Notes under the pieces: generated by a model | What the model was told of the DNA's origin: nothing | The model's database searches: none | The model's input: the letters and a program-made list of their open reading frames with translations, nothing else | Program-made: the position numbers and the translations under genes | IMG/VR virus record: IMGVR_UViG_3300020162_000595 | Coordinates: 1-43,075 of that record | Length of the DNA stretch: 43,075 nt | Direction: 5' to 3' (one strand) | DNA from: a virus | Shown here: piece by piece, positions 1-43,075 of the stretch | Position numbering within the stretch: the stretch's first letter is position 1 | Layout of the letters: each line of letters begins with the position of its first letter

Positions 1-9
1 CCCCCCCCC
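1..9. other. Poly-C run at left contig end
   Basis: Nine C residues open the contig and a longer run of 28 C closes it. No phage biology that I know explains homopolymer C at both ends of a T7-like genome. Most likely a sequencing or assembly artefact, so the true terminus is not resolved here. Confidence 0.6.
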
Positions 10-134
10 ACACAGCCACACGCACGCACGTTACGCGCACAGGCTCGCGCACAGGCCCACACGCACGCTACCCGTAAGGCCAGCACGCACGCATGTGTAC
101 GCCTACGCGCATGGTACGCACACGCACACGCGAG
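10..134. repeat. Alternating purine-pyrimidine tract (GC/AC rich)
   Basis: Degenerate repeats of CACG, CGCA and ACGC, with long uninterrupted alternating purine-pyrimidine stretches, for example about positions 91-110 and 112-130. There is no plausible gene. The tract lies beyond the last late gene, where T7-like phages carry the right-hand terminal repeat and packaging signals. Alternating GC/AC DNA can adopt the Z form. I find no copy at the other contig end, so it is not shown to be a terminal repeat. Confidence 0.5.
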
Positions 135-221
135 GGCCTATGGGGGAGTTTGGGCAGGCTTGGATTGGAGGTGCCCCCTCACAAATCTCTATCAAAATTA
201 GAAATGTGAGAGAGCTTAGCC

Positions 222-809
222 TTAGACCGGGAATGCTTCCCAACCTGTAACCTCTGGAATCTCCTCCCACCAGCTACGGTAGATGAAGGGTACTGCTGTA
301 CTTGTCGTTGCTTGCAGTCGAAGGTGGTAGAGGCCCGGCCCCGTGATCTGTTCAGCGCCAAGGTCGCCAACGCGTGTACCCGCTGAGCTACCAGTACCAG
401 CCACAAGCTCCAACCTGTCAGTCTCTATACCACCAGTACACGTACCACCAACGGCTACGTTGATCTGACTTGCGTAGTATGGTTGCCGACGCAGACGGTT
501 AGAGCCGTTCATGCCGTACACTGGCTGGTTAGTCCATGAGCCGGCCTCGGTACAGGCAGCGAACATGCTAGCCCGGATAGTACCAGCACTGATGACCAAC
601 TCCTGCCCCAAGATGAGGGCATCTACATCTGGTCGGAAGCGTAGCCACAGTGTACCGTTGCCCGGAACGCTGCCTGCCCAGAAGCTCTTGAAGTTGCGGC
701 CCTCATACAGGCCGGGGTTGGCATTATGAACTGCTGCTCGGCCCCAGTTGCTGAGCTTGCCGTTGCCCTCGATAGGAACAACAGAGCTAAAGTACATCTC
801 TTTATCCAT
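222..809 (-). CDS. Hypothetical protein, last late gene (possible virion or tail accessory protein)
   Basis: A 195-residue protein that I do not recognise. The ATG at 809 was preferred to the GTG three bases upstream because AAGGAG sits seven bases before it and the ATG overlaps the stop of the o-spanin gene by one base. The protein has no signal peptide or membrane segment. It is rich in Gly, Thr, Ser and aromatic residues and ends in a hydrophobic, tryptophan-containing segment (around RSWWEEIPEVTGW), a composition common in beta-sandwich virion proteins. Being last in the late operon, after lysis genes, fits an exported virion or receptor-contact protein, but that is inference from position only. 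Confidence 0.7.
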   Translation of the reverse strand: MDKEMYFSSVVPIEGNGKLSNWGRAAVHNANPGLYEGRNFKSFWAGSVPGNGTLWLRFRPDVDALILGQELVISAGTIRASMFAACTEAGSWTNQPVYGMNGSNRLRRQPYYASQINVAVGGTCTGGIETDRLELVAGTGSSAGTRVGDLGAEQITGPGLYHLRLQATTSTAVPFIYRSWWEEIPEVTGWEAFPV

Positions 810-1072
810 CACTTATCTCCTTCGGCCCAATCACGTAGGGCTTGCTTGTCTATGTTACACTGACGGAGAGCATTAGCCCAAGCAAGGATAGCTTTAGCTA
901 GGTCACCGTTAGTCTCGTACTGCACTACAGGCTCTGGGCAATCCAGAAGCAGGTGAGCAGGTGGTGTCTCCCGGATTGTCTCGTAGACTACCGGGGTTTT
1001 ATTGGTCGCGCAACCCGCCAACAGAGCCACCAGAACGGCCCCTGAGAGCATTTTGAACATCAGTTGGTACAT
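809..1072 (-). CDS. Outer-membrane spanin (Rz1-like lipoprotein)
   Basis: An 87-residue lipoprotein precursor. The ATG at 1072 has GGAG eight bases upstream. A longer reading begins inside the coiled coil of the neighbouring gene and has no signal-peptide logic. The N-terminus is a short hydrophobic signal followed by the lipobox LLAGC, so the mature protein would start at the lipidated Cys and be anchored in the inner leaflet of the outer membrane. The mature part is short, Pro-containing and predicted to span the periplasm with the inner-membrane partner. The first quarter overlaps the Rz-like gene in another frame, the classic embedded Rz/Rz1 arrangement. Its role is fusion of inner and outer membranes in the last step of lysis. 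Confidence 0.88.
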   Translation of the reverse strand: MYQLMFKMLSGAVLVALLAGCATNKTPVVYETIRETPPAHLLLDCPEPVVQYETNGDLAKAILAWANALRQCNIDKQALRDWAEGDK

Positions 1073-1388
1073 TGGTATTGCTCCATTCTTGCTCGGCTTG
1101 TAGGGCCTTCTGGAGGCCTTGCTGAGCCTCTGCCAATTTGCGGGCCTGTGAGGCGATTTCACGCTCTCTGGCTACCAGCGCCTTGGCGTCACGTTTTGAA
1201 CGCTCCTGCGCCCGTTTAGAGGCCTCTGTGAGCCTGTCCACGCTGTCCGTCAGGGAGGCATTCGCCGCCGACAGGTCACTGAGATCGCGTTTGTAGAGGT
1301 AGACTACGCCACCTAGGGCTACAGATAGGGTGATGATGATGCTAATGAGGGCTTTATACACAGCCTGTCTCCCAATGCCTACGCTCAT
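999..1388 (-). CDS. Inner-membrane spanin (Rz-like)
   Basis: A 129-residue type II membrane protein. Residues 12-32 form one transmembrane helix, followed by a long Ala/Arg/Lys/Glu-rich heptad-type coiled coil to about residue 100 and a short C-terminal tail around WSNTNVPTDVQNALRG. The tail with W, P, D and ALRG is typical of Rz proteins in T7-like and P22-like phages. The start overlaps the end of the endolysin gene by 35 bases and its own 3' part overlaps the Rz1-like gene in another frame. It would pair with the o-spanin lipoprotein across the periplasm. The Shine-Dalgarno site is weak (TAGGG), so translation may be coupled to the endolysin gene. Confidence 0.88.
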   Translation of the reverse strand: MSVGIGRQAVYKALISIIITLSVALGGVVYLYKRDLSDLSAANASLTDSVDRLTEASKRAQERSKRDAKALVAREREIASQARKLAEAQQGLQKALQAEQEWSNTNVPTDVQNALRGRSGGSVGGLRDQ

Positions 1389-1821
1389 CGGCCCTACGGA
1401 TGGTTAGCCCACGTAGGACTTTACCTTTAGCCTTGTCCCAGCGAGGGAACTCAGCACCCGCACCCCAACAGTCGTTAGCATTTATCTTTTTGAGTAAGGT
1501 GCTCTTGGCAAAGTTGCCTGAGCCTACGTTAAATACAAAACTCACGAGACTATCGTACTGTGCTTGTGATACAGGTACTGTCACTAGGCGCTTGATAGCA
1601 GCCTCTGCTTGACGCACATCACTTCTCAGGAGTTCTTCGCATTGTTTGAGGGTCTTAACCTCGCCCATCCTAGCTGTTGCTGTATGACCCGCACAAACGG
1701 TGGGTATCCCTACAGGGTCGAGATAGGTACGGGGTACCATCTTCTCATGGCTAACAATGCCCACAATGCCAGCGGCACTGAGGGCAAGGCCAGCCACCAA
1801 TCGCTTGATGGCTGGATTCAT
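1354..1821 (-). CDS. SAR endolysin, T4-type lysozyme (glycoside hydrolase 24)
   Basis: A 155-residue muramidase that cuts the MurNAc-GlcNAc bond of peptidoglycan. Residues 8-23 are a weakly hydrophobic, Ala/Gly-rich segment, the usual signal-arrest-release helix that exports the enzyme in an inactive membrane-tethered form. The catalytic triad has the canonical spacing E-x8-D-x5-T: Glu26, Asp35, Thr41, followed by Cys43. The C-terminal GLTIRRADERRHWETG matches the family end. No clear ribosome binding site is visible; the ATG is two bases downstream of the stop of the preceding gene, so reinitiation is likely. It stands directly before the spanin pair, while the holin is 2.6 kb away across the terminase genes. 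Confidence 0.93.
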   Translation of the reverse strand: MNPAIKRLVAGLALSAAGIVGIVSHEKMVPRTYLDPVGIPTVCAGHTATARMGEVKTLKQCEELLRSDVRQAEAAIKRLVTVPVSQAQYDSLVSFVFNVGSGNFAKSTLLKKINANDCWGAGAEFPRWDKAKGKVLRGLTIRRADERRHWETGCV

Positions 1822-1823
1822 GA

Positions 1824-2327
1824 TTAGACGATGCCGTTAGTCACAGCAGTTGCGGTGATGTTGGCAACGAGGTTGCCCGACAGGTCACGCAGGTTGGTGG
1901 TGGCACCGGGTTGGGTGTAAGCCACGGTCACTGCACCAGCCACGAAGGGCGTTGCTGTATCCAGATGTACCAGCGGGCCATCCACTGTCACCTTGGTGAA
2001 GGTACGGGTAGGGGAGGTCACGAATGCAGCACCAGCAGGGACGAACTTGGGATCAAGACCTTCGCTGAATGCCAGTGTCAGGCGAGTGGGCAGCGAGGGA
2101 GTGATAGTCCGTGCGGTATTGGTGGGCACGGTCACGTCCAAGAAGCCCGACAGCGCAGCAGCGCAAGCAGTGAAGAAGTCGGACAGTGGCTTAGCAGTGC
2201 TGGACTTGCCGCCGTTGGCAGGAATCCCAGCGTTGATCTCAACTGCGCTGATGGCCTTGGCGGCTTCGATACGGATACGGATGCCGTTGGACAGCAGACC
2301 GGGGGAGGGGAGAGTTTCTACTCGCAT
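1824..2327 (-). CDS. Ig-like (SwmB-type) domain protein, putative virion decoration
   Basis: A 167-residue protein with good Shine-Dalgarno AAAGGAA before the ATG. Residues about 65-167 look like a bacterial Ig-like/SwmB fold: repeated VTV strands, a TLAFSEGLD strand and the signature VAYTQPG....LRDLSGNLVANI seen in surface-protein Ig domains. The N-terminal 60 residues are a separate segment of unknown fold. There is no signal peptide. Its place between the large terminase and the endolysin is within the late transcript, so a head or tail decoration function that binds carbohydrate or host surface is plausible. I cannot assign a specific virion position from sequence alone. Confidence 0.75.
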   Translation of the reverse strand: MRVETLPSPGLLSNGIRIRIEAAKAISAVEINAGIPANGGKSSTAKPLSDFFTACAAALSGFLDVTVPTNTARTITPSLPTRLTLAFSEGLDPKFVPAGAAFVTSPTRTFTKVTVDGPLVHLDTATPFVAGAVTVAYTQPGATTNLRDLSGNLVANITATAVTNGIV

Positions 2328-2353
2328 GGGAGTTCCTTTAAGTTAAGCGGCGT

Positions 2354-4144
2354 TCAGCGGCCACGATTACGTTTCAACATTGATACGCCAGCCCGCTTGG
2401 GTTGGTCATATCTGTGGTACCCAAGTGGGTCTGATATAGCCTCGGCATGCGCCTTGGCTGCGATAGCGGCTATCTGCTTCGCCTGATCCAGCGCCAGCGC
2501 CTCATTGAAGTGGCGCACTAAGCCCTCAACCGCGTCTAGCCTATCGTCATGCACCAAGGCATTACGGACTAGACTGATCTTGGCTAGCTGGTAGAAGAAG
2601 CTGTACGTTAACCGGAGTGCGGGTGCGTACAAGCTGCTGGTTTCTAGGTCATGGCGCACGGCTTGCTCCGTAACGATCAAGCTGCCTCGGCCCATTACAG
2701 GCTCAAGGGTCTTGATGATGCGGGCTTCCTTGTTGCCACTGACCAGATCATCCTCAATACCTGCCGATGGGCAGTGCTTGCGGAGGATAGGTGTGAACAC
2801 GGCCCGGAATGCACCGAAGCCCATGTTCTTCTCGATCTTAACGACCAACGGCCCATTGCCCATAGCCTCATAGGGCTTGATGCGTAGAGCCAACGTGTCG
2901 AGCTTGTCCTCAGTGTAGCCACCGGGGATGCCCCCAACGGCTAGCAGGTACACATTACCATTCAGGAACCCCCCAATGGCATAGGCAGTCTCGTCAGCGT
3001 TCTGTCCCCCACCTGCGGGGTCGATGTAGCACACAACCTGCTGTAGCTTGGCTGTCTCCCGGCTGATGTCGTGAGGCAGCGCCAGCTTGAAGCCATGCTC
3101 ATGAACCGCATAGTCCTTCAGCATGGTCTGTGTCATGCCCCTGACAATGGACAATGGGAACAGCCCACCCGCAGCCTCGATCACCGTAAGGCGTTCGGAC
3201 TTAAGCGGGTGCTTCATGGCATCCATCATCGCTGTGTTCAGCATGTGCTGAAGCTGGAAGTATGCGGTACCTTGGTCACGCTCCTTCTTCTGGAGAGTCT
3301 CCTCATCCAGCAACTCTGGGTCAACGGGCTGGCCTTGGTCACCCAGCAACCCACCACCCCGTGCAAGCTCTGGGTGCAGAGCAAGCCGTTGGGCGATCAG
3401 AGGGGCCAAGGATGAGCCATAGTGCTCCAGCTGCTCAGCAGTAGGGTAGCGCCCCGGCCAGATGCGTGTGACCACGCCACGGCCCGGTAGGCTGTTGTAG
3501 ATGGACTCCATCGTTTGCGGAGTACCCAGCCAGATGATGCGCCCACTCTGGTTTATCGAAGTAAAGTCCTTCGTCAAGTGCAACAGCTTGGCCCGCTGCG
3601 TGGGCGTAGCGGAGTTCTTGCTGGATTCAATGTCATCAGGGATGAGCAAGTCAGCACGACGACCCTGCAAGTTGGCATCAATACCGATACAGTCAACCGA
3701 GGCTGACTTGTCGATACCCTTCAGGCTGTGGTGGATGTCGAAGCCCTCAACCGAGGTACGATCCCCTGCTGCCTTGTCAGGCCGCAGACACGCCAGCACA
3801 TCCATGTTCATGATGATGCGAACGATCAGCGTAGCGATGTCAGTTGCCTGATCCCCACCAGCGGATACGATCAGCACCCGCCCTGCTGGGTTGTGCAGGA
3901 GGTACCATACAGCGAATGCCGCTGCAATGGTAGTCTTGGCCTGAGATCGCTGGGCCTGTACCATGAGGTACTGTGGGCCATAGGCGATGTAGCCACCAAT
4001 GTCCTTCTGAATCTCCGTGGTGGAGAAACCAAGCTCCTCCATCACATCCTCAAGGAATGGGATGAAGGATTGGTAGTGTTGCTGCACAAGTTCAAGCTGT
4101 TGCCAGCGGGCCTGTGCCTGTACTAATCCTTCTCTTGCTTTCAT
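2354..4144 (-). CDS. Terminase large subunit (DNA maturase B)
   Basis: A 596-residue packaging motor and concatemer nuclease. The ATPase half contains a Walker A-like loop at about residues 65-72 (QRSQAKTT), a Walker B-type strand LLIPDDIE, and GRIIWLGTPQT, a coupling-type motif. The C-terminal RNase H-like nuclease shows CYIDPAGGG near residue 372 and the late acidic motif HDDRLDAVEGLV. Length is close to T7 gp19 (586). The ATG overlaps the small terminase stop in an ATGA junction, so translation is coupled. It works with the small subunit and the portal to fill the prohead. The C-terminus is basic (KRNRGR). Confidence 0.95.
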   Translation of the reverse strand: MKAREGLVQAQARWQQLELVQQHYQSFIPFLEDVMEELGFSTTEIQKDIGGYIAYGPQYLMVQAQRSQAKTTIAAAFAVWYLLHNPAGRVLIVSAGGDQATDIATLIVRIIMNMDVLACLRPDKAAGDRTSVEGFDIHHSLKGIDKSASVDCIGIDANLQGRRADLLIPDDIESSKNSATPTQRAKLLHLTKDFTSINQSGRIIWLGTPQTMESIYNSLPGRGVVTRIWPGRYPTAEQLEHYGSSLAPLIAQRLALHPELARGGGLLGDQGQPVDPELLDEETLQKKERDQGTAYFQLQHMLNTAMMDAMKHPLKSERLTVIEAAGGLFPLSIVRGMTQTMLKDYAVHEHGFKLALPHDISRETAKLQQVVCYIDPAGGGQNADETAYAIGGFLNGNVYLLAVGGIPGGYTEDKLDTLALRIKPYEAMGNGPLVVKIEKNMGFGAFRAVFTPILRKHCPSAGIEDDLVSGNKEARIIKTLEPVMGRGSLIVTEQAVRHDLETSSLYAPALRLTYSFFYQLAKISLVRNALVHDDRLDAVEGLVRHFNEALALDQAKQIAAIAAKAHAEAISDPLGYHRYDQPKRAGVSMLKRNRGR

Positions 4145-4437
4145 TGGATGAAGCTAGCGTAGTGGTCAGCAGCCTCGTCAAGCGCAGCCTGTGGGAGCTT
4201 GCGCTTACGCTTAGCCTGTAGGGCTTGGCCGAGTTCGCGGAGGGCCGCATTGTCCTCAGCGTCTGCTGTGATGTTATTGTTCTTGAGGTAGGCAATAGCC
4301 GCGCCCAATAGGGCAGGGCTTGGCCGAACCAGCTTGGTGCCAGATTCGGTTTCCTCCTCATAGCCCTCAACTTGTTCGATGAGGGCACGGGCCACCTTCT
4401 CATGAAGGGAACCCAGTGTTGATTCACTTGCTGCCAT
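4141..4437 (-). CDS. Terminase small subunit (DNA maturase A)
   Basis: A 98-residue protein with GGAAGG before its ATG. It starts with a helical segment (LHEKVARALIEQVEG) and carries a short hydrophobic ALLGAAIAYLKNNNI element and a Lys/Arg stretch (KRKRKL) before an acidic tail, the usual make-up of T7-like small terminase subunits that recognise concatemeric DNA. Identification rests mainly on position: it lies between the holin and the large terminase, and the last codons overlap the large-subunit start. It overlaps the holin gene end by 14 bases. Confidence 0.85.
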   Translation of the reverse strand: MAASESTLGSLHEKVARALIEQVEGYEEETESGTKLVRPSPALLGAAIAYLKNNNITADAEDNAALRELGQALQAKRKRKLPQAALDEAADHYASFIQ

Positions 4438-4621
4438 GTCGGACCTTCCAAGGTTTGTACCACTTATCGCGCAGTAGGAAGAACACCTGCAAGACAGTGT
4501 AGATTAGGGTAGCCAACAGTACCCAATCAGACAGCCCCACCCCGAACAAGGTGAGACCGCCAACTGTTACTGCGGGTGCAGCCTTTGCGGCCTCGTTTGC
4601 AATGTCGTGGTGGTTGGTCAT
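4424..4621 (-). CDS. Holin, small class with one clear transmembrane helix
   Basis: A 65-residue protein. A polar N-terminus rich in Ala and acid residues is followed by a Gly/Val/Leu segment (residues 17-30) and a strong hydrophobic helix WVLLATLIYTVLQVFFLL (33-50), ending in a basic tail RDKWYKPWKVRHG. This hydrophobic core with a charged tail is the pattern of T7-like and phiKMV-like holins placed just upstream of the small terminase gene. It would time lysis by depolarising or perforating the inner membrane, which also releases the SAR endolysin. GGATAA is a weak ribosome binding site. Whether the 17-30 segment counts as a second helix is open. Confidence 0.88.
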   Translation of the reverse strand: MTNHHDIANEAAKAAPAVTVGGLTLFGVGLSDWVLLATLIYTVLQVFFLLRDKWYKPWKVRHGSK

Positions 4622-4625
4622 AGTG

Positions 4626-6449
4626 TTATCCGAAAGCTACAAAGCTAACAGGGAGATCAGTGGCTATACCACCGAAGGTCAGCACTTGGATAGTGCAATG
4701 TGTGGGTGCGTTCTGCTGCACAAAGGCAATGCCTGAGCCGTTGGCTGTGGCAGTCACCGTACAGTTGGTCGCACTCTCTGAGGGCTGTGCATAGTCAATG
4801 CGGTAGAGGCCAGTGCCCTGATACTGCACCGAGCCAATGTTATGGCTGCGGGTCAGAGGGGCAATCTGCCCACCGGGGATCACGATGCCGTAGGCAAGCT
4901 GATCGCTCGTCCAGTTGCGCAAGCGCGGTGCGTCTGCATCAGCATTGAACAAGCACCCTGTCCACGATACTCGGTTGGTACCGACTTGTGCGATGGTTGG
5001 CCGCAGTGTGCTGGGTATGTAGTCGTTGAAGGCTTTGAACCCACAACCACTAACCGACACGGCTTGGACTACGTTAACCGCAGACTCAATACGGATGTTG
5101 TTGTCTACGTAGTTGGCAGCACTAACTCGGTTGAACGTACAGCCAGCAAAGCTACTCGTCGTGTTGCGCGAGGTGTTGTTGAGCATAACATCGGCAGTGC
5201 CTTTGTTATTCTCGAAGTACGTACCGCTACAGTTCAGAGCGACAGCAGCCTCAAGGCCAGCGTTCACAGAGAGCAAGCCGCCCTTGGGGAACGCGCCAGT
5301 GCCGGAGATACCGTTACCTTCGATGGAGCCACCGAAGAAGCTCACGCAGCCGCCGTCAGTGAACCAGCCGCCGAGGTGGCCGTTAGCACCAAGCACGCAG
5401 TTGTAGAACCCAATGGCGTTAGGGCCAGAAAGGTAACCGTCGTTGGTACCACTGCGCTCCATACGTACACCAGCAACACTGTTGAACAGAAGCTGACAGT
5501 CCTTGAAGCTGGATGAGAGTGTGTCGGTAGCGTAGATGCCGTACTCGCATCCCCGGATATGTAGGTTACGCGCACCAAAGTAGGCGCAGTTGGAGAGGGC
5601 TAGGCCCACACCACCGCCTTGCTTGGAGATACCGAGATCAGCCACAACCTGATGGCTGTGCATACCAGAGCCGACTGTGCCACCAGCAATAGCGAGGACA
5701 TCGAATGCCCCACCGTCTGCTTGAATGATCGAGGCAGTGGGCGATGCACCCAGCAAGCTGCACTTAGGAGCAAAGGCAGCAGTGTCAGCCGTGTTGTTAA
5801 CAACAAGCGGGGCTGTTGTGCGATACGTCCCTACCGGGAACCAGCACACAGCGCCAATACTGTTGGCAATGTTGATGGCAGTCTGAAGCGCAGCAGTGTC
5901 GTCGGTTGTGCCGTTACCCACAGCGCCATAGTCCCGGACGTTGATGAACAAGCGATCAAGGTCGATGTTGCCGCTACCCACAATACTGGTGCCGTTGACT
6001 GTCTTGAAGTCCACGTTGCCTGTACCAAGGAGGGACACGCCACCAACAGACCTGATGTTCTGCTGGTTGACGAGTTTGACCTGCCGAGTAACGCCGAGAT
6101 TAACCAAGGCATCCTGCACGTTAGTGGCAGGGATGTCGGTCAGCGCATTGTTGAAGCTAACGAGGGCAGCAGTGGTAGCGCCACCGCCGCCAACGATCTC
6201 GATGTTGCCAGAGCCAAGGAGGTTCTGACCGTTAAGGGTCTTGATAGAGGAACCACTGACGAGCAATGGTTGCTTCTCTGTGTCAAGCTCAACGAGCGCA
6301 GCCTGAACGTTGGTGGAGCCGATGTTCCCCGAAGGGACAACAGCAACCGCACCAGCGCCGACCACGCCCTGATTCTGCAAGTTGTCAAGAATACCCTGAA
6401 GGGGCGCACCCCTATGGGTAATCTGTAGTGAGTCTGGTTTGGTTGTCAT
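4626..6449 (-). CDS. Tailspike with pectate-lyase (right-handed beta-helix) domain
   Basis: A 607-residue receptor-binding protein. The ATG at 6449 has AAAAGGTT six bases upstream and begins MTTKPDSLQ; a further upstream ATG would add an implausible hydrophobic-basic leader. Residues about 20-150 hold three degenerate fibre repeats of the type NGxxLLGSGNI, each followed by a strand. From about residue 175 the sequence VRDYGAVGNGTTDDTAALQ is the hallmark start of the pectate-lyase superfamily beta-helix used by many polysaccharide-degrading spikes. Many later short Cys/Asn/Gly turns fit helix rungs, and the last 90 residues would form a C-terminal cap. It probably binds or cleaves capsule or O-antigen. 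The active-site residues cannot be pinned down by eye. Confidence 0.88.
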   Translation of the reverse strand: MTTKPDSLQITHRGAPLQGILDNLQNQGVVGAGAVAVVPSGNIGSTNVQAALVELDTEKQPLLVSGSSIKTLNGQNLLGSGNIEIVGGGGATTAALVSFNNALTDIPATNVQDALVNLGVTRQVKLVNQQNIRSVGGVSLLGTGNVDFKTVNGTSIVGSGNIDLDRLFINVRDYGAVGNGTTDDTAALQTAINIANSIGAVCWFPVGTYRTTAPLVVNNTADTAAFAPKCSLLGASPTASIIQADGGAFDVLAIAGGTVGSGMHSHQVVADLGISKQGGGVGLALSNCAYFGARNLHIRGCEYGIYATDTLSSSFKDCQLLFNSVAGVRMERSGTNDGYLSGPNAIGFYNCVLGANGHLGGWFTDGGCVSFFGGSIEGNGISGTGAFPKGGLLSVNAGLEAAVALNCSGTYFENNKGTADVMLNNTSRNTTSSFAGCTFNRVSAANYVDNNIRIESAVNVVQAVSVSGCGFKAFNDYIPSTLRPTIAQVGTNRVSWTGCLFNADADAPRLRNWTSDQLAYGIVIPGGQIAPLTRSHNIGSVQYQGTGLYRIDYAQPSESATNCTVTATANGSGIAFVQQNAPTHCTIQVLTFGGIATDLPVSFVAFG

Positions 6450-6484
6450 TGTTAACCTTTTGAAGAAGGAGTATAACCAGCACA

Positions 6485-6970
6485 TTAGACTGCGGGGATT
6501 GCGAAAGCGCCTATAGCGTTAGCGCCAACCGCCGTGCTAAAGTTGCTAACGTTACCTACCGTAGTCCATGTGCTAGCGTCGCGGCTGTAGGCAAACTCGA
6601 CAGCTACCGGGCTAAAGGCGGTGGGGCTGCCACTCTGGCCGAGCCTTACCTCGCGTACACCCAAGCCACCAACAAAGTCAAGCACGATGTCTTGCGGCAT
6701 TGTTGTACCATTGCTGGCCCACAACGAGTTGACGTTGTTATCTACCAGCTTGTCCGTCCCGTTGCTTGGGCCTAGACTCGACGTAGCAGTTATGCTAGTT
6801 GGTAGCACAGTAGCGCCCCCAGTAGAAGCAGCCATCTGCACTTCGGACATTGCCGTGTAGCCGTTAGTAATGGCCTGTGCTGTCACGGACACAATACGTA
6901 CACGCCAGTAGCGCGGCGGGCCAGCAGCGTTAGCCGCAGCGGCCATAACCATAAGCATAGCCGTACTCAT
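6485..6970 (-). CDS. Discoidin-like (F5/8 type C) tail-associated protein
   Basis: A 161-residue protein. The ATG at 6970 was chosen because AAGGA lies seven bases upstream and because ATG and the tail fibre stop form an ATGA overlap. Residues 14-30 are Ala-rich and precede PRYWRVRI. The central part, with SLGPSNGTDKLVDNN, SLWASNG, QDIVLDFVGG and VAVEFAYSRDASTWTTVG, matches the beta-sandwich of coagulation factor 5/8 C-type galactose-binding domains found in phage tail proteins. It is sandwiched between tail fibre and tailspike, so it likely adds a second carbohydrate-binding surface or acts as a connector. No catalytic residues are evident. Confidence 0.75.
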   Translation of the reverse strand: MSTAMLMVMAAAANAAGPPRYWRVRIVSVTAQAITNGYTAMSEVQMAASTGGATVLPTSITATSSLGPSNGTDKLVDNNVNSLWASNGTTMPQDIVLDFVGGLGVREVRLGQSGSPTAFSPVAVEFAYSRDASTWTTVGNVSNFSTAVGANAIGAFAIPAV

Positions 6971-9294
6971 TTCACGTCCTTCCCGAGCATGAACCCTGTC
7001 CAAGTTGTGCCCCCGTCATGGGTGAAGAAGCCAAGCACATCGCGGCCACTTGCGGTGAACGTAGGTGCTGTGCCACCGGGCCACTTAGGACTAAAGCCGA
7101 ACGTGGTGCCTGTGCCGTTCACAAGGTTCAGCACGAATGCCGTGGCCCCTGTGGCGTTGCTGATGTTGACGGCACCGCCGCCTGTGCGGGTGAAATAGTT
7201 ACCGCCGTTCAGGTCAATAGTCGTGCCCGCGCCGATGTCCACATGCTTGTCAGCCACGCCACCAGAGTGGGTAATCTTGCCGCTGGGTTTGATGTCTATC
7301 AAACGGTTGCCGCCAGCGGTGAACTCTAGCATCCCCAAGCCCGCTGATGCGTTGCCCCATGCAACGATGCCGGGGCCATTGCCGTTGGTGAACCCGTAGG
7401 TACCAGCAGACACGGTGCTCTCGTCACCGATAACGTAGTTAAACGCTTGCACCTTGCTGCCAGTGAAGAAGGCGTTTCCTGTTGTGCCGCTGATGCTAAC
7501 CCTGCCAATGCCGTTAGTCCCCAATACAAGGTCAACGGTACCGTCGGTCATGCCGCCGACATAGGTGGTGTTGTCCCAATAGCTGCAGTAACCCTTACGC
7601 ACACCTGCCGCTGTGTACGCGCCGACATAGCCAGAGTTTAAGGCCCCGCCGGGTTCGATCTGGGTGTATCCCGAGCCGCTTGCTTTGACTGTGACCCTCC
7701 CGCTGAACGTAGCGTTGCCGCCAGCCGGGTTAAACCTCAAGTCGTAGGCAGCAGTGCCACCATCCGTCCTTTGCGCCTGAAACCATGTCGCGCCACTTGC
7801 AGAATCAGTGCCAATACAAAGGCCATAAGCCGGGTCGGTGTTGGAGAAATAGGCAATGCCTTTGGCCGCACCCAGCACGGGTGCATTGTCATTTGATGCC
7901 GCAGTAACGGTCAGCTTGTTTTTTGCTGTACCGCCAACGGTGACATTCCCGCTGAACGTAGCGTTGCCGCTGTTGTCAATGACCAGTGGCGTAACTGCGA
8001 TACCCGCATAACCGTCATTGATGTATCGCAACACAAACGTGCCGTTGATGTATTGCAGATTGGCCAGTTTGCGGTTTGTGCCACCGCCCGTGTGGTTGAA
8101 CCAATAACCAGCCTCGGCAGGGCCCTCTTGTGTAGTTACTCCTTTAAGCAGAGCCGAGCCGTCAAACTGCACTGCACCCGTGAACGTAGCACCCGACAGG
8201 CTAGCCTTAGCAGCCAACTGTGCGTCAAGGCCCGCCACATCTGATGTAGCGATAGGGAGCGTAATGCTGCCACCGCCAGAAAAGGTAAGGTTACCTGCGC
8301 CCAGCAAGCTAGTACCGTTGATGGTCTTGATGTTGGTGCCACTCACCAGCGTGTCTTGCTTAGCCCCAGCGACTGTCGCAATGGCAGCAGCCTGTGCTGT
8401 ACTAACGGGCTTGTTAGCATCACTTGTGTTGTCCACATTACCCAGACCGACTTGGGCCTTGGTAGTGTTGTGTGGGTTAGAAGTGCTGGCAACGTGTGAG
8501 TTGATTCCCGTAACGTTAATGCTGTTAGCAGCAGCCACAGCCAATGTGGCAGCAGCCTCTGCGTCAGCAGTAAGCTGGGTCAGTTGCTCAAGTGGTTGGG
8601 CCACCGTAAGCACGAACTCGATGTTGTTTGATCCTGTAACAGGGGCTTCGGTAAAAGTCACCGAGCCGCCAGTGTAGGTGTAAGTGTTGCGCTGCTGGTA
8701 GACACCGCCGATGTAAACGTTCAGGCTGATGTTGCCTTGAGGTGCGCCAACAGGGAACACTGTCTGTGTGCCGTTACCGCTTGCACGGATAGCTACAGTG
8801 TAGCCAGCCACCAGACCCAGCACGGCGTTAACCGCCGCAGCGTCAGCAGCAGCAGCCAATGCCGCAGCTTGCGCCTGTGCAGCAGCTTGCTCAGCCGTAA
8901 TGGCAGCAGCCAGCACCTCTGAGGTACTCACTACACCCACAGCGTCGGTAGCCTCAGCCGCCACGAACACAGCTTGCTTGGCGTTTGTGTCAAGAGCGAT
9001 CTCAGTAAAGCCAGCCTCGTCGGTGAAGTCCACCAAGGGCAAGTCTTTAGGGGTGTCGCGGTAGATGGTGAGCAGTTGTCCGGTTGCGAGAGCCGGGACA
9101 ATGCGCAGTGTGAACAACCCAGACAACATGCTGGGGTTCACTGGAATGTCGGTAGTGATACCGTTGTCGGTGACACTGGCCTTAACATGGGAGGTGCTAA
9201 GATAGCCGCCGCTAAAGGCAAACTCCCAATCGGTAGTGCTACCGTCAGTGTCGTAGATTGTCCGACTCAAGAGTTGTCGTACAGGTGTAGGCAT
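6967..9294 (-). CDS. Tail fibre protein (T7 gp17-like N-terminus)
   Basis: A 775-residue fibre. The first 130 residues, with YDTDGSTTDWEFAFSGGYL and LTIYRDTPKDLPLVDFTD, are the T7 tail fibre N-terminal domain that attaches to the tail. An Ala-rich coiled-coil segment follows (about 128-160), then a strand-rich domain, a second Ala-rich stretch, and a fibre repeat with IKTINGTSLLGAGNL. The distal half is rich in Gly, Ser, Asn and Thr, with repeated GNATFSG units, ending in FFTHDGGTTWTGFML. CCAAGGAGGG is a strong ribosome binding site. A phage-type promoter and a UUCG hairpin lie just upstream, so the gene can be transcribed separately from the internal virion genes. Confidence 0.93.
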   Translation of the reverse strand: MPTPVRQLLSRTIYDTDGSTTDWEFAFSGGYLSTSHVKASVTDNGITTDIPVNPSMLSGLFTLRIVPALATGQLLTIYRDTPKDLPLVDFTDEAGFTEIALDTNAKQAVFVAAEATDAVGVVSTSEVLAAAITAEQAAAQAQAAALAAAADAAAVNAVLGLVAGYTVAIRASGNGTQTVFPVGAPQGNISLNVYIGGVYQQRNTYTYTGGSVTFTEAPVTGSNNIEFVLTVAQPLEQLTQLTADAEAAATLAVAAANSINVTGINSHVASTSNPHNTTKAQVGLGNVDNTSDANKPVSTAQAAAIATVAGAKQDTLVSGTNIKTINGTSLLGAGNLTFSGGGSITLPIATSDVAGLDAQLAAKASLSGATFTGAVQFDGSALLKGVTTQEGPAEAGYWFNHTGGGTNRKLANLQYINGTFVLRYINDGYAGIAVTPLVIDNSGNATFSGNVTVGGTAKNKLTVTAASNDNAPVLGAAKGIAYFSNTDPAYGLCIGTDSASGATWFQAQRTDGGTAAYDLRFNPAGGNATFSGRVTVKASGSGYTQIEPGGALNSGYVGAYTAAGVRKGYCSYWDNTTYVGGMTDGTVDLVLGTNGIGRVSISGTTGNAFFTGSKVQAFNYVIGDESTVSAGTYGFTNGNGPGIVAWGNASAGLGMLEFTAGGNRLIDIKPSGKITHSGGVADKHVDIGAGTTIDLNGGNYFTRTGGGAVNISNATGATAFVLNLVNGTGTTFGFSPKWPGGTAPTFTASGRDVLGFFTHDGGTTWTGFMLGKDVK

Positions 9295-9317
9295 CTAGCC
9301 CTCCTTGGTGTTAAAGG

Positions 9318-9335
9318 GCCACCCCGAAGGGTGGC
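9318..9335 (-). promoter_or_regulatory. UUCG-tetraloop hairpin in the tail fibre leader
   Basis: On the minus strand GCCACCC-TTCG-GGGTGGC gives a perfect 7-bp stem closed by an extra-stable C(UUCG)G tetraloop. It begins right after the phage promoter core and ends 23 bases before the tail fibre ATG. No U tract follows, so it is more likely a 5' stabiliser or a processing site than a terminator. Confidence 0.75.
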
Positions 9336-9353
9336 GTACTACAGGTACTATTG
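9336..9353 (-). promoter_or_regulatory. Putative phage RNA polymerase promoter before tail fibre gene
   Basis: Minus-strand core AGTACCTGTAGTAC (9349-9336) preceded by CCAAT. The same 14-mer, identical or with one to two changes, occurs in four other gaps between or just before transcription units, always on the coding strand. It is not a sigma70 site. Assignment to the phage polymerase is inference from recurrence and placement. Confidence 0.6.
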
Positions 9354-9354
9354 G

Positions 9355-12300
9355 TTAGTCCCGCATTGTGTTGAGTAGCTGTAAGGCACCGGGCATACGT
9401 GACCCCGGCAGCAGCTTAGCTACATCTTCCAGCGTGTTGTCGTTAGGATCAAGTACTCCCTGAGCCATCTTCCACGCATCGTCTACCAGCGTCAGTGAGG
9501 GGGCAATGAAGTTACCCACGAAATTGGTTTCGCTTCCAGCCCGCCCGCCTGTTATGGGTGCGCCAGCTAGGCCAGCACCCACGTCAAGGAAGTCACCAGC
9601 CAAGCCAGCCACGCCGATGTAGTTAAACACGGCACGGCCAATGGCCTCAGATGACAGGCGCTGCTCAAGGAACTCGTCCTCGTCCTCGCGCCCAATGGAT
9701 GCAGCTATGGTGCGAACCATGTACACTGGCACAGCAATGGATGCTGCACCTGCGAACAAGCCCACCAACCTAGCCGCCCCGGCTGCGCCACCACCACCGA
9801 TGAGGTATTGGCGACTTACCTGCTTCTCCGTTGCGGTTAGCGAGAAGGTGCGGAACTGTGTCATCAGCTTCAGTAGGTTATCGTGTGCCCACTTACCGCG
9901 CTCACCAATGAAGGTACCCTGAATGATCTGCCGTGTCCCACGCCATACGGCTTGGATCACTGCTTCACGTTGGTCAGGGTCTGCGATCTTGGTCACATCG
10001 AACTCCACTGGGTTGCCGCTAGCGTCGAACCGGGCAGCACCGCTGCTCTGGATAGCCCGCTGCAACTCGGGCGTAATGCCCATGTCCCGCAAGGCAGCAT
10101 CGCTGCTGCCGTCTTGGCTATACCGTGCGATCTTCAGCACGATCTGCTCAGCCATGCCGCGCTCCTGCACAGCGTGAACTGCCCGCCAGCCTGACAGCTT
10201 GCTCTGCAAGTGCCCAGCCCCACGGAGCAGCCGATCTGTTACCGTCAGCGTGTCCTGCCCGTAAGCAGGGTTGAGGTTGTTCTGGTTGTCAAAGGGTAGC
10301 ACAACCTTGTAGTTGTCTGCCCCGAACTCTGCACCACCAGCCTCAATGCTGTCGAGCAAGCTGTTGTTTACCTTGTTGCCCTTGGACAACTCGATGACCT
10401 CAGCCCTCAAGCGACGGAACTCAGGGATGTGCTTCAGGCTAGCAGCTACGCCGATAGACCCGAACCCGTTGGCAAGCTCAGCGAACTGGTTGAACACCAC
10501 ACCGCCCAGCCTAACCACTGCGTTAGCTGTCATCAGACGATCAGCCCAACGCCCGGTCTGGTTACCAAACGGCTCGTTCATGAACTCCTTGGCGATCTGC
10601 TCGAAAGCCTCACGCTCAGCGTTACCTGCCATCTGCCCATCGGCACCGTACTGCATGGCCTTACGCAACAGCTTCAGCCCCTCAGTGCCACGCACTCCGA
10701 ACTTGGTCAGTGCTACGTCACCGCTAGCCCGCCCCGCTTGGGAGCGCAACAAGCTAAGCTGATCTGTCTCGAAGATGTCCATGAGTCGGAACTCACCTTC
10801 GGGCGTTTGGTACACACGGTTGAGGTCAAGCTCAATACGGGCCTTAGTCCACCCAGCCGAACCCTTGTTGAAGTTGGCCATGTGGTTAGCGATCACATCC
10901 TCGGGCAAGTCCATACCCCGCAATGCTTCCTCTACGTCAGAGGCTGAGCCACGCCCACCGATAGCGGTGTCGTAGTCACCAGCCCCACGGGCACGAACCC
11001 GGTCAACGTACTTGGCCGCGAGGCGATCAGCAAAGGTCGCATCCCACCCTTCGATGGTAATGAACTGGTCGGTCAGTGCGTTTTGCAGCACTTGCCGTTT
11101 GGCGGGGCTGAGAGCCAGCACAGCGCCCGGAGACATGCGGTGGGGCATGTACCCCTTGCTGGTCGTTGGAAGCGCGTCTGCGCCGTTTGTGCCCGCTTTG
11201 CGCTGCTCGTTGGCAATCCGCTGGTATGCGGCCTCCAGCACATCAGCAGCCCCCCTGACGTTTGGGTCTTGTGTCAGCGCCCCACTGAAGCGGCGGGCCT
11301 CAATCTCTGAGGCTACGGCTTGGTTGAACTGCTTCCACTTGGTACCGCCGATAAGGTCATCCTTGTGGCTACCGCCGTTAGCAGCCTTCCAGAAGTTGTA
11401 TGCACTCTGGACATCGTTGAGGGCATTGCCAAGCATTAGGCGCTCGGTGAGGTGCTTGCTAATGGCAGCAGTAGGCTTACGGATACCACTAGCCCCGCTT
11501 GCATCCTCCAGCAATTCCGATGCGATCATACGCACCAATGGGCTAGGAGACTTCAGCATCAGCAAGCCTGTCGAGGCGAACCGCCCACCCAGCGCACTGT
11601 TGGCGATGAGTTGGTCAACCCGTGTTGGGTCGATGGGGTTAGCTGCGGCCCACTGCTCAGCCCGCTTGTGCAAGGCAAGCATGGCCTGAGCGTCTGCTCG
11701 TGCCTTGGGTGTATCCAGCGGTGCCAGTGACAACCCGAAGCGCACAGCGGCTGGGTCAGTCAGCACCTCGTTAGCTACGTCAGCCGCAGGAGCCCTTATG
11801 GAGTATGCCGTGGTAGCGTTAGGCTTGTCAACGTGGGCAATCTCTTTAGCCGCGACTGCTCGCATGAAGTCCGTGAAGCTCTGCGCGGGCGGCAGGTGCC
11901 CGGCCTCTTTGGCCCCTGTGAACCAGCGGTACACGCTAGCCAGCCATTCGGTCATCTTGTCCACGATGCCTTTAGAGAAGCCTGTGGTGTTAGCCTTGGC
12001 AGCATCCTCACGGAAGTACCGTGTGCCCTGCTCGGCCAACCATTCCCCGAAGTCAACCTCGTATGGGTCTTTAGCGTTAACAAGTTCGGTCTTACCCTTA
12101 CCGCTGCGATACTTATCAGCCCAGCGCATTAACACGGCTTCAGCGTCCCCTGCCTTGGCTTTATCTAGGAACTTTGAGAAGTCCGACAGCAGCGCACTAC
12201 GAATCTGCGGCGCAGCGTTAGGCAGGTAGAAGTCAGTGATGGCGTGGGTAACTTCGTGCATGGCTGTCTCAACGCCACGGCCACCAGCGCTACCAATAGA

Positions 12301-13887
12301 CGAAATAGCGATACGCACCTCGCTGCCTGCTGTCACCACCTCGCCTCGGATAGTGGCGCTAGCTGTCTCACCGACTGCAATACGCACACCATCAGGCAAC
12401 AGGTGTGCCATATCGCGCACGGCCTGTGCTGCTGCCTTAACATCAGGGTGCATAGCAGCCTCATTGACTACAACTACGCGGTCTGTGTTTCCCTTGAACA
12501 CAGCAGAGCCGGGTACGCCGGGTTCCTGCACGGTAGCTATACGGTCAAAGCGAGACGCAGCAGGTGCCTCGGTTGGCTCAGTGGCAAGCAGCTTACTGTT
12601 AGAGCTAGGGGCTACCGCATCAGTGATAACCTTCTTGGCATCCTCAGCAGGGTAGCTGTCCATGCGGCGGCGCATTTCGTCTGGGGTGGTATTGGGGCCA
12701 AGCTCCTTCTCTGCGCGGGCAGCATAGGAAAGCTCACGCTCCAGCACGGAGTTAGTAGCGCGGTTCAGCGCGGCCTCGGCAGTGGTAGCGCGAACGGCCA
12801 ACCCACCTGATGCAGCCCCTATGAGGGAGTCTGCCACCAAGGACAGGGCCAAGTCGCCGGGACGGTAGCGCCCATCTGCAATCTGTGCAATGGCTTCAAC
12901 CGCTGTGCCTGAAACGAGGTTCTCTGTGACCGCAGCACCAACAGCCGCGAACGGGCGGTTAGCTTGAGCCAGCGCCAGCGACCCACGCTTAGCGGTTTGC
13001 AATGCCTTTGCCACAGCCATGCCGGGTACGATGTTGCTGACGCTGGTGAACTCGCTGAGCAAGCTAAGTCCGATGCCTGTGAACCCGCCGCTATCCATGA
13101 TGGTACGGGCACGTTCTTCTTCCTCGTTGAACACACGCAGTACCTTGGCTGCTGCCTCTGGACTCTTGGCCGTAGCGTAGTCCTCGATCAAATCGCTAGG
13201 TGCCCCCTTGGGTAACTGTGCCAGATCGGGAGCAAAGCCCTCAACCGCTGGGAACTCGTCGGCCCAAATGCTACCCGTAATCCCACGAAATAGGCGCTGG
13301 TCAGTATTACCAGACAGAGCAGCACCGAACTGCTCAAGAAGGTTAGGTCGTGATTCTTCGCGTAGTACATTGGCCTCAGTCTGCACCTCCAATCTCCGAG
13401 AGAACTCGGCCATGTCAGTGGGTCGGATGATGCCCGCCTGTATGGCAGCGTCAAGGGCAGCACTACGTTGAGCAGCATCAGGCTTACGCTCTATGGCATT
13501 GTCGATCTGCCGCACGGTAGGAGCAGGTGCATCCTCGCCGTAGGCAGTCTTGATCTTGCTGATGTAGTTGCGTGTCTCGGCGGGCAGCTTAGCCGGGTCG
13601 GCCCCTGCCTTGATCCACTCGTCAACCTTACCCGGCCCCCAATTGTACGCGGCCAGCGCGGTGTCGAGATCACCGTACTTGGCGTACATGGCCTTCATGT
13701 AGTCTTGACCCACCCTGCGGTTCTCTGCGGGGCTGTCGTCTTTGGCCGGGACAACCCCAAAGCCGGGATCGCGCTGGGTACCGGGCATGAGTTGCATCAA
13801 TCCCTTAGCCCCTTTCGGGCTTACGGCGTTGGGATTACCGCCACTCTCTGCTTGTTCCTGTATAGGGAAAAGTCTACTGAAGTCCAT
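9355..13887 (-). CDS. Internal virion protein with lytic transglycosylase and HEVTH motifs (gp16-like)
   Basis: A 1510-residue ejection protein, counterpart of T7 gp16 (1318) but longer. Residues 8-110 are a lytic transglycosylase (SLT) domain: catalytic Glu14 in AESGGNPNAVSP, then KGLMQLMPGTQ and the AYNWGPGKV block. It would open peptidoglycan during DNA entry. Around residues 544-548 an isolated HEVTH motif sits in METAMHEVTHAI-like context, as in zinc metalloproteases; see findings. The middle and C-terminal thirds are helical, Ala/Arg-rich, with hydrophobic stretches near residues 1360-1400 that could cross the inner membrane. GTAAGGA gives a good ribosome binding site. It is third of three internal core genes in the same order as T7 14-15-16. 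Confidence 0.93.
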   Translation of the reverse strand: MDFSRLFPIQEQAESGGNPNAVSPKGAKGLMQLMPGTQRDPGFGVVPAKDDSPAENRRVGQDYMKAMYAKYGDLDTALAAYNWGPGKVDEWIKAGADPAKLPAETRNYISKIKTAYGEDAPAPTVRQIDNAIERKPDAAQRSAALDAAIQAGIIRPTDMAEFSRRLEVQTEANVLREESRPNLLEQFGAALSGNTDQRLFRGITGSIWADEFPAVEGFAPDLAQLPKGAPSDLIEDYATAKSPEAAAKVLRVFNEEEERARTIMDSGGFTGIGLSLLSEFTSVSNIVPGMAVAKALQTAKRGSLALAQANRPFAAVGAAVTENLVSGTAVEAIAQIADGRYRPGDLALSLVADSLIGAASGGLAVRATTAEAALNRATNSVLERELSYAARAEKELGPNTTPDEMRRRMDSYPAEDAKKVITDAVAPSSNSKLLATEPTEAPAASRFDRIATVQEPGVPGSAVFKGNTDRVVVVNEAAMHPDVKAAAQAVRDMAHLLPDGVRIAVGETASATIRGEVVTAGSEVRIAISSIGSAGGRGVETAMHEVTHAITDFYLPNAAPQIRSALLSDFSKFLDKAKAGDAEAVLMRWADKYRSGKGKTELVNAKDPYEVDFGEWLAEQGTRYFREDAAKANTTGFSKGIVDKMTEWLASVYRWFTGAKEAGHLPPAQSFTDFMRAVAAKEIAHVDKPNATTAYSIRAPAADVANEVLTDPAAVRFGLSLAPLDTPKARADAQAMLALHKRAEQWAAANPIDPTRVDQLIANSALGGRFASTGLLMLKSPSPLVRMIASELLEDASGASGIRKPTAAISKHLTERLMLGNALNDVQSAYNFWKAANGGSHKDDLIGGTKWKQFNQAVASEIEARRFSGALTQDPNVRGAADVLEAAYQRIANEQRKAGTNGADALPTTSKGYMPHRMSPGAVLALSPAKRQVLQNALTDQFITIEGWDATFADRLAAKYVDRVRARGAGDYDTAIGGRGSASDVEEALRGMDLPEDVIANHMANFNKGSAGWTKARIELDLNRVYQTPEGEFRLMDIFETDQLSLLRSQAGRASGDVALTKFGVRGTEGLKLLRKAMQYGADGQMAGNAEREAFEQIAKEFMNEPFGNQTGRWADRLMTANAVVRLGGVVFNQFAELANGFGSIGVAASLKHIPEFRRLRAEVIELSKGNKVNNSLLDSIEAGGAEFGADNYKVVLPFDNQNNLNPAYGQDTLTVTDRLLRGAGHLQSKLSGWRAVHAVQERGMAEQIVLKIARYSQDGSSDAALRDMGITPELQRAIQSSGAARFDASGNPVEFDVTKIADPDQREAVIQAVWRGTRQIIQGTFIGERGKWAHDNLLKLMTQFRTFSLTATEKQVSRQYLIGGGGAAGAARLVGLFAGAASIAVPVYMVRTIAASIGREDEDEFLEQRLSSEAIGRAVFNYIGVAGLAGDFLDVGAGLAGAPITGGRAGSETNFVGNFIAPSLTLVDDAWKMAQGVLDPNDNTLEDVAKLLPGSRMPGALQLLNTMRD

Positions 13888-13895
13888 GTTGTTCC

Positions 13896-16124
13896 TTACT
13901 GGTTCATACGTCTACGATAAGCGTCCCTCTCTGCGTCTTGGTAGACTACGTTAGGAGGGGGCTGGGAGAGGTCAGGCTTTGCTGGCACATACGGGGCCTT
14001 GCTAGCTTTCCATTGGTTGTCAACATCACGGGCTGACAGGGTTGCAGACTTAACGTTACCGTCAGTTCCGATGCCCCACACGATAATGCGCGGCACCTTG
14101 TCGGGCGTGTCGGGGGCTTGCACAATCCTGACACCCTCGGTAATACCAACGGACTTTGCCGTAGCGTCAATAGCGTCACGGGTTGCACGATGGATTCCGT
14201 CGCTGCCAACTGCGGCTTTCAATGGGTCAAGCAGCCAGTCACCGAACGATGACGTTCCTGCGACCTTGTGCCAGAAGTAGCCGCCAACAATAGACAGCTT
14301 CTCCGCCTGCACCTTTGCTACCTTCACAGCTTTGTCGGCGGGCAGGTTAGGGTCTAGGTAGGGTGACAGGGCAGTAGCCAAGCCAGCAGGGTCTACTGGT
14401 GGCACCTCGTTGGTAAAGTGCAGGTAGGACAGTGTGTTGTCCCACGTGTTGCTAAGCGCCTCTGTCACTTCCTTCCTACGCTTAGCGTCAGCTATGGGCT
14501 TTGGATCAGGCTTCATCGCATCAACGAAGAATGCCTGAAGCTCGTGAGACTGTGGGTTGCGTCCCTGCACAGCCTTAGCGTACTTCATAAGCTGGTCTTT
14601 GTACTCGCCGCCGTAAACAGCAGTTGGCACAGGGTCGTCACCAGCGGCTACCTTGATCTCACGCCACTTGCTGTAAGCAAGGTGGAACTTGGTAGCATCG
14701 CCAGTTTGCAGAGCCGCCGACACGTTGGCCTGAATCTGCATCTTGGTAACGTTGTCAACCACACCCGCCCCGGCTGCGGCTACTACCACAGGCATCAAGT
14801 TCTGTTTTCCTGAAACGCGAATCTCATTGAACGCATCCTCGCGCTCTGCTGGTGTAAGCAAAGCCAAGGTGCTGGGTTCTCGCACAGCCTTGTCTGCGTT
14901 CTGCACGATAAAGTCCTGCTTCAGTGCGGCTTTGGCAGCAGCATTGCGCGTGGAGTCAATCTCTCTGCGGGCTGCTGCTGCGCGTTGCGCCTCTGCCGTA
15001 CGGAACTGTACAAGCTCGGCAGCAGTGGTGGATATTGGGATCAGCGGGCTTGCGTCCCCTGTGGCCTGCGTGTACTTAGCATTGAGCGCCTGTGCTTCCG
15101 CAACTATCGATTCGTCTGTGGCAGCGGGGTAGGAGGATAGGCTCTTGAAGTCGGCAAGGTAGGTTGCGAACTCGATAGGCAGGTTGATCCTAGCCCGTGA
15201 GCTAGCCTGCTCTTTAGCACGATTGATCTGGAACTGCTCCTCGGGGCTGAGCTTGTCGATAACGCCAGCCGACTTGGCGAACTCATATGCCGCGAAGTTA
15301 CCGCTAGTCACCGCCTTGCTGATGCTGGTTGAGATGATGCGGTTATGCACCTTCTGGTCTACGTCTGCTGGTTTATCAAACGCCTGTGTTGCAGAGATCG
15401 CTGCGCCCAGAGCATCGCCACCATCCAACACTGAGCCGGGTTGGCGGGCTGCTGCGTCTGCTTGGCCAAGCGCAGCTAGCTTGGTGTCCATGTTGCTTTC
15501 CATAGACTGCTCAAAGACTTCCTGCTGATAGCGCAGGTGCGCCTTAGCTTGGTTCTTAAGCATGGTCGGCATGGCCTTAACCATTTCAGCTTGCACCAGA
15601 ATGTCCGTAGCTGGGTCGCCTGTGGCCGCAGCTTGCACAGCACCAGTAACCTTGGCGGTTATCTCGTTGGCGCTGAGCTTGCGGTTCTCCTCCATGTTCT
15701 TCTCGAACTCAACCGCAAGTGCTGTAGCCTTAATGCTGGCAGTATAGGCCCGTGCCCCATCTACCAACGCGGTGGAGCCGAACAGCTTAGAGTACCACGG
15801 CTGCTCGTCTACGATCTCGGTAACGGCTTGACCTTGTGAGGCTTTCTGTACGCCCTGCCAGTACATGGCTGTACGCTCTGCCTCCAGATGGGGCTTGAGC
15901 AGATCGCCACCGAGCTTAGCCAGAACCGCAAAGGTAGCGTCTTGCTTGGCCTCTGGTACTTGCAGGGCTTGGGCGGTGCGGGTTGCCCCGCCGCCTGTCG
16001 AACTGTTGCGCATTGACTGCCGCAGCACCGGCTGCATCTGTGGGGTACGCCCACCCTCTGCGGCAAACGTAACAGTCTGCCCGAGTCCTTCGGTTGGTGC
16101 GCCCAACGTGTTATCGTTTGCCAT
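13896..16124 (-). CDS. Internal virion protein B (gp15-like)
   Basis: A 742-residue protein, almost the length of T7 gp15 (747), and in the same position between the gp14-like and gp16-like genes. It is largely helical, rich in Ala, Lys, Gln and Glu, with no signal or membrane segment. The C-terminus is unusually rich in Pro (YVPAKPDLSQPPPNV). It is expected to be part of the internal core that is ejected with the DNA and to form the trans-periplasmic channel with its neighbours. AAAGGAT gives the ribosome binding site. Sequence itself gives no catalytic motif, so the call depends on synteny and size. Confidence 0.88.
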   Translation of the reverse strand: MANDNTLGAPTEGLGQTVTFAAEGGRTPQMQPVLRQSMRNSSTGGGATRTAQALQVPEAKQDATFAVLAKLGGDLLKPHLEAERTAMYWQGVQKASQGQAVTEIVDEQPWYSKLFGSTALVDGARAYTASIKATALAVEFEKNMEENRKLSANEITAKVTGAVQAAATGDPATDILVQAEMVKAMPTMLKNQAKAHLRYQQEVFEQSMESNMDTKLAALGQADAAARQPGSVLDGGDALGAAISATQAFDKPADVDQKVHNRIISTSISKAVTSGNFAAYEFAKSAGVIDKLSPEEQFQINRAKEQASSRARINLPIEFATYLADFKSLSSYPAATDESIVAEAQALNAKYTQATGDASPLIPISTTAAELVQFRTAEAQRAAAARREIDSTRNAAAKAALKQDFIVQNADKAVREPSTLALLTPAEREDAFNEIRVSGKQNLMPVVVAAAGAGVVDNVTKMQIQANVSAALQTGDATKFHLAYSKWREIKVAAGDDPVPTAVYGGEYKDQLMKYAKAVQGRNPQSHELQAFFVDAMKPDPKPIADAKRRKEVTEALSNTWDNTLSYLHFTNEVPPVDPAGLATALSPYLDPNLPADKAVKVAKVQAEKLSIVGGYFWHKVAGTSSFGDWLLDPLKAAVGSDGIHRATRDAIDATAKSVGITEGVRIVQAPDTPDKVPRIIVWGIGTDGNVKSATLSARDVDNQWKASKAPYVPAKPDLSQPPPNVVYQDAERDAYRRRMNQ

Positions 16125-16129
16125 TGAGG

Positions 16130-16792
16130 TTATCCTTTAAAGAAGTCTACTGCCGTGCTGGTTAGGTTAGCTAGGTTCTTGGTGTCCTGCATACCCATGA
16201 CCTGAGTGAAGAAGTTGCCGCTGCTTACGCGCTTAGTCGCAACGTCCACACTGTAGTCGATACCGTCGATGATCTCGCTGCTGTCCAAGCTGTCCCAGCC
16301 CGCTTGCAGAATCTGGGACTGCCGCTGCTGAGCATCGAAGTCGCCCTGCTGGCGGGCCGTTAAAGCCCTCTGGGAGAGCCGCGCCTTGCGCAGGGCTGTG
16401 GTGCTATTGACCACATCTGCTACGCCGCCTGTGAGGCCGCTGAGGGCCGTTGCTGCGGCTTGTGCGCCCGCCTGCTCAGCGAACCGAAGCTGGGTTTCAA
16501 AGTCATCCTGAATCTCGCTGTCCCTAGCGCGGCGATAGTTGATTGCTGCTGCCTCCGCTTGCAGTCCCGTATTCTCAAGGGTACGGTTGTTGTTCACGGA
16601 TTGGTTGTAACGAGCTAGGGAGCCACGGGCACCGCCTAGCTTGTTGTTGGCTGCGCGGATCAGGTTGTTAGCGTAGGCATTAGCCTCGTTCACCGTGTTG
16701 CTAGCGTTGACGTTAGCCTTGTCAGTGATACCTTGGCTGATGCCCATAATGGCCTTAAGGCCGAAGTCGGCTGCTGCCATAGCTGTGCTCAT
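16130..16792 (-). CDS. Internal virion protein A (gp14-like)
   Basis: A 220-residue protein close to T7 gp14 (196) in size and place. The N-terminus has a moderately hydrophobic helix (ADFGLKAIMGISQGI), followed by a Asn/Ala-rich linker (ASNTVNEANAYANN), a Gln/Arg helix-rich centre and an Ala/Gly segment AAATALSGLTGG that could insert in a membrane. T7 gp14 goes to the outer membrane during ejection. TAAGGAGT gives a strong ribosome binding site seven bases before the ATG. Confidence 0.85.
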   Translation of the reverse strand: MSTAMAAADFGLKAIMGISQGITDKANVNASNTVNEANAYANNLIRAANNKLGGARGSLARYNQSVNNNRTLENTGLQAEAAAINYRRARDSEIQDDFETQLRFAEQAGAQAAATALSGLTGGVADVVNSTTALRKARLSQRALTARQQGDFDAQQRQSQILQAGWDSLDSSEIIDGIDYSVDVATKRVSSGNFFTQVMGMQDTKNLANLTSTAVDFFKG

Positions 16793-16801
16793 GATTACTC
16801 C

Positions 16802-19333
16802 TTAGAAGCGTTGTACTCGATTGAACCACTGCCCGACCCATTCGAGGCCAGTGACTGTAAGCGGCAACCACTTCCGAGCGAACACCGTGAGTTGGTATTG
16901 CCGGGACTCCCTGCCGATAGGGATGCTGAACTGACCTGTAGCGATAGGCTCTCTGCCGATAGCGTTAGTGGGATCACCAAGGATACGGCCACTGAACTCA
17001 GCATCACTGACCACAGCGTTGCGATAGCTAACCGTCCAGTTAAAGCCACTGGATTCCTTGAAGGCAAGCACCTTCTTGGTGATGGTCAGCCGCCCGCTCA
17101 GGATAGCCTTCTCCTTGCTGTCCCGCATGTATGGGTTGGTTGGGGAGAAGTAGGCAGACTGCTTAGCGCCAACGATCTTGTCAGGCTCGGATGGATACTG
17201 TGCGACGAAGTTGGCTAGGTTAGCCAGCCCTGTGCCGTTGAACCGCTTGGGTGTGGCAGCGCCTAGGGCAACAACCCACTCATCGAAGTTGCCCGAGCTA
17301 ACCGAGTGGTTAGGGGAACCCAGCACACCTATGCTGCGGTTGCTGTCAAGGTATGGGCGCTTGCTCAGCAGCGTATCCAGCGGCACGAAGTCGGCCACGG
17401 TGAACACCTGTGTACCGTTAGTCCCCTCGCGGAGGTGGTACACGAGGATGCCATCAACCACTACGGACATGCCGATGATCTGGCCTAGCGCAGCATTGAA
17501 GTCCCAGCGGCTCCACGAATCCAGCTTACGGCCATCCTGCTTGTCGAGGTAGGTAAACACATGGATGCTTTCCCGTGCCCCGGTTGTGCGGAGGAACACG
17601 TAGCTGGGTGAGCCAGTGGCTGACGCAAGCTCGATGATCCCGCCACCTAGGTAGCTGTCAAGTTGCGAGCTAGCAGGGAAGGACTCTGGTGTGTTCTCTG
17701 TCTGACCGGGCTGAATCTGGTGGACGCTAGAGAACCCCTCGCCACGCTTGGCGTAGAAGATGTAGCCGCCCGCAGCGATGGGTGCAGCATCAGCCACGCC
17801 CTCGTAGTTGGTCATGACAGCGAGGTTAGCAGAGGTTGGCGTAACAGCGAGGTTGCCCTGAATGACGTACTGCCGCTTCTTGCCGAACAGTACGAGATCG
17901 CGGTCATACAGCACACTGTGCCTAATGGTATCATCCTCGCTACCCTGTGCCAGCAACTCGAATGGGTCGTCGCCGGGTACTGTAAGCACCGTGCTGCGGA
18001 AGAAGTTGAGGTAGTCCTCAGTCTTGCTCAAGGACAGCACAGCCCCCGCCCCAACGATGAGACGGTTCTGGAATGTCCCGAGGTAGTCGATGGTCTTGCC
18101 TACGAAGCTGGGTGTTGGCTGTGTGTCAAGATCGCCAACTGTGGCAGGGCTAAACGTTGGGTGGGGGCCAGCGGTTAGGCCACCAAGGAAGGTAGCGTTG
18201 CTAGCCATGTAGATTACGTTGCCCACAATCGTAGCGTATGATAGCCCGCCTGTAATGGTTTGATCCACCCCGGCAGCCTCCACCCAAGACACCTCGCCAA
18301 ACACACCGTCCGCCGTGATTGGGTCTTTGGCCACCGCACGAAGGTAGAACGCCTCTGCGTTGGCCTTGCCACGCACTTTGACGATATGGTTGTGGGCGTG
18401 TATCACAGAGGTGGCATCTACGCTGTCGATCTCTAGCGCGACACCTCGGATTAGGCTACCGTCACCACCATCAGTCACCTCAACTGCTAATACCCCGTTA
18501 CTAACGACGCTTCCGAAGCATAGGTGGGAACCGCGACGAACAACTGTTAGCCCGCTTGTAGCAAACAGGTTCAGGAGCTGTTGAGCAATAGCCTCTGGCT
18601 GTATGGCCGCTGAGGCTGTGCCGATCCACTGCGTAACGGCTGCGTTGTAAGCGTTAACCCTGTCGTTGACTTTCTTGGTGTAGTCGGCGTCAGAGGTCAG
18701 GATGTCTGACGTATCCAGCACACCTTGGTAGCTGGCTGCTGGTGTGGTGTATGACCGCGTAATAAGGTTGAACTCTGTCTTAACGGTTACGGTGTACGTC
18801 CGGCTATGCGCCCCACCACGAACCCAAGCCACGGCCCTCTGGTTAGGCAGACTATTCCAGCGGTCAAATGTTGTGCCCGTAGCCGGGACAGTGTTACCTG
18901 CAAAGAACAGGTACTTGCCAACTGACGTTAGCGCACTGATCCCACCGATCTCCGTGTTGTCGAAGGCTGTGTCTGCTGGGTTGAACTGGCGAGTAAGCCA
19001 CACCTTGTCCGTCTTGTTGTAGACGTACATCAAAGGCAAGGCGCTAAGAGCAGGGCGGGCTGCTGTGCGGTAGAGTACGCTGTACTCCTTACCGCCTGTG
19101 TCGAAGTCATAGCTGACCCAACTGTTAGTGTCGGCCAGGGCATCGTCAAGGCCGGATGGCGCAACTGGTACAAGCTGCTCAGCTTGCCAGATGCTACCAT
19201 GCCGACGAACCAACCCGTTAACCGGATCGGACAGCATGTTGACCTGTTCGTTATGCTGGCCTTCAGCACGGTCTTGCGGCACTTGCTGGGATACCCCGCG
19301 TAGCAGCGAGGCGTAACTGTTGGCTGCTTTCAT
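16802..19333 (-). CDS. Tail tubular protein B (gp12-like nozzle)
   Basis: An 843-residue protein that corresponds to T7 gp12 (794), the hexameric nozzle at the tail tip. The N-terminus YASLLRGVSQQVPQDRAEGQH matches the conserved family start (LLxGVSQQxPxxR), and the interior motif NRLIVGAG..LSLSKTEDYLNFF with DDPFELLAQGSEDDTIRH is also a family landmark. It lies one base from the end of the tail tubular A gene, the same order as in T7. AGGAA gives the ribosome binding site. Confidence 0.95.
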   Translation of the reverse strand: MKAANSYASLLRGVSQQVPQDRAEGQHNEQVNMLSDPVNGLVRRHGSIWQAEQLVPVAPSGLDDALADTNSWVSYDFDTGGKEYSVLYRTAARPALSALPLMYVYNKTDKVWLTRQFNPADTAFDNTEIGGISALTSVGKYLFFAGNTVPATGTTFDRWNSLPNQRAVAWVRGGAHSRTYTVTVKTEFNLITRSYTTPAASYQGVLDTSDILTSDADYTKKVNDRVNAYNAAVTQWIGTASAAIQPEAIAQQLLNLFATSGLTVVRRGSHLCFGSVVSNGVLAVEVTDGGDGSLIRGVALEIDSVDATSVIHAHNHIVKVRGKANAEAFYLRAVAKDPITADGVFGEVSWVEAAGVDQTITGGLSYATIVGNVIYMASNATFLGGLTAGPHPTFSPATVGDLDTQPTPSFVGKTIDYLGTFQNRLIVGAGAVLSLSKTEDYLNFFRSTVLTVPGDDPFELLAQGSEDDTIRHSVLYDRDLVLFGKKRQYVIQGNLAVTPTSANLAVMTNYEGVADAAPIAAGGYIFYAKRGEGFSSVHQIQPGQTENTPESFPASSQLDSYLGGGIIELASATGSPSYVFLRTTGARESIHVFTYLDKQDGRKLDSWSRWDFNAALGQIIGMSVVVDGILVYHLREGTNGTQVFTVADFVPLDTLLSKRPYLDSNRSIGVLGSPNHSVSSGNFDEWVVALGAATPKRFNGTGLANLANFVAQYPSEPDKIVGAKQSAYFSPTNPYMRDSKEKAILSGRLTITKKVLAFKESSGFNWTVSYRNAVVSDAEFSGRILGDPTNAIGREPIATGQFSIPIGRESRQYQLTVFARKWLPLTVTGLEWVGQWFNRVQRF

Positions 19334-19334
19334 G

Positions 19335-19940
19335 TCAGTAGTTCCTGAGTTGGCGAGTCACCCGCTTAATGCGAGAGAGGCGCGAGTTGCTGTAGATAAG
19401 GTTGACCGCAAGCTGGCGAGTGTTCTCAGCCTTGGCCTCAGTGCGGGCCAGTATCCATGCTTGGGTTAGTTCTTGTCGGCGGGAGTTGTCGCCATCGAAG
19501 TTCGATTGGAACTTGAGGACTGTCTCAGCCGCGATGTAGTCGTTAATGACAGCGGGTGTCTGCTCGAATGGAAGCTCACGCACAAGCTCGCCTGTCACCG
19601 ATTCGGTGTGGACAAAGCTACGGGTGCGCGTATCGTAGAGGCGACCACCACGATCAACCATCCACGGCTTAGCCTCGCTACGCACAAGCATGTCGCTAGA
19701 GCGTACACCACTCTGCCACTTGAGCGCATCACTAGGGAGTACGATCTGCCCTGTTGGGTTAGGCACAAGCGTGATGGCCTCAAGGTTGAACCACCACCCG
19801 GTCTGCTGGATGCGGCGGCTTGCCTTAGCCAACAGGCGTTGGGCTGTACCTCGGAACTCATGTGGCTCAAGCAAGGTGTTGAGGGGAGCCTCACCGAGGG
19901 TGGCAAGGCAGTCGTTAACAACGTCAAGTGTGGATGCCAT
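19335..19940 (-). CDS. Tail tubular protein A (gp11-like gatekeeper)
   Basis: A 201-residue protein. The ATG at 19940 has GGAGG at good spacing and gives MASTLDVVNDCLATLGEAPLN, the family start (LDAVNxxLxxxGexpv); a longer upstream reading would run into the terminator region. Further family features are RRIQQTGWWFN, IVLPSDALKW and YIAAETVLKFQ. T7 gp11 is 196 residues. It forms the ring between portal and nozzle. It is the first gene after the capsid terminator, so its level depends on read-through. Confidence 0.93.
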   Translation of the reverse strand: MASTLDVVNDCLATLGEAPLNTLLEPHEFRGTAQRLLAKASRRIQQTGWWFNLEAITLVPNPTGQIVLPSDALKWQSGVRSSDMLVRSEAKPWMVDRGGRLYDTRTRSFVHTESVTGELVRELPFEQTPAVINDYIAAETVLKFQSNFDGDNSRRQELTQAWILARTEAKAENTRQLAVNLIYSNSRLSRIKRVTRQLRNY

Positions 19941-19992
19941 AGCACCTCCGGTTAAAATGGTTGCAATAGATGCAGGGGGTAAAGACACAAGC

Positions 19993-20027
19993 AAAAACCC
20001 CCTGCACCGGGTTAGGGTACAGGGGGT
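19993..20027 (-). terminator. Rho-independent terminator after the major capsid gene
   Basis: On the minus strand a 12-bp stem ACCCCCTGTACC/GGTGCAGGGGGT (one wobble) with a 7-nt loop is followed directly by TTTTT. It begins 15 bases after the capsid stop codon, the same place as T7 terminator T-phi. A third complementary arm, ACCCCCTGCA, lies downstream at 19980-19971 and could compete for the 3' arm. Confidence 0.9.
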
Positions 20028-20041
20028 AATTGTTTAGGCCA

Positions 20042-21046
20042 TCACGGTTTAAGGATCACGCCAGCGAATTCAGCGCGGTTGGGTGTCACACCATAGGACA
20101 GGTGGGCATCCACGAACCACTGCTTGGTCACCTTATCCCAGAACACATCAGTGGTCAAGGGGATAGTCTCACCAGCCAGCAAGGCGCGGGGGCTGAATGC
20201 AGCAGCCACAACCTTGGTGAAGTCGCCATCGTAGGCGTTGCTGTTACCGGCGTTGGACAGCAAGTGGCCTGTGATGTTGGAGCCACCGGGGAAGTTGGTG
20301 GAGCTAATCACGGGGACACCGTAAGCCTTCAGGAGGTGGGCTTGGATGCTCGTACCTTCCGAGGTCTTGTACGTACCGTCGATCAACTGCTCGTTCTGCA
20401 ACAGGGTGTAGAACTCAGCAGGGCGCACAGCGATCATCACATCGTCGGTGCGGGGATCAACGTCCTTCTCCTCCAGCTTGACGAACAAGTTGGCAATGGC
20501 GGCGTACAGCTTGGCGGGATCGAGGGAGTCGCCAGCAGCACCCAAGGTCTGTTGCGAACCACCGAAGTGACCAGCAGGTTTGCCAGCAGCGCCGGATCCA
20601 CGATAGGCAGAGTCGGTCAGCAATGCGGCCTTGATCGCTTGGATGAAGAACGACTGGTCGTGGAACTTGGCGATCTTCTTGCCATGCTCCATACCGATTT
20701 CCTTGCGGCTATCGTAGGAGGTCTGGAAGGTTTCCAGCAAGGGCAGGACAGCGCGGGCCAAGATCACCGTGTCAACGGTCAGCGTGCGCTTGGCGAAGTC
20801 CGTGCCAGTACCGTCGATAGGCGCACCGGGTGTTGCCTTCTGCAACGTGGACTCACCAACCGCGAAGTTGGTAATGGTCGAGGTGCCCTTCACGGGACGC
20901 ACTGGAATCCAACCCTTAAGGGCAGACTTGCGCTCGATGGTTGATTCGACTACGCCAGTGAATTCTTCAAGGTGCAGGGCAGAGATAGAGCCAGCTTGGT
21001 TCGCTTGACCTGGGCGAACAATGGCGTATGAGTCGTCTAAAGGCAT
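20042..21046 (-). CDS. Major capsid protein (gp10-like)
   Basis: A 334-residue HK97-fold capsid subunit (T7 gp10A 344). Recognisable features are the N-terminal arm with GQANQAG, the long-helix region SRKEIGMEHGKKIAKFHDQSF, and the strand AVRPAEFYTLLQNEQLIDG followed by VPVISSTNFP. AAGGAAG at good spacing precedes the ATG. It is flanked upstream by a phage-type promoter and a leader hairpin and downstream by a terminator, so it forms its own strong short transcript, as expected for the most abundant virion protein. No slippery site for a longer minor form is evident. Confidence 0.95.
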   Translation of the reverse strand: MPLDDSYAIVRPGQANQAGSISALHLEEFTGVVESTIERKSALKGWIPVRPVKGTSTITNFAVGESTLQKATPGAPIDGTGTDFAKRTLTVDTVILARAVLPLLETFQTSYDSRKEIGMEHGKKIAKFHDQSFFIQAIKAALLTDSAYRGSGAAGKPAGHFGGSQQTLGAAGDSLDPAKLYAAIANLFVKLEEKDVDPRTDDVMIAVRPAEFYTLLQNEQLIDGTYKTSEGTSIQAHLLKAYGVPVISSTNFPGGSNITGHLLSNAGNSNAYDGDFTKVVAAAFSPRALLAGETIPLTTDVFWDKVTKQWFVDAHLSYGVTPNRAEFAGVILKP

Positions 21047-21103
21047 GATGCTTCCTTAATGTTTTGCCCACCCTACGGGATGTAGGTGGTAGGGCGGGTT
21101 ACT

Positions 21104-21121
21104 GTACTACAGGTACTAATT
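21104..21121 (-). promoter_or_regulatory. Putative phage RNA polymerase promoter before capsid gene
   Basis: Minus-strand AATTAGTACCTGTAGTAC (21121-21104), identical over 18 bases to the site at 29303. It is 57 bases upstream of the capsid ATG, directly after the scaffold stop. The leader between contains an inverted repeat CCCTAC...GTAGGG. Counterpart of T7 promoter phi10 by position; function is inferred. Confidence 0.65.
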
Positions 21122-21123
21122 GC

Positions 21124-21879
21124 TTAGCCACGGAATGCGGCACGGCGGGCTTGCAGCTTGGCATACTCAGAGCTACCTTCAAGGCGACCATTGAGTTTAT
21201 TGTTCAGCTTCTGCACTTCTGTTGCGTACTCACGAGGCGAGAGTGGCGCATTGTCGGAGTGTGGTACACCACCACGGGCAGCGTTAGCCAGCGGGTCACG
21301 GGGGTTGACCTCGACGTTGTTGGCCCGAGCATACGCATCAGCGAGATACTTGACTGCGCCCTTGGCGGCAAGGCCGCCCTTGTTCAGGAGCGCATTGATC
21401 TCAGTCTTTTCTTCTGGCGTAGCGTTGGCACTGGCCCACTTCTGAATGGCTTCCCATTCTTCCTTACCACCCGCCTCCTTGTACACGGCTTCCTTGACAG
21501 CAGCCTGAGCCTTAGCTGTCTCGTCTGCCTTGCGGGAATATGCAGCCTCGCCCAATGCGACGAACTGCTCCCAACCTGCAACACCCTTAGCGGCGAGGGT
21601 AGCCTTAAGGATAGAGAAGTCGCCGTTTGTGGCAGCGACCATTGCTGGGTGGGTTTCTGCGATGCCCGCTTTGCCGATGAAGGCAAGAGCCATGTCCAAG
21701 CCTACGTCACCCGTTGGCTCAAACTCGAACACTTCACCCTCAGCGGGCGGTGTTGCTGGAGCAGGTGCCGGGGCTGGTGCCCCTGGCTTGGGCGCATCGT
21801 CCAAGAGGATCGTTGGGTTGCTGTCCTCTTGGTTGTCTGGGTTCGGGTCGTTCACGGGTTGGTTCGTTGGGTCACTCAT
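21124..21879 (-). CDS. Capsid assembly scaffolding protein (gp9-like)
   Basis: A 251-residue protein with the typical acid/Pro-rich N-terminus: Asn/Asp/Pro/Gln-rich first 30 residues, then an Ala-Pro repeat (PGAPAPAPAPATPPAEG). The centre is helical with GLDMALAFIGKAG and the C-terminus ends in a basic, helical segment (LQARRAAFRG), which in scaffolds binds the capsid shell. It sits between portal and capsid, as in T7 8-9-10. The ATG overlaps the portal stop as ATGA, and AAGGA is present. It guides prohead assembly and leaves before packaging. Confidence 0.92.
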   Translation of the reverse strand: MSDPTNQPVNDPNPDNQEDSNPTILLDDAPKPGAPAPAPAPATPPAEGEVFEFEPTGDVGLDMALAFIGKAGIAETHPAMVAATNGDFSILKATLAAKGVAGWEQFVALGEAAYSRKADETAKAQAAVKEAVYKEAGGKEEWEAIQKWASANATPEEKTEINALLNKGGLAAKGAVKYLADAYARANNVEVNPRDPLANAARGGVPHSDNAPLSPREYATEVQKLNNKLNGRLEGSSEYAKLQARRAAFRG

Positions 21880-23378
21880 GCTTGTCCTTGTTGTGTTGCT
21901 GCCGCTACCCCAGCCTCAGTGGCTACGGTTTGTGCGGCTTGATCTGCCTGTGCTGCTGCTACCTTCTCGGCATACTCAGCGTCAGTCAGGATGAAGCGGG
22001 ATAGCTCAATGGCCCTGCCCTGTCCGATGAACTGTGCTACCTCCTCCCACTTGATGCGAGAGGATAGTTCAGGTGGCACGGTCATCAGGGTAGCCATGTC
22101 GCCCATTGCTGCTCGGAAGTTCTCAAGGTCGCCGTTACGGCTAAGAGCATCCAGCCCTGTGATGATGGTCACCTCAAGGTCAGCGCCTTTGAGGTTCAGA
22201 TCAATGGCGTCAAACAGCCATTGTGCCACAGGTTTCTGGAGGGATGCTGCAAGGGTGGAGTACACGCCGCCGTATGCAGTCTCAAGCTCTTGTGCGGTAA
22301 GGCGTACTTCCTCTTGGGTAACGCGCTCTGCGTCCCGGATCACGGCGGATCCCATCAGGAAGCCACGGCTAATGCGCCGTTCGTAGCTATCGAGGATGTT
22401 CTGTGCTACCGTGATGGCCTGTGGGTTGCCTCCCTGTGTGGGTGCAACGTCAGTGGGTAGGCCGGGGAGTGCGTCACCATTCTCGCTGTTGTTCAAATCC
22501 TCAACCGAGGTCTGCCCTGTGGGGTTAACCATCCAGCGGTACTCTGTGCCCAGCACACTGCCATCGACCACGGACTCGGACAGTACGCTGATGGCCTCAA
22601 GGTCGCCAACGTATTCCTCTACCAAGCCTGTGCCGTAGTCGGCCTCGTCTGCCAAGTCCCAAGTGATAGCTTGGTACGGGCAGCGATCTAGCGGCCAGCG
22701 GCCATCGTACTCCTTGGGCAAGCGTGTCTCATCGACCCACTGTGTCAAGGTGTACTGGTTACCCTCCCGCTTGATCCACTTGTAGAAGCAAACCTCGCTG
22801 TCGTCTTGGTAACGCTGGCGCAGCATACGCACAATGCTAGGCTCAAGCTCATCGAACTTGACCTTCTCGCGGATCACGATGTGCATGACATCGCCCCAGA
22901 CGTTGCGCTTGACAACGAAGTTCTTGAGGCCAATGACCCGAAGGCCGCGCTTCTCCAGTACGAGCAAGGCGTTACCTGCTACGACCAGATGCCGCATGAC
23001 TTGGAATAGCTTGGGGCGCTGTGCCCGAGAGTCCAGCACCTTGATGGCATCGCGCTCACCCTTGGCGAGGATGCTGTCAAGCTGTGTCTCGGTGAGGCGG
23101 GCGGCTGCTGCTTGTTGCTTGGCCTTGGGGCCAGCTTGCAGCTTAGCGAACGGGCGGCTCGGGGCGAACATAGCCAGCATCAGCTTGTTGCTAATGTGGT
23201 TGACTGCCTGTGCCCCGATGCTCTGGTAGTCGTGGCTCTGGTCTGTGTTGTTGTGGTCGAAGCCATCAGGCAAGCAGACCTTTGGGATGGTCAGCGCAGC
23301 GTAACGCTCAACGCGGGTAATGAACCCACGGCGCAGCCCATCACAGGCCGACCATAGACTTGATGCGGTACGGTGCAT
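21876..23378 (-). CDS. Head-tail connector (portal) protein (gp8-like)
   Basis: A 500-residue portal subunit (T7 gp8 536). Recognised by YAALTIPKVCLPDG, DYQSIGAQAVNHISNKLMLAMFAPSRPF, and GRAIELSRFILTDAEYAEKVA near the C-terminus, all conserved in T7-like connectors. The C-terminal tail is Ala/Gln-rich. GAAGGG gives the ribosome binding site. It forms the dodecameric ring through which the terminase drives DNA and to which the tail tubular proteins bind. Confidence 0.95.
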   Translation of the reverse strand: MHRTASSLWSACDGLRRGFITRVERYAALTIPKVCLPDGFDHNNTDQSHDYQSIGAQAVNHISNKLMLAMFAPSRPFAKLQAGPKAKQQAAAARLTETQLDSILAKGERDAIKVLDSRAQRPKLFQVMRHLVVAGNALLVLEKRGLRVIGLKNFVVKRNVWGDVMHIVIREKVKFDELEPSIVRMLRQRYQDDSEVCFYKWIKREGNQYTLTQWVDETRLPKEYDGRWPLDRCPYQAITWDLADEADYGTGLVEEYVGDLEAISVLSESVVDGSVLGTEYRWMVNPTGQTSVEDLNNSENGDALPGLPTDVAPTQGGNPQAITVAQNILDSYERRISRGFLMGSAVIRDAERVTQEEVRLTAQELETAYGGVYSTLAASLQKPVAQWLFDAIDLNLKGADLEVTIITGLDALSRNGDLENFRAAMGDMATLMTVPPELSSRIKWEEVAQFIGQGRAIELSRFILTDAEYAEKVAAAQADQAAQTVATEAGVAAATQQGQA

Positions 23379-23388
23379 AGGTTACCCT

Positions 23389-23724
23389 TCAAATGTTTAC
23401 GCCCCCGGAAGTACCAACGCCGAAGGTGGCGCGGCGCTTACGGGCTGTGGCGGCTGAACTTGTGTCTGCTGGTGCATCGAGCAAGACCTCTGGGTTCTCC
23501 AGTGGCTTGTTCGTTTGCTCAGCGGCAGACGTTAGTGCTGCGTTGCGGGCAGCGGTGAGTGACTGTTGCTGTGCAGCTTGGGCAGCAGCATCGCGGGCAG
23601 CTTGAGCAGACTGCTCGGCAGCGGCGCGGGTAGCGTCAGCTTGCATACGCGCAGCGTTCTCTGTAGCCTTAGCGGCTTGGTTAGCCCCGGTCAGGGAGCC
23701 GACAACTTTACGGACGAAGCCCAT
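23389..23724 (-). CDS. Small Ala/Gln-rich virion-type protein
   Basis: A 111-residue protein: basic start (MGFVRKVVGSLTG), a long Ala-Gln-Arg helix (residues 15-68) able to form a coiled coil, then a Pro-containing linker and a basic tail (ARKRRATFGVGTSGG). Its position just before the portal gene and its composition match small virion or tail-assembly proteins (T7 gp7.3-type and similar) of T7-like phages, but primary sequence does not prove homology. AAAGGT precedes the ATG. Confidence 0.72.
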   Translation of the reverse strand: MGFVRKVVGSLTGANQAAKATENAARMQADATRAAAEQSAQAARDAAAQAAQQQSLTAARNAALTSAAEQTNKPLENPEVLLDAPADTSSAATARKRRATFGVGTSGGVNI

Positions 23725-23726
23725 AG

Positions 23727-24149
23727 TTAGACCTTTGTGCAGAAGCTCTGCGTTAGCTTGTGGAACCCAGCCTTCTCATAGGCTTGGGCGACGATGTTGA
23801 CCGGACTGCTGTCGGCAGTGAGGATGATGCGGCACTCATGCTCAGCAGCGATCTCCTTCAACGCTGGTGGGATGGAGTCAACCGACCCGCCACTGCGCAC
23901 CTTGAGGACAAGCCACTCTTGGAGAATCCAATCCTCGGAGTACCAAGGCTGGATGAACTCGGTTAGTACGAGGTACCCATCAATGATGTAGGCCGCGCCT
24001 ATCTTGACAGTCTCCAGCACGTTGGCTAGGGCGGTGTCAAAGTCGATGGTATTTATGAACACGTAGTTCCGCGCATAGGCTTGTAGCTTACGCACAGCGT
24101 TGGTTATAACCTCTGTATCATCATTGAGGGTTGCGAGTCTGTACGACAT
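23727..24149 (-). CDS. GNAT-type acetyltransferase-like protein
   Basis: A 140-residue protein. The layout fits a GNAT fold: N-terminal helix, strands around KIGAAYIIDGYLVLTEFIQPWY, a hydrophobic strand ILQEWLVLKV, and the C-terminal IILTADSSPVNIVAQAYEKAGFHKL, in which AYEKAGF is the family's last helix and strand. Small acetyltransferase-like genes between RNA polymerase and portal are frequent in phiKMV-like phages; their substrates are not known to me. It has a good AAGGA site and overlaps the end of the preceding small gene by 29 bases. Confidence 0.72.
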   Translation of the reverse strand: MSYRLATLNDDTEVITNAVRKLQAYARNYVFINTIDFDTALANVLETVKIGAAYIIDGYLVLTEFIQPWYSEDWILQEWLVLKVRSGGSVDSIPPALKEIAAEHECRIILTADSSPVNIVAQAYEKAGFHKLTQSFCTKV

Positions 24150-24309
24150 AGCCTGTCCTTAGTTCTTTGAGAACGGCTTGGACTCCCAGTTGGAAGCCAG
24201 CCTCCAGATCGGTTGTGCTTGAGGTGACCACCAGCTTAGAGAGCTTAGCTTCCAAGGTGGCGTACACTGCTGGCTCCAACCTTACGATTACCTGTGTTGG
24301 TGTAGTCAT
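24121..24309 (-). CDS. Small hypothetical protein directly after a phage promoter
   Basis: A 62-residue unknown protein. The sequence MTTPTQVIVRLEPAVYATLEAKLS and the regular helix after it could suit a short ribbon-helix-helix-like DNA-binding protein (beta strand VIVRL, then two helices), a guess at most. No ribosome binding site precedes the ATG; the bases just upstream are the phage promoter motif itself, so the message may be leaderless or very short-leadered. It is the first gene of the post-RNAP unit and overlaps the acetyltransferase-like gene. Confidence 0.65.
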   Translation of the reverse strand: MTTPTQVIVRLEPAVYATLEAKLSKLVVTSSTTDLEAGFQLGVQAVLKELRTGYVVQTRNPQ

Positions 24310-24311
24310 GT

Positions 24312-24329
24312 GTAATACGGGTACTAAAT
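24312..24329 (-). promoter_or_regulatory. Putative phage RNA polymerase promoter after the RNAP block
   Basis: Minus-strand ACATTTAGTACCCGTATTAC, two changes in the 14-base core relative to the sites at 9336, 21104 and 29303. It ends two bases before the next ATG. It would start the unit that leads into the portal gene. Confidence 0.5.
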
Positions 24330-24330
24330 G

Positions 24331-24660
24331 TTAACTCTCGGTTGGCTGTGATGCTTTTAAGGCAGCCTCAATAAGTGTTCTTTCATAATCGTCCAGCACG
24401 CGGAGTGACCTGCCGTATTCGCTGTAAAGCCGCCAGCACATAGGCCCAAAGAAGAAGCACGGCTCAAACTTTAAGTACCTTCCGCCTTTGAGATTGATCT
24501 TTGTCACTGCCTTTCCAACTGGCTCGGCCAAGGCGGCGCGTAATGCATTCATTGCGTTATCGCGGTCACGCCAATAGAGTGAATAATCACAATCACGCTC
24601 CCATGCATCTATGACATACAACGCCTGCTCAATCAGGGCTTTTTCTACTGTGATTTTCAT
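24331..24660 (-). CDS. Hypothetical protein between RNAP and structural block
   Basis: A 109-residue unknown protein with TTAAGGA before the ATG. Helical N-terminus with a Trp/Asp/Tyr-rich patch (WERDCDYSLYWRDRDNAMNAL), the phrase ALRAALAEP common in short phage accessory proteins, then strands with KGGRYLKFEPCFFFG and a C-terminal helix. It has slightly more A/T than its neighbours. It is the last gene read with RNA polymerase before the next phage promoter, a place where accessory genes are often inserted. Confidence 0.7.
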   Translation of the reverse strand: MKITVEKALIEQALYVIDAWERDCDYSLYWRDRDNAMNALRAALAEPVGKAVTKINLKGGRYLKFEPCFFFGPMCWRLYSEYGRSLRVLDDYERTLIEAALKASQPTES

Positions 24661-24668
24661 TTGGTTCC

Positions 24669-27104
24669 TTAACTGAAGAAGAAGTCAGATTCCAGCACAT
24701 CCATGATGTCAAGGCTACCCTTGCTGGGTGGCGCAGGGATGTACGGGTATGCCTTGTGGAGGTCGGCAGGTGGATCGCAAGCAAGGTACATGGCAACGAA
24801 CTGCTTACGGATGCAATCGTACAGCTTACCTGCATCGGCAGCGTGGGTGCCATAGTCATCGTGGATCATGGCGAGTGAGGTGATACCCTGCTTGGCAGCA
24901 TCGGCTGTGGTCAGGTGCAGGTGCGCAGCGTCAAGGCTGTGCACAAAGTTAGGAGCCAGCCCGCTAGCGTGTCGACCAATGTCGGGGATGTCGCTCTCGC
25001 TGTGCACCCTGATCTTGACCGGGCCATGCAACCATGTGTTTATGCGGTGAACCTCAGCCTCGAAGTAATCCTGACAGGCAGGGAAACCGGAGGGTGTAGT
25101 CCAGCCGATAAGCTCAGCGTTGCTTTCCTTCATGATGACACGTGCCGCCTTGCGCAGCCAGTCCATAGCCACACGCCCCTTAACCACAACGTCACCGATG
25201 GCGGGCCACACTGCCTTCATCAGGATGGTAGCTGCCTTGCGGTATTCCTTGGGGTCGAAGGTCGGGCCAAGGTTCTCGCGGAGGTAGTCGTCGATGATGT
25301 ACTCGGTGGCAGTACGCTCAGTCACGCCGTAGGGTGTGGTCATCACGCTGCGCTTGACAGCCTTGCGGCTAACTCCGTGGGCCAGCCACTGCTTACGGAG
25401 GCGGTCACCCTCCTCGTCCAACTCCATAGCCTCAAGCCGCTTGGTCGCTGCCTTGGCTACGTTGTTGTAGATGTCCTCCATGATGGCGTTGTTCGTGAGG
25501 TTGGTAGCCTTGCCGCCCACCTCGTCTCGGAACATTGCGCTCAGGTTCTGGAGTCCGTTGCAGCTACCGTCCATGCTGATAGGGAGGTGGCTAACGAATG
25601 ACTCGGGCTTGTTAGTAAAGTCCTCGTACTCAAAGCACCATGCCAAGAACTGCAATGGGTCACCTGCCTCAGTCCAACCCGTGTTGTTAACGGGGTCGGC
25701 AGCGAAGGACAAGATCATGTCATGGCGTTCCTTAACCCAGATCATGCGGTCTTGGAGGGTAGCCTTATCGAAGCCCCACTTATTAGCGCCTTGCACGTGG
25801 AACCACAGCACCGCGCTCTCGCTGTCCAGTGGCTTGCCCTCGGCAAACTGGATGAGCGCTTTGCTCAGGTCGGAACCCTGTGGATTCAGCCCGTATGTCA
25901 GAGGGTACAGACGGCCCCTAGAATCCGCGAAGTACACGAAGTAGATAGCTGGGTACTCCCGGAACATTTCGGCGGCTCTGGTGGCCGCATAGAAGCGTGC
26001 ATACCGGGTGCCCAGAATCTTGCGCTGGGTGTACCACTCGGACTTCTCATGCTTCCACCGTTTGAACTCAGCCAGCTTGTCCTCGGGCCACGTGTCGCGG
26101 GGCTGCTTAGTCCAATCTTCCTTGAGCCACGGGAGGTCGGCGGGTGGTGGGCTGTCGGTCAGGGATACGATCTCCTTGGTGGAGAACTCCTTGGCGATAG
26201 CGTACACCGTGTTGAGCAAGCGAACGTTGACTGCCCAAGCTGTGCGCTGCAAGGCGTTGACCGCATCGTAGACTGTTGGCATGTCTGCCTCACGCCCACG
26301 GTTACGTGCAGCCCTGCGTCCGTGGATCAGGGTGTAGTTGGAACGCCGGAGTTCCTTGGTGTGGTAGCCGCCCTGTACGCCGAAGCCCCAATCTAGTGGA
26401 GGCTCAACGCATGGGCCGTACACTGGCATGGTCACAGCCACGTAGGCTTTAACCTTGTCGATCTGCTCGATGACCTCGGGATGGATAGCGACCTCACGCT
26501 CCTCGCGCTTGTGGCCTACGCGCTTCTCTGGTGCCAGCGTGATGAGGCCAGCATCCTCAAGCAAGCCCATGATATAGAAGCCTACCTGCTCACGGGCACC
26601 GATGTTCCACTCAACGATCTTGATGCCGCGCTGCCGTGCTTGCATGGTGAACACGGTCAGGCGGTGGCGCTCATCCTTAGACAGGCGGCGACCGAGATCG
26701 CTAGACAGCGCATGGTAAAGCTCGGGTGCCTCATCGTGAATCTGGGCCAGCACCAACTCGCGGTGGATGGTGCGGCCAATGCCATAGGCTAGGGTGCGGT
26801 GTGTCTCTGGCTTGGCAGACAGTAGTACGCTCAGGGTGTAGCGGATACTCAGGAAGGAGGCAGCCTCAATGTCAACCGACTCCAGCAGGGACACGTGTGC
26901 TTGCCTACGGCCAGCCTTCTTAGCGTCCACCTCAGCCTTGATGACAGCAGCCAGCGGCAGCACGTAGTCTTGCATGAGGCTAGCGGCGTAAGGGTTCTGG
27001 TGGGCACGGCCCTGCTCCTCGGCCCTTGCCATCATCTTCTCAGCGCGGTCAACGCCGCCATGATACATTCGCTGTTCGCATTGATACTGGTTCATCAAGT
27101 CCAT
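24669..27104 (-). CDS. Single-subunit DNA-directed RNA polymerase (T7-like)
   Basis: An 811-residue polymerase (T7 gp1 883). All four T7 catalytic residues can be placed: Asp512 in LPISMDGSCNGLQ (T7 Asp537), Lys584 and Tyr592 in KRSVMTTPYG (T7 Lys631 and Tyr639, same spacing of eight), and Asp749 in AMIHDDYGTHAAD (T7 Asp812). YFVYFADSRGRLYPL and FNPQG-type LNPQGSDLSKALIQFA are further family blocks. The C-terminus ends DFFFS, resembling the hydrophobic end of T7 RNAP. CTTTAAGGA is the ribosome binding site. Its place next to the virion genes, after ligase, is the phiKMV-like arrangement and means that phage-driven transcription starts late. It should read the AGTACCTGTAGTAC family. Confidence 0.97.
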   Translation of the reverse strand: MDLMNQYQCEQRMYHGGVDRAEKMMARAEEQGRAHQNPYAASLMQDYVLPLAAVIKAEVDAKKAGRRQAHVSLLESVDIEAASFLSIRYTLSVLLSAKPETHRTLAYGIGRTIHRELVLAQIHDEAPELYHALSSDLGRRLSKDERHRLTVFTMQARQRGIKIVEWNIGAREQVGFYIMGLLEDAGLITLAPEKRVGHKREEREVAIHPEVIEQIDKVKAYVAVTMPVYGPCVEPPLDWGFGVQGGYHTKELRRSNYTLIHGRRAARNRGREADMPTVYDAVNALQRTAWAVNVRLLNTVYAIAKEFSTKEIVSLTDSPPPADLPWLKEDWTKQPRDTWPEDKLAEFKRWKHEKSEWYTQRKILGTRYARFYAATRAAEMFREYPAIYFVYFADSRGRLYPLTYGLNPQGSDLSKALIQFAEGKPLDSESAVLWFHVQGANKWGFDKATLQDRMIWVKERHDMILSFAADPVNNTGWTEAGDPLQFLAWCFEYEDFTNKPESFVSHLPISMDGSCNGLQNLSAMFRDEVGGKATNLTNNAIMEDIYNNVAKAATKRLEAMELDEEGDRLRKQWLAHGVSRKAVKRSVMTTPYGVTERTATEYIIDDYLRENLGPTFDPKEYRKAATILMKAVWPAIGDVVVKGRVAMDWLRKAARVIMKESNAELIGWTTPSGFPACQDYFEAEVHRINTWLHGPVKIRVHSESDIPDIGRHASGLAPNFVHSLDAAHLHLTTADAAKQGITSLAMIHDDYGTHAADAGKLYDCIRKQFVAMYLACDPPADLHKAYPYIPAPPSKGSLDIMDVLESDFFFS

Positions 27105-27112
27105 GTTGTTCC

Positions 27113-28051
27113 TTAAAGTATTACGTCTGTCCTGATCCCAAGGTAGCGTGGCTCACGGAACGCGCCGTTAACCGTCAGCCCCATCGCGCCTACCTCGATC
27201 ACCTTGCCGTGGATCAGGGTGGGGTCCGCGATGTAGCTGTCTACCTCAGCCTGTGTCAGCCCGGTGCTAACCTTCTGGTACACGCCGTTAAAGTGAAAGC
27301 CAAGGGCTAGGGTATGCTTGCCTGTCTTGTCGCCCCGTGCAGCATGAAGCTGCACAACCTTGACGGACTCACTGATGAGTGGCTTGGCCTTGATGAAGGC
27401 ACCATCCTTACCATCGCACACGTTGTATGCTGCGTTGCCGTTAGCCAGCACAGCCCCGTCGAAGTAGCTGTCGGTGCGGGCCTTGAGTACCTTGGCCTCA
27501 GCCGCAGCGTAGGCCAGCGCGTTGCTCAGGGTACCTACGAACTGTGTGCGCCGTGGGCGGTAGACATTGCTGTAGCTGCGGGGTATGAAGTTGCCAACCA
27601 GCGCAGCGATGCGGCGGCTGTAGATGGCGGGGTACTTGCGCCCATCGAACTGCCCTAGGATAGGCAGACCAAAATCGTCCATGTCGTAGGGCACCATGTC
27701 GAACGGGACAAAGCCAAGCTCGGGTTGCTTGCTGTGTCTGCGGAACATGCCGCTGATCTCGTTGAACTGTTTGCCTACTGTCCATGCCTCGCCGCAGATG
27801 GTAATAGTCTCAGCGTTCTTGATCTCTGGGTAGTGGTCGAGCAGGAAGGTAGCAATGTGATCCATGCTAAGCACACGCTCACCGGAACGGGAGAACGTAC
27901 CCCCATGCTTGCCGCTAGCGAAGCACACAATGGCATGGCACCCATCGTACTTGGGTGAGATTTCCCATACCTCGTTCTTCTCAAGCACAGCCCGTTGCTT
28001 GGCACTGATAGCTTCCACCTCGATAGCTTTGTGAACCAGATACTTAGCCAT
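27113..28051 (-). CDS. ATP-dependent DNA ligase
   Basis: A 312-residue ligase. Motif I is SPKYDGCHAIV with adenylated Lys34; motif III-like FSRSGERVLSMDHI follows, and the later DSYFDGAVLANGNAAYN and KDGAFIKAKP fit motifs IV-V of short phage ATP ligases. The C-terminal 80 residues form the OB-fold side (KHTLALGFHFNGVYQKV). AAAGGTGG gives the ribosome binding site. It seals nicks left by polymerase, exonuclease and recombination. It overlaps the end of a 51-codon gene by eight bases. Confidence 0.93.
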   Translation of the reverse strand: MAKYLVHKAIEVEAISAKQRAVLEKNEVWEISPKYDGCHAIVCFASGKHGGTFSRSGERVLSMDHIATFLLDHYPEIKNAETITICGEAWTVGKQFNEISGMFRRHSKQPELGFVPFDMVPYDMDDFGLPILGQFDGRKYPAIYSRRIAALVGNFIPRSYSNVYRPRRTQFVGTLSNALAYAAAEAKVLKARTDSYFDGAVLANGNAAYNVCDGKDGAFIKAKPLISESVKVVQLHAARGDKTGKHTLALGFHFNGVYQKVSTGLTQAEVDSYIADPTLIHGKVIEVGAMGLTVNGAFREPRYLGIRTDVIL

Positions 28052-28199
28052 TGTGTTCCACCTTTGATAATAGTTTAGCTACCACAGCGTCGTCATCTAT
28101 ACGGTTGGCAATGGTACGTGCCTTTTCTTCTGTGTCTGCTTCTACTGTAAGCTCGTAGTCGTCGCCGAAAGCGTCAGACATTAGGAAGGTGTACCGCAT
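28044..28199 (-). CDS. Small acidic hypothetical protein (51 residues)
   Basis: Not recognised. ATG at 28199 with GAGGAGAGG just upstream; the ATG overlaps the stop of the upstream gene by one base (TGATG) and its stop overlaps the ligase start by eight bases, so it is tightly coupled on both sides. It begins MRYTFLMSDAFGDDYELTVE and is rich in Asp and Glu with a C-terminal helix (DDDAVVAKLLSKVEHNG). The strand-then-helix layout with strongly acidic surface could suit a DNA-mimic or a small regulator, a weak guess. Confidence 0.75.
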   Translation of the reverse strand: MRYTFLMSDAFGDDYELTVEADTEEKARTIANRIDDDAVVAKLLSKVEHNG

Positions 28200-28468
28200 C
28201 AACCTCTCCTCAATGCGATGTACGTTTGATAGACAGCAGCCTCAATGATCTCGACTGCTTCCTTGAATGGTGTATCAGCCTTGAGCTTCTCGGCTAACTG
28301 CGCATACAAGTCAGCCTTGGCTTCGTCGTATGTGAATACCTCAGAGCGATTGAGTGTTGAGTAGATACGATCACTGATCTCCTCAACGTCAATGACTTCC
28401 TTATCCTTGGTGCCTGCGTAGATAGCGAGAGCTAAGACATACGCAATGCCTCGATTACTTTGTCCCAT
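28199..28468 (-). CDS. Hypothetical protein
   Basis: An 89-residue unknown protein with GAGG before the ATG. N-terminal RGIAYVLALAIYAG is hydrophobic but short, followed by acidic helices (VIDVEEISDRIYSTLN) and a C-terminal helix EAVEIIEAAVYQTY. No recognisable motif. It overlaps the preceding membrane protein gene by 14 bases and joins the next gene through TGATG. Base composition is more A/T-rich than the replication genes. Confidence 0.72.
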   Translation of the reverse strand: MGQSNRGIAYVLALAIYAGTKDKEVIDVEEISDRIYSTLNRSEVFTYDEAKADLYAQLAEKLKADTPFKEAVEIIEAAVYQTYIALRRG

Positions 28469-28685
28469 ATGTTAACCTCACAATGTATTTGTTGAACCAT
28501 CTACGTATCACATAGCTTCTAGCTAAGCTGACTACCGTAAATACTAAACCTATCTGGATGTTCTCACCCAGCGTAAAGGTTGCACCGTATGCTGGATAGA
28601 TAAGCAACTGAACTACCAAGTTGATTACATACCCAATCAATACGTTAACTGCTGCTTCGCTTAGCGAACTGAGTTTGCTTTGCAT
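28455..28685 (-). CDS. Small membrane protein, DUF7220-like
   Basis: A 76-residue protein with two predicted membrane helices, residues 14-31 (VLIGYVINLVVQLLIYPA) and 45-58 (GLVFTVVSLARSYV), and a basic C-terminal tail RRWFNKYIVR. The pattern SLSEAAVN..IGYVINLVVQ...YP...FT..S..RSYVIRRWFN is that of a widespread small phage membrane family (DUF7220, recalled from memory). Function unknown. GGAGGA gives an excellent ribosome binding site. It overlaps the upstream gene end by 25 bases. Confidence 0.8.
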   Translation of the reverse strand: MQSKLSSLSEAAVNVLIGYVINLVVQLLIYPAYGATFTLGENIQIGLVFTVVSLARSYVIRRWFNKYIVRLTYGTK

Positions 28686-29107
28686 GACTCCTCCGTATGA
28701 TGAGTAGGAGTTAGCTCAGCATGTAACTTGTACAGATGTTTCACTGTATCTTCTAACCCGGTGATTAGAGTAGCAAGGTCTGCCTTCGGTGGTCTGTCAT
28801 CTGTTAGCTTACCTACTACCTTTGCATCTAGTAGTATAGCTGCACATGCTATTACACTAGCTAGATGATGTACTCCAGTTGCTTGATCTGTATCCTCTCC
28901 ATTCCACCACTTCTTCAGGTGTCGTTCTAATGCTGCTTTATAGATGCTAGCTCTCACACCAGCTACTCTCCAGTTGTAGCTTCCGTACTTACTGGCTCCT
29001 TCAGCGAAGCTGGTGGCTGCATACAGGTGGAGTGTGTCCGGTACTAGGTCAAGTGGTAGCTTGCTTGATCCTACTGCATCCTTTGGGTTCGTTGGTTTCT
29101 GTTCCAT
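28661..29107 (-). CDS. dATP/dGTP diphosphohydrolase-like (DUF5664 family)
   Basis: A 148-residue protein. The N-terminal NPKDAVGSSKLPLDLVP, then FAEGASKYGSYNWR, and the centre LERHLKKWWNGEDTDQATGVHHLASVIACAAILLDA are the signatures of the phage family annotated as dATP/dGTP diphosphohydrolase N-terminal (DUF5664), an all-alpha MazG-type fold in which the Glu/Asp/His residues of the HLKKWWNGED...HHLAS part bind metal. It would trim selected dNTPs to dNMPs, tuning the pool. The C-terminal 30 residues are polar with TPTHHTEESC. Codon choice is more A/T-rich than in replication genes, which suggests recent gain. It begins a unit that follows a phage promoter and a structured leader. Confidence 0.82.
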   Translation of the reverse strand: MEQKPTNPKDAVGSSKLPLDLVPDTLHLYAATSFAEGASKYGSYNWRVAGVRASIYKAALERHLKKWWNGEDTDQATGVHHLASVIACAAILLDAKVVGKLTDDRPPKADLATLITGLEDTVKHLYKLHAELTPTHHTEESCKANSVR

Positions 29108-29220
29108 CTCTGCGATCCTTCGGTCGGTGCGGATAGATGCCGCGCAGCTTACAAGTGTAAGACTACGCTGACATTGACACGGCGGCTTGCTTACGCAGAG
29201 GTCACAGTGTCTACTCTATG

Positions 29221-29303
29221 CTCCAGACTGTTTGTGGTGGACAGTAACTTAATCTGTCCCAGACGGGGCACGTATGCACCCGAAAGGCGGTTTCAATCTG
29301 GAG
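29221..29303 (-). ncRNA. Predicted three-way-junction RNA leader
   Basis: On the minus strand an outer 10-bp stem (29303-29294 CTCCAGATTG with 29230-29221 CAGTCTGGAG, one wobble) encloses two hairpins: GGGTGC-ATAC-GTGCCC (29281-29266, two wobbles) and GGACAG...CTGTCC (29259-29254 with 29244-29239). It begins at the end of a phage promoter motif, so it would be the 5' end of the transcript. Between it and the next gene (29220-29108) are further short inverted repeats and no coding sequence. Role unknown. Confidence 0.45.
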
Positions 29304-29320
29304 TACTACAGGTACTAATT
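29303..29320 (-). promoter_or_regulatory. Putative phage RNA polymerase promoter before the dNTP hydrolase block
   Basis: Minus-strand AATTAGTACCTGTAGTAC (29320-29303), identical over all 18 bases to the capsid promoter at 21104. It overlaps the stop codon of the upstream exonuclease gene. Confidence 0.6.
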
Positions 29321-30104
29321 AGTTAGCCAGTAAGCTCTGCCGCTTCTTCTTACTGTTAAGGGTATAGCGTGAACGGGCGAAGCCCCCACACTCTGCGCAT
29401 TGGTAGCGAATGTACTGACCTGATTGAGTCAGTGCTGGTTTCTCAAGGGCATCAAGGTGTACGCTACCGCAACGAGGACAGCGCATTGCATCGTCATCAT
29501 AGTAAGCTGCCACGTTAGGGTGGCCTACCATGAATGGGCGCAGCTTAAGGTAGAGTTCCTCTGTCGCTGGCACGTCGATGCAGTTGTACTTCTTCATCAC
29601 CTTCCATGCTTTAGGGTTACCCTTCAAGCATTCAGTCCACAACTCCATACCGGGGAACTCGGAGTGTGCGTACTTAGGTGTGTCGGTTAGGTGCTTGCTC
29701 AACCACTCAAGCCTGTTGCTTGTGAACTTAGCTACATCCTTAGCGACCAGCATGGTGTCGATCACCTTGATGGGTGGCAGCGGGTCGAAGCCATACTCGA
29801 TGAGCCTAGCATTGATCTTCTTCAAGTCAAACGCCTTGCCGTTCTGCGCTATCACGATATCCACATTGCTGAGGTCAGCGTGTAGCTGGCAGAGCAAGCC
29901 CTCATCATCCCGAGGGTCAGCCTTGTCGCTGGTGTCGTAGTACCGAACCTGCTTCTTGCCCAACTCCTTGATGCAGTAGGACATGATCGACCATTCCTCA
30001 ACGATCTGGTTCAGCCCTATGTTAACCTTGAACAAGCCCCACACGTAGGCCACGATGGGGCTGGTCTCAATATCCAGCGTGACTATCTTGGGGCCGCGAC
30101 TCAT
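29319..30104 (-). CDS. DEDD-family 3'-5' exonuclease with C-terminal zinc ribbon
   Basis: A 261-residue protein of the RNase H-like/DnaQ superfamily. Exo I motif is TLDIETSP with Asp11 and Glu13; Exo II is VIAQNGKAFDLKKINARL; Exo III is KYNCIDVPATEELY. The C-terminal 60 residues carry a zinc ribbon CPRCGS...CAECGG. Such proteins are encoded beside endonuclease VII in phiKMV-like phages and presumably degrade or repair DNA during replication or recombination. Weak ribosome binding site (GAAAG), but the ATG overlaps the stop of a 47-codon gene as ATGA, so coupling is likely. Confidence 0.85.
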   Translation of the reverse strand: MSRGPKIVTLDIETSPIVAYVWGLFKVNIGLNQIVEEWSIMSYCIKELGKKQVRYYDTSDKADPRDDEGLLCQLHADLSNVDIVIAQNGKAFDLKKINARLIEYGFDPLPPIKVIDTMLVAKDVAKFTSNRLEWLSKHLTDTPKYAHSEFPGMELWTECLKGNPKAWKVMKKYNCIDVPATEELYLKLRPFMVGHPNVAAYYDDDAMRCPRCGSVHLDALEKPALTQSGQYIRYQCAECGGFARSRYTLNSKKKRQSLLAN

Positions 30105-30244
30105 TGGCAGCTTTCGCAGGTAGTGTCACCGCTTTGATCGCGGCTACACACTATGGGTTCGTCGCTGAACAGGTCAAGCTGCTGCCACTCGCTTGGCTGC
30201 ACGGGCTGCTCTTGCCCTTTTGTTTCTGAGTTCTCTGCGCTCAT
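30101..30244 (-). CDS. Small Cys-containing hypothetical protein (47 residues)
   Basis: A short gene nested across the end of the endonuclease VII gene in another frame. ATG at 30244 has ATAAGGA six bases upstream and the stop forms ATGA with the exonuclease start. The sequence is polar: MSAENSETKGQEQPVQPSE, then the conserved-looking WQLDLFSDEP, and a C-terminal CxxC (TTCESCQ) with another Cys at VCS. The phrase WQLDLF with a terminal CESCQ recurs in short proteins of other phages (from memory). Not recognised functionally. Confidence 0.68.
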   Translation of the reverse strand: MSAENSETKGQEQPVQPSEWQQLDLFSDEPIVCSRDQSGDTTCESCQ

Positions 30245-30566
30245 CATCGTCCTTATGTGTAGGGTGTAGGTACCCTGTATGGTTGGTGGTGTGGCGCTGA
30301 AGGTAGGCGGCTGTGCCTTGCAGGAAAGCAGAGAGGTTAACCACGCCGTAGCGTTTGTAGTTGTTCTCTATCTTACCGAGCAGGGCATTGCATCCGTTGT
30401 GCAGGGTAGCACGAACAGCGCCTGTGCTGTGGTTGTGGTCAAGCACTGGCTTGGTTAACGGCAACTGGCAGATGGCACAACGTCCACCCTGTGCTGCCGC
30501 TAACCTTTCCCGTACCGTCGCAACCTCACTGGCCTTCAGCCGATAGGGTGTTGATGGTGTCTGCAT
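30174..30566 (-). CDS. Endonuclease VII-like Holliday junction resolvase
   Basis: A 130-residue protein. The core GGRCAICQLPLTKPVLDHNHSTGAVRATLH followed by NGCNALLG and KIENN is the recombination endonuclease VII (T4 gp49) signature: four Cys bind zinc (CxxC ... here C-A-I-C) and the DHNH block forms the His-Me finger site. The C-terminal tail is basic (RNKRARAARAAKRVAAA). It resolves branched DNA before packaging. No clear ribosome binding site; the start overlaps the exonuclease gene end by 41 bases, suggesting coupled translation. Confidence 0.92.
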   Translation of the reverse strand: MQTPSTPYRLKASEVATVRERLAAAQGGRCAICQLPLTKPVLDHNHSTGAVRATLHNGCNALLGKIENNYKRYGVVNLSAFLQGTAAYLQRHTTNHTGYLHPTHKDDDERRELRNKRARAARAAKRVAAA

Positions 30567-31518
30567 TCTGTACTCGTTCGTTGATCTCAGCCCATGCTGT
30601 AGCTAGGCCATGACTGCCGTCATTGAAGATGGCGAGTGGCCCGCCCGGTGCCAAGCAGTCATCCCACTTGCCGGGATCGCGCCGCATCCATAACAGACAG
30701 GCTTGCTCCAGCATCTCGACCAGCCAGCGATCCCCATAGCATGTTCTGTACCAGTGTGATACCTCTTTTATGTATTGCCCTTTCGGGAATGCCCATCCAG
30801 ATAGCATCTTTTTCGCTGTTATCTCGCCGCAGGATTTAAGTGCGTCTGCGCTGTACACCCTGTAGCGCGGCAGGCCGGGGATATGGTCGGCTGTGTCGCC
30901 GTGCAACATCTGCAACCAGAACCACAAGGGGCCGTACTGCTTGTCGTTGAACACACTGTCTAGTACGGTGAGTGTACCATCTAGGTTGGTAGCCCACCCA
31001 ACGTAGTGCATACGGTTGCTCACCCAATCAAGGTGCCTGCCCGGAAGCATACGCATATCCTTGTCCTGTGTGTAGATGACCACATCATCTGGGCTACGGT
31101 AAGCGTAGTACCCGAACAAGTCGTCGGCCTCAGCTACGCTGGTGCCTTCGATTGTAAATGGTACGCTACCTGTCTCCATCAACTCGCGGAGGCCACGCCA
31201 GTTCTCAGGGCGGCGGGAGTTAACCCGCTGTCCTTGGTATGGCTTGACCCTTGCGATAGCATAGCGGTGACCCTTATGGCTACCGCTGTTAGTAAGAAGA
31301 ATGCGCACACTCTCCGCGCCGCTGGCTCGTTGCGCACCCTTGACCTTCTCGATCAAGCGGGCACGAGCCTCGCCTATGCTAGTCTCATCGTTGCCAGCAC
31401 AGTAGTAAGCCAAGCCATCCCCATCAACGAGGAGGACTCGGCGTTCTACTGGTACCGCATTGTTAGTCATAGGCGAGGCTGAGGCAGCGGCTGCAATAGC
31501 TGCTGCGTGGTCACTCAT
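30526..31518 (-). CDS. 5'-3' exonuclease (FEN/T7 gp6-like)
   Basis: A 330-residue nuclease of the PIN/FEN family. Acidic metal-binding motifs are visible: LLVDGDGLAYYCAG (about 29-42), AEADDLFGYYAY, VIYTQDKDMRMLPG, and GDTADHIPGLPR, which stands for the helix-hairpin-helix region. It would remove RNA primers and digest host DNA. An Ala-rich N-terminal leader of about 25 residues precedes the domain; the first ATG is chosen because it overlaps the preceding stop (ATGA) and a later Met has no ribosome binding site. Confidence 0.92.
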   Translation of the reverse strand: MSDHAAAIAAAASASPMTNNAVPVERRVLLVDGDGLAYYCAGNDETSIGEARARLIEKVKGAQRASGAESVRILLTNSGSHKGHRYAIARVKPYQGQRVNSRRPENWRGLRELMETGSVPFTIEGTSVAEADDLFGYYAYRSPDDVVIYTQDKDMRMLPGRHLDWVSNRMHYVGWATNLDGTLTVLDSVFNDKQYGPLWFWLQMLHGDTADHIPGLPRYRVYSADALKSCGEITAKKMLSGWAFPKGQYIKEVSHWYRTCYGDRWLVEMLEQACLLWMRRDPGKWDDCLAPGGPLAIFNDGSHGLATAWAEINERVQNADTINTLSAEGQ

Positions 31519-32426
31519 ACGATGTCACCGAGTGCATCAGAATGGGATGTCGTCGAACTGGCAGCAGCCCCGGCGTTGGTGGTAGGCACACCAGTCCGGT
31601 TGGTCGTCGGCAACCCATCTGGCTTTCCCGGCGCGTCATCCTCCTGCTCAGCAACAGTGGGGATGTCAATGCTCTGGCCGTTGGCCGCAAGCAGCACGTA
31701 GATCGGAGAGCCTTGGAAGTTGACCGCGCCCTTGATCTTGTCTTGGAACACGTTCTTGCTACGGGCAGGGGCAAGCACCTCACCCTTGTCGTTCTTTCGC
31801 TCGGGGTACTCGCCCTCGATGTAGATGCTAGCCCACTGTGCGAGGTCAGCATGTTGCCAGAGGAAGCAGCGGATCGCGCTGAGTGCTGGCGGCACAGCCA
31901 CATCAACCCAGCCTGTCTCGCTATCCTCGTCCTCCTTGCGGGGCGGGGCAACGGTGTAACCTGCTGGCCCCTTGAGGGTAGCAGTAATGCGATCCTTGCC
32001 TTGCTTGTCCGTCCACTTGTCATGGATGATCTCGCCCTTGAAGCCCTCGCCCAAGAGTTGCGCAATGTGCTGGGCGTCTTGGCGGTAGTTCATACGCTGG
32101 AACAGCTTGAAGAAGTGGGCCTTCTCGTTGAGGCTGTAGCTTTCCTCGACGGTGATGCGCTGAGGAATCTTAACACCGTCCTTGGTTTCGGCAGGTGGGT
32201 GGCGCTTGCCTACCAACTCGAACACAAGCTGCACCTTCTCCTTAACGGTGGGCTTGCCTTGGAAGGTACCCTTCTGCTTGCCGATCTCGACGTAGCCCAC
32301 GAAGCGCAAGAGCGCAGGGCCAGCAGCCGGGGGTTCGTAGTCACCACCACCACCCGCTTGGGCTTTGGTCTGGTCGGCACCAGCGGCAGCAGCCGCAGCA
32401 CCCAATGCTTTGAAGTCAATGGTCAT
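31515..32426 (-). CDS. Putative ssDNA-binding/replication accessory protein
   Basis: A 303-residue protein located right after DNA polymerase, where phiKMV-like phages have an SSB-like gene. The N-terminal 30 residues are Ala/Gly-rich and flexible; the centre has many strands (ALLRFVGYVEIGKQKG, KVQLVFELVG, RITVEESYSL) compatible with an OB-type fold; the C-terminal 50 residues are Ser/Thr/Ala/Asp-rich and disordered with a slightly acidic end (SDALGDIV). Family membership is recalled from position and composition, not from a diagnostic motif. AAAGAG precedes the ATG. Confidence 0.65.
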   Translation of the reverse strand: MTIDFKALGAAAAAAGADQTKAQAGGGGDYEPPAAGPALLRFVGYVEIGKQKGTFQGKPTVKEKVQLVFELVGKRHPPAETKDGVKIPQRITVEESYSLNEKAHFFKLFQRMNYRQDAQHIAQLLGEGFKGEIIHDKWTDKQGKDRITATLKGPAGYTVAPPRKEDEDSETGWVDVAVPPALSAIRCFLWQHADLAQWASIYIEGEYPERKNDKGEVLAPARSKNVFQDKIKGAVNFQGSPIYVLLAANGQSIDIPTVAEQEDDAPGKPDGLPTTNRTGVPTTNAGAAASSTTSHSDALGDIV

Positions 32427-32435
32427 AGTTCTCTT

Positions 32436-33434
32436 TCAGTTGAGGAAGGATGCGACATAGTCGCCTAGGTATTGCTTGCGCAATTCGGTACGCAGCACTG
32501 CTGCACGTTGGGTTAAGCCGGGAATCTTTTCTTCCTCGGCCATGCTCTTGCCCCAGCTAGTGTCGCTGGGTACAGGCACAGGGATAGTCCAGTTGAACCA
32601 CTTCTCCATGAACTCGCTAGCCAGTTCCATGCAAGCATGGAGCAGACACGCTGCCTCAAAGGCTACGCTCTGGTCAGCATCCACATAGCTAGCATCATGC
32701 ACGGTGTTCACGATGAGGGCGAGGCCATCGAAGTTACGCTTGGCATAGAAGGCACGGACAGTCAGCCACATCGCAGCCTTCATCCACTCACCGCCGCTAC
32801 CTTGAACGATGAAGTTCCTGATCTCAGTAGGTGAGAAGCTAGCGGTCTTGCCTCGGCGGCACAGGTAGGGCGGGCTAGGCTGCTCGTTGTACACATAGAG
32901 CTTACCATCAGGTGCCCGCAAGAACCCCTTGCCCAGATGGCAGATGACACCGGGCACCTCGGGGTGTGGCAGGGTACGCTCGGGCACACGGTTGGCGTTG
33001 ATCTCTGCCGTGATGCGCTCGTAATACTCAGCGATCTCAGGGTACCGTGCATCCTCAGCATCAGCCAGTGACTGCACCTCCTCCTCGCTCATGCCTGTGG
33101 ACTCAGCGATCTTGGCAACGCCAGCACCATAAGCTCTTTGAAACGAGTAAACTTTCGCCTTGGTACGCTTGTAGTCCCACTCCTTGTCGTACTTGTCACC
33201 CTTACACAGAGCGTACACCTCGTCGTACTCCATGTGTTCCTTGGCTGCAAGGCGCACAACGTGGAGGTCGAGGCCGCTCTTAAGGTCAGCGATCAACTGC
33301 TTGCACTGTGTCAGCACAGCCTGAACGTACACCTCAAGTGAACTGAAGTCCGACTGAATGATCTTGCCATCAGGCCCGAAGCGTGACACGAAGATCGTCT
33401 TGACATCAGACTTGTTACCCTTGGGAATGTTCTG
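32436..33434 (-). CDS. DNA polymerase I family, exon 2 (palm/fingers)
   Basis: The C-terminal 332 residues of a family A DNA polymerase. After splicing the exon begins QNIPKGNKSDVK, continuous with NPNL of exon 1. Motif A is IIQSDFSSLEVYV, motif B RTKAKVYSFQRAYGAG, motif C ALIVNTVHDASYVDAD; the metal-binding Asp residues of A and C are present, but the Glu normally following HD in motif C is Ala. Unspliced, the only in-frame start would be the ATG whose G is the last intron base, giving a fragment without exonuclease and thumb. Splicing is thus needed for a complete enzyme. Confidence 0.92.
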   Translation of the reverse strand, partial: QNIPKGNKSDVKTIFVSRFGPDGKIIQSDFSSLEVYVQAVLTQCKQLIADLKSGLDLHVVRLAAKEHMEYDEVYALCKGDKYDKEWDYKRTKAKVYSFQRAYGAGVAKIAESTGMSEEEVQSLADAEDARYPEIAEYYERITAEINANRVPERTLPHPEVPGVICHLGKGFLRAPDGKLYVYNEQPSPPYLCRRGKTASFSPTEIRNFIVQGSGGEWMKAAMWLTVRAFYAKRNFDGLALIVNTVHDASYVDADQSVAFEAACLLHACMELASEFMEKWFNWTIPVPVPSDTSWGKSMAEEEKIPGLTQRAAVLRTELRKQYLGDYVASFLN

Positions 33435-34160
33435 CATTATATTCAACAGCGGTCGTTAGTCGCTGCCCGCCTTACGGCTGCTGCATGTTGCCATGCAGAG
33501 TAGACTATATCATAGCAGGCGTACCTGCTCTCCGCGCTTCCAGCCACTTGGCTGTACTCTCTTTCGAGATAGTCGTTGCGCCTACCCAATGATGCAATGC
33601 AGCGTGTTCGCCCATTGTCAGCATAATCAAGTTGTCTACGTTGTTGTTGTGTGGGTTCTCGTCGCAGTGGTGTACGCAGTAGCCAGCGGGTACCTCTGTG
33701 ATACCCAGATGCTGCGCCATCACTACGCTGTGAACGAACACATGCTTGCTGCCTCTGCGCCCTGTGTACCAGTCAGGCTTGAGCATCATGAGGTAGCCTT
33801 TGTTGTCACCTACTACACCAATGTAGTTGTGGTGCAGCGCCGCTGTCTTGTTCTTCATTGGGTTAATATCACCCAGCTTAGACTTGCGGTAGTTGGCTAC
33901 CTTGCGCAGCCTGCGATACTCTGGGCAGTAGTTCTTAGCAACGTACTGCCACACCACCTTGTAGGATAGTGTCAGCTTGTTGGCAATCTCTTGCAGAGTA
34001 AGGTCAGTGTTCTCGTAGTAATACTTGATGTCCATCGTGTGCTCCTAAGCAGATATGGTGGGGTTGGTTCAGGATTGTCTGCTGTGCTACAGGTACCAGA
34101 ATATTCTGTACTCGCAGATGTCCCCTGAGTTCACGGAGTTTTACAACCTCCAGATAATTA
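33435..34160 (-). ncRNA. Group I intron in the DNA polymerase gene
   Basis: 726 nt. Exon 1 ends CAACCTT at 34161; the internal guide GAGGTTG (34150-34144) pairs with it over seven bases with the obligatory U-G at the splice site (P1). Directly 5' of the guide TCTG (34154-34151) pairs with the first four bases of exon 2, CAGA (P10). P3 can be drawn as TCAGG (34128-34124) with CCTGA (34073-34069); P7 as AGAC (34080-34077) with GTCT (33505-33502). P9 is CTGCATG-GCAA-CATGCAG (33498-33481), a 7-bp stem with GNRA loop. The last intron base is G. The HNH gene lies in the P8 loop and its stop codon overlaps the P7 3' strand. Confidence 0.92.
33505..34035 (-). CDS. Intron-encoded HNH homing endonuclease
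   Basis: A 176-residue protein inside the intron. The N-terminal 50 residues resemble a helix-turn-helix/AP2-like DNA-contact part (LTLQEIANKLTLSYKVVWQYVAKNY). The catalytic block is VFVHSVVMAQHLG ... GYCVHHCDENPHNNNVDNLIMLTMGEHAALH, the HNH pattern His-His...Asn...His. TAGGAG seven bases before the ATG supports translation from the unspliced or excised RNA. It would cut intron-less polymerase genes to spread the intron. The TAG stop lies in the P7 strand of the ribozyme. Confidence 0.93.
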   Translation of the reverse strand: MDIKYYYENTDLTLQEIANKLTLSYKVVWQYVAKNYCPEYRRLRKVANYRKSKLGDINPMKNKTAALHHNYIGVVGDNKGYLMMLKPDWYTGRRGSKHVFVHSVVMAQHLGITEVPAGYCVHHCDENPHNNNVDNLIMLTMGEHAALHHWVGATTISKESTAKWLEARRAGTPAMI

Positions 34161-35534
34161 AAGGTTGGGATTAGAACTGGAGAGGCGGGCTGTCACAGTG
34201 CTGCACATATTCAGCATGTGGTGGATGATGCCCTCGTTGTTCACAAGGGTAAGCATACCTGTCTCATTACCGTCCTCATCCTTGCGGTAGTAGTACGTGC
34301 CCAAGTCCTTGGTCAGGCTCATGAGTTCAGCGTATGCCTTGAGGAACGGCACACCGCTGGTGGCTAGCTCCTCGACAACAGCCGCGCTCGTTGACCACAC
34401 ACCGGGGTCAGCCCCTGCCCACTTGGGGTTGGGCTTGGTGTAACCAGTGAACACGAAGGGCCGCTTGACTATCCTGCCCTTGGGCTTGGTGTAGTCATCG
34501 ACCTTGGCCTTCTTGGTCTTGAACTCGCCAGCATTCTTGCCACCCCTGTAGATATAATAGTTGGTTGGGCTGCCCACCTCAAACGGGTCAACGAACGTGG
34601 TGCTCGCATCCTCCAATACCCATGCTACTACATCCCGCTGGGCATAGGCATAGGCTGCACTGCCATGCTCAGGTGGTGGTGTCCATGTGGTCGTGCCATC
34701 CTTGAGGTCGTACGCGCGGCAGTCATACTGCACCGTGCCACCGAAGAACAAGGCGCTACGCTGCACTGGGCTACCCCAATTGAAGTCGAAGGGCAGGTCA
34801 GCGGGCAGGTACTGAGCCAGCCCCTCGCTGAGTTGCTTGACTGTCTCCTCTAGCTTGGCCGCAAGCTCCATGCCTGTGGCCTTGTCAACGTACATGCCAT
34901 TGCGCTCAGCCTCAACGGTGAACAGGAGCGCACCCATGTTGAGCAGGATGCTGTTAAGCTGGCCGCACTCACGGGCACGGGCTATCTGCGCTAGTGCAAT
35001 CTTCTCTGTGTTCTCTACGTCACCGAGTTGGAACACACCGAACTCATCGTTGCCACCGCATAGGTAGCGGGTAAGCAGGGCGGGGTCGATGTCTGGTGTG
35101 TTGACACCAGCATTCCATAGTACCTTGACCTCATCAACCTTGACGTTGCCACCGTAGCGCGGGGCCACCTCGTCGAGGCTGAGCATCTGATCCTTCTGAC
35201 CCATGCCGTTGAGCAGGTACTCAGCAAGCTGACAGTCCCAAACATTACCGCCACCCGCTACATAGTCCATCCATGAAGCAAGGTTATCATCATCTTGCAG
35301 TGCGTGGAGCAAGTCAAACTTGATGTTAAACCCTATCAGCAAACGAGTATCGGCTAGCACTGGGCGCAGCCAGCCAGTAGGGGGGCGGCTATTACCGAAG
35401 CGGTGTTCAACAACAGCACCGCCTTTGTGTTTGAATGCGTGGGTCACCGCGTAATTGATAGGGTCGAATGGGTTAGCCTTGCGCTTGAAGCTGGTGCCTA
35501 CGGTAGTCTCTATGTCCCATGTAGTATAGCTCAT
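34161..35534 (-). CDS. DNA polymerase I family, exon 1 (3'-5' exonuclease and thumb)
   Basis: The N-terminal 458 residues of the replicative polymerase. Exonuclease motif I is TTWDIETTVGT (Asp7, Glu9), motif II GFNIKFDLLHAL. The later LNSILLNMGALLFTVEAERNGMYVD and DFNWGSPVQRSALFFGG belong to the thumb/palm boundary. It ends ARLSSSNPNL, the conserved strand that in other family A enzymes continues QNIP; here a TAA follows in the intron. Together with exon 2 the protein is 790 residues (T7 gp5 704). TAAGGT precedes the ATG, which overlaps the preceding stop in ATGA. Confidence 0.94.
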
Positions 35535-35698
35535 GATACAAACCTTAATGCCGTTGCCTCCTTACAGTTACCGCACCCCCCAAGCGTCGGTGAATACCAA
35601 TCTAAACCTGCTTTATCCATCTGCTCCATCAAATTTATATAGTATAAAAGTTTCGGGCGCAATGTTTTCTTCCATGCGTTGTAGAATTGTTCTGTCAT
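35531..35698 (-). CDS. Small CxxC protein between helicase and polymerase (55 residues)
   Basis: ATG at 35698 with GAGAGG nine bases upstream; ATGA overlaps on both sides with helicase and polymerase genes. Sequence begins MTEQFYNAWKKTLRPKLLYY, with an amphipathic helix, and ends with a mini zinc-knuckle-like LGGCGNCKEATAL. I do not recognise it. The fixed place between helicase and polymerase and strict coupling suggest a replication accessory, inference only. Its 3' part is A/T-rich relative to neighbours. Confidence 0.78.
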   Translation of the reverse strand: MTEQFYNAWKKTLRPKLLYYINLMEQMDKAGLDWYSPTLGGCGNCKEATALRFVS

Positions 35699-37011
35699 AC
35701 TGTTGCCTCTCTGTATCTGCCACGTTGTGAATCGAAGGTGACCTCCTGTTGGGGGCTACCCTTCTTGCCTGTACGAACCTTCTTGTTCTTGGTCGTGCCG
35801 ATGTACCTGCTGTTCTCAAGCACGGGGTCATTCAATGCACCGATGGTGATGATGACATCAGCCGCACCCTGCTTGCCTGTCTTGCTATCCTTAAGCTGGG
35901 GCAGGGTTGGGTAGCTAATGCCGTCAGCATCAGCACTAAGCTGCGAGGTAGCAAGCACAGCACAGTCGTGCTTCACACCCATCAGACGTGCCCACTGGTA
36001 CATAGCCTCGAGCAACTGGTCGGTACGCTGGCCGTTGTTGTTAGCTTCGCCACCGAACTTGATGTTGTCCACCATATCGAACAGCACCACGCCCGGTGTG
36101 TACTGCTTCATGATGTCCTCGACCTCATGGTTCCACATATCGTGGATGTCAAAGACACGCAGCGCACCTGGCCTACCGCCTAGGGCAGCAGCATACTGCT
36201 GTCGCACCTGCGTCTTGTACTTAGCGAAGGCTGGGTCGGCGGGCTTGTTGCTAAGCTCGACCAACTCCTCAGTAGTTGCACCCAGCGCAGCTTGGAAGTT
36301 ACGCATGATGATCTTGTTACCCGGCCCCTCGTTGTTGAACCACAGGATGCTGCGGTTCTCGCCGGGGTACACGATGTCAAGCTGCGCTGCCATGTGCGTC
36401 AACTCGCTGGCGCAGAATGTAGTCTTGCCCTTGTCAGGGCGAGCAGCAATGACCACGAAGTCTCCGCCGCGCAGTGGTTTGATGTGCCTGTTAAGGCATG
36501 GTAAACGCCAGTGCAATCCTTCATCGTTAGCCTCAGCCTTGAGCAAGTCCTCGATTGGGTCGAGTACCTGTGGGTTCTTGACCTTGCGATCCACTTGCTG
36601 CTCGAAGCGTTCGACGTTGGCGCGAAGTTCAGCATACAGGTCAACCTCATCCCCTTGGTTCCACTTCTCAAGCAACGAGGTGACACGGGCAGCAGTATCA
36701 GCAGCGACAAGGCGCTCCATCAACCCAGCCTCAAGCTCTGCGCTCACGTCATCCATGCTCTTGGTGATGACCGCATCGTACAACCCGTAGCTCTCGTCCT
36801 TCATGTTGGGATGACGGAAGCCACGGTACCACGTAGCAAACGGGCCATGCTCGATGCGTTTAGCATCAGGGAACTCACGGAAGAATACACCGAAGTCTGT
36901 GAGTAGCTCAGCGACCAGTGGTTGAAGTGCGTTCTTGGGCACGCTTCGCGCTAGCCTGTCGTAACGCTCTCGATATTTCAGTAGCCTCAGTACGGTGATG
37001 TCCAAGCTCAC
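35695..37011 (-). CDS. Replicative DNA helicase (DnaB/T7 gp4 helicase-like)
   Basis: A 438-residue RecA-fold helicase without a primase domain. Walker A is ARPDKGKTT at residues 190-198; Walker B VVLFDMVDNI; a sensor-type Gln in CAVLATSQLSADADG; the C-terminal TKNKKVRTG and VTFDSQRGRY belong to the last strands of the hexamer interface. The N-terminal 150 residues are helical and specific to this branch. GTG start at 37011 with AAAGGAT at good spacing. Works with the separate primase encoded upstream, a phiKMV-like arrangement instead of the fused T7 gp4. Confidence 0.95.
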   Translation of the reverse strand: MSLDITVLRLLKYRERYDRLARSVPKNALQPLVAELLTDFGVFFREFPDAKRIEHGPFATWYRGFRHPNMKDESYGLYDAVITKSMDDVSAELEAGLMERLVAADTAARVTSLLEKWNQGDEVDLYAELRANVERFEQQVDRKVKNPQVLDPIEDLLKAEANDEGLHWRLPCLNRHIKPLRGGDFVVIAARPDKGKTTFCASELTHMAAQLDIVYPGENRSILWFNNEGPGNKIIMRNFQAALGATTEELVELSNKPADPAFAKYKTQVRQQYAAALGGRPGALRVFDIHDMWNHEVEDIMKQYTPGVVLFDMVDNIKFGGEANNNGQRTDQLLEAMYQWARLMGVKHDCAVLATSQLSADADGISYPTLPQLKDSKTGKQGAADVIITIGALNDPVLENSRYIGTTKNKKVRTGKKGSPQQEVTFDSQRGRYREATV

Positions 37012-37120
37012 GGGTTATCCTTTCGTATCGTGTGATTGTAGAAGCAGGGCCAGCACACAACCCACACTTGGGGTCGTGACTGATGGAGTGGATGCAGCTA
37101 GTGCATGTCTTGTGTATCAT
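36908..37120 (-). CDS. Small zinc-ribbon-type protein overlapping the helicase start
   Basis: A 70-residue protein, ATG at 37120 with TATAAGGAG seven bases upstream, one of the best ribosome binding sites in the region. Residues 6-22 form CTSC-x9-KCGLC, two CxxC knuckles able to bind one zinc. The second half is Arg/Glu/Ser/Thr-rich. It overlaps the helicase gene by 104 bases in another frame, so the C-terminal half is constrained by the helicase sequence and could be partly filler. The upstream 43-codon gene ends in ATGA with it. Confidence 0.68.
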   Translation of the reverse strand: MIHKTCTSCIHSISHDPKCGLCAGPASTITRYERITRELGHHRTEATEISRALRQASAKRAQERTSTTGR

Positions 37121-37248
37121 CGCCGCTCCTTATAGTTCTGTTCATTGCACCACTGCCATGCGTAGAAGTGCTGCACGGTGTACGCTTCTCGGTTGGCCCA
37201 ACCAGCTACAACCCATTGCCCACATAAGAGCTTGATATGCGGCTTCAA
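37117..37248 (-). CDS. Small Trp-rich protein with TTG start (43 residues)
   Basis: No ATG start exists, but TTG at 37248 is preceded by GGGGTGA at five bases and overlaps the stop of the upstream barrel gene (TTGA), while its own stop overlaps the next ATG (ATGA). The peptide reads KPHIKLLCGQWVVAGWANRE and continues with AYTVQHFYAWQWCNEQNYKE: four Trp, many aromatic residues, no low-complexity, and it fills an otherwise empty 124-nt gap exactly. It looks like a true protein; function unknown. Confidence 0.55.
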   Translation of the reverse strand: MKPHIKLLCGQWVVAGWANREAYTVQHFYAWQWCNEQNYKERR

Positions 37249-37691
37249 AATTTCACCCCAATTTCTATGGCTACCACACCAGCGGTGCCGTTACCCACAG
37301 GCGGGACAGCCCGAACAGTAGCAGTTATGCTGCCGAAGTCATAGGTAACCACAGCCCCAGCAATCAGAGGCTGGCGATACCCACTAGCTACACCACCGAA
37401 CACCCCGATGCTAAGCGCACCATACTGGATGGGTGTGTAGTTCACGAGCGCATAGTTACTGCGGCGATTGAAGCTGTTGTTGTAGCTGCCCACTTGGATG
37501 CTAGCATCATGCCGCACCTGATAGCGGAGGCCAAGGCCAACGTTGGTTTCGTTGTAGGTCTTGTGCCCTGTGTGCTTGGACACACCGTGAATGATGAGGC
37601 TAGTCTCAGCCCGCACATCCTTGTGATACAGCGCAGTAGCTAGCGCCGCTGCTGCGGTGAACACCACCGCCCGCCATAGTTCATACCTCAT
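37245..37691 (-). CDS. PagP-like outer-membrane beta-barrel protein
   Basis: A 148-residue exported protein. Residues 1-28 are a signal peptide (basic start, Ala/Leu core, likely cleavage near VRA-ET). The rest alternates hydrophobic and polar residues in about eight strands and ends in IEIGVKF, with the terminal Phe that BAM uses. HGVSKH (35-40), YNETNVGLGL (46-55) and SYNNSFN (69-75) line up with the active-site His, the YNE-GGGFG turn and the FKDSWN strand of E. coli PagP as I remember it; the catalytic Asp is replaced by Asn72 while Ser73 is kept. AAGGAG lies upstream and ATGA couples it to primase. Possible lipid A palmitoyltransferase or a catalytically altered surface shield; fold is likely, activity unproven. 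Confidence 0.7.
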   Translation of the reverse strand: MRYELWRAVVFTAAAALATALYHKDVRAETSLIIHGVSKHTGHKTYNETNVGLGLRYQVRHDASIQVGSYNNSFNRRSNYALVNYTPIQYGALSIGVFGGVASGYRQPLIAGAVVTYDFGSITATVRAVPPVGNGTAGVVAIEIGVKF

Positions 37692-38485
37692 GATACATAC
37701 TCCTTGATCTGTGCCCTATGCAATAGCTTAGGGTCTTTCTCTGACACAACATTACGACACACAACCCCGAGTGATCGGAGCTTAGCAAGTATCTTGGTTG
37801 CAGCCCGCTGTCCCGGTGGGTCAGGGTCTAACCAGACATTAACTTCCTTGCCGCTGCTAACGATAGCAGCACACGTGAAGTCATTAAGGCTAGTGCCCAT
37901 GAGACACCAGCCGCAGCCAACTAGGCCAACCTTGTACGCACTGAGTATGTCCTCAGTCAGCGTGATGCGGTCAGCCTTACCGTAGATGGGAATGATTCGC
38001 GTCTTGTCTACGGGTGGGGCGAGGTATTTGGGCACACGCTTGTCCACTGCACGCGCTTGCCAAAACAAGGGCAGCCCCGTGAAGGGGTCGAGCACGGTCA
38101 GCACGACTCGATCAGTGGGTGGGTGATACCCAGCCCCCAGCGCAGGTAGATCGGCGCTGCAAAGCCCCGCCTTCAGAAGCCACAGCTTGCACTGCTCGGG
38201 CCACTGTGCCCACTCCCTCACCAGCCCATCAGGAAGGGCCACAGAAGCGCCGATCTTGTTGTCGGCTACCTGCCTATTGGCGAGGCGTTTTAAACGCGCC
38301 TCAAGGGGTTCTGGTGCGGGCGGGATCCATCCACTGTCATTGCACCTGAAGCAATGGGCACGCCACCCTGTGTGGTCGCGGCTCACTGTCAGGGTACGAC
38401 CCGGCCCGCAGTCATGGTCTGTCCTAATCCTGCCACCATCAGCTAGCTGCTCAGCATGACGCACCCATGAGGCAGGGCTTAGCAT
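37688..38485 (-). CDS. DNA primase (zinc-binding and TOPRIM)
   Basis: A 265-residue primase. N-terminal zinc site: His24/Cys26 and CFRC (Cys45, Cys48) in the CHC2-like ribbon HCFRCNDSGW. The TOPRIM core shows LTEDILSAYKVG with Glu178 and VWLDPDPPGQRAA with Asp220 and Asp222, then RNVVSEKDPKLL, the family's last element. It makes RNA primers for the lagging strand and works with the separate helicase. The ATG overlaps the stop of the preceding 57-codon gene as TGATG. No other good start is present. Confidence 0.93.
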   Translation of the reverse strand: MLSPASWVRHAEQLADGGRIRTDHDCGPGRTLTVSRDHTGWRAHCFRCNDSGWIPPAPEPLEARLKRLANRQVADNKIGASVALPDGLVREWAQWPEQCKLWLLKAGLCSADLPALGAGYHPPTDRVVLTVLDPFTGLPLFWQARAVDKRVPKYLAPPVDKTRIIPIYGKADRITLTEDILSAYKVGLVGCGWCLMGTSLNDFTCAAIVSSGKEVNVWLDPDPPGQRAATKILAKLRSLGVVCRNVVSEKDPKLLHRAQIKEYVS

Positions 38486-38658
38486 CAGCTACCGCGCACC
38501 CACTTGATGACCCGCTTGAAGAACCGGACAAGAGGCATACCCTTATCAATGGTTGGCAGCTTAGGCTCTGGCTTATAGAGCGCACGGTTAATCAACCCAG
38601 CCAGCAGCCAGTTGACCTCGATGCGTTTGACAGGCTTGTGATAGATACGATTGCTCAT
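38485..38658 (-). CDS. Small basic hypothetical protein (57 residues)
   Basis: ATG at 38658 with AAGGAG six bases upstream; stop overlaps the primase start (TGATG). It starts MSNRIYHKPVKRIEVNWLLA, has a hydrophobic helix WLLAGLINRAL, then YKPEPKLPTIDKG and a basic amphipathic C-terminal helix RFFKRVIKWVRG. High pI and amphipathic ends would suit nucleic acid or membrane contact. Not recognised. Confidence 0.78.
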   Translation of the reverse strand: MSNRIYHKPVKRIEVNWLLAGLINRALYKPEPKLPTIDKGMPLVRFFKRVIKWVRGS

Positions 38659-38684
38659 GGTTTCTCCTTGGTTAAGACTACGAC

Positions 38685-38709
38685 ATAAGCCCCGCAGGGC
38701 AGGGCTTAT
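38685..38709 (-). promoter_or_regulatory. Intergenic hairpin
   Basis: Minus-strand ATAAGCCC...GGGCTTAT, an 8-bp perfect stem with a 9-nt loop, in the 60-base gap before the 57-codon gene. No U tract follows, so it is more likely an RNA processing or stability element than a terminator. Confidence 0.6.
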
Positions 38710-38718
38710 AGCTTAGGC

Positions 38719-39087
38719 TTACTCAGCCACAGCGGGAGCCACGATCTGGGCTGGGTAAATCACGAGCAGCTCAGCATCGAAGCCTTCACCACACTGCACC
38801 TTGACCTGAGCAGGAGACTTCTTGCCCTCACCCAAGTCAGTGCTAGGCTTGACAACCAACACAACACCTGAGCGAACCACAGGGGCAGAGGTAGCAGTTG
38901 TACGACCGAACTTGAAGTCGATGGTTGCACCAACCTCGGGCAGGGCCACGACCTTGGGTTGCTTGGCGGGCACAACGATGTCGTTCTCGATGTTGTAGCG
39001 GCGCTGTTGCAGCTTGGCAATCTGCTCGTCGATGCGAGCCAGCTTTTCTTCTTTGGTCAGGGTCACGGCGTTGGTTGCGTTTGTCAT
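38719..39087 (-). CDS. Hypothetical protein with N-terminal coiled coil
   Basis: A 122-residue protein. ATG at 39087 chosen because AAAGGAAA lies eight bases upstream; a longer reading lacks a site. Residues 9-38 form a charged heptad helix (TKEEKLARIDEQIAKLQQRR), followed by strands (VVALPEVGATIDFKFG, VVRSGVVLVVKPS) that resemble a small beta-barrel. Ends with VIYPAQIVAPAVAE. No known family comes to mind. Flanked on both sides by strong hairpins, so its message may be cut out and expressed at its own level. Confidence 0.75.
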   Translation of the reverse strand: MTNATNAVTLTKEEKLARIDEQIAKLQQRRYNIENDIVVPAKQPKVVALPEVGATIDFKFGRTTATSAPVVRSGVVLVVKPSTDLGEGKKSPAQVKVQCGEGFDAELLVIYPAQIVAPAVAE

Positions 39088-39118
39088 GGAGATTTCCTTT
39101 AAGACAGGGTTGATACTC

Positions 39119-39181
39119 ACCTCGACATGAGGTAAGCGGTGCGAAGATGCACCTTACATAGGCCACGTTAGTAGCCTATGT
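39119..39181 (-). promoter_or_regulatory. Three consecutive hairpins in an intergenic leader
   Basis: On the minus strand: ACATAGGC...GCCTATGT (39181-39156, 8-bp stem), GGTGC-ATCTTC-GCACC (39153-39138), and ACCTC-ATGTC-GAGGT (39133-39119). They fill most of the 105-base gap before the coiled-coil gene. No U tract. Likely RNase III-type processing or 5' protection; not a protein gene. Confidence 0.6.
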
Positions 39182-39192
39182 GTAGGTAGACC

Positions 39193-39627
39193 TTAGCCTA
39201 TGTCTTGCTCAGCCGCAGCGTAGTACGCCTCACGGGGTGTGAGGGGGCGAGGGTTCGCTGCAACGTACGCAGCAAGGTCAGCTACCGCCTTGGCTACTTC
39301 TTGCTTAGGCTCCACCACCTTGCGGATAGTGCCCACTAACTGCTCAGGCCACACAAGGTTGTCACCCGCGTACACAGGGCGCTTGAACTCCCAGACACCG
39401 CCGAAGATTGCGTGAAGGTTCCTGATGTAGTTGTCTGCTGCGGCAGCAGTAAGCCACTGCTTAGGGCCACGACCGGGATGACCGAGGCACTGGCCTGTCA
39501 CCAAGTTCTCAATCACGTAGGTAGTAAGGTCACCCTTACCATACCCAACGATTGCCAGTGGGTAGATGTTACCCACGGATTCATTCTGCAACCCGGCGTG
39601 AACCGGGTGATGTCCTGCATAGCTCAT
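39193..39627 (-). CDS. Hypothetical protein
   Basis: A 144-residue unknown protein. ATG at 39627 has AAGGAA seven bases upstream and makes ATGA with the preceding stop. N-terminus MSYAGHHPVHAGLQNESVG; the middle has GYGKGDLTTYVIENLVTGQCLGHPG and a helix LTAAAADNYIRNLH; the C-terminal third is helical (KQEVAKAVADLAAYVA). No catalytic motif and no membrane segment. Being in the middle of the early/middle cluster it might be a host-interaction or metabolism accessory protein. Confidence 0.72.
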   Translation of the reverse strand: MSYAGHHPVHAGLQNESVGNIYPLAIVGYGKGDLTTYVIENLVTGQCLGHPGRGPKQWLTAAAADNYIRNLHAIFGGVWEFKRPVYAGDNLVWPEQLVGTIRKVVEPKQEVAKAVADLAAYVAANPRPLTPREAYYAAAEQDIG

Positions 39628-39827
39628 ACGATGTTCCTTGTAACAGTCAGACACACAGCCTCAGCACCCAAGCTCTTACCTTGTGGGCTATTGAGTTGCT
39701 CATCGGTGTTGTTGAGCTTCTCAGCTTGCACAAGACAGGCTTCCCGGCTAGGGAAAGGGGCGAGTACGATGGGAGCCACCTCAGCAGAGGCAGCGGCGAA
39801 CCAGATGGCGAGATAGACAGTAATCAT
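39624..39827 (-). CDS. Small secreted or periplasmic protein with signal peptide
   Basis: A 67-residue protein. Residues 1-15 (MITVYLAIWFAAASA) form a short signal peptide with a likely cut after ASA, leaving a 52-residue mature part with two Cys (Cys31, Cys59), which could form a disulfide in the periplasm. GAGG lies six bases before ATG. The ATG of the next gene overlaps its stop. Possible periplasmic role such as superinfection exclusion, by analogy only. Confidence 0.7.
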   Translation of the reverse strand: MITVYLAIWFAAASAEVAPIVLAPFPSREACLVQAEKLNNTDEQLNSPQGKSLGAEAVCLTVTRNIV

Positions 39828-39834
39828 GGTGACC

Positions 39835-40248
39835 TCAGTGTGTTACGGGTTGCACAGATGGCAGCTTAAGGTATGCCTTATTGAAAGCGCCCCACTGCAC
39901 AGCTTCGGGGCCGAACAGATAGCCAGTGTCACTACTTGGGTAGTAAATGGCACAGCAATCCTGATCGGTGTTAATGAGCATGTCCCAAAGCAACAGATGC
40001 TGGTTAGCATCGAGCTTAAAGACACCACTCACAATGACCGTATCCTCCTCGGTCACATCAGTTGCGAGCTTCACCTCACGGTAGAAACCCTCTTGCATGA
40101 ACTCACCAAGGGCACGGCAGATTAGCACTAGGCGCTTAGTCCAGTGCAGCTTGCCAACACCGTAGTGTGGCTCACCTAGCCCTATGTTAAGGATTACTTG
40201 CTGACCCGGATGGATACAGCACATGGTTTGTCTTGGCCCGTTCATCAT
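39835..40248 (-). CDS. Hypothetical protein
   Basis: A 137-residue protein with AGGTGGGG before two consecutive ATGs; the first overlaps the preceding stop. Cys at MCC and CRAL, strands in VILNIGLGEPHYGVG, VKLATD, VSGVFKLDAN and a mixed alpha/beta end. HPGQ-V-I-L resembles bacterial small beta-barrel starts but I see no clear family. Function unknown. Confidence 0.7.
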   Translation of the reverse strand: MMNGPRQTMCCIHPGQQVILNIGLGEPHYGVGKLHWTKRLVLICRALGEFMQEGFYREVKLATDVTEEDTVIVSGVFKLDANQHLLLWDMLINTDQDCCAIYYPSSDTGYLFGPEAVQWGAFNKAYLKLPSVQPVTH

Positions 40249-40457
40249 TTACCCCACCTGTTCTGTTCACGTTGACGACCCACCCAACGTTCAACGTAGG
40301 TGACCAAGGCAAATGATGGGCGCAGCTTAGCATCGAGTGCCTTCTGAATCTCATCACCAGCATCTAACACACTCCGAGGCGCACCTAGCACTTCAAGTTC
40401 TTCACGTATGGACATAGCACTACCTTTGATCCTTTCAATCAGATGTTCGTATTTCAT
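40245..40457 (-). CDS. Small hypothetical protein coupled to kinase gene
   Basis: A 70-residue protein. ATG at 40457 overlaps the kinase stop as ATGA, but its own ribosome binding site is weak. An internal ATG at 40415 (MSIREELEVLG) with AAAGG nine bases upstream is an alternative start. Helical, charged, ends in a basic segment (RWVGRQREQNRWGK). Not recognised. Confidence 0.65.
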   Translation of the reverse strand: MKYEHLIERIKGSAMSIREELEVLGAPRSVLDAGDEIQKALDAKLRPSFALVTYVERWVGRQREQNRWGK

Positions 40458-41020
40458 TGCATTACCAGCGAGAATGCTGGCTCGTATTGCATGGGATTAT
40501 AGCCACCAGCACTAGGGTCGGTGACGATAGGCTCACCATCATCGTCGTACATGATGTTGCCGTTGTGGACATCATTCCAAGCGTCGTCCTCATCGAATGG
40601 GCTACTAGTAACATGGGTGAGCCATTGCCTGTACTCGCTGAGGGTAGGGCCAAAGTAGCTATGCACATTGCCGTAACAATCACCACCAAACAGCTCCTGG
40701 TGGGCCTCAGAGCTTTCCATATAGCCCACCTCACCATCCTCAAGCACAACCTTGCGCCTCTCGTTGTAACGCTTCATGATGGCAATGTACCCACCACCGG
40801 CGAGGGCAACGATGTAATGCACCTCTGGCATACCCTTGAGCAGCTTGCCAGCATCACGGCTGAGTTTAGAGAACTCAAGCCAGTTGCGTGTACCGTCACT
40901 ACCCCTACGGCACACCTTAAGCACCATGTCGTCCCCAAGGGCGTACACCGTAGAGAAGTAGCCACCACCGAGGAATTGGGCGCGGCAGCGGAGGGATTCA
41001 ACGTAAGCTACAGACAGCAT
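40454..41020 (-). CDS. Minimal protein-kinase-like protein
   Basis: A 188-residue protein; ATG at 41020 with GGAGG at good spacing (a longer reading starts inside the neighbouring gene). Glycine loop GGGYFSTVYAL (18-28), ATP lysine Lys35 in VLKVC, catalytic loop WNDVHNGNIM with Asp150 and Asn155 (D-x4-N) and metal Asp168 in TDPS exactly 13 residues after the Asn, the same spacings as in canonical kinases. It lacks most of the C-lobe after DFG. T7 makes an early Ser/Thr kinase (gp0.7) that alters host transcription and translation; this is a smaller possible counterpart in the same temporal place. Confidence 0.8.
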   Translation of the reverse strand: MLSVAYVESLRCRAQFLGGGYFSTVYALGDDMVLKVCRRGSDGTRNWLEFSKLSRDAGKLLKGMPEVHYIVALAGGGYIAIMKRYNERRKVVLEDGEVGYMESSEAHQELFGGDCYGNVHSYFGPTLSEYRQWLTHVTSSPFDEDDAWNDVHNGNIMYDDDGEPIVTDPSAGGYNPMQYEPAFSLVMQ

Positions 41021-41021
41021 A

Positions 41022-41144
41022 CTAACCTCCGAACAGGTAGCCAATCACATAACCCACACCGACCCACAAGGCCAGCACAGGCAACACAAAGCGAATCAGC
41101 AGCAAGGCATACACCTTGAGGGTAAAGGCTAGATCAGCGAACAT
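41022..41144 (-). CDS. Tiny membrane protein (40 residues)
   Basis: ATG at 41144 with CGGGAGG eight bases upstream; the start overlaps the preceding tiny membrane gene by 11 bases. Nearly the whole chain (YALLLIRFVLPVLALWVGVGYVIG) is one long or two short membrane helices, with Phe-Gly-Gly at the end. Early expression argues against a holin. Perhaps it alters the host membrane or blocks superinfection. Confidence 0.75.
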   Translation of the reverse strand: MFADLAFTLKVYALLLIRFVLPVLALWVGVGYVIGYLFGG

Positions 41145-41280
41145 GGTACCAAGCCTCCCGAAGGAATCCGTACACAAACAATACCACACCGAGATACACC
41201 AACGCACCCAGCGCAGCAACGATAACGGGCCACACAAAGTAGAACACCGTCAACCAAAAGGCGATCAAAAGAATATTCAT
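41134..41280 (-). CDS. Tiny membrane protein (48 residues)
   Basis: ATG at 41280 with AAGGAG six bases upstream; a longer reading without a site was set aside. Two hydrophobic helices: ILLIAFWLTVFYFVWPVIVA and LGALVYLGVVLFVYGF, followed by a basic end REAWYHVR. Overlaps the following tiny membrane gene. Together they look like a pair of early membrane peptides. Function unknown. Confidence 0.78.
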   Translation of the reverse strand: MNILLIAFWLTVFYFVWPVIVAALGALVYLGVVLFVYGFLREAWYHVR

Positions 41281-41310
41281 ACTAGCTCCTTGGTTAAAGA
41301 ACACACCAAG

Positions 41311-41326
41311 GCCCACCGTAGTGGGC
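41311..41326 (-). promoter_or_regulatory. UACG-tetraloop hairpin between early genes
   Basis: Minus-strand GCCCAC-TACG-GTGGGC is a perfect 6-bp stem with a C(UACG)G loop, an extra-stable UNCG type. It lies 14 bases after the stop of the first early gene. The bases after it are U-rich only in part (TTGGTGTGTTCTTT), so partial termination or processing are both possible. Confidence 0.65.
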
Positions 41327-41340
41327 TATGGTTTATCCTC

Positions 41341-41841
41341 TTACACCAGTGCCTCTGGTGCATCCACAGCGGGCTTAGTCACTGTAGCGGGCACAGCTTC
41401 GGGCTTGATGTCCACAACAGATGCCAGTGCAACCAGCTTAGCATGATCGGCACCATTAGCAGCAGCCTTCTTCAGCAAGGCCTTGACAGCAGCTTGCAAG
41501 TCGAAAGCCTTAGCCACAGCCTCAGCCTTCTCATCAGCAAACTCAAACCAAGGCTTAGCCGTAGCTGCCTCGATGTCAGTAGTGCGTGTCTTGTCATAAG
41601 CCAGCACACCACCTTCAGCTTGATTCTTCTTAAACTTACCGAAGGCAAGGCACCACTCCACAAAGGCCTTGATCTGAGGGCGACGGAGGTTGTCGATAAG
41701 GCGGTTCATGACCGTAATGTCACCATGAATGTCGGCATGAACCACACAGGCCAAGCCCAGCTCTTGAATGGTGGACTCAACCTTCAGATTCATCTTGCCC
41801 ATTGCATCGATACGGGCATTCAATTGCTTAACTGTCAACAT
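41341..41841 (-). CDS. Early hypothetical protein
   Basis: A 166-residue unknown protein, the first well-supported gene after the early promoters, with AAGAGG before ATG. Helical throughout, N-terminus MLTVKQLNARIDAMGKMNLK, aromatic patch VEWCLAFGKF, and a Lys/Ala-rich region LQAAVKALLKKAAANGADHAK. The tail is Pro/Ala/Val-rich and flexible. First early position suggests a host takeover role, inference from order only. Its leader contains hairpins (about 41905-41930 and 41866-41881). Confidence 0.82.
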   Translation of the reverse strand: MLTVKQLNARIDAMGKMNLKVESTIQELGLACVVHADIHGDITVMNRLIDNLRRPQIKAFVEWCLAFGKFKKNQAEGGVLAYDKTRTTDIEAATAKPWFEFADEKAEAVAKAFDLQAAVKALLKKAAANGADHAKLVALASVVDIKPEAVPATVTKPAVDAPEALV

Positions 41842-41863
41842 AGTAAACCTCTTAAGATAAACG

Positions 41864-42088
41864 CTAGATTATCCTAGCTATAACACACCTACGGCTAAGA
41901 GTGTTACAGATAGGACATCCTATCCTGTAGCGTTTAAGGGCATTATCCCTTAGTGTAGTATAACTCAATCGCACCTCATGGCACTCAAGAGTATTCTGTG
42001 CAAGCTCTCCCAAAAGAAACCAACAAAGCTCAACTATCTCACACCACACCCAATCAAGGGCATAGCTTACGCTAGACAGTATCACCAT
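41864..42088 (-). CDS. Doubtful early reading frame (74 residues)
   Basis: An open frame between the early promoters and the first clear gene, with many Cys (seven) and a membrane-like segment. No ribosome binding site before its ATG, and its end lies in a hairpin-forming leader. A reading frame on the other strand covers the same region, equally without support. Kept only to describe this gap; likely not translated. Confidence 0.2.
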   Translation of the reverse strand: MVILSSVSYALDWVWCEIVELCWFLLGELAQNTLECHEVRLSYTTLRDNALKRYRIGCPICNTLSRRCVIARII

Positions 42089-42309
42089 GTTGTGCTAATA
42101 GGCACACACACAATCCACTACGCTACTTGGACATTTAAGCATAGAATGCACGTTGTCTCATGTCATCACAACTCGACGCAGGTATACCCTTGTCGGCACT
42201 CATCTAAGCCGCATTACAGATAAAGCTACTGCACTACACCCATATGGGCTAATGTGCCATCACCTTACCTGCTGTAACGCTTCACAGCGCCATCAACTAA
42301 CCTGACTAA
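42089..42309. other. Early leader without recognisable gene
   Basis: About 220 bases between the most downstream sigma70 promoter and the doubtful frame. Only short frames are present; the longest on the minus strand has 22 codons and no ribosome binding site. Composition is more A/T-rich than the gene body. Possibly untranslated leader. Confidence 0.45.
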
Positions 42310-42331
42310 CCTTGACACTACTGTATCAAGG
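42310..42331 (-). promoter_or_regulatory. 5' stem-loop of early promoter 1 transcript
   Basis: Minus-strand CCTTGATAC-AGTA-GTGTCAAGG: 9-bp stem with one wobble. It begins about two bases after the expected start of promoter 1. It shares GATAC/GTGTC with the hairpin at 42531, while the lower stem covaries (CCTT/AAGG versus CTTA/TAAG). Confidence 0.7.
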
Positions 42332-42339
42332 GAGACTGT

Positions 42340-42368
42340 ATCTTACCACAATCTCCTAACCTTGTCAA
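42340..42368 (-). promoter_or_regulatory. Sigma70-type early promoter 1
   Basis: Minus-strand TTGACA (42368-42363), 17-nt spacer, extended -10 TGG-TAAGAT (42345-42340). Confidence 0.82.
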
Positions 42369-42374
42369 CTAGCA

Positions 42375-42388
42375 TCTTTACAGGTACT
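42375..42388 (-). promoter_or_regulatory. Partial phage promoter-like motif
   Basis: Minus-strand AGTACCTGTA, the first ten bases of the phage motif, lies between early promoters 1 and 2 in the same orientation. The last four bases differ (AAGA in place of GTAC), so it may be degenerate or accidental. Confidence 0.3.
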
Positions 42389-42406
42389 CGCTAACTCAGA
42401 ACCTCT

Positions 42407-42435
42407 ACTGTATCACAGTCTTATCAGCTTGTCAA
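42407..42435 (-). promoter_or_regulatory. Sigma70-type early promoter 2
   Basis: Minus-strand TTGACA (42435-42430), 17-nt spacer, extended -10 TGA-TACAGT (42412-42407). Spacer end ACTGTGATACAGT is identical to promoter 3. Confidence 0.82.
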
Positions 42436-42468
42436 CTAGGCTTACAAGTCACAGACTTACCTAGTGCT

Positions 42469-42509
42469 GATAGATAGCATGTGATCCAACACCTGTTGCT
42501 CTATCTATC
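42469..42509 (-). promoter_or_regulatory. Inverted repeat between early promoters 2 and 3
   Basis: GATAGATAG and CTATCTATC, nine bases each, are separated by 23 bases, which themselves hold CAACA..TGTTG. Could fold in the transcript from promoter 3 or bind a dimeric protein. Confidence 0.5.
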
Positions 42510-42530
42510 CGCTATCGACTAACCGAGTTA

Positions 42531-42551
42531 CTTAGACACTATGTATCTAAG
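42531..42551 (-). promoter_or_regulatory. 5' stem-loop of early promoter 3 transcript
   Basis: Minus-strand CTTAGATAC-ATA-GTGTCTAAG: 9-bp stem with one wobble, starting about two bases after the expected start site of promoter 3 and preceded by CTCC, as in promoter 1. Confidence 0.7.
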
Positions 42552-42558
42552 GAGCCAT

Positions 42559-42587
42559 ACTGTATCACAGTCTTAGCCTATTGTCAA
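42559..42587 (-). promoter_or_regulatory. Sigma70-type early promoter 3
   Basis: Minus-strand TTGACA (42587-42582), 17-nt spacer, extended -10 TGA-TACAGT (42564-42559). Confidence 0.83.
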
Positions 42588-42641
42588 CAAGGTAGGGTTG
42601 TTAGCCTGCGCTTGCGCTTATAGGCTCTGCCCTCTCCTGTC

Positions 42642-42659
42642 TCGCAGTGTTTGCTGCGA
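42642..42659 (-). promoter_or_regulatory. 5' stem-loop of early promoter 4 transcript
   Basis: Minus-strand TCGCAG-CAAACA-CTGCGA: 6-bp perfect stem with a 6-nt loop, beginning about two bases after the expected start site of promoter 4. Confidence 0.6.
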
Positions 42660-42667
42660 TGGGTTGA

Positions 42668-42696
42668 ACTATAGCAGGGTTCTATACCCTTGTCAA
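42668..42696 (-). promoter_or_regulatory. Sigma70-type early promoter 4 (strongest match)
   Basis: Minus-strand TTGACA (42696-42691), 17-nt spacer, extended -10 TGC-TATAGT (42673-42668), five of six bases of the -10 consensus. It is the first of the tandem set. Confidence 0.88.
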
Positions 42697-42986
42697 CACT
42701 AGGGCTATTCGCTAGGTTCTGTCTCTAGCTTCGGTCTCAGGGCTTGGTGTCTCAGCCTTGCCTGTCTCGCTTGGTGTCTGTCCGGCCTCACAGTCTCGTG
42801 CGTACTGCTTCGCGGGTTTCCATCCTTCGGGTGGCGCTGATAGATGCGCGATAGGTCTAGTCCGGCAAGGCTAGGTATCGGGCATACAGGGTACGCGTGT
42901 CCGGGTGTTACCCGGCAATGGCGCCAACATGCAAGCCCAATGGGCAAGCTATGGATTACGGTCGGCCAGAGCGCTGCTGCGATCCT
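42697..42986. other. Right-end region without supported gene
   Basis: A 99-codon frame spans this stretch on the minus strand but has no ribosome binding site, begins inside a promoter-like motif and ends beyond a sigma70 promoter; I do not accept it. Short inverted repeats are present. In T7 the corresponding end carries terminal repeat and the replication promoter. Confidence 0.4.
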
Positions 42987-43000
42987 GTAATACAGGTACT
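42987..43000 (-). promoter_or_regulatory. Putative phage RNA polymerase promoter at the right end
   Basis: Minus-strand AGTACCTGTATTAC, one change from the consensus core. It is upstream of all host promoters, the place of T7 promoter phiOL, so it may serve entry or replication. Confidence 0.5.
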
Positions 43001-43047
43001 GCAACTAGGCCCGGCAGCAGAGCCAGCACAGAATGTGCAAACAGATG

Positions 43048-43075
43048 CCCCCCCCCCCCCCCCCCCCCCCCCCCC
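43048..43075. other. Poly-C run at right contig end
   Basis: 28 consecutive C close the contig. Most likely an artefact; the real terminus and terminal repeat are not resolved. Confidence 0.6.

Follow-up and report, generated by a model that had tools for sequence, protein, structure and literature searches.

We find that the family A DNA polymerase gene of a T7-like phage is interrupted by a group I intron of subgroup IA2. In the window, which is the whole 43,075-nt stretch of virus record IMGVR_UViG_3300020162_000595 that was analysed, the 726-nt segment at 34160-33435 on the minus strand is identified as this intron from its sequence, the spliced-protein alignment, covariation and a covariance model. 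It starts with TAATTATCTGGAGGTTG and ends with AATATAATG, its first codon being an in-frame UAA and its last base the ωG. We are nearly certain of the overall account, in which a mobile group IA2 intron with an HNH gene resides in the polymerase gene and splicing would restore the polymerase mRNA. The intron is a newly found member of an already described family, and its presence is not itself the novelty; the interest lies in measurements on the overlap of the HNH frame with the ribozyme core and in a pattern of two insertion sites. The annotation is corrected to a single polymerase gene with an intron, instead of two genes and a nuclease.

Exon 1 (34161-35534, minus strand; 458 codons; PHROG 9556 and 17) ends in SSSNPNL with the codons CCC AAC CTT, and exon 2 (32436-33434, minus strand; PF00476, E 2.2e-22) starts with QNIPKG, encoded from CAG AAC ATT. 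Both align with intact polymerases, and when joined in frame at CTT|CAG, they make one 791-aa family A polymerase without a gap at the junction. Over its full length, the spliced protein is 71% identical to its counterpart in Curvibacter phage P26059B, and the figure for Aquamicrobium phage P14 is 53%. These two intronless polymerases have an empty site, an uninterrupted PNLQNIPKG, and are collinear with the spliced product, bearing out the claim of a first-pass annotation that ARLSSSNPNL and QNIPKG together form the unbroken family A motif. Unspliced, the reading stops at the UAA of the first intron codon, as it does at the same place in most members of the family set. This stop and the spliced alignment support two further claims, that splicing is needed for a full polymerase and that annotating two separate genes would be wrong. 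Incidentally, public annotation is inconsistent, as the split polymerase is entered as two genes in the records of phiL7, L13.2, APK32 and PSTRCR_114 (L001, L003, L009 and L010) but as a joined gene in those of PS3 and PhAPEC7 (L011 and L014). For counting, we take Klenow residue N675 as the reference, which presumably places the intron after codon 676 (Leu) in E. coli Pol I numbering.

Three group I features are present together, a U·G pair at the 5′ splice site, the ωG at the 3′ end (33435) and P10. P1 and the P10 strand (34144-34167; all elements are on the minus strand) are assigned from the sequence and from exon-IGS covariation in relatives. In P1, exon CAACCTT (34167-34161) pairs with IGS GAGGTTG (34150-34144) over seven pairs, the last of which is the U·G at the splice site, and in P10, TCTG (34154-34151) pairs with CAGA of exon 2. 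The P3-P8 catalytic domain with the P7 guanosine site is present along with P4-P6, of which P6 was seen in the alignment alone and is uncounted. P3 consists of CTCCGTG (34132-34138) and CGCGGAG (33536-33530), with two-sided changes in five of its seven pairs. P4 (TCAGGG/TCCTGA) and P5 (TCTGC/GCAGA) at 34069-34128 are supported by alignment and covariation. P5 has an extra hairpin (GTACAGAATATTCTGGTAC, 34118-34078), which within the compared set is common to the nearest IMG/VR relatives L005 and L007 only. A P6b-like hairpin, TGCT-TAGG-AGCA (34040-34051), contains the HNH Shine-Dalgarno AGGAG (34046-34042), and the corresponding stems of relatives differ in sequence yet stay complementary.

In the 3′ half of the core, P7 is formed by GACTAT (33569-33574) and ATAGTC (33508-33503), five of its six pairs being invariant in 38 rows and so uninformative on their own for covariation. 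P7.1 (CTC GAAA GAG) and P7.2 (CAGCC AAGT GGCTG), at 33541-33568, covary, as does the 3′ strand of P3 (33530-33536). P7.1 and P7.2 lie between P7 and P3′ in the layout CTCGAAAGAG-AGTA-CAGCCAAGTGGCTG, and it is by P7.1/P7.2 at this place with a GUA linker that the IA2 subgroup is recognised (PMC3428280). P8 (AGCAGG TACG CCTGCT, 33514-33529) has two-sided changes in all six pairs. P9 (CTGCATG GCAA CATGCAG, 33481-33498), capped by a GNRA loop, has all seven pairs standard in every row. P9.1 (GCC GTAA GGC) and P9.2 (CAGCG...CGCTG), at 33447-33478, are supported by covariation, P9.2 being the weakest helix (85% paired). Thus every element named in the first-pass annotation is found on the minus strand, from P1 with its seven pairs ending in U-G, through P10, P3, P7 and P9 with its GNRA cap, to the terminal G, and P4, P5 with its extension, P7.1, P7.2, P8, P9.1 and P9.2 are added to them.

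Phage records and IMG/VR supplied the 38 distinct introns in which covariation was examined. The 57 core pairs, in 11 helices, have standard pairing in 96.1% of the cells of this set; two-sided changes occur in 38 of the pairs and amount to 423 cells. None of 500 shuffles matches the percentage paired, the pair count or the double-change count, the mean of the last being 117. Slid partners give 31-46% paired and 41-59 double-change cells, a comparison biased in favour of the structure, chiefly for the percentage paired, because the window served as the template for drawing the structure. The many double changes are stronger evidence than the percentage paired.

Built from 17 relatives with the window left out, a covariance model spanning P7-P9 matches 33585-33470 with 127.9 bits (E 2.9e-27, the E-value being rough). 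The Pf-WMP3 intron, likewise absent from the model, scores 89.3 bits. This match and the covariation in 38 introns uphold the original claim that a group I intron at 33435-34160 splits the polymerase gene. A search with a generic group I model, the check proposed along with that claim, fell short where the family model succeeded: Rfam RF00028 (Intron_gpI) gives no match at its curated cut-off of 50 bits and a partial match of 19.1 bits at relaxed settings, an outcome that on its face might tell against the claim. With the same Rfam model, the phiL7 intron scores 31.7 bits and the Pf-WMP3 intron, whose self-splicing has been demonstrated (PMC3428280), 31.9 bits. Because both are below 50 bits, one of them being a proven self-splicer, the cut-off is uninformative where an ORF lies within the intron core, and an intron need not reach it to count as group I. 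Introns of this type with such an ORF are missed by the standard cut-off and are probably under-annotated in phage genomes.

A second match of the family model in the window, at 42431-42301 with 14.4 bits, lacks the P7 sequences and was rejected as chance. The region around it (42200-42560), which lies towards the right-hand end of the record, is non-coding with short inverted repeats. When 72 other sources were scanned, the IA2 core model found 96 matches, in L115, L132, L155, L162 and others. Several contigs in that scan have two to four matches, the 3′ core being common to many phage introns.

The HNH ORF (33505-34035, minus strand; 176 aa; stop TAG at 33507-33505) is of the I-PfoP3I/phiL7 gp45 type, matching PF13392 (HNH_3) at 1.8e-9 and phrog_7545 at 7.6e-46. 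Its product has the HNH motif in the C-terminal half and is homologous to a characterised enzyme, with identities of 68% to Xanthomonas phage L13.2, 67% to phiL7 and 44% to I-PfoP3I of Pf-WMP3. A homing function is suggested by analogy with this last relative. Matches to the HNH protein occur in 58 phage records, and among 84,980 bacterial and archaeal genomes, 142 pattern matches were obtained, none of which tblastn confirmed as a relative. No PDB entry matches the protein by sequence. Its predicted structure, modelled from the window and IMG/VR loci, has no Foldseek match in the PDB at E ≤ 0.001; 1u3e (I-HmuI) is matched at E 0.92.

In our reading, a mobile group IA2 element entered the gene directly behind the Leu codon that corresponds to residue 676 of E. 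coli Pol I. Its transcript would fold as a P1-P10 ribozyme, in which a P7-bound guanosine would cut after the U of the P1 U·G pair, and P10 would guide exon joining at the ωG, so that the polymerase mRNA would be whole again. As the first intron codon, the in-frame UAA would halt ribosomes at the 5′ splice site, keeping the core free of them. The HNH protein, made from the Shine-Dalgarno site held in the hairpin, would nick intronless polymerase genes close to the site, leading to intron homing. The 3′ coding end of its gene also serves as P7, P7.1, P7.2, P3′ and P8, so a single RNA copy could not be translated there while folded. It is plausible that a ribosome reading the frame to its end and a folded core exclude each other.

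The overlap is extensive. The HNH ORF starts 3′ of the Shine-Dalgarno hairpin, crosses P7 5′, P7.1, P7.2, P3 3′ and P8, and stops in P7 3′, so that the entire 3′ half of the catalytic core as far as P7′ is coding. The first-pass annotation had the HNH stop codon overlapping P7, and TAG does lie in the P7 3′ strand (33503-33508), but the overlap is larger than that, through P7.1, P7.2, P3′ and P8. For amino acids common to two relatives, the codon is also the same at a frequency of 0.89 in the 19 overlap residues (0.95 at the centre) versus 0.40 in the body of the protein. For four-fold codons, the same comparison gives 0.90 (0.99 at the centre) versus 0.31. These codon frequencies show selection at the RNA level inside the reading frame. 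The relatives thus provide a clean natural example of a single RNA stretch serving as protein code and ribozyme, with the effect on codons measured.

It had also been claimed that the stop in P7 ties endonuclease translation to ribozyme folding. That the ORF and the core overlap family-wide, with constraint on the RNA, agrees with this claim, but the position of the stop does not, as it varies in relatives from 61 nt before the start of P7′ (-61) to 54 nt after it (+54). Stopping in P7 is not conserved, and such a range makes the overlap of the stop with P7 incidental. It is accordingly improbable that the overlap works as a regulatory switch governed by where in P7 the stop falls. The UAG sits exactly within the P7 3′ strand, and ORFs reaching into cores are under tight control in other introns according to a review (PMC3984707), but its placement is not apparently selected, and the family-wide overlap could merely follow from ORF growth.

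The near fixation of synonymous sites in the overlap is as expected for a ribozyme under continuing selection, and it speaks against a decayed ribozyme, group I by descent but no longer splicing, with two polymerase pieces that assemble as a split polymerase. Such decay would fit the in-frame ATG that forms the last intron codon before exon 2 (ATG|CAG) and the two genes annotated in records of relatives. The ATG is not conserved, however, being replaced by TTG, AAG, CAG or AGG in relatives, the split point is within a conserved motif, and all core helices, the U·G pair, P10 and the ωG are intact, so we consider decay very unlikely. Still further from credible is a stand-alone HNH gene in the polymerase gene, with no intron and with fortuitous flanking complementarity. 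Intron-free HNH genes do occur between phage genes and the Rfam cut-off is not reached, but covariation in 11 helices, which no shuffle equals, already refutes this reading, and the E-value of the family model is also against it.

Among known introns, that of Xanthomonas phage phiL7 (gp44/gp45/gp46) resembles the present one in its insertion after codon 676 (PMC3428280), in its core helices, in its HNH protein (67% identical) and in the stop in P7′. It differs in belonging to another phage lineage, lacking the P5 extension and being 682 nt rather than 726 nt long. The Pf-WMP3 intron also has an IA2 core with P7.1/P7.2, UAA as the first intron codon, a C-terminal HNH, a Shine-Dalgarno in P6b and an ORF that begins in the P6 region and crosses P7, P7.1 and P7.2 (PMC3428280), whereas its site is 674, 6 nt upstream, and its HNH protein (I-PfoP3I, 44% identical) ends earlier. 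The introns of I-HmuI, I-HmuII and I-BasI (SPO1, SP82 and Bastille) are likewise IA2, in the same polymerase motif (site 674) and with HNH nickases (PMC3428280), but these are of another HNH type by sequence, in line with the PDB searches above. In the T7-like phages phiI and W31 (I-TslI), the examples given in the first-pass annotation, the polymerase gene does contain a group IA2 intron, but at site 881 according to PMC3428280, and the closer kin are of the phiL7 and Pf-WMP3 type.

Relatives in the polymerase gene are inserted after Leu 676 (14 rows, the Leu codon always CTT) or 6 nt away after Pro 674 (23 rows, the Pro codon always CCT), four rows (L021, L028, L053 and L061) having no assigned 3′ splice site. 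Each site class has a matching IGS, which every polymerase member of the set retains together with the U before the splice site. Since both intronless polymerases inspected also have CTT at the Leu 676 codon, this codon by itself is no evidence of an intron. The target codons are often AAY/GAY-CCN-AAY-CTN, an imperfect 6-nt tandem repeat, which makes the P1 substrates alike at both sites (..CCT| and ..CTT|), so that a small change of IGS would re-address the ribozyme. The ribozyme core tree, although short (199 covarying columns), needs six changes of site, at least two of which are forced by well-supported branches. A single clade for 676 is rejected by this tree (p-AU 0.0026) but not by the HNH body tree (p-AU 0.5). 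As a tentative lead, these trees hint that the family may move between the sites after Pro 674 and Leu 676, with endonuclease and ribozyme exchanged separately.

Two loci outside this pattern were seen. In Vibrio phage MJW (L020:1372-2023), a relative of the HNH protein lies between polymerase pieces, and exon 1 already has PNLQNIS, which places this relative downstream of that motif; no match to the core model at E ≤ 0.01 occurs at this locus. L083:1161-1718 contains a family core and an HNH remnant, with P1 and upstream sequence that do not fit the polymerase site, and this core is probably a same-lineage intron in another gene.
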